DNA of 42,040 nt from Thermoflexales bacterium (lineage in GTDB: Bacteria > Chloroflexota > Anaerolineae > B4-G1 > DUEL01), in the NCBI GenBank assembly GCA_014360895.1, contig JACIWQ010000016.1:1-42040 (forward strand). Reading direction: 5' to 3'. How positions within the stretch are numbered: the first letter of the stretch is position 1; each line of letters opens with the position of its first letter. The notes under the pieces are model-generated. The model was not told the origin of the DNA. It did no database searches and saw only the letters and a list, made by a program, of their open reading frames with translations. The translations under genes were made by a program, and so were the position numbers. Below, in pieces: positions 1 to 42,040 of the stretch.

Positions 1-1214
1 TATGCCATCTGCTGCGCCACCAGTTCCACCACGTCCATCACCCGGACCCGGAGTTTCTCCTGCCGCGCCGCCCCGGCCAGCGTCCGCTTGCACTGCTGGC
101 AGGCGGAGAGGAGAATCTTCGCCCCGGTGGCCTGCACTTCGCCGATGCGCCGCCGGGAGACCGCCGCGACCAGGTCCTTATCCGCCATCTCCACGTCCCC
201 GCCGCCGCCGCAGCAGAGGGAGTACTGGTGGTGATGCTCCATCTCCACCAGCCGGACCCCGGGGATGGCCCGGATGACCTCCCGGGGCGCGTCGTACACC
301 CCGCTGGTCCGCCCCAGGTCGCAGGGGTCGTGGTAGGTCACCGTCTCCTCCAGCGGGTTCAAGGGGATGCGCCCCTGGGTCAGGAGTTCCGCCAGCAGTT
401 CCGTCAGGTGCAGGACCTCAAAGCCCAGCGGCTCGCCCAGGACGCGCGGGTAGTCGTGCTTCCAGGTGTGGTAGCAGGACGGGCAGGCCGCGACCAGCCG
501 CCGCGCCCCCGTCCGGCGGACCGCCTCCAGGTTGTGGCGCATCGTCTCCACGGCCACGTCGCCCATTCCGGCGATGACCAGCGGGAAGCCGCAACACCAC
601 TCCTCCCCGCCCAGCGTCATGTAGTCCACCCCGGCCTTCTCCAACACCCCCACCGCGTTCTGCGGGATGGAGTAGGACTGGGGATAGAAGGACGCAACGC
701 ACCCCACGAAAAAGACCACCTCCGCGCGCGTCTTCTTTCCGACCCCCTCCGGGATTTCGGGCAGGTTCTGGCTCCAGATAAGCCGGTTGGCGTTATCGTC
801 GCCGGAGATGTTGTGGGCCGTCAGGAAGGTCTCCCGGAGACGGTCAAAGATGGCCGGATAGGCGCCCTGCCGGACCAGGTCCCGGCGCATGGCGATCCAG
901 AGTTCGCGGGTCTGGATGTGGGCCGGGCAGACGACCGCGCAGCGGCCGCAGAGGGTGCAGTCGTACGTGCCGGCGGAGTGGGTCTGGAGCGCCTCCGGTT
1001 TGGGCGCGCGGGGGCCGAAGAGGAGGGCCCGCAGGCCAAACTGCCCCCGGACGAACCGCCGCACGGCCTCAATCTTCCGGAGCGGCGTGATGGCGTCCAG
1101 GTCCGGCTTCTCCGTGAACGTCGGACACCACTGGGTGCACTCCCCGCAGCGGGTGCAACCGTCCAGTTCCAGCAACTGTCGCGGTGTGTAGCAGGTGAGG
1201 TCTACCGGGCTCAT
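1..1214 (-). CDS. HdrD/DsrK-like iron-sulfur protein (partial, 3' end outside window)
   Basis: Reading from ATG 1214 the frame stays open for 404 codons to the window edge, so the extreme C-terminus is missing. The N-terminal half has two ferredoxin-type [4Fe-4S] motifs (CTRCGECTQWCP and CTLCGRCAVVCP). The C-terminal half has two complete CCG cysteine-rich modules (CVASFYPQ...EEWCCGFP...CPSC and DPCDLGR...LCCGGGGD...CQQC), which in HdrB/HdrD bind noncubane [4Fe-4S] clusters. Its start overlaps the stop of the cytochrome gene 1211-2644 in an ATGA, so the two are translationally coupled. With that NarI-like partner it resembles the catalytic K/D subunit of DsrMK or Hme complexes, which pass quinol electrons to a disulfide. 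The substrate is unknown. It is a clear paralogue of the protein at 10373-11557. Confidence 0.9.
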   Translation of the reverse strand, partial: MSPVDLTCYTPRQLLELDGCTRCGECTQWCPTFTEKPDLDAITPLRKIEAVRRFVRGQFGLRALLFGPRAPKPEALQTHSAGTYDCTLCGRCAVVCPAHIQTRELWIAMRRDLVRQGAYPAIFDRLRETFLTAHNISGDDNANRLIWSQNLPEIPEGVGKKTRAEVVFFVGCVASFYPQSYSIPQNAVGVLEKAGVDYMTLGGEEWCCGFPLVIAGMGDVAVETMRHNLEAVRRTGARRLVAACPSCYHTWKHDYPRVLGEPLGFEVLHLTELLAELLTQGRIPLNPLEETVTYHDPCDLGRTSGVYDAPREVIRAIPGVRLVEMEHHHQYSLCCGGGGDVEMADKDLVAAVSRRRIGEVQATGAKILLSACQQCKRTLAGAARQEKLRVRVMDVVELVAQQMA

Positions 1215-2644
1215 TCGTGCCCTCCCCGAACCGAGTTGATGACGGCGACGATGGGCGTGATGAAGATGTGGAGCAGTTTACTGAACGGCAGGTAGGCGAT
1301 GACGGCGATAACCAGCAGGGCGTGGAGGTACCAGAGGGCCGAGTACACCACCGTCCAATCCAGCGGGAGCGGCCGCAGGATGGCCGCGACGGCGTACCCG
1401 AGGAACGCCCAGGCGGCGCGGTCGGCCGGAAGGCCGACGCTCAGCATCCGCACGCCCTCCAGCAGGATGCCCAGGAAGAAGGCGGCGCCCAGGAGCGAGA
1501 TGGCCGCCCTGTCCTCCACCCCGGTGCGCAGACGGGGGTCGCGGCGGATGAAGCGCCGGTAGAGCGCGATGAGCACGCCCAGGATGACCAGCGCGGCGCA
1601 GAGGTCGTTGAAGAGCGCGACGCCGGGAGTATCCCGGTCGGCCAGGACATAGGTCCAGCGGGCGGCGGGCCAGAAGGCCTCCCCGGCCCAGGTGACCAGG
1701 CCCAGCAGGAAGCGGGCCAGGAAGGGCCAGTAGATGAGGGTGTGCATGACCCAGCGGCTCACGCTCTCCTGGAGCACCCGGCGCAGGAAGATGGCGTCGG
1801 CCGCTTTGACACCGACGGCGCGGAAGAACCGGCGGGAGAAAATCAGCCGGACCAGGTCGCTGGCGATGTAAGAGAGTTTCTGCATCGCGGTCGCGCCCGG
1901 ATGGCCCGGCAGTTCGCCCCGCAGGTAGATGGAGAAGTTGACGGTCATCCCGACCAGGAAGACCAGGAGCCCGACCGCCGACCAGGGGTCTTTGACGATG
2001 GGGGCGGCCTCGTGGCAGGGCATGCAGAGGACGCTCCGGGCCGGAAGCGTGACCGCCGGGGCGCCCACCGGGTTGCCAGCGTAATGGCAGTTCTCACAGC
2101 CCGGCCGCGCCGCCAGCGCGTGGGATGTCCGGTCCACGGGGTTCCCGGTCGCGTCGGTCTCCGCCAGGACGATGCGGCCCGTCGCCGGGTCGCGGACGAC
2201 CGGCAGGTCGGGGCGGTGGCAGGCCGCGCAGTCGGTATCCAGGTGCGGCGCGCCCATGTGGACGTGGGTCAGAATGGCCGCGTGGCAGTTCTCGCAGGCA
2301 ACGGGCCCGGTGGCCTGGTGGGGGTTGCGGGCCACGTCCGCGTGGCACGCGGTGCATCCGACGCGGCTGTGGATGCTCTGCGCGTAGCGGGCCGGGTCCA
2401 CGTAGACCGGCGTGCGGCCCTCGGCGGCCCACGTCTCTACCTGAGGGTCGCCGTGGCACGTCATACAGAACGCGATCTCCGCCTCGGCGCCGGAGAGGGT
2501 GTTCGGGTTCGGCTGACGGTGGCAGGCCCAGCAGTTGGGCTCCCCGCCACCGTCCCCGGGGCCCTGGGCAAGGACGGCCGAACCGGTGACGGCCCCGATC
2601 AGTACCACCAGCAGCAGGATGAGCAGGACGCGGATGGTCTTCAT
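1211..2644 (-). CDS. Heptaheme cytochrome c fused to NarI-like membrane domain
   Basis: 477 residues. An uncleaved anchor or signal peptide (about residues 4-26) precedes a periplasmic domain with seven CXXCH heme-binding motifs at about residues 38, 60, 97, 117, 139, 183 and 207. From about residue 222 to the end are several hydrophobic segments resembling the nitrate reductase gamma/DsrM/HdrE b-type cytochrome family. The fusion suggests electron transfer between a membrane quinone pool and periplasmic c-hemes, coupled to the HdrD-like protein that follows with an ATGA overlap. The ATG start also overlaps the stop of the preceding hexaheme gene (ATGA), so the three genes form a tight operon. 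Fold assignment of the membrane part is from hydrophobicity and context; the electron direction is not known. Confidence 0.85.
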   Translation of the reverse strand: MKTIRVLLILLLVVLIGAVTGSAVLAQGPGDGGGEPNCWACHRQPNPNTLSGAEAEIAFCMTCHGDPQVETWAAEGRTPVYVDPARYAQSIHSRVGCTACHADVARNPHQATGPVACENCHAAILTHVHMGAPHLDTDCAACHRPDLPVVRDPATGRIVLAETDATGNPVDRTSHALAARPGCENCHYAGNPVGAPAVTLPARSVLCMPCHEAAPIVKDPWSAVGLLVFLVGMTVNFSIYLRGELPGHPGATAMQKLSYIASDLVRLIFSRRFFRAVGVKAADAIFLRRVLQESVSRWVMHTLIYWPFLARFLLGLVTWAGEAFWPAARWTYVLADRDTPGVALFNDLCAALVILGVLIALYRRFIRRDPRLRTGVEDRAAISLLGAAFFLGILLEGVRMLSVGLPADRAAWAFLGYAVAAILRPLPLDWTVVYSALWYLHALLVIAVIAYLPFSKLLHIFITPIVAVINSVRGGHE

Positions 2645-4215
2645 CGTACCCTCATCTCCTCTGCACGCCTGGGGTCAGATTGAATCCGTTCCCACTCCAG
2701 CGGCCGCTCGTGGCGCAGTTCTTCTTCACTGACCTTGCCGGTGAAGATGACTTTGTTGAGCGGGAACTTGTCAAACCGGATGTGGGTGTTGAAGAGGTGG
2801 ACAATGTAGATGAAGCCGACGGCCAACAGAGCTTCATCGCTGTGCATAATATGGGCGATGTTGATGACGATGCCGGGCAGGAAGCGGGAGAAGAAGTCCT
2901 CAAACCAGAGGACGAGCCCGGAGAGGCCGATGACCGGGACGCCCCAGAAGACGGCCCAGTAGTCAAACTTCTCAAAATAGGCGAAGCGGTCAAAGACGGG
3001 GCGGCTCCCCTTGCCGACGAAGTACTTGAGGTTCTGCCAGAAGTCCTTGAAGTCCTTGACCGTCGGCACGGGCGTATCGGGCCCCCAGGGCTTGCGCTTC
3101 TGGACGAAGACGTAGTGGACGATGTAGGCCAGGTGCATCAGGCACCAGATGGCGATGACCACCGCGCTGATGCGGTGGATGATGCCCATGACCTCCACGC
3201 CGCCCTGGAGACGGGTGAGCCACCGGGCCCAGGCGGTCGTCGGGTACTTCAGGGGCATTCCGCTGATGGTGGAGCCGAAGAAACTGGTCAACACCAGTAG
3301 GTGGACCAGCCGGTGGTAGATGTTGAATCGCCAGTACTGGGGCCCGGCCTCTTCTGCCTTCGCCGCGTGGCCCGCCGGTCGGCGAAGCTGTTCGTGGAGA
3401 CTGCGCAGGAACCAGAGGCCGGTGTGGGCGTAGAAGACGGCCAGGACGCTGGCCGTCAGGACGATGAAGAAGAGTTGCACCCAGAAGAGCAGGGCGAAGT
3501 CCTGACGGCGGGGGTCGTCCGGTGCGGCCTGGAGCGTCTCCCGCGCGTGGACGTAGTAGCCCGTCAGCCCGAGGGGGGCCTGGGGGTGACAGCGGCGGCA
3601 GGCCTGGTATTCCTCTTCGGGGGTCGCCAGGGCCAGGACGTTGTGGGCGCCGTGGCAGTCGGCGCAGGTGGCGGCGTTCTCCCGGCCCAGGGTGACGGCC
3701 TTGCCGTGATAGTCGTCCCGGTAGGTCTCCAGCGCCTCGGGGTGGCACTGGCCGCAGGTCTGGCTCACGAACTGCATCACCTGGGCGCGGGTCCCGAGCG
3801 AGGCGTAGTGGGCGTCGTGGCAGTGGCCGCAGGTGGGGGCCGGGAATGGGCCCGCCTCGGACCGGGCCCGAGCGTCGGCGTGGACGCCCTGCTCGTAGGC
3901 GGCGTATTCGTTGGGGTGGCACTCGGCGCAGCGCGCGTAGTCGTAGAGGGCGCGGGCGTCCTGGGTCAGTCGGGTCGGATCCGGGTGCGGGGCCGCCTCA
4001 CTGCCGGGAGTGATGTCCGGGTGGCAGGCCGCGCAGTCCAGGTCGCCGTGGGCCGAGGCGCGGTACCGCTCCAGGTCTATGGCCCAACCGGAAACGGGCC
4101 CGGCCTGCGGGGCCAGGCGCGGGCTGGGCGTACAGCCCGCCAGCAGGATGAGAGAGGCGACACCCGCCAGGTAAAGCAGGAGGAGAGGTCCGAAACGTCG
4201 GGGTTGATGGGTCAC
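2641..4215 (-). CDS. Hexaheme c-type cytochrome lipoprotein with b-type membrane domain
   Basis: The GTG at 4215 is chosen because AAGGAGG lies 7 nt upstream and it opens a lipoprotein signal (LILLAGC, lipidated Cys about residue 28); longer in-frame starts run into simple repeats. The product has 524 residues. Six CXXCH motifs occur at about residues 61, 96, 129, 154, 184 and 206. The C-terminal half carries hydrophobic segments with well-spaced histidines (HRISAVVIAIWCLMHLAYIVH, HIMHSDEALLAVGFIYIVHLF), typical of cytochrome b561/FdnI-type di-heme subunits that exchange electrons with quinones. It overlaps the heptaheme gene by ATGA. It probably forms the periplasm-facing arm of the same membrane complex; donor and acceptor are not evident. 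Confidence 0.82.
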   Translation of the reverse strand: MTHQPRRFGPLLLLYLAGVASLILLAGCTPSPRLAPQAGPVSGWAIDLERYRASAHGDLDCAACHPDITPGSEAAPHPDPTRLTQDARALYDYARCAECHPNEYAAYEQGVHADARARSEAGPFPAPTCGHCHDAHYASLGTRAQVMQFVSQTCGQCHPEALETYRDDYHGKAVTLGRENAATCADCHGAHNVLALATPEEEYQACRRCHPQAPLGLTGYYVHARETLQAAPDDPRRQDFALLFWVQLFFIVLTASVLAVFYAHTGLWFLRSLHEQLRRPAGHAAKAEEAGPQYWRFNIYHRLVHLLVLTSFFGSTISGMPLKYPTTAWARWLTRLQGGVEVMGIIHRISAVVIAIWCLMHLAYIVHYVFVQKRKPWGPDTPVPTVKDFKDFWQNLKYFVGKGSRPVFDRFAYFEKFDYWAVFWGVPVIGLSGLVLWFEDFFSRFLPGIVINIAHIMHSDEALLAVGFIYIVHLFNTHIRFDKFPLNKVIFTGKVSEEELRHERPLEWERIQSDPRRAEEMRVR

Positions 4216-4238
4216 AGGGAGGCCTCCTTGCGGGTTGC

Positions 4239-4290
4239 GTGAAAAGTGAGACGTGAAAAGTGAAACGTGAAACGTGAGGTGTGAGAAGGC
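4239..4290. repeat. Simple repeat of GTGAAACGTGA-type words
   Basis: A short degenerate tandem array of GTGAAA(A/C)GTGA units lies directly upstream of the hexaheme cytochrome GTG start. On the minus strand it would only add a low-complexity SHF/TFH-type peptide if translated, which argues against the longer start. Confidence 0.6.
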
Positions 4291-4360
4291 ATGGCGTTCT
4301 GGCGCGATGAGAGTGAACCGCAAGGAATGGGAAGGACGCAAAGATTCCGGAACTGCTACC

Positions 4361-4467
4361 TGTCATTGCGAAGGCGCACAGCGCCTGAAGCAATCTCCTG
4401 AGAAAGCCCATACGGAGCGTACTCTCCGCCTGGGGATGAAGACTGCTTCGCTTCGCTCGCAGTGACA
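4361..4467. repeat. MITE-like element, copy 1
   Basis: The element begins TGTCATTGCGA and ends TCGCAGTGACA, an imperfect terminal inverted repeat, with GAAGCAATCTC inside. The same end and core words occur at 29658-29789 and 37208-37382. No transposase is encoded, so it is a non-autonomous, MITE-like element. No gene is visible in the surrounding 4216-4798 gap. Confidence 0.7.
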
Positions 4468-4510
4468 CGGTAGGCAATTACAAGATTCCTCCCGTTTCTT
4501 CGCGCCCGTT

Positions 4511-4775
4511 GCGGTTTATGCTTTCACCGCAGAGGCGCAGAGGGCGCAGAGGTTTACGACTTTCTTTGCACTCTTTGCGTCCTTTGCGGCTTATGCTTTC
4601 ACCGCAGAGACGCAGAGAGCGCAGAGGTTCTACGATTTTCTTTGCGCTCTTTGCGCCCTTTGCGGTTTATGCTTTCACCGCAGAGGCGCAGAGGGCGCAG
4701 AGGTTTACGACTTTCTTTGCGCTCTTTGCGCCCTTTGCGGTTCAGGCTTTCACCGCTTTGCGCCCTTTGCGGTTT
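4511..4775. repeat. Three and a half ~75-bp tandem units, each a hairpin
   Basis: The phrase CTTTCACCGC recurs at 4521, 4596, 4672 and 4747, giving a period of 75-76 bp. Each unit has one arm of ACCGCAGAGGCGCAGAG type and a complementary arm of CTTTGCGCCCTTTGCGGT type, so each can fold into a long imperfect hairpin. The last unit is truncated to the second arm. There are no unique spacers, so this is not a CRISPR array. It separates the GcvH-like gene from the cytochrome genes and could terminate or stabilise transcripts. Confidence 0.85.
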
Positions 4776-4798
4776 CCCAAAAACGCGCTGGAAGGGTT

Positions 4799-5233
4799 CT
4801 ATCCGCCCAGCAGGGCCTTGTATTTGGCCGCTTCCTCTTCAATGAAGGCACGGAATTCGGGAGAATCCGCCCGGAAGAGGTTGCCCAGTTCTGCCGGGTT
4901 GGACATCTCAATCTTGACCAACCAGCCCTGGTCAAAGGGGGACTGGTTGATCAGGCTGGGCTCAAACTCCAGTTCCTCGTTGACGGCGACAATCTTGCCG
5001 CTGACGAGCGCGGGGATGCGTCCCACCCACTTGCCGGACTCCATGGACATGAAGGTCTGGCCCTGGGTCACGGCCTTCCCCACCGGGGGGATTTCCACGT
5101 AGACAATCTCCTTGGCGATGCGCTGACCGAAGTCGGTCATACCCTGGACGACGATGTTGCCCTCCACGCGGGCCCAGTTGTGCTGTTTGTCGTAGTAGAG
5201 GTCGTCGGGGAATTCAATACCGGCAATCTGCAT
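4799..5233 (-). CDS. GcvH-like lipoyl carrier protein in Hdr/hydrogenase operon
   Basis: 144 residues, start ATG 5233 with AGGAGGT five nt upstream. The fold matches glycine cleavage H protein: HNWARVEGNIVVQGMTDFG, then a lipoyl hairpin MESGKWVGRIPALVSGKIVAVN in which K68 aligns with the lipoylated lysine of the family motif (ES-x-K). No gcvP or gcvT is nearby. It is instead the last gene of the hdrCB-hdrA-mvhDGA cluster, 74 nt after mvhA. By analogy with LbpA carriers of sulfur-oxidising sHdr systems, it may carry a lipoyl dithiol/disulfide that exchanges electrons with the HdrB-type site; that role is inference. A housekeeping GcvH displaced from its operon is the alternative. Confidence 0.85.
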   Translation of the reverse strand: MQIAGIEFPDDLYYDKQHNWARVEGNIVVQGMTDFGQRIAKEIVYVEIPPVGKAVTQGQTFMSMESGKWVGRIPALVSGKIVAVNEELEFEPSLINQSPFDQGWLVKIEMSNPAELGNLFRADSPEFRAFIEEEAAKYKALLGG

Positions 5234-5268
5234 GGCGTACCTCCTGAAGAAAATGACAAATGACAGTT

Positions 5269-5301
5269 AGGTGACAGTCACCTTGGAGGTGACTGTCACC
5301 T
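5269..5301. repeat. 33-bp palindrome, GGTGACAGTCACC family, copy 1
   Basis: Two arms, AGGTGACAGTCACCT and AGGTGACTGTCACCT, are separated by three bases and are reverse complements. It lies between mvhA and the GcvH-like gene. Near-identical copies are at 7813-7845 and 10328-10360. Confidence 0.9.
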
Positions 5302-5307
5302 ATTATC

Positions 5308-6771
5308 CTACCGCCGGGAGATGACGTCCTTCAGATTCCCCTCCGCGTCGTAGATGCGCACCTCCAGCGGCATCTGGCCCGGCAGCGCGTGGGTGGCGCA
5401 ACCGAAGCAGGGGTCGTAGGCACGGAAGGCCATCTCAATCCGGTTGAGCAGCCCCTCGGTGACCACCTGCCCCTTGCGGATGAGCCCCTTCGCCGCCTGC
5501 CGGATGGACATGGCGATGGACGCGTAGTTGTTGGTCGTGCCAACAATGAGGTTGCACTTGACCACCAGCCCTCGCTCGTCGGTGATGTAGTGGTGGGTCA
5601 GGGTGCCGCGCGGGGCCTCCACGATGCCCACGCCCTCGGTCGGCGTCGCCGTGGGGATGTTGCGGACATGCGGGCTGGTGATCTCCGGGTCGGTGGCCAG
5701 TTCCAGCAGCCGCTCCGCCGCGTAGAGCATCTCTATCAGCCGCGCCCAGTGGGTCGCCAGCGTGTGGTGGACCGGCTTCCCGCCCAGGGTCGCGTAGAAC
5801 TCCTCATAGGCCTCCTGGGCTCGGGGGGTCGCCATTCCGTCGGCGGCGTTGAGGCGGGAGAGGGGCGTGGCCTGGTAGACGCCGCTGTCCTTCCCCGCCA
5901 CCAGCCCTTTCCAACCAATCTTTTTAAGGAAGGGGAACTTGAGGTAGGTCCAGGGCTCCACGCGTTCGGCGATGACCTGGGTGTACTCGTGCGGCGCGTA
6001 CTTGACGAACTCCCTGCCCTCGGGGTCCACCACCCGGACCATGCCGTCGTAGAAGTTCACCCGATTCTGCTCGTCCACCAGGCCCATGTAGTACGTGGGC
6101 AGGGTGAACACATCGGAGAGAATCATATCCCGATACGCCGAATTGTCAAGCACGACCTGGCGGAAGAGTTGCAGGGAGAAGAGGGCGAAGTCCACCTCCT
6201 CCCGCGCGATGGCCTCAATCTGGGCCCGCTCCTCTTCGGTGATGGCCTTCCCGACGCCGCCGGGGACGCCGAAGAGGGGGTGGACCTTGCGTCCGCCCAG
6301 CATGCCGATGATGTCCATAGCCATGCCCCGGGCGCGGATCACCCGACCGCCGACCTCCAGGCCGACTTTGTGGATGAGCCCCAGGATGTTCCGCTCCGCG
6401 GGCGGTGCGTCCGGCCCCAGGACGAAGTCGGGGCCGGCCAGGATGTAGAAGTGGGTCATGTGGTCGGCGACGTAGAAGGCGGAGTAGAAGAGTTCCCGCA
6501 GTTTCTTCGCCGCCGAGGGGACTTCTACGTGGTACACCGCGTCGCAGGCCTTGACCGAGGCCATGTGGTGGGCCTCCGGGCAGACGCCGCAGATGCGCGG
6601 GGTGATGTCCGGCAGTTCCTCCACAGGTCGCCCCTCTACGAACTTCTCAAACCCCCGCAGTTCGGGGATGACCAGGTAGGCATTGGCGACGTTCCCCTCG
6701 TCGTCCAGAAAAATGTCTATCCTCCCGTGTCCTTCCAGACGGGTGATGGGGTCAATGGTGATTTTCTGCAT
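5308..6771 (-). CDS. mvhA: [NiFe]-hydrogenase large subunit, MvhA-like (group 3c)
   Basis: 487 residues from ATG 6771, which has AAAGGAGA six nt upstream; longer in-frame starts lack this. It binds the Ni-Fe active site that splits H2. Both ligand motifs are intact: N-terminal RICGVC (C61, C64) and C-terminal DPCFGC (C455, C458). A 26-residue tail follows the DPCxxCxxH motif, so a maturation endopeptidase is expected to cleave it; none is in this window. It follows mvhG by 57 nt and belongs with MvhD and HdrA in a soluble complex, in which H2 electrons are passed through MvhD to the HdrA flavin. The sequence has Cys and not Sec at the nickel ligands. Confidence 0.95.
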   Translation of the reverse strand: MQKITIDPITRLEGHGRIDIFLDDEGNVANAYLVIPELRGFEKFVEGRPVEELPDITPRICGVCPEAHHMASVKACDAVYHVEVPSAAKKLRELFYSAFYVADHMTHFYILAGPDFVLGPDAPPAERNILGLIHKVGLEVGGRVIRARGMAMDIIGMLGGRKVHPLFGVPGGVGKAITEEERAQIEAIAREEVDFALFSLQLFRQVVLDNSAYRDMILSDVFTLPTYYMGLVDEQNRVNFYDGMVRVVDPEGREFVKYAPHEYTQVIAERVEPWTYLKFPFLKKIGWKGLVAGKDSGVYQATPLSRLNAADGMATPRAQEAYEEFYATLGGKPVHHTLATHWARLIEMLYAAERLLELATDPEITSPHVRNIPTATPTEGVGIVEAPRGTLTHHYITDERGLVVKCNLIVGTTNNYASIAMSIRQAAKGLIRKGQVVTEGLLNRIEMAFRAYDPCFGCATHALPGQMPLEVRIYDAEGNLKDVISRR

Positions 6772-6828
6772 AGGGCTTCTCCTTTCCTCACCCCTCCCCC
6801 CGGGTAGGGGGTGGGGTGAGGCCAAATC

Positions 6829-7794
6829 TCACACCCTGGCCCGGTGCAGGATGGAGGCGGGCAGGCTGAAGCGGTAGAAAGTGCCCGCCGGGTCCAGGAT
6901 TTCGCCCACGATGCGGGCCGCTTCCTCCTCGGTGTCGGCGTCCACGACCGATGCGACGGCCGAAAGGAGCGCCGCGCCCTGGTCTATGACGTTGGGCGGC
7001 GGGCCGTAGCACCCCCGGCAGGGCTGGTTGACGGTGGGGCAGAGGGCCCCGCAGCCGCCCCGCGTCGCCAGTCCCGCGCAGATAATCCCCTGCTCCAGCA
7101 GGCAACGCTCCGGGTCGGGGATGATTTCGTGGTAGCGGTAGAACTTCTTGAGCCGCTTCTCCTCCCGAATGCGCTTGCACTCGTCGCAGACGGTCTTCTC
7201 GTTGGCGCCGACGACGCTCCCCTTCGGGGGAAGTTGGCCGCTGAGGATGGCCTCCACCACGGCCCATATCTGGTGCGGCTGCGGCGGGCAGCCGGGGACA
7301 AAGTAGTCCACGTCCGTCACCTGGCCCAGGGTCTTGACGGTGTTGTAGAAGCGGGGAATCTCTATCTCCCCCTCCGGCACCGGGGTGACGGGCTGGGGGA
7401 TGACCCCCTCCGGGTTTTCCACCGTGGGCACCTCCAGATAGGCCCGCCGGAGGATACTGTTCCGGTCAAAGAAGTTGGCCAGGCCGGGGATACAGCCCTC
7501 ATAGGCACAGGAGCCGAAGGCCACCAGCACTTTGGACTTCCGGCGCAGGAGATGGGCCATATGCTCGTTCTCGCTGGTGCGGATGGCACCGTTGAAGAGG
7601 CAGACGTCCAGGTGGCCGTCCGGCATGGCCTCCACGTCCTTGACCTTGAAGTCCATCGCGACGGGCCAGAAGAGAATCTCCGCCGCCTCGTCCAGCAGGA
7701 GAATCTTCTCCCGCAGTTCCACCACAGCGATCTCGCATCCGCCGCAGGACGCGGCCCAGTAGAGGCCCAGTTTGAGTTTGCCGTTTGGTGCCAT
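6829..7794 (-). CDS. mvhG: [NiFe]-hydrogenase small subunit, MvhG-like
   Basis: 321 residues from ATG 7794, with GGAGG five nt upstream; an in-frame GTG four codons earlier lies inside that ribosome-binding site. The subunit carries the FeS relay from the Ni-Fe site. Cluster-ligand motifs visible in order are SCGGCE (C17, C20), GSCAYEGCIPG, VPGCPPQP, CDECKRIREEK, CLLEQGIICAG...GGCGALCP and PCRGCYGPP. There is no Tat signal, which fits a cytoplasmic group 3 enzyme. It sits between mvhD (14 nt upstream) and mvhA (57 nt downstream). Confidence 0.94.
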   Translation of the reverse strand: MAPNGKLKLGLYWAASCGGCEIAVVELREKILLLDEAAEILFWPVAMDFKVKDVEAMPDGHLDVCLFNGAIRTSENEHMAHLLRRKSKVLVAFGSCAYEGCIPGLANFFDRNSILRRAYLEVPTVENPEGVIPQPVTPVPEGEIEIPRFYNTVKTLGQVTDVDYFVPGCPPQPHQIWAVVEAILSGQLPPKGSVVGANEKTVCDECKRIREEKRLKKFYRYHEIIPDPERCLLEQGIICAGLATRGGCGALCPTVNQPCRGCYGPPPNVIDQGAALLSAVASVVDADTEEEAARIVGEILDPAGTFYRFSLPASILHRARV

Positions 7795-7808
7795 GTTTCC
7801 CTCCACTT

Positions 7809-8258
7809 CTAAAGGTGACAGTCACCTTCAAGGTGACTGTCACCTTTTCCCCAGTTCAGGGGGCCCAGGGCCCGGATCCGTTCGGTGAACTCGTGGGTCA
7901 GTTGGGCCCACTTGACCGCCTCGGCGCCGGAGATCCACCCCCAGTGGAACCGCTCCTTCTCAATCCCAAACTGGGCCAGCAATCGCTCCACCAGCGGCAT
8001 GCGGCGGAAGGTCTTGAAGTTGCCGTTGGAGTAGTGGCAGTCGCCCGGGGGGTGGCAGCCGGAGACAATCACGCCGTCCGCGCCCAGCGCGAAGGCTTTC
8101 AGGATGAAGGCCGGCTCAATCCGTCCGGAGCACATCACCCGGATGATGTCCACGTTCGGCGGCTGCTCCATCCGGCCCACCCCCGCGTTATCGGCGGCGG
8201 TGTACGTACACCAGTTGCAGACAAAAGCGACGATCCGTGGCTCAAACCGCTCGCTCAT
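7809..8258 (-). CDS. mvhD: MvhD-like [2Fe-2S] electron-transfer subunit
   Basis: 149 residues from ATG 8258, preceded by GGGAGGATTCT. MvhD links the hydrogenase to HdrA. Five conserved cysteines of the family are present (C14, C17, C43, C68, C74) in FVCNWCTY, RVMCSGR and VSGCHPPGDCHY. The last 12 codons and the TAG stop fall in or beside the palindromic repeat at 7813-7845, giving the tail GDSHLEGDCHL, which is unlike the family. The repeat has therefore probably replaced or extended the native C-terminus. It is 14 nt upstream of mvhG. Confidence 0.93.
   Translation of the reverse strand: MSERFEPRIVAFVCNWCTYTAADNAGVGRMEQPPNVDIIRVMCSGRIEPAFILKAFALGADGVIVSGCHPPGDCHYSNGNFKTFRRMPLVERLLAQFGIEKERFHWGWISGAEAVKWAQLTHEFTERIRALGPLNWGKGDSHLEGDCHL
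7813..7845. repeat. 33-bp palindrome, GGTGACAGTCACC family, copy 2 (inside mvhD 3' end)
   Basis: It has the same arms as the copies at 5269 and 10328. Here it is read as codons: it supplies the final residues of MvhD just before the TAG at 7809-7811. Confidence 0.9.
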
Positions 8259-8273
8259 AGAATCCTCCCAGAA

Positions 8274-8332
8274 CGGAATACGGAGTACGGAGTACGGAAT
8301 ACGGAGTACGTATTGCGTATTCCGTACTCCGT
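8274..8332. repeat. Palindromic array of CGGAGTACGGAATACG words
   Basis: The left side repeats CGGAATACGGAGTACG-type words and the right side carries the complement CGTATTCCGTACTCCG, so the whole folds back on itself. It fills the spacer between hdrA (stop 8339) and mvhD (start 8258). Similar words reappear at 23441-23590. Confidence 0.8.
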
Positions 8333-8338
8333 GTTTCG

Positions 8339-10309
8339 TCATACCGGCACCAGCAGCGCCTCCAGTTCCGCCAGAATCTGCCGGTCGGCAAAGTGGCGGG
8401 CGGTGATGGCCTCGGCCGGGCATGCGGCGACGCAGGTGCCGCAACCTTTACAGAGGGCCTCGTTCACCCGGGCCACCCGCGCCGCCTCGTCAAAGGAGAT
8501 GGCGCTGTACGGGCAGAGGGTGATGCAGGTCTTGCAGCCGGAGCAGAACCGCTCGTCCACCAACGCCGTCGTCGGGGAGATGACCACCTCGCCCCGGCTC
8601 AGCAGGGCCAGCACCTCCGAGGCGGCGGCCCCGGCATGGGCAACGGTATCCGGCACGTCCTTCGGGGCCTGGCAGGCTCCGGCCAGGAAGACGCCGTCGG
8701 TGTTGGTGTGGAAGGGCCGGAGTTTGGGGTGGGCCTCCTGGAAGAAGCCGTTGGCGCTCCGGCTGATGCCGAAGAGCGTCGCCACCCGGTCCGAGTCGTG
8801 CGGGGCCTCCATCGCCGTCTCCAGGATGACCATGTCCACGTCTATCTGGACGGGAATGCCCAGGTTGGTGTTCTCCGCCTTCACCTGGATGCGCCCGTCG
8901 TCCAGGGCGACGACCTCCGCCCCGCGCCCCCGGACGAAGTAGACACCGTCCCGCTGCACCCGTTCGTAGAACTCCTCGTAGTCCTTCCCGAAGGCGCGGA
9001 TGTCCATGTAGAACTCAAAGACCTCCGCGCCGGTCTTTTCCCGGACCTGATGGGCGTGCTTCAGCGCGTACATGCAGCAGACGCGGGAGCAGTAGCGGTT
9101 GGCGTTCTCGTCCCGGCTGCCGACGCAGTGGATAATCGCCACCCGGCGGGGCTTCTCGCCTTTGGACGTGAGAATCTGGCCCTGGGTGGGGCCGGTGGCG
9201 CTGGAGAGCCGCTCAAACTGCAGGCCGTCTATGATGTCCGGGGACTTGCCGTAGGAGTAGGCGGGGAGACGGCGGGGGTCAAACATCTCAAAGCCGGTGG
9301 CGACGACGATGGCCCCCACGTTCAGTTCTATGATTTGCTCTTTCTGGGTGAAGTCAATCGCTTTGGTGGGGCAGGCCTCCACGCACGCCTGGGTGCACTT
9401 GCCCCGGGTCAGGTAGAGGCAGGCCTGGTCGTCAATGACGGCCTTCAGCGGCACCGCCTGGCCGTTCAGGGGGATGTAGGCGGCCCGACGGCGGCTCAGG
9501 CCGGCATCGTACTCGTTGGGGACGCCCCGCTTGAAGACGCAGGCTTCGGCGCAGGCCCCGCAGCCCGTGCAGAGGTCCACGTTGACGTAGCGGGGGCGCT
9601 GGCGCACCTTGACCTGGAAGTGGCCGACGTAACCGGAGACTTCTGCGACCTCGCTGTAGGTCAGGAGCGTGATGTTGGGATGCCGACCGGCATCCATCAT
9701 CTTGGGGCCGAGAATTCAGGTACTGCAGTCTAATGTGGGGAAGGTCTTATCCAGTTGGGCCATATGGCCGCCGATGGACGGCTGCCGCTCCACCAGGTAG
9801 ACCTGGTACCCGGCCTCGGCGATGGTGAGAGCGGCCTGGATGCCCGCGATGCCGCCGCCGACGACCAGCGCCGCCGGGGTCACGCTCTCCTGGCGGGGGA
9901 AGAGGGGCTCGTGGAAGTTGACGCGGGCGACGGCGGCCCGGACCAGCCGTTTCGCCTTTTCCGTCGCCGCCACGGAGTCCTCCACCACCCAGGAGACATG
10001 CTCGCGGATGTTGGCCATCTGGAAGTAGTACGGGTTCAGTCCGGCCGAGGCCAGGACGTTCTGGAAGGTCGGCTCGTGCATCCGGGGGCTGCACGAGGCC
10101 ACCACGACGCGGGTCAGGCCCAGTTCCCGGATGTCCTGCCGGATCATCTCCTGGCCGGACTCGGAGCAGGTGTACTTGTGGGGGCGGGCGACGACGACGT
10201 TGGGCAGCGTGCTGGCGTACCGCACCACCTCGTCCACGTTCACCGTCGCCGCGATATTGAGCCCGCAGTGGCAGATGTAGACGCCGATTCGGGGCGCTTC
10301 GTTCGTCAT
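8339..10309 (-). CDS. hdrA: HdrA, predicted selenoprotein (TGA codon 198 at 9716-9718 read as Sec)
   Basis: One 656-residue frame from ATG 10309 (GGAGG seven nt upstream) is interrupted only by TGA at 9716-9718. The two halves are in the same phase and make a complete flavin-bifurcating HdrA. In order: N-terminal domain (CHCG at 13-16, C48, SCSPRMHEPTFQ about 72-83), FAD site GGGIAGIQAA (about 151), GGHMAQLDKTFPTLDCST then TGA then ILGPKM, an inserted [4Fe-4S] domain (C247, C250, C253, C257), NAD/FAD fold, and two C-terminal ferredoxin clusters (from C589 and C620). The TGA falls where the family has a conserved Cys (DCS-x-C-I-L-x-P), giving CxxU. Methanococcal HdrA and some bacterial HdrA proteins are known selenoproteins. 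A SECIS-like hairpin follows. A nonsense mutation or base error is the alternative. Confidence 0.88.
9678..9695 (-). promoter_or_regulatory. Candidate bacterial SECIS element in hdrA
   Basis: On the coding strand, 20 nt after the TGA, GGATGCC-GGTC-GGCATCC forms a perfect 7-bp stem with a GGUC loop. The loop carries the GU feature of SelB-binding elements, and the same GGUC occurs in the apical loop of the E. coli fdhF SECIS. The distance from UGA to the loop (27 nt) fits bacterial elements as I know them. SelB binding is inferred. Confidence 0.72.
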
Positions 10310-10327
10310 TCCTGAACCTCCCTCACA

Positions 10328-10360
10328 AGGTGACAGTCACCTTTGAGGTGACTGTCACCT
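10328..10360. repeat. 33-bp palindrome, GGTGACAGTCACC family, copy 3
   Basis: It lies between the hdrCB-type gene and hdrA, with the same arms as the copies at 5269 and 7813. A partial word TGTGTCACCTTA follows at about 10365-10375. Confidence 0.9.
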
Positions 10361-10372
10361 TACTGTGTCACC

Positions 10373-11557
10373 TTACTTCTCCATCGCCTGCCAGACCAGT
10401 TCGCAGACGTCCAGCACCCGGATGCGCGTTTTGGTCTTGCGGGCGGCCTGGAGCAGGGTGCGCTTGCACTGCTGGCAGGAGGAGATGATGGCCTCGGCGC
10501 CGGTGGAGACCGCCTCCTGCAGCCGCTGGATGGAGACGTGCTCCACCGCGTCCGGCTCTGTCATCGCCACATCTCCGCCGCCGCCGCAGCAGATGGCGTT
10601 CTCCCGGTTGTGGGGCATCTCCCGCAGTTGCAGGCCGGGGATGCTGCGGATGACCGCCCGGGGCGGCTCGTACACGCCGCTCTTGCGGCCCAGGTCGCAG
10701 GGGTCGTGGTACGTGACCGTCCAGGCCAGTTCGGTCATCCGGATGCGGCCCTCCTGGACCATCCGGGCCAGGAATTCCGTCGCGTGCATGACCTCAAAGC
10801 CGAAGGAGTCGCCCACCAGTTCGGGGTAGAGGTGATGCCAGGTGTAGTAGCAGGAGGAGCAGGTCGCCACCAGGACTTTCGGGCCGACGGAGCGGACCTT
10901 CTCCACGTTGTGCCGGGCCAGTTCCACCATGTCGTCCTGAAACCCGGCGCCGTAGAGGGGATAGCCGCAGCACCACTCCTCGCTGCCCAGCAGAGTATAG
11001 GAGATGTGGGCCTGCTCCAGAATCTGGACCAGCGACTGGGGGATGGAGTAAGCCATCGGGTAGAGCGCGGAGACGCAGCCGGTGAAGAGGAGCACCTCTG
11101 CGGGCTCCTGGACCCGTTCCGCCACGCCTTCCAGTCCCTGGCTCCAGATGAGGCGGGTCTGGTTATCCTCGTTGAGGATGTTGCGCGTGGCCTGGACGGC
11201 CTGGCGCATCACCTGGATGGTCTGGGGGATGGTGTAGCCGTTGGCGACGGCCCACTCCCGCAGGCGGCGCATGGTGGTGCTGGTCATGATGCCGCGTGGG
11301 CAGCGGGCGGAGCAGGCGTAGCACTGAGTGCAGAGCCAGAAGGTGCGGCTGTTCATCACCACGTCCCGCAGCCCCAGGCGGACCAGTTCCCACAACTGAC
11401 GGGGGGAGTAGTCCATCAGGTCCGCCGTCGGGCAGGATGCGCTGCAGGTCCCACACTGCATGCAGGTCAACAGTTTCTCCCACTCCGGCTCCACCTGGGC
11501 CATAAACTCGCGATCCAGTTGCTCTTCGGTCAATGGTACAGGAAGCGGGGGAGCCAT
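10373..11557 (-). CDS. HdrC-HdrB fusion (HdrD-like) heterodisulfide reductase subunit
   Basis: 394 residues from ATG 11557, with AAGGAGGT nine nt upstream. The N-terminal HdrC-like part has two [4Fe-4S] motifs (CMQCGTCSASCP, CTQCYACSARCP) around the HdrC-type stretch SPRQLWELVRLG. The C-terminal HdrB-like part has two CCG modules (CVSALYPM...EEWCCGYP...CSSC and DPCDLGR...ICCGGGGD...CQQC), each able to hold a noncubane cluster, the site where HdrB cleaves disulfides. It is followed directly by hdrA and mvhDGA, so it is the disulfide- or acceptor-reducing end of the bifurcating complex. The organism is unlikely to use CoM-S-S-CoB, so the substrate is unknown; the lipoyl carrier in the same cluster is one candidate. 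Confidence 0.92.
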   Translation of the reverse strand: MAPPLPVPLTEEQLDREFMAQVEPEWEKLLTCMQCGTCSASCPTADLMDYSPRQLWELVRLGLRDVVMNSRTFWLCTQCYACSARCPRGIMTSTTMRRLREWAVANGYTIPQTIQVMRQAVQATRNILNEDNQTRLIWSQGLEGVAERVQEPAEVLLFTGCVSALYPMAYSIPQSLVQILEQAHISYTLLGSEEWCCGYPLYGAGFQDDMVELARHNVEKVRSVGPKVLVATCSSCYYTWHHLYPELVGDSFGFEVMHATEFLARMVQEGRIRMTELAWTVTYHDPCDLGRKSGVYEPPRAVIRSIPGLQLREMPHNRENAICCGGGGDVAMTEPDAVEHVSIQRLQEAVSTGAEAIISSCQQCKRTLLQAARKTKTRIRVLDVCELVWQAMEK

Positions 11558-11578
11558 GGCCGTGCGACCTCCTTGAAG

Positions 11579-11634
11579 AATTAACAATTAACAAATTAAC
11601 AATACTTCGTGTCTTCGTGTCTTTGTGGTAAAAT
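11579..11634. repeat. AATTAACA and TTCGTGTC simple repeats
   Basis: An ATTAACA run is followed by CTTCGTGTCTTCGTGTCTTTGTGGT. The second part resembles the CCTTCGTGGT arms at 24977-25056. It fills the gap between the response regulator and the HdrCB-type gene. Confidence 0.6.
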
Positions 11635-11639
11635 CCCCG

Positions 11640-12014
11640 TCAACCGCCGAGGAAGCGCCGGACGGTTTTCACCAGGACCTCGGGCTGGATGGGTTTGGAG
11701 ATCCAGGCGTCAATCGGGACGCGCTCCTCCGGGAACTCGCTGGCGTACTCGCTGGTGGCGATGGAGGAAACCATCACCAGCGGGATGTCTTTCAACTGGG
11801 GGTCTGCTTCCATTTCCCGACTGACGTCCACGCCCTCCAGCGTGGTGGTCATCATCACATCCAGCAGGACCAGGTCGGGGCGGGTCTTGCGCATCATCTG
11901 AAGGGCCTGGTCGCCGCTGCGGGCCTCCAACACATGGTAGCCCTCCGCCTCCAGTATCCGGCGGCAGATGAGCAGGAAATCCGGGTCGTCGTCTACAACC
12001 AGAATCCTGGGCAT
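11640..12014 (-). CDS. Single-domain response regulator (CheY-like) leading the Hdr operon
   Basis: 124 residues from ATG 12014 (AGGAGG six nt upstream); ATG 12032, also with a GAGGAGG, would add six residues. It is a receiver domain only: acidic pair D8/D9, phospho-acceptor D52 (LLDVMM), S83/S84 switch region and K107 (SKP). The segment FPEERVPIDAWISKP before the Lys is longer and more polar than in CheY. No output domain and no adjacent histidine kinase are seen. It is the first gene after a minus-strand promoter and lies 82 nt upstream of the hdr/mvh genes. It may act by protein-protein contact, possibly on the complex or on a kinase; this is inferred. Confidence 0.88.
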   Translation of the reverse strand: MPRILVVDDDPDFLLICRRILEAEGYHVLEARSGDQALQMMRKTRPDLVLLDVMMTTTLEGVDVSREMEADPQLKDIPLVMVSSIATSEYASEFPEERVPIDAWISKPIQPEVLVKTVRRFLGG

Positions 12015-12110
12015 ACGGCTCCTCCTGGGCATACGTTTCCTCCTCAGGGGGTAAACGGGATCGGGTTCAGGCGATGGGAAACGAAACAAGGATTACAATT
12101 TCTCCCCTTC

Positions 12111-12138
12111 ATAATATCCTCAATTGCCCTGAGGACAA
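12111..12138 (-). promoter_or_regulatory. Promoter for response regulator/hdr/mvh operon
   Basis: On the minus strand TTGTCC (12138-12133), a 16-bp spacer and TATTAT (12116-12111). The predicted transcript start is near 12104, about 90 nt before the ATG at 12014. It diverges from the lepA promoter. Confidence 0.6.
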
Positions 12139-12194
12139 GTGACAATTATCCATCCGGCGGATGACGTTTATCCTTGCAGGGCCTGCACTGGCGC

Positions 12195-12222
12195 TTGACA
12201 ATCCCCCCGCCCCTGTTAAAAT
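12195..12222 (+). promoter_or_regulatory. Promoter for lepA
   Basis: TTGACA (12195-12200), a 16-bp spacer and TAAAAT (12217-12222). Transcription would start at about 12229-12231, at or next to the lepA ATG (12231), so the message appears leaderless. Confidence 0.7.
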
Positions 12223-12230
12223 GAAAGCCG

Positions 12231-14033
12231 ATGGGCCAGGAAACCATCCGCAATTTCTGCATCATCGCCCACATAGACCACGGCAAGTCCACACTGGCCG
12301 ACCGGCTCCTGGAACTGACCGGCACCATCTCCCCCCGGGAGATGGCCGAGCAGGTCCTGGACGCCATGGACCTGGAGCGGGAGCGGGGGATCACCATCAA
12401 AGCGTCGGCGGTGCGGATGACTTACCGCGCCGCCGACGGCCAGACCTACGAACTGAACCTCATAGATACTCCCGGCCATGTGGACTTTTCCTATGAGGTG
12501 AGCCGCGCGCTGGCCGCATGCGAGGGCGCGCTGCTGGTAGTGGACGCCTCTCAGGGCGTAGAGGCCCAGACTATGGCCAACCTCTACCTGGCCCTGGATG
12601 CCGGACTGGAGATTATCCCCGTTGTCAACAAGATAGACCTCCCCGCCGCCCGACCCGACGAGGTCGCGCAGGAAGTGGCCGACCTGCTGGGCGTCCCCGC
12701 CGAAGAGGTCCTGCGGGTCTCTGCCAAAGAGGGGACCAACGTCCCGGCCGTGCTGGAGGCGGTGGTGCGGAAAATCCCCCCACCCTCCGGTCGGCCCGAT
12801 GCCCCCCTGCGGGCCCTCATCTTTGACTCCCACTACGACTCCTACAAAGGTGTCGTCGCCTACGTGCGTGTGGTGGACGGCGCGGTGGAGAAGGGCCGAC
12901 GGCTGATGCTCATGTCCACCGGCATGGAGACCGAACCGGTGGAGATCGGGGTCTTCACCCCCGGCATGCAGCCCACGGGCCGCCTGGAGACTGGCGAGGT
13001 CGGCTACATCGCCACCGGCCTGAAGACCGTCCGCGAGTGCCGGGTGGGCGACACCCTCACCGACGCCGCCCGTCCCGCCAACGAGCCCCTCCCCGGCTAC
13101 CGACCGGCCAAGCCCATGGTCTTCGCCAGCCTCTACCCGGTGGAGGCGGAGGACTATCAGGACCTACGGGGCGCGCTGGAGAAACTCCGCCTCAACGACG
13201 CTGCCCTGACCTTTGAGCCGGAGACCTCCCAGGCGCTGCAGTTCGGCTTCCGCTGCGGTTTCCTGGGGCTGTTCCACATGGAAATCGTCCAGGAGCGGCT
13301 GGAGCGGGAATACGGCCTGGACCTCATCGCCACCGCCCCCAGTGTGGCCTACCAGGTCGTCACCACCCGGGGGGAGGTCCTGGAGGTCTCCCGTCCCGCC
13401 GACCTGCCCGACCCCTCAGTCATCCGGGAAATCCGGGAGCCCTGGATGAAGGTCCAGATTTTCACCCCCGCCGCCTACATCGGGCCGGTGATGGAACTGG
13501 TCACCCGCCGCCGGGGCCAGTACGAGACGACGGAGTACCTAGATAGCCAGCGGGTGGTGCTGACGTTCCACATGCCCCTCTCCGAGATGATTGTGGACCT
13601 CCACGACCGGCTGAAATCGGCCACGCGGGGCTACGCTTCTATGGACTACACCTTTGAGGGCTACCGGCCCGGCGACCTGGTCAAAATGGACATTCTGGTC
13701 AACGAACAGCCGGTGGACGCGCTGGCGCTCATCGTCCATCGGGACCAGGCCTACGAGAAGGGGTCGGCGCTGGTGCGGAAAATGAAGGAAGTCATCCCCC
13801 GCCAGTTGTTCCCCGTCCCCATCCAGGCGGCCATCGGAAGCCGGGTCATCGCCCGGGAGACGGTGCGAGCCCTGCGGAAGGACGTCCTGGCCAAGTGCTA
13901 CGGCGGCGACGTCACCCGCAAGCGGAAACTGCTGGAGAAGCAGAAGGCAGGGAAGAAACGGCTTAAGCAGTTCGGACAGGTGGTGCTCCCTCAGGAAGCG
14001 TTCCTGGCGATTCTAAAATTGGAAGAAGAGTAG
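12231..14033 (+). CDS. lepA: Elongation factor 4 (LepA), ribosome back-translocating GTPase
   Basis: 600 residues, the usual length of the family. The G domain has AHIDHGKST (G1), [12 protein letters not shown] (G3) and NKIDLP (G4). These are followed by EF-G-like domains and the LepA-specific C-terminal domain ending [29 protein letters not shown]. It binds stalled or mistranslocated ribosomes. The ATG at 12231 has no Shine-Dalgarno sequence, and the promoter places the transcript start within about two bases of it. The zinc-ribbon gene follows 10 nt after the stop. Confidence 0.97.
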
Positions 14034-14043
14034 GGAGGGCCCG

Positions 14044-14859
14044 ATGGATGGAGGGCTGGTCTGTCGGCATTGTGGCCGCCCCATCGCGGTGCCGGCATCC
14101 CGTTGCCCCTGGTGTGGGCGGACCATTATGGTCATCTGTGCCCACTGCAAGCAGTATACCGACGATCAGGGGACGGTGTGCGAGCACTGCGGCGCCCCGC
14201 TGGAGCCAGACCGGGCGGAGTCTCTCCGCATCGGTGTGGGCCTGGATGACCGGACAGCCCAACTGATTGCTGACCGTCGGCGGGCCCGTCTGGTCGCCAG
14301 TGGCGTGGTGGCCCTCCATCTCCCCGAGTTTTTCTACGCCGACGCCCAACGACGGACGGTTCTGGTAGACCTCTTTGGCTCTTCGCTGGACCCCCATCGG
14401 GAGGCCGCCGCGCTTCTGTTCGTCTCCATCGCTTATCTGATCCGACAGGGGTATTGTGCGCTCCGGCCTGCAGCGGATGGCGGATCCCTGCTCTGGGACG
14501 AGGTCCGGCCGTGGGACGGGCAGACGCTCAGCTTGGAGGGCGCGCTGGCTCGGCAGGCCGGCCTGGGCCAGACCCTGGGTCAGTCCCTGCGGCAGGCGAT
14601 CGCTCAGGAGACAGGTATCGCCCCGGAGCAAGGGCGGCCAGCGGACCGCCGGAGACGGCCCGCCGCCGCACTTCCGACCCGCCCGGTCGCCGAGGTGGTT
14701 GTGGAAGCGGCCCGTCGTACCGTCCTCCCCGAGCACCAGGATGCGGAGGCATGCCGGGAGATTTATCAGTTGCTGGTTCAATTTGTCCGGGAAGACCCGC
14801 CTCTGGCCCGCCGGATCGCCGGGGAGGTTCTGGAGGCCCTGACCTGGTTTCCGGCTTGA
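14044..14859 (+). CDS. Zinc-ribbon protein of unknown function
   Basis: 271 residues, ATG 14044 with GGGAGG five nt upstream. The N-terminus has a double zinc ribbon with four CxxC pairs (CRHCG, CPWCG, CAHCK, CEHCG, about residues 7-60). The remaining 200 residues contain no motif I recognise: a helical region rich in Ala/Leu (HREAAALLFVSIAYLIRQGY), an Arg/Pro-rich linker near residue 200, and a helical C-terminus. No membrane segment or signal peptide is seen. It is probably cotranscribed with lepA. Its stop overlaps the -35 box of the liv promoter. The function is unknown. Confidence 0.8.
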   Translation: MDGGLVCRHCGRPIAVPASRCPWCGRTIMVICAHCKQYTDDQGTVCEHCGAPLEPDRAESLRIGVGLDDRTAQLIADRRRARLVASGVVALHLPEFFYADAQRRTVLVDLFGSSLDPHREAAALLFVSIAYLIRQGYCALRPAADGGSLLWDEVRPWDGQTLSLEGALARQAGLGQTLGQSLRQAIAQETGIAPEQGRPADRRRRPAAALPTRPVAEVVVEAARRTVLPEHQDAEACREIYQLLVQFVREDPPLARRIAGEVLEALTWFPA

Positions 14860-14883
14860 CAAATCGGCCAGTTGGGCTATAAA
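14856..14883 (+). promoter_or_regulatory. Promoter for liv operon
   Basis: TTGACA (14856-14861), a 16-bp spacer and TATAAA (14878-14883). The -35 box overlaps the stop codon of the zinc-ribbon gene. The predicted leader is about 110 nt before livK. Confidence 0.75.
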
Positions 14884-14998
14884 TGAAGCCAGTCCGAAGG
14901 GAAAGGAGGTGTGAAGGGGGAAACAAAAACGCGCTCCATCATCCTCAGCCTGTCCTCTAAAGCTATTCGCTATTCCCAATCCTGAAAGGAGGAGAAAC

Positions 14999-16153
14999 AT
15001 GCTCCGGAAAGTCTTGCTGTTGGCGCTTGCGGCCGTTTTGGTGCTGCCGCTCTTCGCCGGATGCAAGCCCAAAGAGGCGGCCCCCATTAAAATCGGCGTG
15101 GAACTGCCGCTGACCGGCGACTACGCCTACGAGGGGCAGGGGATGCTGAAATCCATCCAGTTGCTGGTGGACCAGACCAACGAGGCGGGTGGTCTGCTGG
15201 GCCGCAAGATTGAACTGGTGGTGGAGGACGATGCCGGGGACGCCGGGCAGGCCTCCCAGGTGGCCCAGAAACTGGTGGATGCTGGGGTCATCGCCGTCAT
15301 CGGGGCCTATAACTCCAGCGCCACCGAACCGGCCTCCGTCATCTACAATCAGGCGGGCATCCTCCACATCACCCCCTCCTCCACCGCCACCCGGCTCACC
15401 GAGAAGGGCTTCCAGCGCTTCTTCCGCGTCTGCTTCCTGGATGACCGGCAGGGGCTCTTCGCGGCCAAGTTCATGAAAGAGGTGCTGGGCGCGCAGAAGA
15501 TTGGCATCCTCCACGATAACTCCACCTATGCCCAGGGTCTGGCGGAGCACACCAAGCGGTACGCCGAGCAGTTGGGGATGAACGTGGCCTTCTACGACGC
15601 CATCAACCCGGCCGATAAGGACTTCACGCCCACCCTCACCCGCATTGGCGGCGCCGGCTTGGATGCCATCTACTTCACCGGGTACCACGCTCAGGGCGGC
15701 CTGCTCCTGAAGCAATCCGCTGACCTGGGGCTGAAACTCCAGTGGGTGATGGGCAACGCCTGCAACAACCCGGAGTTGATCCAGATTGCCGGAGTGGAGA
15801 ACGCGGCGGGGACCTATGTCACGACCGAACCGCTGCCGAAGGACGTGAACGTCCCCGAAGCCAAGAAGTACGTGGAGGACTTCAAGGCCCGCTACGGCGA
15901 GGAACCGGCCAGCGTCTGGTGGATGATGGCCGCCGAGGCCTTCAACGTCATCCGCTACGCGATTGAGCAGACCAAGTCCACCGACCCGAAGGTGCTGGCG
16001 GAGTTCCTCCATCAGGCTAAGAACATTAACGGCATCACCGGCCCCATCCTGGGCTGGGACGAGAAGGGTGACCGCCTGGGCACTATCCACGTGGCCTACG
16101 TGATCAGCGACAAGGGCGAGTTCATCCTGAACCCGCAGCAGCCCTCGCCGTAG
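14999..16153 (+). CDS. livK: Branched-chain amino acid-type ABC substrate-binding lipoprotein
   Basis: 384 residues, ATG 14999 with AAGGAGG upstream. A lipoprotein signal (LPLFAGC, Cys about residue 22) is followed by a type I periplasmic-binding fold of the Leu/Ile/Val family: IKIGVELPLTGDYAYEGQGM, LVVEDDAGDAGQA, VIAVIGAYNSSATEPASVI and THITPSS-type ligand loop (HITPSSTATRLT). It is the first gene of livK-H-M-G-F. Relatives bind branched-chain amino acids, amides or urea, and the ligand cannot be fixed from sequence alone. A strong intrinsic terminator lies just after its stop, consistent with higher expression of the binding protein than of the permeases. Confidence 0.92.
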   Translation: MLRKVLLLALAAVLVLPLFAGCKPKEAAPIKIGVELPLTGDYAYEGQGMLKSIQLLVDQTNEAGGLLGRKIELVVEDDAGDAGQASQVAQKLVDAGVIAVIGAYNSSATEPASVIYNQAGILHITPSSTATRLTEKGFQRFFRVCFLDDRQGLFAAKFMKEVLGAQKIGILHDNSTYAQGLAEHTKRYAEQLGMNVAFYDAINPADKDFTPTLTRIGGAGLDAIYFTGYHAQGGLLLKQSADLGLKLQWVMGNACNNPELIQIAGVENAAGTYVTTEPLPKDVNVPEAKKYVEDFKARYGEEPASVWWMMAAEAFNVIRYAIEQTKSTDPKVLAEFLHQAKNINGITGPILGWDEKGDRLGTIHVAYVISDKGEFILNPQQPSP

Positions 16154-16168
16154 GCCTCGCGCTGGCCG

Positions 16169-16205
16169 GGGGGAGTTCGGGGTCGCCCCCGGACTCCCCC
16201 TTTTT
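16169..16205 (+). terminator. Rho-independent terminator/attenuator between livK and livH
   Basis: A 14-bp stem (16169-16182 with 16187-16200, one T-G wobble) with a TCGC loop is followed by five T residues at 16201-16205. It sits 15 nt after the livK stop, so only read-through transcription reaches livHMGF from the livK promoter. Confidence 0.9.
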
Positions 16206-16234
16206 AGTATGAGGTGTATCGGAGGGCAGACTTC

Positions 16235-17143
16235 ATGCAACAACTGCTCCAGCAACTCATCAACGGCATCACCATCGGCTCCTTCTACGCGCTGGTCGCC
16301 CTGGGCTATACGATGGTGTACGGCGTGCTGAAACTGATTAATTTCGCCCACGGCGACCTGTTTATGTGGGGGGCCTACATCGGGCTGACCGGATTGAGTC
16401 TCCTCGCCACCCTGCTGGGCGGGGGCGGACCGGTCTCTATTTTCCCTGTTGCCGTCATCGTGATGGTCACCATCGCGCTGATCGGCGTCCTGATAGAACG
16501 CATCGCCTACCGGCCCCTCCGATCAGCGGGACGCCTGGCGCCGGTCATCTCAGCTCTGGGAGCAGCTTTCATCCTGGAGAGCCTGGCCCGCAACATCTAT
16601 GGCGCCAGTTGGAAGACCTACCCCACTGGCCTGGTGCCAGCGGGCCGGGTCGCGCTGCTCGGCGGGGTCCGGATTAGCATTATGCAGGTGCTGGTCCTGG
16701 CCGTCTCTTTCCTGCTGATGGCGCTCCTCTACCTCTTCGTCTACCGCACCCGCATCGGCACCGCCATGCGCGCCGTCTCCCTGGACCACGAGGTCTCCCG
16801 GCTAATGGGGATAGACGTGGACCGCATTATTGCCACCGTCTTCCTCATCGGCCCCGGCCTGGGCGGACTGGCCGGGATGATCGTGGCTCTCTACTACGGC
16901 TCGTTTGACTTCACCCTGGGCTGGATATTCGGTCTGAAGGCCTTTATCTCCGCCATTCTGGGCGGCATCGGTAATATCCCGGGCGCGATGCTGGGCGGGA
17001 TGATTCTGGGCATCATAGAAACGCTGGGGGCCGGATACGTCTCCCCGCAGTGGAAGGACGTCATCGCTTATGTCATCCTCATTCTCATCCTCATCTTCCG
17101 CCCCACCGGCCTGCTGGGCGAACGGGTGGCGGAGAAACTGTAG
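16235..17143 (+). CDS. livH: LivH-type ABC transporter permease
   Basis: 302 residues from ATG 16235 (GGAGG nine nt upstream); the in-frame GTG at 16214 has no such site. It is a polytopic membrane protein with the family start INGITIGSFYALVALGYTMVYGVLKLINFAHGDLFMWGAY and the C-terminal GNIPGAMLGGMILGIIETLGAGY. It forms the channel with LivM, driven by LivG and LivF. Confidence 0.95.
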   Translation: MQQLLQQLINGITIGSFYALVALGYTMVYGVLKLINFAHGDLFMWGAYIGLTGLSLLATLLGGGGPVSIFPVAVIVMVTIALIGVLIERIAYRPLRSAGRLAPVISALGAAFILESLARNIYGASWKTYPTGLVPAGRVALLGGVRISIMQVLVLAVSFLLMALLYLFVYRTRIGTAMRAVSLDHEVSRLMGIDVDRIIATVFLIGPGLGGLAGMIVALYYGSFDFTLGWIFGLKAFISAILGGIGNIPGAMLGGMILGIIETLGAGYVSPQWKDVIAYVILILILIFRPTGLLGERVAEKL

Positions 17144-17155
17144 CGGGAGGGCGCT

Positions 17156-18304
17156 ATGGGGAACCTGATGGAACGTCTCCGGAGGATTCCGCTCGCCTGG
17201 CAGATCGGACTGCTGGCGCTGGCCATCCTGCTCCCGCTCCCGCTGAACGATTATTACCGCGCGGTGCTCTGGCGCACCGGCATCTACGCCATTCTGGGGC
17301 TGAGCCTGAACATCATCGTCGGCTATGCGGGGCTGTTCCAACTGGGCCATGCCGCCTTCTACGCGCTGGGGGCATACACATCGGCGCTCCTCAACCTCCA
17401 TTTCCATATCCCCCTCGTCCTCACCTGGCCGGTCAGCATCCTGGTTGCCGCGTTGTTCGGCTACCTGATTTCCCGCCCTATCCTCCACCTGCGTGGCGAC
17501 TATCTCTGTATTGTGACCATCGCCTTCGGCGAAGTGGTGCGGCTGGCGCTGGTCAACAACATTTTCGGCATCACCGGCGGGGCCAACGGGCTGAGCGGCA
17601 TTGACCAGACCGTCCTTTTCGGCCTGACGTTGCGGACTCCCCTCCACCACTACTATCTGGTTCTCTTCTTCCTGGTCCTGACGCTCTTCGCCGTCCGGCG
17701 GTTGGAGAACTCCCGCCTGGGGCGGGCCTGGATGTACGTCCGGGAGGATGAGACGGCGGCCGAGGCGATGGGGATAGACACGACCTGGGCGAAACTGCTG
17801 GCCTTCGTGCTGGGCTCCGGATGGGCCGGGCTGGCCGGGGCGCTCTACGTGGCCCGCATCCCCGTCGTCTCTCCGGACCTAGCTCGCTTTATTGAGTCCG
17901 TGGTGATGTTCTGCATCGTCGTCCTGGGCGGCACCGGCTCCATCCCCGGCGTCTTCGTCGGCACCCTGGGGATGATTACCCTGCCGGAAATTTTCCGCTT
18001 TCTGAAGACCTGGCGGGACGCCTGGATGGGCGTGGCGATGGTCGCCATGATGATTGCCCGTCCCGAAGGGCTCTGGCCCAGCCGCCGCATCCGGATGGAA
18101 ATCCGGGGCGAGGAAGAAGAGGCCCCACCCGTTCCGAAACCCCCGGTGGGCATTCCCCAGGCACCCCTGGACGACTTGGAAGAATCCGACCCGGGAGAAT
18201 CCGACCTCTCTGGCGAGGTAGAGGAACTGTACACCGAGGAAGCTTACCTTCGCGAACTCCTGGGGGAATCGGGCCAAGAGGGTTCTGAAGAGAGCACACC
18301 GTAA
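17156..18304 (+). CDS. livM: LivM-type ABC transporter permease with acidic C-terminal tail
   Basis: 382 residues. ATG 17156 follows GGGAGGGCGCT, 12 nt after livH. Membrane segments with the family motifs GLSLNIIVGYAGLFQLGHAAFYALGAY, GLAGALYVARIPVVSPDLARFIESV and GTGSIPGVFVGTLGMITLPE occupy about residues 15-315. The last ~65 residues (after WPSRRIRMEIRGEEEE) are soluble, rich in Glu, Asp, Ser and Pro, and not part of the usual LivM. The tail is on the cytoplasmic side if topology is standard; its role is unknown. Confidence 0.94.
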   Translation: MGNLMERLRRIPLAWQIGLLALAILLPLPLNDYYRAVLWRTGIYAILGLSLNIIVGYAGLFQLGHAAFYALGAYTSALLNLHFHIPLVLTWPVSILVAALFGYLISRPILHLRGDYLCIVTIAFGEVVRLALVNNIFGITGGANGLSGIDQTVLFGLTLRTPLHHYYLVLFFLVLTLFAVRRLENSRLGRAWMYVREDETAAEAMGIDTTWAKLLAFVLGSGWAGLAGALYVARIPVVSPDLARFIESVVMFCIVVLGGTGSIPGVFVGTLGMITLPEIFRFLKTWRDAWMGVAMVAMMIARPEGLWPSRRIRMEIRGEEEEAPPVPKPPVGIPQAPLDDLEESDPGESDLSGEVEELYTEEAYLRELLGESGQEGSEESTP

Positions 18305-18333
18305 GAGCCAGACATCGCGCAGGGGGAAAGGGT

Positions 18334-19194
18334 ATGGCGCTCCTGGAAATCCGTAACCTGACCAAACAGTTTGGCGGCCTGACCGCCGTGGACCGTGTCA
18401 GTTTCTCCCTGAACGAGGGGGAGATTCTGGGTCTCATTGGCCCCAACGGGGCCGGAAAAACGACCATCTTCAACCTCATCACCGGCATCTACACCCCGAC
18501 GGAGGGGGAAATTTTCTTTGACGGCCACCGGATTGCCCACCCACCGCTGGGAGCTCGGAAGGTCATCACCCCGGTCTGGTGGCTGCAGTGGGTGCCGGCC
18601 CGGTCGGTTCGGGAACGCTGGGACCAACTGCGGACACTGCGGCCCCACGAAGTCACCGAACTGGGCATCGCCCGCACGTTCCAGACCATCCGGCTGTTTA
18701 AGAACATGACCGTCCTGGAGAACGTGATGGCCGGCGTTCACCACCGCACGCGGGCCGGGGTATGGGGCGCCATCTTCCGCCCACCGGCGCAACGGGAGGA
18801 GGAGGCGTTCATCGTCCGGGAGGCCGAGCAGTACATCCACTTTATGGGGCTTTCGGACTATCGGGACGAACTGGCGAAGAATCTCCCATACGGCCATCAG
18901 CGGCGACTGGAGATCGCCCGCGCGTTGGCGGCCCGACCCCGTCTGCTCATCCTGGACGAGCCGGCGGCCGGCCTGAACGAGCAGGAGACGCTGGAACTGA
19001 TGGGCCTCATCCGCCAGATTCGGGATTCGGGCATTACCATCCTGTTGATTGAGCACGACATGAAAGTGGTGATGGGCATCTGCGAGCGGATTGTCGTTCT
19101 GGACTACGGCAAAAAGATTGCCGAAGGGACGCCGGAGGAGGTGCAGCGGAACCCGCGCGTCATTCAGGCCTACCTGGGCGAGGAGGAGGTGTGA
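18334..19194 (+). CDS. livG: LivG-type ABC transporter ATPase
   Basis: 286 residues. Walker A GPNGAGKTT (36-44), signature YGHQRRLEIARAL (about 186-198), Walker B LLILDEP (about 205-211) and the switch His in LLIEHDMKVV. Residues about 72-107 (VITPVWWLQWVPARSVRER) form an extra loop between Walker A and the Q-loop region, which makes it longer than the usual ~255 residues. The stop overlaps the ribosome-binding region of livF. Confidence 0.95.
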   Translation: MALLEIRNLTKQFGGLTAVDRVSFSLNEGEILGLIGPNGAGKTTIFNLITGIYTPTEGEIFFDGHRIAHPPLGARKVITPVWWLQWVPARSVRERWDQLRTLRPHEVTELGIARTFQTIRLFKNMTVLENVMAGVHHRTRAGVWGAIFRPPAQREEEAFIVREAEQYIHFMGLSDYRDELAKNLPYGHQRRLEIARALAARPRLLILDEPAAGLNEQETLELMGLIRQIRDSGITILLIEHDMKVVMGICERIVVLDYGKKIAEGTPEEVQRNPRVIQAYLGEEEV

Positions 19195-19196
19195 GG

Positions 19197-19910
19197 ATGC
19201 CGCTCCTGAGGATAGAGAACCTGCACACCTACTACGGCCACGTCCATGCCCTCAAGGGGATTGACCTGGAGGTGGAGGAGGGGGAAATCGTCACCCTCAT
19301 CGGAGCTAACGGGGCGGGGAAGAGCACCACGCTGCGCACCATCTCCGGCCTGGTCCGTCCGCGCGAGGGCCGGATTGAGTTTAACGGCCACCTCCTCAAC
19401 CAGATGCCGGCCCACCGGATTGTCCAGATGGGGGTCTGTCACGTCCCCGAAGGTCGCCGCATCTTCACCACTCTGACGGTGATGGAGAACCTGATGATGG
19501 GGGCTTATACGCTCAGGGACGAGCAGGCCATCCGGGAGAACCTGCAGCGGGTCTTTGACCTGTTCCCCCGGCTGGCGGAGCGGAAGAACCAGTTGGGCGG
19601 CACCCTCTCCGGCGGGGAGCAGCAGATGCTGACCATCGGGCGGGCGCTGATGTCCCGGCCGCGCCTTCTGCTCCTGGACGAGCCGTCGCTGGGGCTGGCG
19701 CCCATGCTGGTCAAGGCCATCTTTGAGACCATCCGCGAGATCAACGCGCGCGGCACCACCATTCTGCTGGTGGAGCAGAACGCCCGCGCGGCGCTGAAGA
19801 TTGCCCATCGGGCCTACGTCCTGGAGACCGGGCGGGTCGTCCTCTCCGGCCCGGCCCAGGACCTGATGCGGGATGAGCGGGTACGGAAGGCATATCTGGG
19901 AGAGCGGTAG
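19197..19910 (+). CDS. livF: LivF-type ABC transporter ATPase
   Basis: 237 residues from ATG 19197, with AGGAGGAGGT upstream inside the end of livG. Walker A GANGAGKST (36-44), signature LSGGEQQMLTIGRAL, Walker B LLLLDEPSLGLAP and LLVEQNARAAL are intact. It pairs with LivG to power LivHM. It is the last gene of the liv operon; no terminator hairpin is obvious after the stop. Confidence 0.95.
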   Translation: MPLLRIENLHTYYGHVHALKGIDLEVEEGEIVTLIGANGAGKSTTLRTISGLVRPREGRIEFNGHLLNQMPAHRIVQMGVCHVPEGRRIFTTLTVMENLMMGAYTLRDEQAIRENLQRVFDLFPRLAERKNQLGGTLSGGEQQMLTIGRALMSRPRLLLLDEPSLGLAPMLVKAIFETIREINARGTTILLVEQNARAALKIAHRAYVLETGRVVLSGPAQDLMRDERVRKAYLGER

Positions 19911-19922
19911 ATTAGATAGAGA

Positions 19923-20155
19923 ATGGAGCAGGCGCTGTTGTTTCTGGAACTCTGCTTCCACCGTCGTGGACAACGTGCGTTTTGGGGTCAGATGCTCCCG
20001 GTGGACCTGATTCTCTCCGAAATGGCCGGGGGGAGAGCTTCACCGTGGAGGAAATCGTCGTTGCCCGCTACAAAGGGAACAGTTCTCAGCAAATGGGCCG
20101 GTATGGGCGCGTCCCGGTACAGGAGAGCATCGTTGTCTGGAGGAGGCAGGAATGA
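19923..20155 (+). pseudogene. Small hypothetical gene with probable +1 frameshift at a G run
   Basis: From ATG 19923 one frame reads as a plausible protein up to ...LILSEMAGG at the G6 run (20028-20033). Just after the run a different frame reads ESFTVEEIVVARYKGN... and ends at TGA 20153-20155. One extra G would join them into a 77-residue protein. The second frame's stop overlaps the next gene's ATG (ATGA at 20152), the coupling seen between real genes in this window. I do not recognise the family. It could be a true frameshift, programmed slippage or a base-calling error in a homopolymer. Confidence 0.45.
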
Positions 20156-20424
20156 TTGCGGACCCCCGGCATCAGACCTGGTTCCTGGACCAACTGACTA
20201 AAAGCGAGTTCTTCCACCAGAAACTGCACGGGTGGAAGATGCTCTCGGTGGCCGAAGCCATTGAGTCTTTCAGAGGCGACACCCCGGAGGGCACCTTGCT
20301 CACCGATAGAGCCCGGGCAGACCTGGAACTCAACCGCCACACCATCACCCACTGGTTCACCGTAGAAAGTATTCTGACCGACGGGATGACCTGGGCTGAG
20401 GTCTTTGAACTGTTGAGCATATAA
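20152..20424 (+). CDS. Hypothetical protein, 90 residues
   Basis: ATG 20152 has GGAGGAGGCAGGA directly upstream and overlaps the previous frame's TGA. The product is acidic and probably helical (WFLDQLTKSEFFHQKL, GMTWAEVFELLSI), with no signal, membrane segment or known motif. It is 14 nt upstream of the antitoxin-like gene and appears cotranscribed with the toxin-antitoxin pair. It could belong to a second small toxin-antitoxin unit with the damaged gene before it; that is speculative. Confidence 0.6.
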   Translation: MIADPRHQTWFLDQLTKSEFFHQKLHGWKMLSVAEAIESFRGDTPEGTLLTDRARADLELNRHTITHWFTVESILTDGMTWAEVFELLSI

Positions 20425-20438
20425 ACCAAGGAGGTGGC

Positions 20439-20687
20439 ATGCGTCAGACATTGACTCTCTCCGAGAGCCTTTATGCCCGATTGCAGACCGCTGCCCAGGA
20501 AGACGGAGCAGATAGCCTGGAGGAGTTTATTCGTCAGTTGGTTGAAATCTGGGAATCTTGCAGGGACGAAGTGCGCCGTCGTCAGGAAGTAGTGCGCCGA
20601 ATAGATGCCCTCCGAGCCAGTCTGCAGGCCAGATACGGCGATATGGCCGATAGCGTAGCCTGGATTCGCGAGGACCGGGAGCGATGA
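20439..20687 (+). CDS. Putative antitoxin of VapC-like toxin
   Basis: 82 residues, ATG 20439 with AGGAGGTGGC upstream. The N-terminus (MRQTLTLSESLYARLQTAAQEDGADSLEEF...) looks like a ribbon-helix-helix/CopG-type DNA-binding element, followed by a charged helix rich in Arg and Glu. It overlaps the PIN-domain gene by ATGA, the usual antitoxin-first arrangement. Identification rests on size, position and the RHH-like start. Confidence 0.72.
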   Translation: MRQTLTLSESLYARLQTAAQEDGADSLEEFIRQLVEIWESCRDEVRRRQEVVRRIDALRASLQARYGDMADSVAWIREDRER

Positions 20688-21043
20688 GCACACCAACCCA
20701 ACTCGTCGTTGATACCAGCGTGGTCATTAAGTGGTTTGTGCCTGAACCGCTATCCCAGGAGGCGCGGCGTGTACTTCTTGGGTATCAATCAGGCGCATAC
20801 AGATTGATCGCTCCTGACTTGCTGGTTGCCGAATTCGGTAATGTTCTCTGGAAAAAGCATCGTTTTGAAGGATTGACCCTGGAAGAAGTTGCTATCACTC
20901 ATACCCGTACGGTGTACGACTCGCTGTATCTTGCTCTGAGCCTTCGGGAGCAATGCCCTTATGTTACAGCCGATGAGCGGCTGATCAACGCGGTCCAAAC
21001 GTGGTTTCCCTATGCGCTATGGGTTGCTTCCTGGGTGCCCTGA
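20684..21043 (+). CDS. VapC-like PIN-domain toxin with shortened core
   Basis: 119 residues. PIN ribonuclease signatures are present: VVDTSVVIKWF (D10), APDLLVAEFGNVLWKK (E50), TVYDSLYLALS (D79) and VTADERL (D97). The stretch between E50 and D79 is about 29 residues, where VapC proteins normally have around 55, so one or two helices seem to be lost in frame (LTLEEVAITH joins directly to TRTVYDS). The acidic residues remain, but the fold may be compromised. The gene is coupled to the antitoxin by ATGA. Confidence 0.8.
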   Translation: MSTPTQLVVDTSVVIKWFVPEPLSQEARRVLLGYQSGAYRLIAPDLLVAEFGNVLWKKHRFEGLTLEEVAITHTRTVYDSLYLALSLREQCPYVTADERLINAVQTWFPYALWVASWVP

Positions 21044-21070
21044 AGGAAACACGGAGCACGCAACACGCAC

Positions 21071-21589
21071 ATGTCCGAACCCCTTCGCTGCATCAACCAC
21101 CCCAACGTAGAGACCTACCTGCGCTGTGCCCGATGCGGAGCGCCCATCTGCTCCCGCTGCGCGGTGCAGATAGAAGTGGGCTATATCTGCCCGGCCTGCC
21201 GTAACCGCCAGCAACGGGTCTTCTACGCCGACTTCCGCCCTGTCTACTACCTGGTGGCGGCGGCGGTGGCGCTCCCGCTGGCCTTCATCGCAGGCTGGAT
21301 TGTCCCTGCCTCCGGCTGGCTGGCCGTCTTCCTGGGCCCCCTGGCCGGGACGGGCATCGCCGAGGCCGTCCGCCGGGCCATCCGCCGCCGACGCGGCCGC
21401 TATACCTGGCTGGTCGTCTCTGCCTGCATCCTGGTCGGCGCCCTCCCCTGGACCCTGGCCATCCTTCTCCCTACCCTGGACGCCCCCATCGCCGCTGCGT
21501 CCCTCACCGGCATTGCCTGGCCCATGCTCTGGACCGTCGTCTACCTGGCCGGTGCGATCGGCGCCGCCATCGCCCGTCTGCGGATATGA
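21071..21589 (+). CDS. B-box-type zinc-finger membrane protein
   Basis: 172 residues. The N-terminal zinc-binding module CINHPNVETYLRCARCGAPICSRCAVQ...CPAC (about residues 7-45) resembles a bacterial B-box-like finger. About four hydrophobic segments follow (residues about 58-80, 84-100, 117-138, 148-170). Such proteins are small membrane proteins of unknown role. The start ATG 21071 follows a poor ribosome-binding site (GGAGCACGCAACACGCAC) made of repeat-like words. Confidence 0.75.
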   Translation: MSEPLRCINHPNVETYLRCARCGAPICSRCAVQIEVGYICPACRNRQQRVFYADFRPVYYLVAAAVALPLAFIAGWIVPASGWLAVFLGPLAGTGIAEAVRRAIRRRRGRYTWLVVSACILVGALPWTLAILLPTLDAPIAAASLTGIAWPMLWTVVYLAGAIGAAIARLRI

Positions 21590-21593
21590 CCAC

Positions 21594-21672
21594 CGACCGC
21601 TGACCATAGACGATAGACGACGGACGGCGGACGACGGATGACCGGCGACAGCCGACCGACAACGGACGACTT
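21594..21672. repeat. GAC/GACGATAGACGACGG low-complexity spacer
   Basis: Degenerate repetition of GACCGAC, ATAGACGATAGACGACGGACGG and similar words fills the gap before recN. There is no clear Shine-Dalgarno sequence for recN in it. Confidence 0.65.
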
Positions 21673-23478
21673 ATGCTTTCCGAACTCCACATCCGCGATT
21701 TCGCCATCATAGATGAACTTCACCTCTCCCTCCCCTCCGGCTTCATCGTCCTGACCGGGGAGACGGGAGCGGGGAAGTCCATCATCATTGACGCGGTCGG
21801 GCTGGTGCTGGGCGGCCGGGCCGACCCCACCGTCGTCCGCGCCGGCGCCGACCGGGCCCTGGTGGAGGCCGTCTTCCGCCTGGACCCGGCCCATCAGGCC
21901 GCCATCCGCCCCATCCTGGAACGGGAGGGCCTGGAGGGCGACGAACCCGACCTCCTCATCCTCTCCCGCGAGGTGCGGGCCGAAGGCCGCAGCATCTGCC
22001 GCGTCAACGGTCGGGCAGTCACCCTGGCCGTCCTGCGGGAGGTCGCTGAAGGGCTGGTGGACATCCACGGCCAGAGCGAGCATCTCTCCCTCCTGCGGGT
22101 GCGGGAACACGTCCACCTCCTGGACCGCTTCGCCGGGCTGAACGGCCTGCGTGCCCGCGTGGCCGACCTCGTCGCCCGGGTGCGGGCCGTCCGGCGGGAG
22201 CGGGCCGGTCTGGAACAGGACGAACAGGAGCGGGCCCGCCGCATAGACCTCCTCCAGTACCAGATTGCGGAGATAGAGGCCGCCGCCCTCCGCCCCGGCG
22301 AAGAGGAGGAACTGGCCGACGAGCGGGTGCGGCTGGCCAACGCCGAACAACTCTCCCTCCTCCTGGCCGACGCGCTGCGGGCCCTGGACGAGGGCGGCGA
22401 GGAGGGCCGTCCCGCCACCGACCAGTTGGGCTATGCCCTGCGCGCCCTGGAGGGACTGGTCCGCATAGACGGGAGTCTGGCCCCCCGCCTCCAGGAGGCC
22501 GAAGAACTCCTCTACCGCCTCCAAGACCTGGCCGACGGCCTGCGGGAATATCGCCACCGCGTGGAATTCAACCCCCGCCGTCTGGCCGAAGTGGAGGAGC
22601 GGCTGGACCTCATCCGTCGCCTGAAGCGCAAATACGGCGCCACGATTGCCGAAGTGCTGGAATACGCCCGGCGCGCGGCGGCAGAACTGGAGACCATCAC
22701 CCACAGCGAGGAGCGCATCGCCGAACTGGCCGCGCAGGAGGCGCACCTGCTGGACCAACTGGCCCGCGCTGCCCTGGAACTCTCCGCCTGCCGTCGGGAG
22801 GCCGCCCGTCGGCTGGCGGAAGGGATTGAGGCCGAACTCCAGGACCTGCGCATGGCGGGCGCCCGTTTCGCCGTGGATTTCCGCTGGACGGCCGACCCGG
22901 AAGGTGTCCCGATCACCCCCGAAGCGGTCGCGGCGGCGGGCATAGATGCGGGCGATTTTCCCCTCCCGGCCCGCGTCGGCTTTGACGCCACCGGCATAGA
23001 CCGGGTGGAGTTCCTTGTCTCCCCCAACCCGGGCGAACCCCTCAAGCCGCTGACCAAAATCGCCTCCGGCGGCGAGACCTCGCGGCTTATGCTGGCCCTC
23101 AAGGCCGTCCTCTCCCGCGTGGACGAGACCCCGACGCTCATCTTTGACGAGATTGACCAGGGCATCGGCGGACGGGTGGGCGCGATGGTGGGCGAGAAAC
23201 TCTGGCGGCTGACCGCGCCCTCCGGCAGCGAAATTGCCCACCAGGTCCTCTGCGTGACGCATCTCCCGCAACTGGCGGGCTTCGGCGATGCTCACCTGCG
23301 GGTGGAGAAAATCCCCTTGGAGGGCCGCACCGTCACCCGGGTGACCGTCCTGGAGGGCCCGGCGCGGGTGGAGGAACTGGCCCAGATGCTGGGCGCCAGC
23401 GGCGAATCCGCCTACCGCAGCGCGGAGGAGATTCTGGAGGAGGCAGGAAGCAGGAAGCAGGAAGTCGGTAGTCGGTAG
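21673..23478 (+). CDS. recN: DNA repair ATPase RecN
   Basis: 601 residues, SMC-like. Walker A GETGAGKS (29-36), a long coiled-coil middle (about 160-370), signature KIASGGETSRLMLALKAVLS and Walker B TLIFDEIDQGIGG near the C-terminus, then VTHLPQLAGFGD. It acts in recombinational repair of double-strand breaks. The last residues (EEAGSRKQEVGSR) come from the AGGCAGGAAG repeat that follows, so the repeat has probably supplied the stop codon. Confidence 0.96.
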   Translation: MLSELHIRDFAIIDELHLSLPSGFIVLTGETGAGKSIIIDAVGLVLGGRADPTVVRAGADRALVEAVFRLDPAHQAAIRPILEREGLEGDEPDLLILSREVRAEGRSICRVNGRAVTLAVLREVAEGLVDIHGQSEHLSLLRVREHVHLLDRFAGLNGLRARVADLVARVRAVRRERAGLEQDEQERARRIDLLQYQIAEIEAAALRPGEEEELADERVRLANAEQLSLLLADALRALDEGGEEGRPATDQLGYALRALEGLVRIDGSLAPRLQEAEELLYRLQDLADGLREYRHRVEFNPRRLAEVEERLDLIRRLKRKYGATIAEVLEYARRAAAELETITHSEERIAELAAQEAHLLDQLARAALELSACRREAARRLAEGIEAELQDLRMAGARFAVDFRWTADPEGVPITPEAVAAAGIDAGDFPLPARVGFDATGIDRVEFLVSPNPGEPLKPLTKIASGGETSRLMLALKAVLSRVDETPTLIFDEIDQGIGGRVGAMVGEKLWRLTAPSGSEIAHQVLCVTHLPQLAGFGDAHLRVEKIPLEGRTVTRVTVLEGPARVEELAQMLGASGESAYRSAEEILEEAGSRKQEVGSR

Positions 23479-23575
23479 CCGGTAGTCGGTAGTCGGATGT
23501 ACTTTCCGAATACGCAACACGAAACACGCAACACGGAATACGGAATACACAACACGGAATATGGAATCGGCACCA
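23441..23575. repeat. Composite simple repeat: GCAGGAA, GTCGGTA and ACGGAATAC words
   Basis: Three successive word families (GCAGGAAGCAGGAA, GTCGGTAGTCGGTA, AACACGGAATACGGAATAC) fill the recN-hydantoinase gap. The left end encodes the RecN C-terminus. Related words just downstream (CGGAGTACGCC) contain the only GGAG before the hydantoinase ATG. Confidence 0.8.
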
Positions 23576-23593
23576 CGCAATCCGGAGTACGCC

Positions 23594-24961
23594 ATGTCCG
23601 AACCCTTTGACCTCATCCTCACCGGCGGCCTGCTGGTGACCGGCCAGGGCATCCGGCGGGCCGATGTGGGCATTCGCGGCGAGACCGTCGCCGCCGTCGC
23701 CCCGGACCTGCGGGATCACCCCGCTCGCGAAGTGATAGACGTTGCCGGCCGGTACATCCTCCCCGGCGCCATAGACGTCCACGTCCACCCCGTCTACGAG
23801 GACGACGTGGAGGCCTGCTCCCGCGTGGCAGCTTACGGCGGCATCACCACCCTCCTTCACTTCGCCTACGCCCGTACCGGCGAGAGCCTCTATGAGCAGG
23901 TGAGTCGGATGCTGGAGGACGGTCGGGCCCGTTCCCGGCTGGATTTCGGCCTCCACGGCGGCCTCTTTGAGGCCCCGCGCCAGGTCCCCGAAATCCCCCG
24001 CGTCATGGAACTGGGCGTCCGCACCTTCAAGTTCTTCCTGGCCTACGTCAAGCAGAAATGGTACACCGACGACTACCACCTGCTCTGGGCGATGCACCTC
24101 CTGGCGGAGCGGGGCGGCATGGCCATGGTCCATGCCGAAAACGGCGGCGGGATTGACTATCTGGAGGACCGCTACTGGGAGGAACTGGGCGGGCCGGAGG
24201 CGGCGCACTACTTCAGCGTCTCCCATCCTCCGGTGCTGGAGGAGGAGGCCGTCTTCCGGGCCATCTGCATGGCGGAGGTGGCCGATTGCCCCCTCTACAT
24301 CGCCCACGTGACCTCCGCGCGGGCCCTGCAGCCCATTCGGCAGGCCCGGGCGGAGGGGCGGCGGGTCTTCGCCGAGACCTGCGCGCAGTACCTGACGCTG
24401 ACGGAGGACCTGGTGCGCTCGCGCGGCGCGCTGGCCAAAATCGGCCCGCCGCTGCGCACCGACGCCGACCGGGAGGCCCTCTGGCAGGCCCTGGCCGACG
24501 GCACCCTCTCCGTCGTCTCCTCCGACCACGCGCCCAAGCGCAAGGAGCCCTTCGGGGACTTCCGGGAGCAGCCCTACGGGTCGCCGGGCCTGGAGACGCT
24601 GCTGCCCATCACCCACGACGAGGGCGTCAACGGGGGGCACATCTCTCTGGTGCGGCTGGTCCAGGTCCTCTGTGAAAACCCCGCCCGCATCTTCGGCCTC
24701 TACCCGAAGAAGGGAACGGTCGCTGTGGGATCGGATGCCGACATCGTCGTCTTTGACCCCCGGCGGGAAGTGACCATCCGGGCGGAGGGCCTGCACTCCG
24801 GGGCCGGATACACCCTCTACGAAGGCCGGACGGTGTTGGGCTGGCCCGTGATGTCCTTCCAGCGGGGACATCGGGTACTCTGGGAGGGGGAGGTGGTGGC
24901 CGAACCGGGGGCGGGGCAGTTCCTGCCCCTGCTGGAGAAGCCTCCGGCGGCGCCGCTTTGA
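23594..24961 (+). CDS. Dihydropyrimidinase/hydantoinase-like amidohydrolase
   Basis: 455 residues from ATG 23594 (GGAG seven nt upstream); an in-frame ATG at 23561 lies in repeat sequence. It is a cyclic amidohydrolase with a two-metal centre: H63 and H65 (DVHVH), K146 (TFKFFLAY, carboxylated Lys), H180 (MVHAENG), H238 (IAHVTS) and D311 (SSDHAP). Family members open hydantoin or dihydropyrimidine rings; allantoinase and dihydroorotase are relatives, but the order of motifs best fits D-hydantoinase. No pyrimidine-catabolism neighbours are present; the preceding gene is recN. Confidence 0.9.
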   Translation: MSEPFDLILTGGLLVTGQGIRRADVGIRGETVAAVAPDLRDHPAREVIDVAGRYILPGAIDVHVHPVYEDDVEACSRVAAYGGITTLLHFAYARTGESLYEQVSRMLEDGRARSRLDFGLHGGLFEAPRQVPEIPRVMELGVRTFKFFLAYVKQKWYTDDYHLLWAMHLLAERGGMAMVHAENGGGIDYLEDRYWEELGGPEAAHYFSVSHPPVLEEEAVFRAICMAEVADCPLYIAHVTSARALQPIRQARAEGRRVFAETCAQYLTLTEDLVRSRGALAKIGPPLRTDADREALWQALADGTLSVVSSDHAPKRKEPFGDFREQPYGSPGLETLLPITHDEGVNGGHISLVRLVQVLCENPARIFGLYPKKGTVAVGSDADIVVFDPRREVTIRAEGLHSGAGYTLYEGRTVLGWPVMSFQRGHRVLWEGEVVAEPGAGQFLPLLEKPPAAPL

Positions 24962-24976
24962 AGATCGCCAGAAAAG

Positions 24977-25056
24977 CCTACCAACAAGGACACGAAGGCC
25001 ACGAAGGAAATCACCTGACGATCCTTGGTGTCCTTGGTGTCCTTCGTGGTTCTCCA
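24977..25056. repeat. Inverted repeat of AAGGACACGAAGG and CCTTCGTGTCC type
   Basis: The left arm (CAAGGACACGAAGGCCACGAAGG) and right arm (CCTTGGTGTCCTTCGTGG type) are complementary and can form a long hairpin between the convergent hydantoinase and miaA genes, so it may act as a bidirectional terminator. Confidence 0.75.
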
Positions 25057-25063
25057 ACAAACC

Positions 25064-25999
25064 TTATCCCAGCCACTCCCGGACAGCGGCCAGAATCTCC
25101 TCCGGCGGCGTCCGGGCCGCATCAAACCAGCGGATGCGTGGGTCGTCCAGGCGGAACCAGTTGTACTGGTGGCGGATGAACCGCCGGGTATCCCGCCGAA
25201 TCTGTGCCAGCGCCTCCTCCAGCGTCGCCTGTCCCTCAAAGTACGGGCGGAACTGCCGGTAGTTGAGGGCCGACATCGCCGGAAGGTCCCACCCGTATCC
25301 GGCCGCCAACAGCCCCCGGATTTCCTCCACCAGCCCGGCCCGGACCATCTCCTCCAGCCGCGCGTCGGCGCGGGCGTAGAGGGCGGGCCGCTCCATCGTC
25401 AGCCCTATCTGGAAGACGTCATAGGGCGGAGGGGTACGGCCGGGCCCGGTCGGGCCGGCGCGCAGGGCGACCTCCAGCGCCCGCACCACCCGGCGGGGGT
25501 TGCGGGGGTCCACCCGGGCGGCGGCCTGAGGATCCAGCGCGGCCAGGCGGGCCAGGAGGGCCTCCAGGCCCTCGCGGCGGGCCTGCTCCTCCAGTTCGGC
25601 CCGCAGCGCCGGGTCGGGGGGGACGGCGGGGGGAGTCCAGCCCTCCACCAGCGCGCGCACGTACTGTCCCGTCCCGCCGACCACAATGGGCAGACGGCCG
25701 CGAGCGTGGATGTCGGCGATGGCGGCCTGTGCCAGGTGCAAAAAACGGGCCAGCCCTACCGTGTCGTCGGGGTCGGCGACGTCTATCAGGTGGTGGGGGA
25801 TCCGGGCCCGCTCTTCCCGGGTCGGCTTGGCGGTGCCGATGTCCATCCCCCGGTAGAAGAGACGGGAGTCGGCGGAGACGACCTCCCCTCCCAGATGTTC
25901 GGCCAGGTACAGGGAGAGGGCGGTCTTGCCCACCGCCGTCGGCCCGACGACCACCAGCAGAGGCGGGCGCGCGCGTGCTGAGAGGGCGGTCATGAGCAT
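25064..25999 (-). CDS. miaA: tRNA dimethylallyltransferase MiaA
   Basis: 311 residues from ATG 25999 (ATG 25993 would remove two). It transfers the dimethylallyl group to A37 of tRNAs reading UNN codons. Walker A GPTAVGKT, DSRLFYRGMDIGTAKPT, HHLIDVADPDD, VVGGTGQYV, MSALNYRQF and IRRDTRRFIRHQYNWFR are all present; the family's usual DSMQVYR is DSRLFYR here. No Shine-Dalgarno sequence is visible: the 40-bp palindrome at 26004-26043 occupies the place just upstream of the start. It may be cotranscribed with the cmr genes. Confidence 0.93.
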   Translation of the reverse strand: MLMTALSARARPPLLVVVGPTAVGKTALSLYLAEHLGGEVVSADSRLFYRGMDIGTAKPTREERARIPHHLIDVADPDDTVGLARFLHLAQAAIADIHARGRLPIVVGGTGQYVRALVEGWTPPAVPPDPALRAELEEQARREGLEALLARLAALDPQAAARVDPRNPRRVVRALEVALRAGPTGPGRTPPPYDVFQIGLTMERPALYARADARLEEMVRAGLVEEIRGLLAAGYGWDLPAMSALNYRQFRPYFEGQATLEEALAQIRRDTRRFIRHQYNWFRLDDPRIRWFDAARTPPEEILAAVREWLG

Positions 26000-26003
26000 A
26001 CAT

Positions 26004-26043
26004 GGAACGTGCCAGGCACTTCCGGAAGTACCTGGCACGTTCC
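26004..26043. repeat. 40-bp palindrome GGAACGTGCCAGG...CCTGGCACGTTCC
   Basis: Two 20-nt halves are reverse complements with one mismatch. It lies between the cmr5-like gene and miaA, four bases from the miaA start. It belongs to the same style of element as the GGTGACAGTCACC palindromes but to a different sequence family; only one copy is seen here. Confidence 0.9.
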
Positions 26044-26052
26044 GTTATCCTA

Positions 26053-26481
26053 CTACCCTACTGTCCGGGCGTGGAAGCGCACGTAGGTCAGGGTGCGGTT
26101 GATCAGTTCCTTCGCCAGAAAGAGGGCCTGAAGGTCCCGGGCCAGCGCCTGTCCGACGGCGATGGTATCTTTGGCCCCCTGGAGCGGAAGCCCAATCGCA
26201 TCCAGCCGCAGCAGGCTGGGCTGTCCCTCTTCGCCGACCAGCAGCGTATCTATCCGGGCCGCAATTTTTCGCTCCGTAGGCGTCCCGCTGTACCGCTTCC
26301 AGAGGACGTACAGGAAGTAGGCGTAGAGGCCGTTCACGTGCAGGATGTTCAGAAATTTGGAAAGGGTGTGCATAATTTCTTCCCCGCTCACCCGGTCCTC
26401 TACCCTCAGGCCGTCCACGATGCGGCGGGCATAATCGGCGCAGTAAAAATCCAGGTTCTCTACCGTCTGTTGAACGCCCAT
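26053..26481 (-). CDS. Cmr5-like small helical subunit of type III RAMP complex
   Basis: 142 residues, ATG 26481 with AAGGAGG five nt upstream, 24 nt after the cmr4 stop. It is wholly helical by inspection. The segment TLSKFLNILHVNGLYAYFLYVLWKRY matches the Cmr5 pattern (a helix with an NGL turn and a following aliphatic helix), and the C-terminal INRTLTYVRFHARTV matches the Cmr5 end helix. Cmr5 forms the inner filament of small subunits in type III-B complexes. Csm2 is the alternative; the call rests on weak similarity plus position next to cmr4. Confidence 0.65.
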   Translation of the reverse strand: MGVQQTVENLDFYCADYARRIVDGLRVEDRVSGEEIMHTLSKFLNILHVNGLYAYFLYVLWKRYSGTPTERKIAARIDTLLVGEEGQPSLLRLDAIGLPLQGAKDTIAVGQALARDLQALFLAKELINRTLTYVRFHARTVG

Positions 26482-26505
26482 CGTTCCCTCCTTACCCCCG
26501 ACTCC

Positions 26506-27507
26506 CTACTTCACGACTTCCAGGTTCAGCACCCGTAGCCGCCCCATCCCCCGGCTGTTCTTGCCGCCGATGCCCAGGTATTCAATGTAGTGCAGTCCTT
26601 TTTCCACCTGAGTTTGTACCCAGGCAATATCCTGGGGGATCGGTTGACCGTCCAGCAGGAAATCGCGCGGGTTTTTGTAGACAACCTGGAAGGAGAACAG
26701 GGTGGTTCTCGGAATGGCCTCGTAGGTGTAGAGCGCGCCGGAGAGCGCCGCGCCGGTGGAGCGGTCAATGGCCGTGGAGGTGCGCACCTCCAGATTATTG
26801 TTGACCACCTGGGCGAAGAGTTCATCCGGCACCAGCACCAGCCGGTTGAGGATTTCTTCCGGCACGTTCGCGGCTTTCAGGCGGGCCACTCCCGAAGGGG
26901 TCAGCGGGGAAGTGGGGACGGCGACCGGCAGCAGGAGCCACCCCAGATTCAGCCGACGGCTGCGCAGGCCCGTCTGCAGGCGGAAACCGTGCTCCGGCTT
27001 CAACCCGATGTCCACGTCCTCCGCCTCCAGCGCGCCCGATTGCACCAGTTCCCGCAATCGCTCCGGCGCGGTCACCCAGACCGGGCCCAGCATGGAGGGG
27101 ACAGGGAAGAAAAGGGGAAACGCGTCAAAGGTCTGAACCATGCTGGGGGAGGTACGGCCCCCGGGCTGGATAAAGCCGTAGGTGATGCAGACGGGGCAAT
27201 CCACCCGACCGCAGGCGCCGTCTCTCTGACCGGTAGGTCCGGTCTGGTCGGCGCAACTGGCGTAACCGACCACCCCTGGCTTCACCTCTACCGGTCGGCG
27301 GTATTTCTCCGGGTAGTGCATGGCAGTGTAGGTGCGGGCGACGCCGGCCAGGCTAGTGGCCGGAATTTTGGGCAGGTTGCTGGCCGCATCCCGGATGATG
27401 GGGTTATCCACCCGGCCCATCTGCATCTCCCCGCTACCGATGTGGACCGGGTCCAGGGCCAGCGCGTAGTACGTCTTTCGCAGGTACGGCATGCTGATTT
27501 CGGCCAT
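26506..27507 (-). CDS. cmr4: Cmr4-like Cas7-family RAMP (backbone, predicted RNase)
   Basis: 333 residues from ATG 27507 (GAGGAGAGAGACA upstream). The N-terminus PVHIGSGEMQMGRVDNPIIRD...LPKIPATSLAGVART corresponds to the Cmr4 start, with D34 (VDNPIIRD) at the place of the Asp that cleaves target RNA. Cysteines C85, C99, C104 and C107 (CPVCITYGF) form a zinc-knuckle-like group. The glycine-rich loop IGGKNSRGMGRL near the C-terminus is typical of RAMPs. It lies 14 nt after the RAMP gene. As Cas7 it should form the helical filament along a crRNA. Confidence 0.85.
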   Translation of the reverse strand: MAEISMPYLRKTYYALALDPVHIGSGEMQMGRVDNPIIRDAASNLPKIPATSLAGVARTYTAMHYPEKYRRPVEVKPGVVGYASCADQTGPTGQRDGACGRVDCPVCITYGFIQPGGRTSPSMVQTFDAFPLFFPVPSMLGPVWVTAPERLRELVQSGALEAEDVDIGLKPEHGFRLQTGLRSRRLNLGWLLLPVAVPTSPLTPSGVARLKAANVPEEILNRLVLVPDELFAQVVNNNLEVRTSTAIDRSTGAALSGALYTYEAIPRTTLFSFQVVYKNPRDFLLDGQPIPQDIAWVQTQVEKGLHYIEYLGIGGKNSRGMGRLRVLNLEVVK

Positions 27508-27521
27508 TGTCTCTCTCCTCG

Positions 27522-28604
27522 TCACGCGGGGATACCCAGCAGTAAATCCAGGGCGTCGGTGAGGGCAACCAGTGTGGCGAAGGTCCGCCGACCGACGTCC
27601 TTGATTGCCACCACACCCTCCGGCTCATCCACCCCGGAAACCTTCAGATGAGCCTGGCCGAAGCCGCGACTGCTCTTAGCAGAGAAGCCGTGAACCCGCA
27701 TCATCATCACGATGGCTTCCGCCAGGGTCCGCAGGTCCTCCCGGACCTCCGGCATCGCCTCTTCCGGCGACCGATCCATCAGGTCAAAAGGCAAATAGAG
27801 GACGGTGAAAACGCCGGATGCGCCGGGCGGGACGGTCTCCAGCAGGATGGGCACTGTCCCGGAGCGGGTCTTACGGCTGTGGGGGTTAATGACCTCCAGA
27901 CCGATGCGGTCAAAGAAGGTGGGATAAAAGCGCATCCGCCCCAGTATGTTCCCCTCTTCGGCCAGTTCTTCCTCCTCGTCCCGCGCCTGTCCGAAGAGGC
28001 GGATGAGGATGGGTGATGCTTCTCCCTCCGGCAACTGACGGGCGAGGACGGAGCGCAGAACCCCCTTCCAGGTGCTGGCCCGCAGCATAGGGACCTTGAA
28101 GACGCTGTCTTTCATCAGCGGGTTTTCGTGGATGTAGAACTCGTCGTCGTCCCGGCTGTAGACGGGGCGGGCAAGGGTGAAGCGGAACTGGATGTAGGCC
28201 GAATAGGGGGGCAGGTCCTGAAGGTTGACCTGGGGTGGGTAGATGCCCAGCTGGGCCAGTTGCTCCAGGCCAGGGCGTATGACCCCTTCGGTGTAGGGCG
28301 GGTCGCCTTTGCGCCGATACACCAGTCCTTTATACCCGCCGCCGAAGCGGGGATGGCCGCTGCGGGCGAATTCTTTGACGTCGCTGGTCAGCCCCTGGGC
28401 CAGCAGGGAGACTTTGGCATAGGGCCAGACCAGTTCCCGGTACGGCTCCTTATGGTCGCCGACGATGCGGCGGACGTCGTCCTGGGTCTCGCAGGGGTAG
28501 GCGGCGTAGAAGTCGTAAGGCGGCCGCCGCTCCCCCGGCGCCGGGGCCAGATTCCCCCCTCCCCGGGGCGGGGGGCCAGATGTGGGTCGCGGTTTAGAGT
28601 TCAC
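27522..28604 (-). CDS. RAMP-superfamily protein of Cmr-like operon, subtype unclear
   Basis: 360 residues, GTG 28604 with GGAGG six nt upstream. The start overlaps the end of cmr1 by 11 nt. Residues 1-30 are Pro/Gly-rich and probably disordered. RAMP features are RFTLARPVYSRDDDEFY (about 141-157), VFKVPMLRASTWKGVLRSV (168-186, the equivalent of the P-x-S-S-L-K-G-x-L-R motif) and a glycine-rich GFSAKSSRGFGQAHLK (306-321). It does not look like a typical Cmr3 or Cmr6, and it lacks Cas10 HD or palm motifs. It may replace one or both of those RAMPs. The role is unknown beyond the fold. Confidence 0.78.
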   Translation of the reverse strand: MNSKPRPTSGPPPRGGGNLAPAPGERRPPYDFYAAYPCETQDDVRRIVGDHKEPYRELVWPYAKVSLLAQGLTSDVKEFARSGHPRFGGGYKGLVYRRKGDPPYTEGVIRPGLEQLAQLGIYPPQVNLQDLPPYSAYIQFRFTLARPVYSRDDDEFYIHENPLMKDSVFKVPMLRASTWKGVLRSVLARQLPEGEASPILIRLFGQARDEEEELAEEGNILGRMRFYPTFFDRIGLEVINPHSRKTRSGTVPILLETVPPGASGVFTVLYLPFDLMDRSPEEAMPEVREDLRTLAEAIVMMMRVHGFSAKSSRGFGQAHLKVSGVDEPEGVVAIKDVGRRTFATLVALTDALDLLLGIPA

Positions 28605-29472
28605 CGAGCACCTCCTCTCCGGTTCGGGTGTCCGAAACCCCCAGCCGCTGGAGGGTCGCCAGGACCTTCTCCAGCATCTCCCGGTCCCGGGCGTACCCCC
28701 AGAACCGGTGAACAGTCTGGAAGGAGAAGACCTTTTTGCTCACGCCGCGCCGTCCGCTGAGGAAGCCCGAGGGGTCAGAGCGGACCAGTTCGTTGACCTG
28801 GCCCAGGTCCAGCCAGCGTTCGGTGTTGAAGAAGAAGAGGCGCAGGTCGGGCCACTCGGGCGGGGCCCGGCGGAGCCGCTCCTGCATGCGGGGAGAATCG
28901 GCCAGGATGTCTGCCAACCAGGCTTGTACGGATTCCCGGGTGACGCCGGTGGGCAGGCGCAACGGCGATGCCAGCGCGACCAGGCCGTAATCCGGTTGGG
29001 GGGGCTTGAGGGTGGTCTTGCCGCCCAGAGAGCCGTAGCGGGCAATGAGCCAGAGAGCTTTCGCCAGGAGCCAGCGCTCCTCCGGCTCGGTGGGCTTGAT
29101 CTCCACGAAGTTCATCACGAAGGAGACCCCGGGCTGGCTGAGGTTGACTTCGTAGCCGCCCTCGCCGTCGGTGAGCAGGAGGCGGAGTTTGCTACTCCAG
29201 CCGGTGCAGCCGAAGAGCCGACACGCCGGGCAGACGTCCCGCAGTCCGTCCTCTACCTGTCCGGTCCGCCCGTAGGCCGTCTCGTCAAAGGCGCAGCGGT
29301 CGTCTCCGGCGGGGTCGCAGGCGTAGCCGCCGAGCCCGCGCATCAGCGCCTCCGTCCACCAGCGGACGGAACCCATCAGGCTGGTCTCTTTGGCCTGGTC
29401 GGAGGTCCGGTCCACATCGCCGGTCCAGATAGGGGCCAACGTGCGCAGGTTCACGGCAATCGTTCGGGGCAT
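28594..29472 (-). CDS. cmr1: Cmr1-like RAMP protein
   Basis: 292 residues from ATG 29472, with AAAGGAG six nt upstream. Cmr1 hallmarks: LRTLAPIWTGDVDR, ETSLMGSVRWWTEALMRGLGGYACDP (ligand/RNA-facing first RAMP repeat), cysteines C52, C60, C81, C84, C89 including CPACRLFGCTGWSSKLRL, and a helical C-terminal half. Cmr1 caps the type III-B filament near the target 3' end side. It is the first gene of a four-gene operon behind a strong promoter. Neither cas10 (cmr2) nor cmr3 follows. Confidence 0.9.
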   Translation of the reverse strand: MPRTIAVNLRTLAPIWTGDVDRTSDQAKETSLMGSVRWWTEALMRGLGGYACDPAGDDRCAFDETAYGRTGQVEDGLRDVCPACRLFGCTGWSSKLRLLLTDGEGGYEVNLSQPGVSFVMNFVEIKPTEPEERWLLAKALWLIARYGSLGGKTTLKPPQPDYGLVALASPLRLPTGVTRESVQAWLADILADSPRMQERLRRAPPEWPDLRLFFFNTERWLDLGQVNELVRSDPSGFLSGRRGVSKKVFSFQTVHRFWGYARDREMLEKVLATLQRLGVSDTRTGEEVLGEL

Positions 29473-29520
29473 ACAGGACTCCTTTCCGCAAAGGCGCGAA
29501 CCGTCCTGGGGAGCGGTTTC

Positions 29521-29548
29521 TTTATAACACAACTTTCGGTAATGTCAA
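29521..29548 (-). promoter_or_regulatory. Promoter for cmr-like operon
   Basis: On the minus strand TTGACA (29548-29543), a 16-bp spacer and TATAAA (29526-29521). Predicted start near 29514, about 42 nt before the cmr1 ATG. Confidence 0.78.
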
Positions 29549-29657
29549 CCACCGGCGCAGAGGGGTGTGTCCCATTCTCGCCGGGAAGGGGCCGCGCGCC
29601 CCCGCGCCGATTGGAAAGCGGCCTTCCTGGACGCTTCCGGCTTCGCGGCCGCCCAGG

Positions 29658-29789
29658 GTCATTGCGAGCCCGCAGGGCGAAGGGCCACGCCGAGGCTCGC
29701 CCGAGGCGCAATCTCCCTGTCGCTTCTGGGGATTGCCACCACGCTCTGCTCGTGGCAGGCTTTCGGGCACTCCGTGCCCTCGCAATGAC
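29658..29789. repeat. MITE-like element, copy 2
   Basis: The ends GTCATTGCGAG and CGCAATGAC form terminal inverted repeats, with GCAATCTCC and GGATTGC inside. It shares GGCCACGCCGAGGCTCGCC words with copy 3. Apart from this element, the cmr promoter and a hairpin repeat, the gap 29549-29868 shows nothing else. Confidence 0.75.
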
Positions 29790-29826
29790 CTCTTCCGCCG
29801 TAGCGCAGGCTGTCAGCCTGTATTCT

Positions 29827-29849
29827 ACCGGCCGGGCGGCCGGCGTTAC
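29827..29849. repeat. ACCGGCCGGGCGGCCGG hairpin, copy 1
   Basis: A GC-rich palindrome just after the radical SAM gene's stop. A close copy lies upstream of that gene at 31756-31778. Confidence 0.65.
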
Positions 29850-29868
29850 AAAGGGCCGCCCCCCGCCG

Positions 29869-31722
29869 TTATCCTCCAGGCGCAGGGCAGACCCAGGAGG
29901 GGGCCCAGAGGTCGCCGAAGGCGGCGCCGATGCCACAGGCCGAGCAGGCGCTGCGACAATCCGGACGGGTGCGGGCCTCCCAACTCCACTCCCATTCCCG
30001 CCACAGGTACTCCTTCCGCACCCCAACGTCCACAAAGTCCCAGGGGAAGACCTCCTCCCGGGGCCGCTCCCGGTGGGCGTAGAAGCCCGGAGAGAGTCCC
30101 GCCCGCTCAAAAGCCAGGGTCCAGGCGGTGAAGTCAAACCACTCGTCCCAGCCGTCAAAGCGGGCCCCCTCCACCCAGGCCCGATGGATGACCTCTCCCA
30201 GCCGCCGGTCGCCCCGGGAGAGCACCGCCTCTATCAGAGTCATGCGGGGGTCGTTCCAACTGGGGTTGAGCCCGCCGCCGCGCAGCCGCTCCCGCAGGGC
30301 CTGCTGACGGGCCCGTATCTCCTCCAGCGGGGCCAGCGGCGCCCACTGGAAGGGGGTGTGCGGCTTGGGGACAAAGGTGCTGATGCTGAGGTTGACCTGC
30401 GCCTTGCGTCCGTGGACCCTCCGCCCTTCCGCCAGCACCGCCCGGGCCAGGTCGGCGATGGCGCGGACGTCCTCCGGCGTCTCCCCGGGCAGGCCGATCA
30501 TAAAGTACAGTTTGACCGTTCGCCAGCCGCGCCGGAAGACCTCCCGGGCAATCTCCACCAACTGGTCCGCCGGGACCGGCTTGTTGATGACGCGCCGCAG
30601 CCGCTCCGTCCCGGCCTCCGGCGCAAAGGTGAAGCCCGTCCGCCGCCCGCGACTGATGGCGTCCGCCAGGTCCACCGAAAAGGACTCAATCCGCAAGCTG
30701 GGCAGGGAGATGGAAAGATGCCGGTCGGCGTACCGGTCCGCCAGCGCCGCCACCAGTTCGCCGATGCGGGAATAATCGGCGGAGGAGAGGGAGAGCAGGG
30801 CGATCTCCTCGTAGCCGGTGTGGGCCAGAATCTCGTCCACCGCCGCCAGGACCTCCTCCAGGGGCCGCTCCCGCAGCGGTCGGGTGACCACTCCGGCATG
30901 GCAGAACCGGCAGCCCCGGATGCAACCGCGCTGGATTTCCACCACCCCCCGGTCGTGGGCGACGGTGACGTTGGGGACCAGTTGGCGGGTCGGCGGCGGG
31001 GGGAGCACCGGGACGACGCGCCGCCGGACCGGAAGGGTCGCCGCCGGATGGACGGGCCGCATTCCGGCGACGGTGCCGTCGGCATGGTAGTCCACGTCGT
31101 AGAAGCGGGGGACGTAGACGCCGGGGATGCGGGCCAGCGCCTCCAGTTGGGCCTCCCGGCCCATGTCCCGGGTCCGCTCCCAGGCCCGGACGACGTCCCC
31201 AATCGCCTCCTCGCCGTCGCCGATGACGAAGGCGTCCACGAACTCCGCCACCGGCTCCGGGTTGAAGGTCGCGTGGCCTCCGGCGATGACCAGCGGATGC
31301 CGGGTATCCCGCTCCGCGCTCCGCAGCGGCAGTCCCGCCAGGTCCAACGTCTCCAGGAGGTTGGTGTAGAGGACTTCGTAGGGGAGGCTGAAGCCCACGA
31401 TGTCAAATTCCGCCAGGGGGTGGAGGGATTCCAGGCTGTAGAGGGGGATGCCCTCCCGCCGCATGGCCGCCGCCATGTCGGGCCAGGGGGTGTAGGCCCG
31501 CTCCGCCAGGACGCCCTCCATCCGGTTCAGGATGTCGTAGAGGACCTGGATGCCCAGGTTGGACATACCCAGGTCGTAGAGGTCGGGGAAGACCAGGGCG
31601 ACGCGGGTGGGGGTGGTATCCCAGTCCTTGCGGACGGCGTTAACTTCGCCGCCGACGTAGCGGCCGGGGCGCTCCACGCGGGGGAGGATTCGCTCCAGGC
31701 GGGGTTTCCAGTCGCGGGTCAT
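29869..31722 (-). CDS. B12-binding-type radical SAM protein (TIGR03960-like)
   Basis: 617 residues from ATG 31722; longer starts run into a repeat. The N-terminus (VERPGRYVGGEVNAV, RVALVFPDLYDLGMSNLGIQVLY) is a cobalamin-binding-like Rossmann part, with GGHATFNPEPVAEFVDAFVIGDGEE. The radical SAM motif is CIRGCRFCHAG (CxxxCxxC), followed by FAPEAGTERLRRVINK and KLYFMIGLPGE. The Cys-rich end (DCRSACSACG) fits the family. In other bacteria such genes sit with a TIGR03936/DUF2344 partner near ribosome or RNase genes; that partner is absent here. The reaction is not known. No Shine-Dalgarno sequence is visible. Confidence 0.88.
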   Translation of the reverse strand: MTRDWKPRLERILPRVERPGRYVGGEVNAVRKDWDTTPTRVALVFPDLYDLGMSNLGIQVLYDILNRMEGVLAERAYTPWPDMAAAMRREGIPLYSLESLHPLAEFDIVGFSLPYEVLYTNLLETLDLAGLPLRSAERDTRHPLVIAGGHATFNPEPVAEFVDAFVIGDGEEAIGDVVRAWERTRDMGREAQLEALARIPGVYVPRFYDVDYHADGTVAGMRPVHPAATLPVRRRVVPVLPPPPTRQLVPNVTVAHDRGVVEIQRGCIRGCRFCHAGVVTRPLRERPLEEVLAAVDEILAHTGYEEIALLSLSSADYSRIGELVAALADRYADRHLSISLPSLRIESFSVDLADAISRGRRTGFTFAPEAGTERLRRVINKPVPADQLVEIAREVFRRGWRTVKLYFMIGLPGETPEDVRAIADLARAVLAEGRRVHGRKAQVNLSISTFVPKPHTPFQWAPLAPLEEIRARQQALRERLRGGGLNPSWNDPRMTLIEAVLSRGDRRLGEVIHRAWVEGARFDGWDEWFDFTAWTLAFERAGLSPGFYAHRERPREEVFPWDFVDVGVRKEYLWREWEWSWEARTRPDCRSACSACGIGAAFGDLWAPSWVCPAPGG

Positions 31723-31755
31723 CGGGTCGTTGGCATGCTGCAAGCCCAATACTGC

Positions 31756-31778
31756 ACCGGCCTGGCGGCCGGTGCTAC
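31756..31778. repeat. ACCGGCCTGGCGGCCGG hairpin, copy 2
   Basis: This is the counterpart of the copy at 29827. It overlaps the stop codon of the GNAT gene (31775-31777), and the radical SAM gene starts 34 nt further on. Confidence 0.65.
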
Positions 31779-32542
31779 GTTTTGGCAATGCCCTCTATGG
31801 CACATTCCCGCGCGCCGCTATCCACGAAGCCCACGGATTCGGCCAGGCGGGCAGAGGACTCGTTGCCCTCGGCGACGACGTAGAGGGGGACGGCACCGGA
31901 GCGCAGGACCCAGGTGATGCAGGCATCCAGGACGGCCTTGCCCCATCCCCGCCGCTGGGCCTCCGGGGCCGTCTGGACGTAGACTTCGGCGAAGTGGGGG
32001 GACTGCCAGTTGACGCCGGCCTCGGCGACAATCTGAGCTCCCTGGGAGCGGATGACAAAGCGGGGGGAGCCATTCGCGGCCTGAGCGGGCGTCACCAGGA
32101 CGTTGATCTCCGGTTCGTAGCGCCTCAGGTCCAGGTAGTAGATACGGTTCATGCTGACCCGTTCCACCTCCAGCGCCTCCTCCGCGATGCCCAGCAGGTC
32201 GGGAGTGGTGACCAGGTAGTAGGGACGGCGGGGAAGGCCGCTGCCGGAGGGGGAGATGCCCTTCTGAAGGAGGGCCCAGGCCACGTCCATACGGCGGGCG
32301 CGCAGGACGCTGATGGGCCGGAAGAGGTCCCAGCCGGTCTGGCAGATGGCCAGGAAGCCCTCCACGCGCGGCCCGCGTTCGGCCACCCAGAGCCGGGTGC
32401 GCGCCGGGTCGTGATAGAGGACGTAGTAGGCGGCCAGACCGTCGCGCGGGGCGCTCAGGTCCAGCATCGTCCGCACCTTGCGGCGCAGTTCCTCCAGGTC
32501 CTGGGTGACTTCCTGTTCCTGAGGGGCGAACCAATCGGACAT
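31775..32542 (-). CDS. GNAT-family N-acetyltransferase
   Basis: 255 residues, ATG 32542, three nt after the YgiT-type gene's stop. The C-terminal GNAT domain contains FAEVYVQTAPEAQRRGWGKAVLDACITWVLRSGAVPLYVVAEGNESSARLAESVGFVDSG, with the acetyl-CoA loop QRRGWGKAV. The N-terminal 140 residues resemble another, degenerate GNAT-like half (LAAYYVLYHDPARTRLWVAERGPRVEGFLAICQT). The acceptor is unknown. Its stop codon lies in a hairpin repeat. Confidence 0.8.
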   Translation of the reverse strand: MSDWFAPQEQEVTQDLEELRRKVRTMLDLSAPRDGLAAYYVLYHDPARTRLWVAERGPRVEGFLAICQTGWDLFRPISVLRARRMDVAWALLQKGISPSGSGLPRRPYYLVTTPDLLGIAEEALEVERVSMNRIYYLDLRRYEPEINVLVTPAQAANGSPRFVIRSQGAQIVAEAGVNWQSPHFAEVYVQTAPEAQRRGWGKAVLDACITWVLRSGAVPLYVVAEGNESSARLAESVGFVDSGARECAIEGIAKT

Positions 32543-32545
32543 GAT

Positions 32546-32827
32546 TTACCATTCCGTAGTCGGAACTTCCTGCTCTACGAGTTGGGGCTCATAGGAAAGA
32601 ATCAGCACCTCAGCCCGTAAATGACGGAGCGGTTTCAACATCTCTATCATCCGGTCTGTCACTGGGCCCGTCATGTATGGTTCATGGCAACTGGAGCAGA
32701 TTTCGGCCGGGACGTTCTTAATCAATACGACGGCATCGGAAAATAGAAACGGCACGGTCGCCAGCCCTGGCTGCAAACGCCCGCCGCACAAAGGACAGCG
32801 GCTATTTCCTGCGAGTTCGCCAGTCAT
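32546..32827 (-). CDS. YgiT-type zinc-finger antitoxin
   Basis: 93 residues. RCPLCGGRLQPG and ICSSCHEPYMTGPVTDRMIEMLK match the N-terminal zinc domain of MqsA/YgiT antitoxins (two CxxC pairs). A short C-terminal extension replaces the HTH domain of full MqsA. The start lies 26 nt inside the DUF4258 gene, so the two are coupled with toxin first. Confidence 0.82.
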   Translation of the reverse strand: MTGELAGNSRCPLCGGRLQPGLATVPFLFSDAVVLIKNVPAEICSSCHEPYMTGPVTDRMIEMLKPLRHLRAEVLILSYEPQLVEQEVPTTEW

Positions 32828-33158
32828 TTTCCCACTCCTCCGGAGACGGCCTGTACACCGTCACCACGAATAAGCGGTCATTCTTCTCGTCTATAGCGAT
32901 AACTGCATGAAACGGCTCTCCGGTTGACAGCCACCCAAAAACGAGACAATCTGGCAAAGGACGATGCAAAGCGGGATAATCCTCAATCAACTCGCTGTAC
33001 CGAAGCGCCTCTTCCACCAGGATCCGATCCCACCCTTCATTCACCAGTTCTGTGATGGCATGGCGGGACCAGTATATCCGGGCTCCTTCGGGGTCTGACC
33101 GGTTCTGCTCCGCTTTCCAGCGGATGAAAGCCTGCTTTTGCTCTGCCTTCATCGCCAT
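32802..33158 (-). CDS. DUF4258 family toxin-like protein
   Basis: 118 residues from ATG 33158 (ATG 33152 is the alternative; neither has a good Shine-Dalgarno sequence). IYWSRHAITELVNEGWDRILVEEALRYSELIEDYPALHRPLPDCLVFGWLSTGEPFHAVIAIDEKNDRLFVVTVYRP is a RelE/BrnT-like fold of the DUF4258 family, commonly paired with YgiT-type antitoxins. Expected action is RNA cleavage, by family inference. An extended -10 promoter precedes it. Confidence 0.82.
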   Translation of the reverse strand: MAMKAEQKQAFIRWKAEQNRSDPEGARIYWSRHAITELVNEGWDRILVEEALRYSELIEDYPALHRPLPDCLVFGWLSTGEPFHAVIAIDEKNDRLFVVTVYRPSPEEWENDWRTRRK

Positions 33159-33186
33159 TTCGTAGCAGCGGCGATGCCCTTTGGGT

Positions 33187-33195
33187 ATTATACCA
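33187..33195 (-). promoter_or_regulatory. Extended -10 promoter for DUF4258/YgiT pair
   Basis: On the minus strand TGGTATAAT (33195-33187), an extended -10 with no good -35. Predicted start is near 33180, about 22 nt before the ATG. It overlaps the 3' end of the DUF885 gene. Confidence 0.55.
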
Positions 33196-34840
33196 CATCT
33201 CCCTTATCTGTGCCCAGCATCAGGCGGCGGACGACAGGGATGGGCGGCGTTCCGTAGGAGAGGAAGCGGTCGTGAAACGCGCGCAGGTCAAATCCGTCGC
33301 CCTGGCGCGCCCGGACGTCCTCCCGCAGCCGGAGCACCATCAGTTTGCCCAGGGTGTAGTTCAGGTATTGGGGGTCGTAGGTGCCCCGGACTGCTTCCTC
33401 CTCGGCCGGCGCGGGCTCCATGAAGGCGTCCTCCACGAAACGGCGGGTCGCCTCCTCCACCGTCATCCCGGCGGTGTGGAGGCCCAGCGCGCAGGCAAAA
33501 CGGACATCCCGCAACAGGGCCTCGCTTAACTGGCCCAGCCGGGCCCAGAGGTCATCGGGACAGACCGTCTCCCACATCATCTGCTCGCAATAGTGGGCCC
33601 AGCCCTCGGTGAAGGCGTAGGAGCTGAAGGCTTTGGTGACCGCCGACGGGGCGTTGCGGGTGTGCAGGCCGTGCAGGTAGTGGCCGGGCCAGGCTTCGTG
33701 GACGCACGTGCTCCAGAGGGAGTGGTAGGTGAAGGCCGTCATCCATTCCTCCACCTTCTCCGGGGGCCAGTCCGGCTCCGGTGGGGTGACGTAGTAGTAA
33801 GCTTCCCGCGCCACCGGCTCAAAAGGGCCGACGTCGTACATCATCGCGAACGCGTAGCGCAGGAACGGCGGCGTCTCGGCGACGATGCAGTTCTCGTCGT
33901 AGGGGACGGAGACGATGCCCCGCGCGACGACCGTCTGACGGAGGTCGTCCACCAGCCGCCGGACTTCGGAGACGAGGGCCTCGGGGGACGGGTGGCGGCG
34001 CTTGCCCTCGGCGACGACGTCCAGGGGGTCGCGCCCGGGGCCGCCCAGACGGGCGGCAGTCTCCAGGAACGCGGCTTTATCGCGGGCCAAGTTCTCCTCC
34101 GCCACTTCCCGCAACTGCTCCAGGGGCATGTCCACACCCTCGCTGAGGGCCAACATCCGCGCGAAGGTCTCCGCGCCCAGCGCGAAGTCGTCGGCCGCGC
34201 GGGGGGCCAGGTCGTTCTCCAGCCAGGAGACGGCGGCCTCCACTTCCCGGACCGCGTCCCGAGTGGCGCCGTCCAGTTCTGCCCGCAGGGCGCCGTCTTC
34301 CAGACCCATCAGCGCGCCGGGGAGGTCGTCCTGCAGGAAGGAGGCCAGGCCCTTCCCGAGGCGCGCGGCGACGCCGACGGCGGGGCGCATCGGGCGGGTG
34401 AGGTTCTCCCGCATCGCGGAGAGGACGGCCGGGATGCCGCGCAGGTGGGCCAGGAGCGCCCGGGCCCGCACTTCCAGCGGCGCGTAGTTGCGCAGAATGT
34501 AGTTCCCGACGTTCAGCGTCTCCAGGTACGGGATGGGGTCCCGCTCCAGTTTCCGCCATTCGGCCAGGGCGAAGGCCTCAAAGAGGGCCTCGTGGCGCAC
34601 GACCTGGTAATCCAGCCAGGCCCGTTCGTCCAGGTCGGCGGGGTCTATCCGCTCCAAGTCGGCCAGGAAGCGGCGCAGGTCGGAGAGACGAGCTTCCAGG
34701 CCGCGACGGGAGAGGTCCGGCAGCCGGCCGTCGTATTCGTGGAATCCCAGCCAGACGGCGGCGTGGGGGTAGGTTTCGCAATAAGCGCGCAGATAGGCAT
34801 CGGTCAGGTTTCGCAGTTCATTTGCAGCGGATGAAGACAT
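33188..34840 (-). CDS. DUF885 family metallopeptidase-like protein
   Basis: 550 residues from ATG 34840 (CGGAGG upstream). It is a mostly helical protein with HEAWPGHYLH (HExxxGH, about residue 380) and a downstream Glu in FTEGWAHYCEQMM (about residue 410), the zinc-site pattern of DUF885 carboxypeptidase-like enzymes. No signal peptide is visible, so it is probably cytoplasmic. The substrate is unknown. A TATAAT promoter and a small-RNA candidate lie upstream. Confidence 0.88.
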   Translation of the reverse strand: MSSSAANELRNLTDAYLRAYCETYPHAAVWLGFHEYDGRLPDLSRRGLEARLSDLRRFLADLERIDPADLDERAWLDYQVVRHEALFEAFALAEWRKLERDPIPYLETLNVGNYILRNYAPLEVRARALLAHLRGIPAVLSAMRENLTRPMRPAVGVAARLGKGLASFLQDDLPGALMGLEDGALRAELDGATRDAVREVEAAVSWLENDLAPRAADDFALGAETFARMLALSEGVDMPLEQLREVAEENLARDKAAFLETAARLGGPGRDPLDVVAEGKRRHPSPEALVSEVRRLVDDLRQTVVARGIVSVPYDENCIVAETPPFLRYAFAMMYDVGPFEPVAREAYYYVTPPEPDWPPEKVEEWMTAFTYHSLWSTCVHEAWPGHYLHGLHTRNAPSAVTKAFSSYAFTEGWAHYCEQMMWETVCPDDLWARLGQLSEALLRDVRFACALGLHTAGMTVEEATRRFVEDAFMEPAPAEEEAVRGTYDPQYLNYTLGKLMVLRLREDVRARQGDGFDLRAFHDRFLSYGTPPIPVVRRLMLGTDKGDVV

Positions 34841-34934
34841 GGGAGGCCTCCGGGTCAGGTCATCCTTTCTGTTCCCCACCGGGTCGCGCCGGCCTTCATC
34901 CCGGGCGGCAGGGGGATGTGCGGAATGCGGTGCT

Positions 34935-34962
34935 ATTATAACAGGTTGGTCGGAGAAGACAA
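34935..34962 (-). promoter_or_regulatory. Promoter for DUF885 gene
   Basis: On the minus strand TTGTCT (34962-34957), a 16-bp spacer and TATAAT (34940-34935). The predicted leader is about 88 nt. Confidence 0.6.
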
Positions 34963-35000
34963 CCGTTGGGGAAACCGTCAACGGCCCGCATACATCCCCT

Positions 35001-35095
35001 AAAACAGACCACGACCTCCCCGGGGGAAGGGAGGCCGTGGCCTGCGAAAGGAGGGTAACCACTTGTCACGGAACAGGGGGCGGGGACCCGTTCCG
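35001..35095 (-). ncRNA. Candidate ~95-nt small RNA with own promoter and terminator
   Basis: Downstream of a good minus-strand promoter, the RNA would start near 35095. A first 8-bp hairpin (GGAACGGG/CCCTGTTCC, one wobble) comes first, then a single-stranded linker containing ACCCUCCUUUCG. A 12-bp hairpin (35040-35009, one wobble) is followed by TCTGTTTTA, a rho-independent terminator. There is no convincing ORF. The linker is complementary to AAAGGAGG-type ribosome-binding sites. It could instead be an attenuated leader of the DUF885 gene, or the same sequence could serve as a plus-strand leader containing AAAGGAGG. Confidence 0.5.
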
Positions 35096-35101
35096 CCTCA
35101 T

Positions 35102-35129
35102 ATTTTACCCCATGGGGAATGCAAGTCAA
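35102..35129 (-). promoter_or_regulatory. Promoter for the small-RNA candidate
   Basis: On the minus strand TTGACT (35129-35124), a 16-bp spacer and TAAAAT (35107-35102). Confidence 0.62.
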
Positions 35130-35242
35130 TGGGAAGAAAGTACTATTCACCCATTGTCCCGACGTGCCGACGAGGGAGGGAGAGGGTTGCGTCCCCATCC
35201 ATTGTCAGGTACAATACAGCTATCTTTCCAGGGGAAGGCGGG

Positions 35243-36391
35243 ATGCCCGATTTTTCACTCCAGACTCGCCAGCGTCATACCCGGCGCTTTGCGCATGCCG
35301 GGCATCTTCTCTGCTTGGTCGCTATCGCGCTGGCTCTGGCCGCCTGCCTCCCCCCATCCCCTGCGCCGACCTGCCCGCCAGCTGCTCCGGTCACCTGCAC
35401 CCCCGCCCCCCCGCTTCCCTGCACCCCGGTCCCCTCCATCCCGCCGACGGTCGCTCCGACGCCGATGCCGCCCGAACCGGCCGCAATCCAGGCGACGGTG
35501 GAGGCGGGGGCGTCCTCCGCGGCCCGCGCGGGCATCCAGCCTCTCTGCATGCGCCAGGAGAACACCGACGATGACCCCGACCTGGAATGGGTGGGGCTCT
35601 ATCTCGCCTCCGGCGAGCCCCCCCGCCTCCAGGGGTTTATCCTGGACGGCCCGAACCGGCATGACCTGATCCCTCCTGAAAGCGAGGAGAACCGGGGGCT
35701 GGGCGAGTTTCCGACCTGCGAACTGGAGGTCCGCGACCTGAACGCCGACGGGCGGACGGAAATCGCCGTCTGGGGACATACTCAGACGGGCGCGACGCTC
35801 CTGCACATTTTTGTCTGGGACGGTGGACGGTATGCCCTGCTGGGCGGATTTGAGGGGAAAGGGGGTATCCGCCTGGAGAACCGGGACGGGGACCTGGCGG
35901 ACGAGGTGGTCGTCCGATGGAAGCCCGAAGGCGAACTGGTATGGGAGGTCATCTACACCTGGGACGGCGCTCGTTATGCCTGGACCTGGGATCGGTACGC
36001 CTGGTTTTACCTGGACCGTCCCCATGCCTATCCGGATGACACTCCTGTTCACGCGCTGGCTTCCTTCTACCTGGCGTTGAACGACCGGGACCTTCCGATG
36101 GCGTACCGGATGCTCTCCCCGGCCGCGCGGTCGGCCCAGACCTATGAGGACTGGGCGTTGGGGTTTGCCACCACATTGCGGGTGGAGGTGGGCGCGGTGC
36201 GGGTGGTCGCGCAGGAGGGAGACCGGGCCACCGTCGCCGCGCAGGTGCGGGCCCTGGACAATGTGGACGGTCGGGTGGTTGCTACGGTCTATGCCGTTGA
36301 ATGGCAGATGGTCCATCTGGAGGAAAGCTGGCAGCTGGATTGGGGCCGGTCGGAGCTGCTGGAAAGATGGGAGGTCCGCTACTATCCATAG
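35243..36391 (+). CDS. Lipoprotein with Pro/Cys-rich linker, unknown function
   Basis: 382 residues from ATG 35243, chosen because it opens a lipoprotein signal (LVAIALALAAC). An earlier in-frame TTG at 35063 has AAAGGAGG upstream but would bury the signal 60 residues in. A linker (CLPPSPAPTCPPAAPVTC... to about residue 80) is followed by an FG-GAP/VCBS-like stretch (DLNADGRTEIAVWGHT, LENRDGDLADEVVVRW) and a C-terminal domain like those measuring stability of secreted proteins (LASFYLALNDRDLPMAYRMLSPAARSAQTYEDWALGF, NTF2-like). A TACAAT (35210-35215) with TTGCGT 17 bp upstream may be its promoter. The role is unknown; it is exported and membrane-anchored. Confidence 0.78.
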   Translation: MPDFSLQTRQRHTRRFAHAGHLLCLVAIALALAACLPPSPAPTCPPAAPVTCTPAPPLPCTPVPSIPPTVAPTPMPPEPAAIQATVEAGASSAARAGIQPLCMRQENTDDDPDLEWVGLYLASGEPPRLQGFILDGPNRHDLIPPESEENRGLGEFPTCELEVRDLNADGRTEIAVWGHTQTGATLLHIFVWDGGRYALLGGFEGKGGIRLENRDGDLADEVVVRWKPEGELVWEVIYTWDGARYAWTWDRYAWFYLDRPHAYPDDTPVHALASFYLALNDRDLPMAYRMLSPAARSAQTYEDWALGFATTLRVEVGAVRVVAQEGDRATVAAQVRALDNVDGRVVATVYAVEWQMVHLEESWQLDWGRSELLERWEVRYYP

Positions 36392-36404
36392 CGGCCCCAT
36401 CGGG

Positions 36405-36432
36405 TTGCGCTCTGACGAAAATGGGGCATAAT
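36405..36432 (+). promoter_or_regulatory. Promoter for thyX
   Basis: TTGCGC (36405-36410), a 16-bp spacer and CATAAT (36427-36432). The predicted leader is about 30 nt. Confidence 0.5.
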
Positions 36433-36467
36433 ACACAGCAAGTGGTTAAGCCCCCTGGGATGCCGTG

Positions 36468-37127
36468 ATGGAAGTTGAACTGATTGCCATTACCCGCTAC
36501 CTGAAAGGGGACGGAAGCCCCGAGGCGCTGCTGGAACACGCCGGGCGGGTCTGCTACCGGAGCGAGAGCCGGGGCGACCCGGCCGCCTTCCTGCGGGCCC
36601 GCATCCGGGAAGGGCACGAGAGCCTCATTGAGCACGCCTCGGCAACCTTTGAAATTCGCGGCATCTCCCGCGCCTGTAGCCATCAACTGGTCCGCCACCG
36701 CATCGCCTCCTACTCCCAGGAGAGCCAGCGGTACGTCTCTATGGACGACCCCGAGTGGGCCCTTCCCCCCTCTATTCTCCAGGACGAAGAAGCCAGAGCT
36801 CTCTGGGAGCGGTTCGCCGCCCAGGTGAAGGAGACGTACCGCGCGCTGCGGGCGCGGGGCATTCGGAAAGAGGACGCCCGCTTCGTCCTCCCCAACGCCA
36901 CCGCCACCCGCATCGTCGTCACGATGAATTTTCGGGAATTGCTCCACGTCTTCCGGCTGCGCATCTCCCCGGAGGCCCAGTGGGAAATCCGGGAGGTCGC
37001 GGTGCGGATGCTGGAGGCCGTCTACCCTCACGCGCCCGCCGTCTTCGGCGACCTGCGGGACGACCTGCGGCGTCGCTATCCGGAGTTTTTTGAGCACGGA
37101 CAACAGACCACAGACCGAACTGCCTGA
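36468..37127 (+). CDS. thyX: FAD-dependent thymidylate synthase ThyX
   Basis: 219 residues from ATG 36468 (a GTG one codon earlier is also possible). The ThyX signature RHRxxSxxxxSxR is present as RHRIASYSQESQRY. ESLIEHASATFEIRGISRACSHQLVRHR and LPNATATRIVVTMNFRELLHVFRLRISPEAQWEIREVA match substrate- and FAD-binding regions. It converts dUMP to dTMP using methylenetetrahydrofolate and NADPH. The C-terminal residues GQQTTDRTA come from repeat-like sequence (ACAACAGACCACAGACC), so the repeat may have set the stop. Confidence 0.96.
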   Translation: MEVELIAITRYLKGDGSPEALLEHAGRVCYRSESRGDPAAFLRARIREGHESLIEHASATFEIRGISRACSHQLVRHRIASYSQESQRYVSMDDPEWALPPSILQDEEARALWERFAAQVKETYRALRARGIRKEDARFVLPNATATRIVVTMNFRELLHVFRLRISPEAQWEIREVAVRMLEAVYPHAPAVFGDLRDDLRRRYPEFFEHGQQTTDRTA

Positions 37128-37207
37128 CAGTTTCCACTGGAAGAGTCACTCCATCGTCCATCGTCTGTGTTCTCTTGAATAGCCACCTGACAGTTTTCGC
37201 CGGGATG

Positions 37208-37382
37208 GTCATTGCGAGGCGGGGAAGCCGCCGAAGCAATCTCCCGACTGATTTTCGGAGATTGCGCCTCGGGCGAGCCTCGGCGTGGCCCCACGGGGCG
37301 AGGAAGCCCCCTCGGGCCGAGGCCCTTCGGGGCCGAGGGCTCGGGCCGTGGCCCTTCGCCCCCTTCGGGGGCTCGCAATGAC
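37208..37382. repeat. MITE-like element, copy 3, nested in a longer inverted repeat
   Basis: The ends GTCATTGCGAGG and CTCGCAATGAC are terminal inverted repeats, with GAAGCAATCTCC and GGAGATTGCGCC making a central hairpin. Outside it, AGCCACCTGACAGTTTT (about 37181-37197) and AAAAGTGTCAGGTAGCC (about 37413-37429) form a second inverted pair. No other feature is seen in the gap 37128-37453. Confidence 0.78.
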
Positions 37383-37453
37383 ACCCCCAGAGAGGTATTC
37401 GGGACGCGCGATGAAAAGTGTCAGGTAGCCAGTTCTCTTGAAGAGGAGGGAGT

Positions 37454-38983
37454 ATGCCCGATATGTCGGTTCCGGCGGTGGAGATGCGCGGCATCGTCAA
37501 ACGTTTCCCCGGCGTCCTGGCCAACGACCACGTGGACCTGACGGTGCGCGCCGGGGAAATCCACGCCCTGCTGGGCGAGAACGGTGCCGGCAAAACCACC
37601 CTGATGAACATCCTCTACGGCATCTATCACCCCGACGAGGGCGAAATCTTCGTCAAGGGCCAGCGGGCCCACATCCGCTCCCCCCGCGACGCCATCCGCC
37701 TGGGTATCGGGATGGTCCACCAGCAGTTCCGGCTGGTCCCCTCCCACACGGTAGCGGAGAACGTGGTGCTGGGGCTCCCGGGCAACTTCTTTTTCCCCGA
37801 ACGGGCCGCCCGAGAGCGCTTGCAGGAGTTCGCCCGTCGCTATGGCCTGCACGTGGACCCCGATGCCCGCATCTGGCAACTCTCCGCCGGGGAGCAGCAG
37901 CGGGTGGAAATCATCAAAGCCCTCTACCGGGGGGCGGACATCCTCATCCTGGACGAGCCGACCTCCATGCTCACCCCCCGCGAGATAGAGGAATTGATGG
38001 CCACCGTCCGGCGGATGGCCGACGATGGGCAAACCGTCATCTTCATCACCCACAAACTGGACGAGGTGTTCGCCGTCAGCGACCGGGTGACGGTGCTCCG
38101 GCAGGGGAAGGTCGTCGCCACGCTGGAGACGGCCCGCACCGACAAGCGGGAATTGGCCCGCCTGATGGTGGGGCGGGATGTGCTCTTCCGGCTGGAGAAG
38201 CGCCCGGTCGCCATCGGCCCAACGGTGCTGGAAGTCCAGAACCTGCACGTCCGGAGCGACCGGGGCCTGCCCGCCGTGCGGGGCGTCTCCTTCTCCCTCG
38301 CGGCGGGGGAGATTTTGGGGATCGCGGGCGTGGCGGGGAACGGTCAGCGGGAACTGGCGGAAGCGTTGGCGGGCCTGCGGCCGGTGGAGAAAGGCCGGGT
38401 GCTCCTCAACGGCGAGGATGTCACCAACCGCCCCCCCCGCGCCCTGGTCCGGCGCGGCGTCTGCTACGTGCCCGGCGAGCGGCTGGTGGGCACCGTCCCC
38501 AACCTCAGCGTGGCCGAGAACCTCATCCTGAAGACCTACGACCAGGCCCCTGTCTGCCGGGGGATTTTTCTGGACTCCCGGGCCATCGCGTCGCACGCCG
38601 ACGCGCTGATTGAGCAGTACGCGGTGGCGACCCCCAGCCGGGAGACGCCCCTCAAGTTGCTTTCCGGCGGCAACATCCAGCGGGCCATCCTGGCCCGGGA
38701 GACCTCGGGCGCGCCGGGCCTGCTTATCGCCGCCCATCCCACCAGTGGGCTGGACGTGGGCGCCACCGAGTACATCCGCCAGGTCCTGCTGAGCCAGCGG
38801 GAGAAAGGCACGGCCGTCCTGCTGGTCTCGGAGGACCTGGAAGAGATTCTGCAGTTGAGCGACCGGGTCGCGGTGATGTACAACGGGGAAATCATGGGCA
38901 TCCTGCCCGCCGACCGGGCCGACCTGGAGACCATCGGCATGATGATGGCGGGCATCCATCGCACCGAACCGGAGGTGGCATGA
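37454..38983 (+). CDS. Nucleoside/simple-sugar-type ABC transporter ATPase (double NBD)
   Basis: 509 residues, ATG 37454 after GAGGAGGGAGT. There are two fused nucleotide-binding domains. The first has Walker A GENGAGKTT (41-49), MVHQQFRLVPSHTVAENVVLG, signature LSAGEQQRVEI and Walker B ILILDEPTSML. The second has a degenerate Walker A (AGVAGNGQRE, about 293-302), LLSGGNIQRAILARE and LLIAAHPTSGLD. This pattern fits the BmpA/NupNOPQ (YufNOPQ) purine-nucleoside family. It is coupled to the first permease by an ATGA overlap. No BMP-type binding protein precedes it. Confidence 0.93.
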   Translation: MPDMSVPAVEMRGIVKRFPGVLANDHVDLTVRAGEIHALLGENGAGKTTLMNILYGIYHPDEGEIFVKGQRAHIRSPRDAIRLGIGMVHQQFRLVPSHTVAENVVLGLPGNFFFPERAARERLQEFARRYGLHVDPDARIWQLSAGEQQRVEIIKALYRGADILILDEPTSMLTPREIEELMATVRRMADDGQTVIFITHKLDEVFAVSDRVTVLRQGKVVATLETARTDKRELARLMVGRDVLFRLEKRPVAIGPTVLEVQNLHVRSDRGLPAVRGVSFSLAAGEILGIAGVAGNGQRELAEALAGLRPVEKGRVLLNGEDVTNRPPRALVRRGVCYVPGERLVGTVPNLSVAENLILKTYDQAPVCRGIFLDSRAIASHADALIEQYAVATPSRETPLKLLSGGNIQRAILARETSGAPGLLIAAHPTSGLDVGATEYIRQVLLSQREKGTAVLLVSEDLEEILQLSDRVAVMYNGEIMGILPADRADLETIGMMMAGIHRTEPEVA

Positions 38984-40107
38984 ACTCCCTACCCCGCATC
39001 CGTCTGGAAAAACGTCTGGATACTCCGCGCTGGCTGGGCGTGGCGACGCCGGTTTTCTCCGTACTGGCGGCCCTGCTGGTCATCGCGGTCATCTTCGGGC
39101 TGCTGGGCGTCAACCCGCTGGTCGCCTACGCGCGCATCTTCACCGGCGCGTTCGGCAGCCTCTACGGCCTCTCGGAGACGGTCACCAAGGCCATCCCGCT
39201 GATGCTGGCCGGGGCGGGACTGGCGGTGGCCTTTCGCGCCCGCGTCTACAACATCGGCGCCGAGGGACAATTGCTCATCGGCGCCGTCTGCGCCACAGGG
39301 GTCGCCCTCTTCGTCCCGGGGGTCCCGGACGGGCTCCGGCTCCCGGCGATGTTCGTGGCGGGGGCCCTGGGCGGCGCCCTCTGGGCAATGGTCCCCGCCG
39401 TCCTCAAGGCCCGCCTGCGGATAGATGAGGTGCTCACCAGCCTGATGACCGTCTACATCGCCAGCGAACTGGTCAACTATCTGGTCTACGGGCCCTGGAA
39501 GGGGCTCTACGAATCGGGCTTCCCGTATTCGGATAAGTTCCCGCCGGCAGCCCAAATCCCCCGCATCGGGATTACCCGCATCCACTACCCCACCCTCATC
39601 CTGGCCCTGCTGGCGGCGGTGCTGGCCTATTTCCTCGTGCGGCGGACCCGCTGGGGGTTTGAGATTCGGGTGACGGGGGAGAACCCGGAGGCGGCCCGCT
39701 ACGCCGGAATGAACTACCTGCGGACGGCGATGCTGGTCATGGCCCTCAGCGGCGCCCTGGCGGGCATCGCCGGGGTCGGAGAGGTGGCGGGCATCCACTA
39801 CCGGCTCCGCTACCCCCAGGGCATCTCCCCCGGCTACGGTTTCACCGCCATCATCGTCGCCTGGCTGGCCCGGTTGAACCCGCTGGGGGTCATTCTGACC
39901 GCGCTGCTCATCGGCGGATTGCTGGTGGGCGGGGATGCCATCCAGTTGGCGATGGGGCTCCCCTCTGCCACCGTCTACCTTTTCAACGGTATGATTCTGC
40001 TTTTTGTGCTGGGGGGTGACCTGTTCACCCGTTATCAGATTCGGATAGAACTGCCCGGACGGGCCGTCGCGACCCCGGTCCGGCTGGAGAGGGAGGAAGT
40101 CGGATGA
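38980..40107 (+). CDS. ABC transporter permease (NupP/YufP-type)
   Basis: 375 residues, start overlapping the ATPase stop (ATGA). Multiple membrane segments with the family motif GAGLAVAFRARVYNIGAEGQLLIGAVCATGVAL and GINYLRTAMLVMALSGALAGIAGVGEVAGIHYRL-type C-terminal half (NEYLRTA-like). It is the first permease of a nucleoside or related-solute importer. The next gene overlaps by ATGA. Confidence 0.93.
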   Translation: MNSLPRIRLEKRLDTPRWLGVATPVFSVLAALLVIAVIFGLLGVNPLVAYARIFTGAFGSLYGLSETVTKAIPLMLAGAGLAVAFRARVYNIGAEGQLLIGAVCATGVALFVPGVPDGLRLPAMFVAGALGGALWAMVPAVLKARLRIDEVLTSLMTVYIASELVNYLVYGPWKGLYESGFPYSDKFPPAAQIPRIGITRIHYPTLILALLAAVLAYFLVRRTRWGFEIRVTGENPEAARYAGMNYLRTAMLVMALSGALAGIAGVGEVAGIHYRLRYPQGISPGYGFTAIIVAWLARLNPLGVILTALLIGGLLVGGDAIQLAMGLPSATVYLFNGMILLFVLGGDLFTRYQIRIELPGRAVATPVRLEREEVG

Positions 40108-41033
40108 GCATCTGGGCCTATATCTTTTCCGTCCTCCAGGCCGCCATCCCCGCCGGTACCCCGTTGCTGTACGGCACCCTGGGAGAGGTGACGGCGGAGC
40201 GGTCCGGCGTGGTCAACCTGGGCGTGGAGGGTATGATGATTATGGGCGCGGTGACGGCCTTCGGCGTCGCTCAGGCTACGGGGAATGCCTTTCTGGCCAT
40301 TGCCGCCGCCGCGTTGGTCGGTGGACTCCTGGCTCTCATCCACGCCTTCGCCAGCATCACCCTGCGGGTCAACCAGGTCGTCTCCGGCCTGGCGCTGACC
40401 ATGCTGGGGCAGGGCATCAGCGGGATGATGGGCAAGCGGTTCATCGGCATGCCGCCCCGGGTCCAGTTGAAGCCCGTCCCCATCCCCGGCCTGAGCGACC
40501 TGCCCGTTCTGGGGCCCCTGCTCTTCCAGCACGACCTGCTGGTCTACATCGGCCTGCTGATGGTGCCCGTCCTCTGGTTTCTGTTCTACCGGACCCGCTG
40601 GGGGATCAACCTGCGGTCGGTGGGTGAAAGCCCCGCCACTGCCGACGCGATGGGGGTCAACGTCTTCCAGGTCCGCTACCTGGCGGTCTTCTTCGGCGGA
40701 CTGATGGCGGGGATCGGCGGGGCCTATCTCTCCATCGTCTACGCCCCGGCCTGGATTGAGGGGATGACGGCGGGCATCGGCTGGATTGTCATCGCCCTGA
40801 CCATCTTCGCCATGTGGGACCCGGTGCGGGGGTTGCTGGGAGCTTACCTCTTCGGCAGCGTGCGGGTGCTTCAATACCGGCTCCAGGGCCTGGGCATTTC
40901 TCCGCCGCTCCTCAACATGCTCCCCTTTATCCTCACCATCCTGGTCCTGATGTTCAGCGCGGGGGAGGCGATGCGCAAGCGGCTGGGCGCCCCGGCGGCG
41001 CTGATGCAACCGTACACCCGTGAGGAACGGTAA
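40104..41033 (+). CDS. ABC transporter permease (NupQ/YufQ-type)
   Basis: 309 residues, ATG 40104 overlapping the first permease. IPAGTPLLYGTLGEVTAERSGVVNLGVEGMMIMGA and GFGGLMAGIGGAYLSIVYAPAW-type motifs are those of the second permease of BMP-family importers. The ROK kinase gene starts two bases after its stop codon, so transport and phosphorylation may be linked. Confidence 0.94.
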   Translation: MSIWAYIFSVLQAAIPAGTPLLYGTLGEVTAERSGVVNLGVEGMMIMGAVTAFGVAQATGNAFLAIAAAALVGGLLALIHAFASITLRVNQVVSGLALTMLGQGISGMMGKRFIGMPPRVQLKPVPIPGLSDLPVLGPLLFQHDLLVYIGLLMVPVLWFLFYRTRWGINLRSVGESPATADAMGVNVFQVRYLAVFFGGLMAGIGGAYLSIVYAPAWIEGMTAGIGWIVIALTIFAMWDPVRGLLGAYLFGSVRVLQYRLQGLGISPPLLNMLPFILTILVLMFSAGEAMRKRLGAPAALMQPYTREER

Positions 41034-41034
41034 C

Positions 41035-41979
41035 ATGAACATCCTGGTGGTGGACCTGGGAGGAACCCAAATCCGCGCTGCCCGCTGTACCCCCGATGGT
41101 CAGATGGAGGAGCGGGTAGCCATCCCCACACTGGCCGCCCAGGGCCCGGAGGCGGTCCTGGAGCGCATCCGGCAGGCCATCCGGATGGTCTGGCCGGAGG
41201 GGGGGCCGGTGGCCGCGCTGGCCCTCTCCGCCCCGGGCCCGGTAGACGCCCATCGCGGCATCGTCCGCTTCACCCCCAACATCCCAGGCTGGAAAGACGT
41301 CCCCCTGCGGGACCTCATGGCGGAGACGTTCGGCGTCCCCACCTTCGTCGCCAACGACGCCAACCTGGCGGCCCTGGGCGAGTTCCGCTTCGGCGCCGGG
41401 CAGGGCGTGCGGGACCTCATCTATCTGACCATCAGCACTGGCATCGGCGGCGGGATTATTGTGGACGGTCGCCTCTACGAGGGAGGGCAGGGTCTGGGCG
41501 GCGAGGTCGGCCACATGGTGGTGGAGCCGAACGGCCCCCTCTGCGGATGCGGGGGGTACGGGTGTCTAGAGGCCGTCGCCTCGGGTACCGCCATCGCCCG
41601 GGAGGCCCGGGCGGCGCTGGAGCGGGGTGCGTCTTCCCTTCTGACCGGCATGGTAAGCCGTCCGGAAGCGGTCACCGCCAGAGAGGTGGCCGAGGCGGCG
41701 GCGCGGGGGGATGACCTCTCCCGGCGCATCTTTGCCCGGGCGGGCTACTACGTCGGACTGGCGCTGGTCAGCCTGATGTACCTCTTCAACCCCGCCCTCT
41801 TCATCATCGGCGGGTCCGTCGCCAACGCGGGCGACCTCTTGTTTGATCCCATGCGGCAGACGATGCGGGAGCGGGCCCAGCGCGTCTACTGGGAGAACAC
41901 CCCGGTCGTCCCGGCGGCCCTGGGGGACGACGTGGTGCTCCTGGGCGCGCTCGCGCTGGCCCTGGAGCGATTATCGTAG
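41035..41979 (+). CDS. ROK-family sugar kinase
   Basis: 314 residues from ATG 41035, with GAGGAACGG upstream inside the permease end. ROK features: phosphate loop DLGGTQIR (7-14), catalytic region VANDANLAALGEFRFGAG, ISTGIGGGIIVDGRLYEGGQGLGGEVGHM (His about 160) and the zinc motif CGCGGYGCLE (about 172-180). There is no N-terminal HTH, so it is a kinase and not a repressor. Likely substrates are glucose, mannose or an amino sugar. Its operon position suggests the ABC importer may bring in a nucleoside- or sugar-related compound that it phosphorylates. Confidence 0.92.
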   Translation: MNILVVDLGGTQIRAARCTPDGQMEERVAIPTLAAQGPEAVLERIRQAIRMVWPEGGPVAALALSAPGPVDAHRGIVRFTPNIPGWKDVPLRDLMAETFGVPTFVANDANLAALGEFRFGAGQGVRDLIYLTISTGIGGGIIVDGRLYEGGQGLGGEVGHMVVEPNGPLCGCGGYGCLEAVASGTAIAREARAALERGASSLLTGMVSRPEAVTAREVAEAAARGDDLSRRIFARAGYYVGLALVSLMYLFNPALFIIGGSVANAGDLLFDPMRQTMRERAQRVYWENTPVVPAALGDDVVLLGALALALERLS

Positions 41980-41992
41980 ACACCGGGCACTC

Positions 41993-42040
41993 ATGGGATT
42001 CCTGGTGGGGGCGCTGGACCGGCTCACGGAGGGCCCCCGT
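41993..42040 (+). CDS. Possible start of next gene (partial)
   Basis: From ATG 41993 a frame stays open to the window edge for 16 codons (MGFLVGALDRLTEGPR). No convincing Shine-Dalgarno sequence precedes it. It is only suggestive. Confidence 0.25.
   Translation, partial: MGFLVGALDRLTEGPR

Follow-up and report, generated by a model that had tools for sequence, protein, structure and literature searches.

Cas10 is the defining component of type III systems. In III-B complexes, Cmr4 and Cmr5 form the backbone, with Cmr4 cutting the target RNA every 6 nt, an activity abolished by the Cmr4 substitution D26N, while Cmr3 contacts the 5′ tag of the crRNA and Cmr1 and Cmr6 contact its 3′ end (PMC7192623). 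III-E (Cas7-11/gRAMP) is a type III descendant that has lost Cas10 and cuts RNA only (PMC8730458). The 2025 classification includes III-C systems whose Cas10 is inactivated and counts HRAMP and ARAMP among array-less derivatives (PMC12669027); its main text, supplementary lists aside, contains none of the phrases for loss of Cas10 that were looked for, and prior notice is possible. In type IV-B, which has no array, the complex forms on heterogeneous, non-CRISPR RNA (PMC7937560).

The operon described here lies in a window of 42,040 nucleotides, the whole stretch of DNA that was analysed, which is the entire 42-kb contig C68 of a 3.57-Mb genome that is 96% complete. With III-C (cmr1-cmr6-cas10c/csx11-cmr4-cmr5-cmr3), its direct ancestor in our tree, it shares the Cmr1, Cmr6 (with an N-terminal extension), Cmr4 and Cmr5 families and their order; unlike III-C, it has no cas10, cmr3, linked cas6, adaptation genes or array, and is conserved in this form in eight genomes. 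As in type IV-B (Csf), the Cas7/Cas11 filament genes are kept and the array and processing genes are missing, but IV-B retains Csf1 and Cas5 (Csf3), has no RNase aspartate of the Cmr4 kind and does not descend from III-C, and none of the four operon proteins had a Csf match in PADLOC. HRAMP and ARAMP are likewise array-less and derived from type III Cas5/Cas7 proteins (PMC12669027, PMC8730458), but they are archaeal, highly diverged and usually accompanied by added HNH or PD-(D/E)xK nucleases, whereas the operon itself encodes four recognisable Cmr proteins only. III-E consists of one fused protein, which itself processes its crRNA, in contrast to the four separate ORFs of III-C origin seen here. 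As a multi-subunit type III descendant that lacks Cas10 and the 5′-tag reader yet is under strong selection in several families, the operon would provide a natural test of the bare Cas7/Cas11 core; it would also be a bacterial counterpart of IV-B and HRAMP in which to study the reuse of CRISPR parts.

Genes and surroundings of the operon

The features of the operon, in window coordinates, are as follows.

29521..29548, minus strand: promoter TTGACA-N16-TATAAA upstream of cmr1, read in the sequence
28594..29472, minus strand: cmr1, Cas7-like, predicted 3′-end cap (PADLOC 3.9e-12; NCBIfam TIGR01894 1.8e-13)
27522..28604, minus strand: cmr6 of III-C type with an N-terminal extension (PADLOC PDLC00988 8.8e-67)
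26506..27507, minus strand: cmr4, predicted Cas7 backbone RNase (PADLOC 1.2e-41; TIGR02580 1.1e-30)
26053..26481, minus strand: cmr5, Cas11 small subunit (PADLOC Cmr5 6.4e-19)

The order cmr1-cmr6-cmr4-cmr5 runs from 29472 to 26053 and is tightly packed, with an overlap of 11 bp between cmr1 and cmr6 and gaps of 14 and 24 bp between the remaining genes. The ORFs, the gaps and the promoter position bear out the first-pass annotation, which had described a tight four-gene operon behind this promoter; the operons on four orthologous contigs (L012-L015) have similar promoters at matching places, and the sequence farther upstream differs. Its calls of cmr1 and of a cmr5-like gene also hold, and the NCBIfam models for Cmr4 and Cmr1 both score over the cut-off. 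The gene that it had set down as an atypical RAMP, reporting a typical cmr6 as missing, is instead a Cmr6 of the III-C type; the Cmr6 of a cas10-bearing III-C locus (L070) matches the same PADLOC model (9e-87) and has a similar N-terminal part. No cas10, cmr3, cas6, cas1 or CRISPR array was found anywhere on the contig, as had been claimed for the window.

A guide-RNA gene beside the operon was considered and rejected: the window has no Rfam match, and there is no downstream space for such a gene in L012 and L014, where miaA is abutted or overlapped by cmr5. The operon had also been described as bounded by a palindrome and a MITE-like element, as a moved module might be. Both elements exist (palindrome at 26005-26043, MITE-like element at 29656-29790), and the site is empty in a sister species (G077), where the radical SAM and miaA genes lie just ~73 bp apart, but partial or full copies of both occur in other contigs and near 37.3 kb of the window, and the orthologous operons have neither. 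These are dispersed repeats, not borders, and the idea of a mobile module bordered by them was rejected. Elsewhere in the window (32546-33158, minus strand), adjacent genes for a YgiT/MqsA-finger protein and a DUF4258 protein likely form a toxin-antitoxin pair.

Conservation and descent from III-C

When the same four-gene order without cas10 was sought in other genomes, a check proposed with the first-pass annotation, it was present in seven, also without cmr3. The resulting eight carriers (the own genome; G365, G259, G390 and G370, whose contigs, by length and coordinates, are L012-L015; G012, G161 and G221) span four families and four genomic contexts among 396 genomes of the class, in which the remaining Cmr6 matches score far lower. 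Judged by this operon, the closest relatives with names are MAGs, one of Thermoflexus and others of Anaerolineae/Chloroflexi, and the host is presumably a Thermoflexus-like member of Chloroflexota. Across 400 genomes of the phylum, matches besides the window reached at most ~240 bits, the range of cas10-bearing loci, as judged by scores and not by flanks. Viral contigs held no relative, and plasmids only three distant Cmr6 matches.

Identity among the operon orthologues is 44-96% (50-92% for cmr1, 52-96% for cmr5), dN/dS is 0.02-0.26 wherever computable and low for all four genes, and the ORFs are intact in every carrier. Judging from these sequences, purifying selection maintains the operon in Anaerolineae-type Chloroflexota. 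Its neighbours, named by reading, are recN, hydantoinase, miaA and radical SAM genes in the window genus, an aminotransferase gene with rsmD/relA in L015, gapA in G012 and another gene set in G161 and G221. No fifth gene was seen to be shared across the four contexts (neighbours by reading, part scanned by HMM). A miaA tree did not resolve gain from loss of the operon within the genus. In G012 (L046, 3549-3600) the operon begins ~50 bp past gapA on the same strand and may be co-transcribed with it.

In a tree whose root was assumed to lie inside III-C, the eight stand-alone operons group together as a single clade (100/100) that falls within the cas10-bearing III-C loci. A near relative that serves as outgroup, L070, has the order cmr1-cmr6-Cas10c-cmr4-cmr5-cmr3, and the other nearest relative, L059, has cmr1-cmr6 followed by an ORF that is cas10-sized, its identity being taken from size and not from an HMM. 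The loci inspected in detail, L050, L054, L056, L062, L069 and L070, carry a long ORF between cmr6 and cmr4; an HMM confirmed Cas10c in L070 (4e-185) and likewise at the G012 III-C locus. Since the eight operons form a single clade within cas10-bearing III-C, the simplest account of these sequences is that cas10 and cmr3 were lost once, anciently. Of the recent cas10 deletion that had been raised as a refuting case, the cas10-bearing relatives do exist, but the loss is, by the tree, ancient and single. That the locus is a decaying remnant of III-C seems very improbable: cas10 and cmr3 are indeed gone relative to L070, but eight genomes with intact ORFs, low dN/dS in four genes and one old clade do not fit decay. 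The operon is apparently a conserved, single-origin Cas10-less and Cmr3-less III-C derivative of Chloroflexota. Between the cmr genes of other cas10-type III-C loci, reading pointed to an ATPase-like and a second protein (L049, L053), an AbiEii-like nucleotidyltransferase (L054) and an MNT/HEPN-like pair (L063).

The earlier label of a type III-B-like operon does not stand, the descent being from III-C by the nesting in the III-C tree. Cmr1, Cmr4, Cmr5 and Cmr6 of III-C type are all present. The III-C signature Cas10c/Csx11 is absent from the contig, the type III signature Cas10 is absent from all eight operons, and for the III-C Cmr3 (Cas5) there was no PF09700 match and no RAMP beyond those of the operon and the III-D locus, although PF03787 does recognise a III-C Cmr3. 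As the search for the signature gene came back negative, the operon is placed outside III-C, as a Cas10-less variant derived from it and not a member.

Predicted RNA-cutting core

The first-pass annotation had credited cmr4 with a catalytic aspartate, and the residue is present. Asp34 of Cmr4, in the motif GRVDN, aligns with the catalytic Asp of Pyrococcus furiosus Cmr4 (alignment to 9arw/4rdp), which in the solved Cmr4 sits in a GVVDQ motif and which we infer to be D26 because the numbering of 4rdp and that of 4wnz differ by nine residues. The GRVDN Asp is invariant in all eight carriers, as is the Gly-rich loop, and both are common to the cas10-bearing loci too. A Cas7 backbone that cuts target RNA through a catalytic Asp is a general type III trait; here the Asp is conserved, and cutting would be predicted. 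AlphaFold models of Cmr4 and Cmr6, built from 5-row alignments, had mean pLDDT values of 33 and 43 and were not used.

The operon retains the backbone and 3′ cap along with the nuclease residue and has lost the 5′ cap; the best reading is probably a Cas7/Cas11-only RNase complex without Cas10 or a crRNA-tag reader, that is, an RNA-loaded filament that would cut paired RNA. Cmr4 and Cmr5 would enclose a bound small RNA in a Cas7/Cas11 filament of the usual kind, Cmr6 and Cmr1 would cap its 3′ end, and the conserved Asp of Cmr4 would cut RNA paired to the bound one. Without Cas10, neither a cyclic-nucleotide signal nor DNase activity would be expected. We favour, with a probability of about 0.55, a stand-alone four-subunit III-C derivative from which one ancient event removed Cas10 and Cmr3 and which selection has kept, probably as an RNA-cutting core. 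Against this reading, the III-B subunits studied all belong to one crRNP, and we know of no complex without Cmr2-Cmr3 for which cutting has been demonstrated. The system lends itself to direct tests through its four close orthologues, the empty site of the sister species and a single-residue mutant.

Exaptation to a function other than a nuclease (RNA binding or regulation, for instance) or to a housekeeping task beside the flanking genes would draw on the housekeeping neighbours (recN/miaA/radical SAM, gapA, rsmD/relA) and on the operon proteins being, within the genus, about as conserved as the products of the flanking genes. We regard it as quite improbable: the invariant Asp and Gly-rich loop of Cmr4, shared with cas10-bearing loci, speak against it, and neighbours that differ across the four contexts imply no single pathway.

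CRISPR components elsewhere and the source of the guide

The own genome, searched family by family with profiles, contains III-D/I-A and type IV-like loci with arrays. The III-D set, on contig C113 with I-A genes adjoining, has its own Cas10, Csx10, Csm3-type and Csm2-type subunits; its Cas10 is the sole palm2 match of the genome, its RAMPs are the only PF03787 matches outside the operon, and its Csx10 has weak similarity to Cmr3. There is no csx11. A complete set elsewhere in the genome had been named as a possible refutation; in this genome the array-less operon is not completed by any III-B or III-C Cas10 or Cmr3.

Some Cas10 occurs in six carriers. In G259, G390 and G365 it is III-A-like, G370 has a III-A-like and a second, III-D-like Cas10, and G012 has a separate Cas10 of III-C subtype; besides the stand-alone operon, G365 (L064) and G390 (L063) each have a second locus, of III-C type, in which cmr1-cmr6 comes with csx11 matches. 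Because these Cas10s differ in subtype between carriers, there is no common partner Cas10. The same variety (III-D, III-A, III-C) makes it improbable that the operon is one part of a split type III system, in which it would give the backbone and a different type III locus would lend it Cas10 and a subunit of Cas5 type. The III-D Cas10 and the slightly Cmr3-like Csx10 of the own genome could be such a source, and so could the Cas10s of the other carriers, but that III-D locus already holds a complete RAMP set, and two carriers have no detected Cas10.

A serious rival to the stand-alone reading, if an unlikely one, is that the complex takes up, in trans, ordinary crRNAs made from other arrays of the genome and works as an auxiliary, non-signalling RNA-cutting effector. 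It is serious because most carriers have Cas6 and because the own genome and G259 have arrays, so that crRNAs would be usable in trans: three Cas6 genes and arrays on contigs C215 and C222 are present in the own genome, six of the eight carriers encode Cas6 or Cas1, and the absence of arrays is common at III-B and III-C loci (PMC12669027). A generic array pattern gave hits in no carrier but the own genome and G259, and is too insensitive to prove absence elsewhere. Against loading in trans, the tag-contacting Cmr3 is missing from all eight carriers, no common repeat or Cas6 partner could be established, and the two incomplete genomes G161 and G221 (80% and 74% complete) yielded no Cas1, Cas10, PF10040 Cas6, csx11 or further RAMP. 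A repeat scan of ~1.36 Mb of G221 and G161, weak evidence at so low a coverage, gave only hits that by spacing looked tandem or irregular. Absence of CRISPR from these two genomes is suggested rather than proven, both being incomplete and the search having covered Cas1, Cas10, PF10040 Cas6, csx11 and RAMPs.

Since the tag reader was lost and the operon is kept where no Cas6 or Cas1 was detected, the guides of the favoured stand-alone complex lean towards non-CRISPR RNAs. Without Cmr3 there would be no known 5′-tag-reading subunit, and the guide is probably not restricted to tagged crRNAs; it may be another cellular or invader-derived small RNA, as in the array-less type IV-B filament. We tentatively suggest, as a possibility somewhat short of even, a chromosomal, CRISPR-independent RNA-guided or RNA-templated RNase made from a stripped III-C effector and using non-CRISPR small RNAs, including in CRISPR-free genomes.

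The type IV-like locus of the own genome (L180; C215, 1-8000) has an array, cas1/cas4 and cas6, and encodes Csf3-like, Csf2-like (5.4e-47) and weakly Cas11-like proteins, together with a putative large subunit of at least 447 aa that matches no family.
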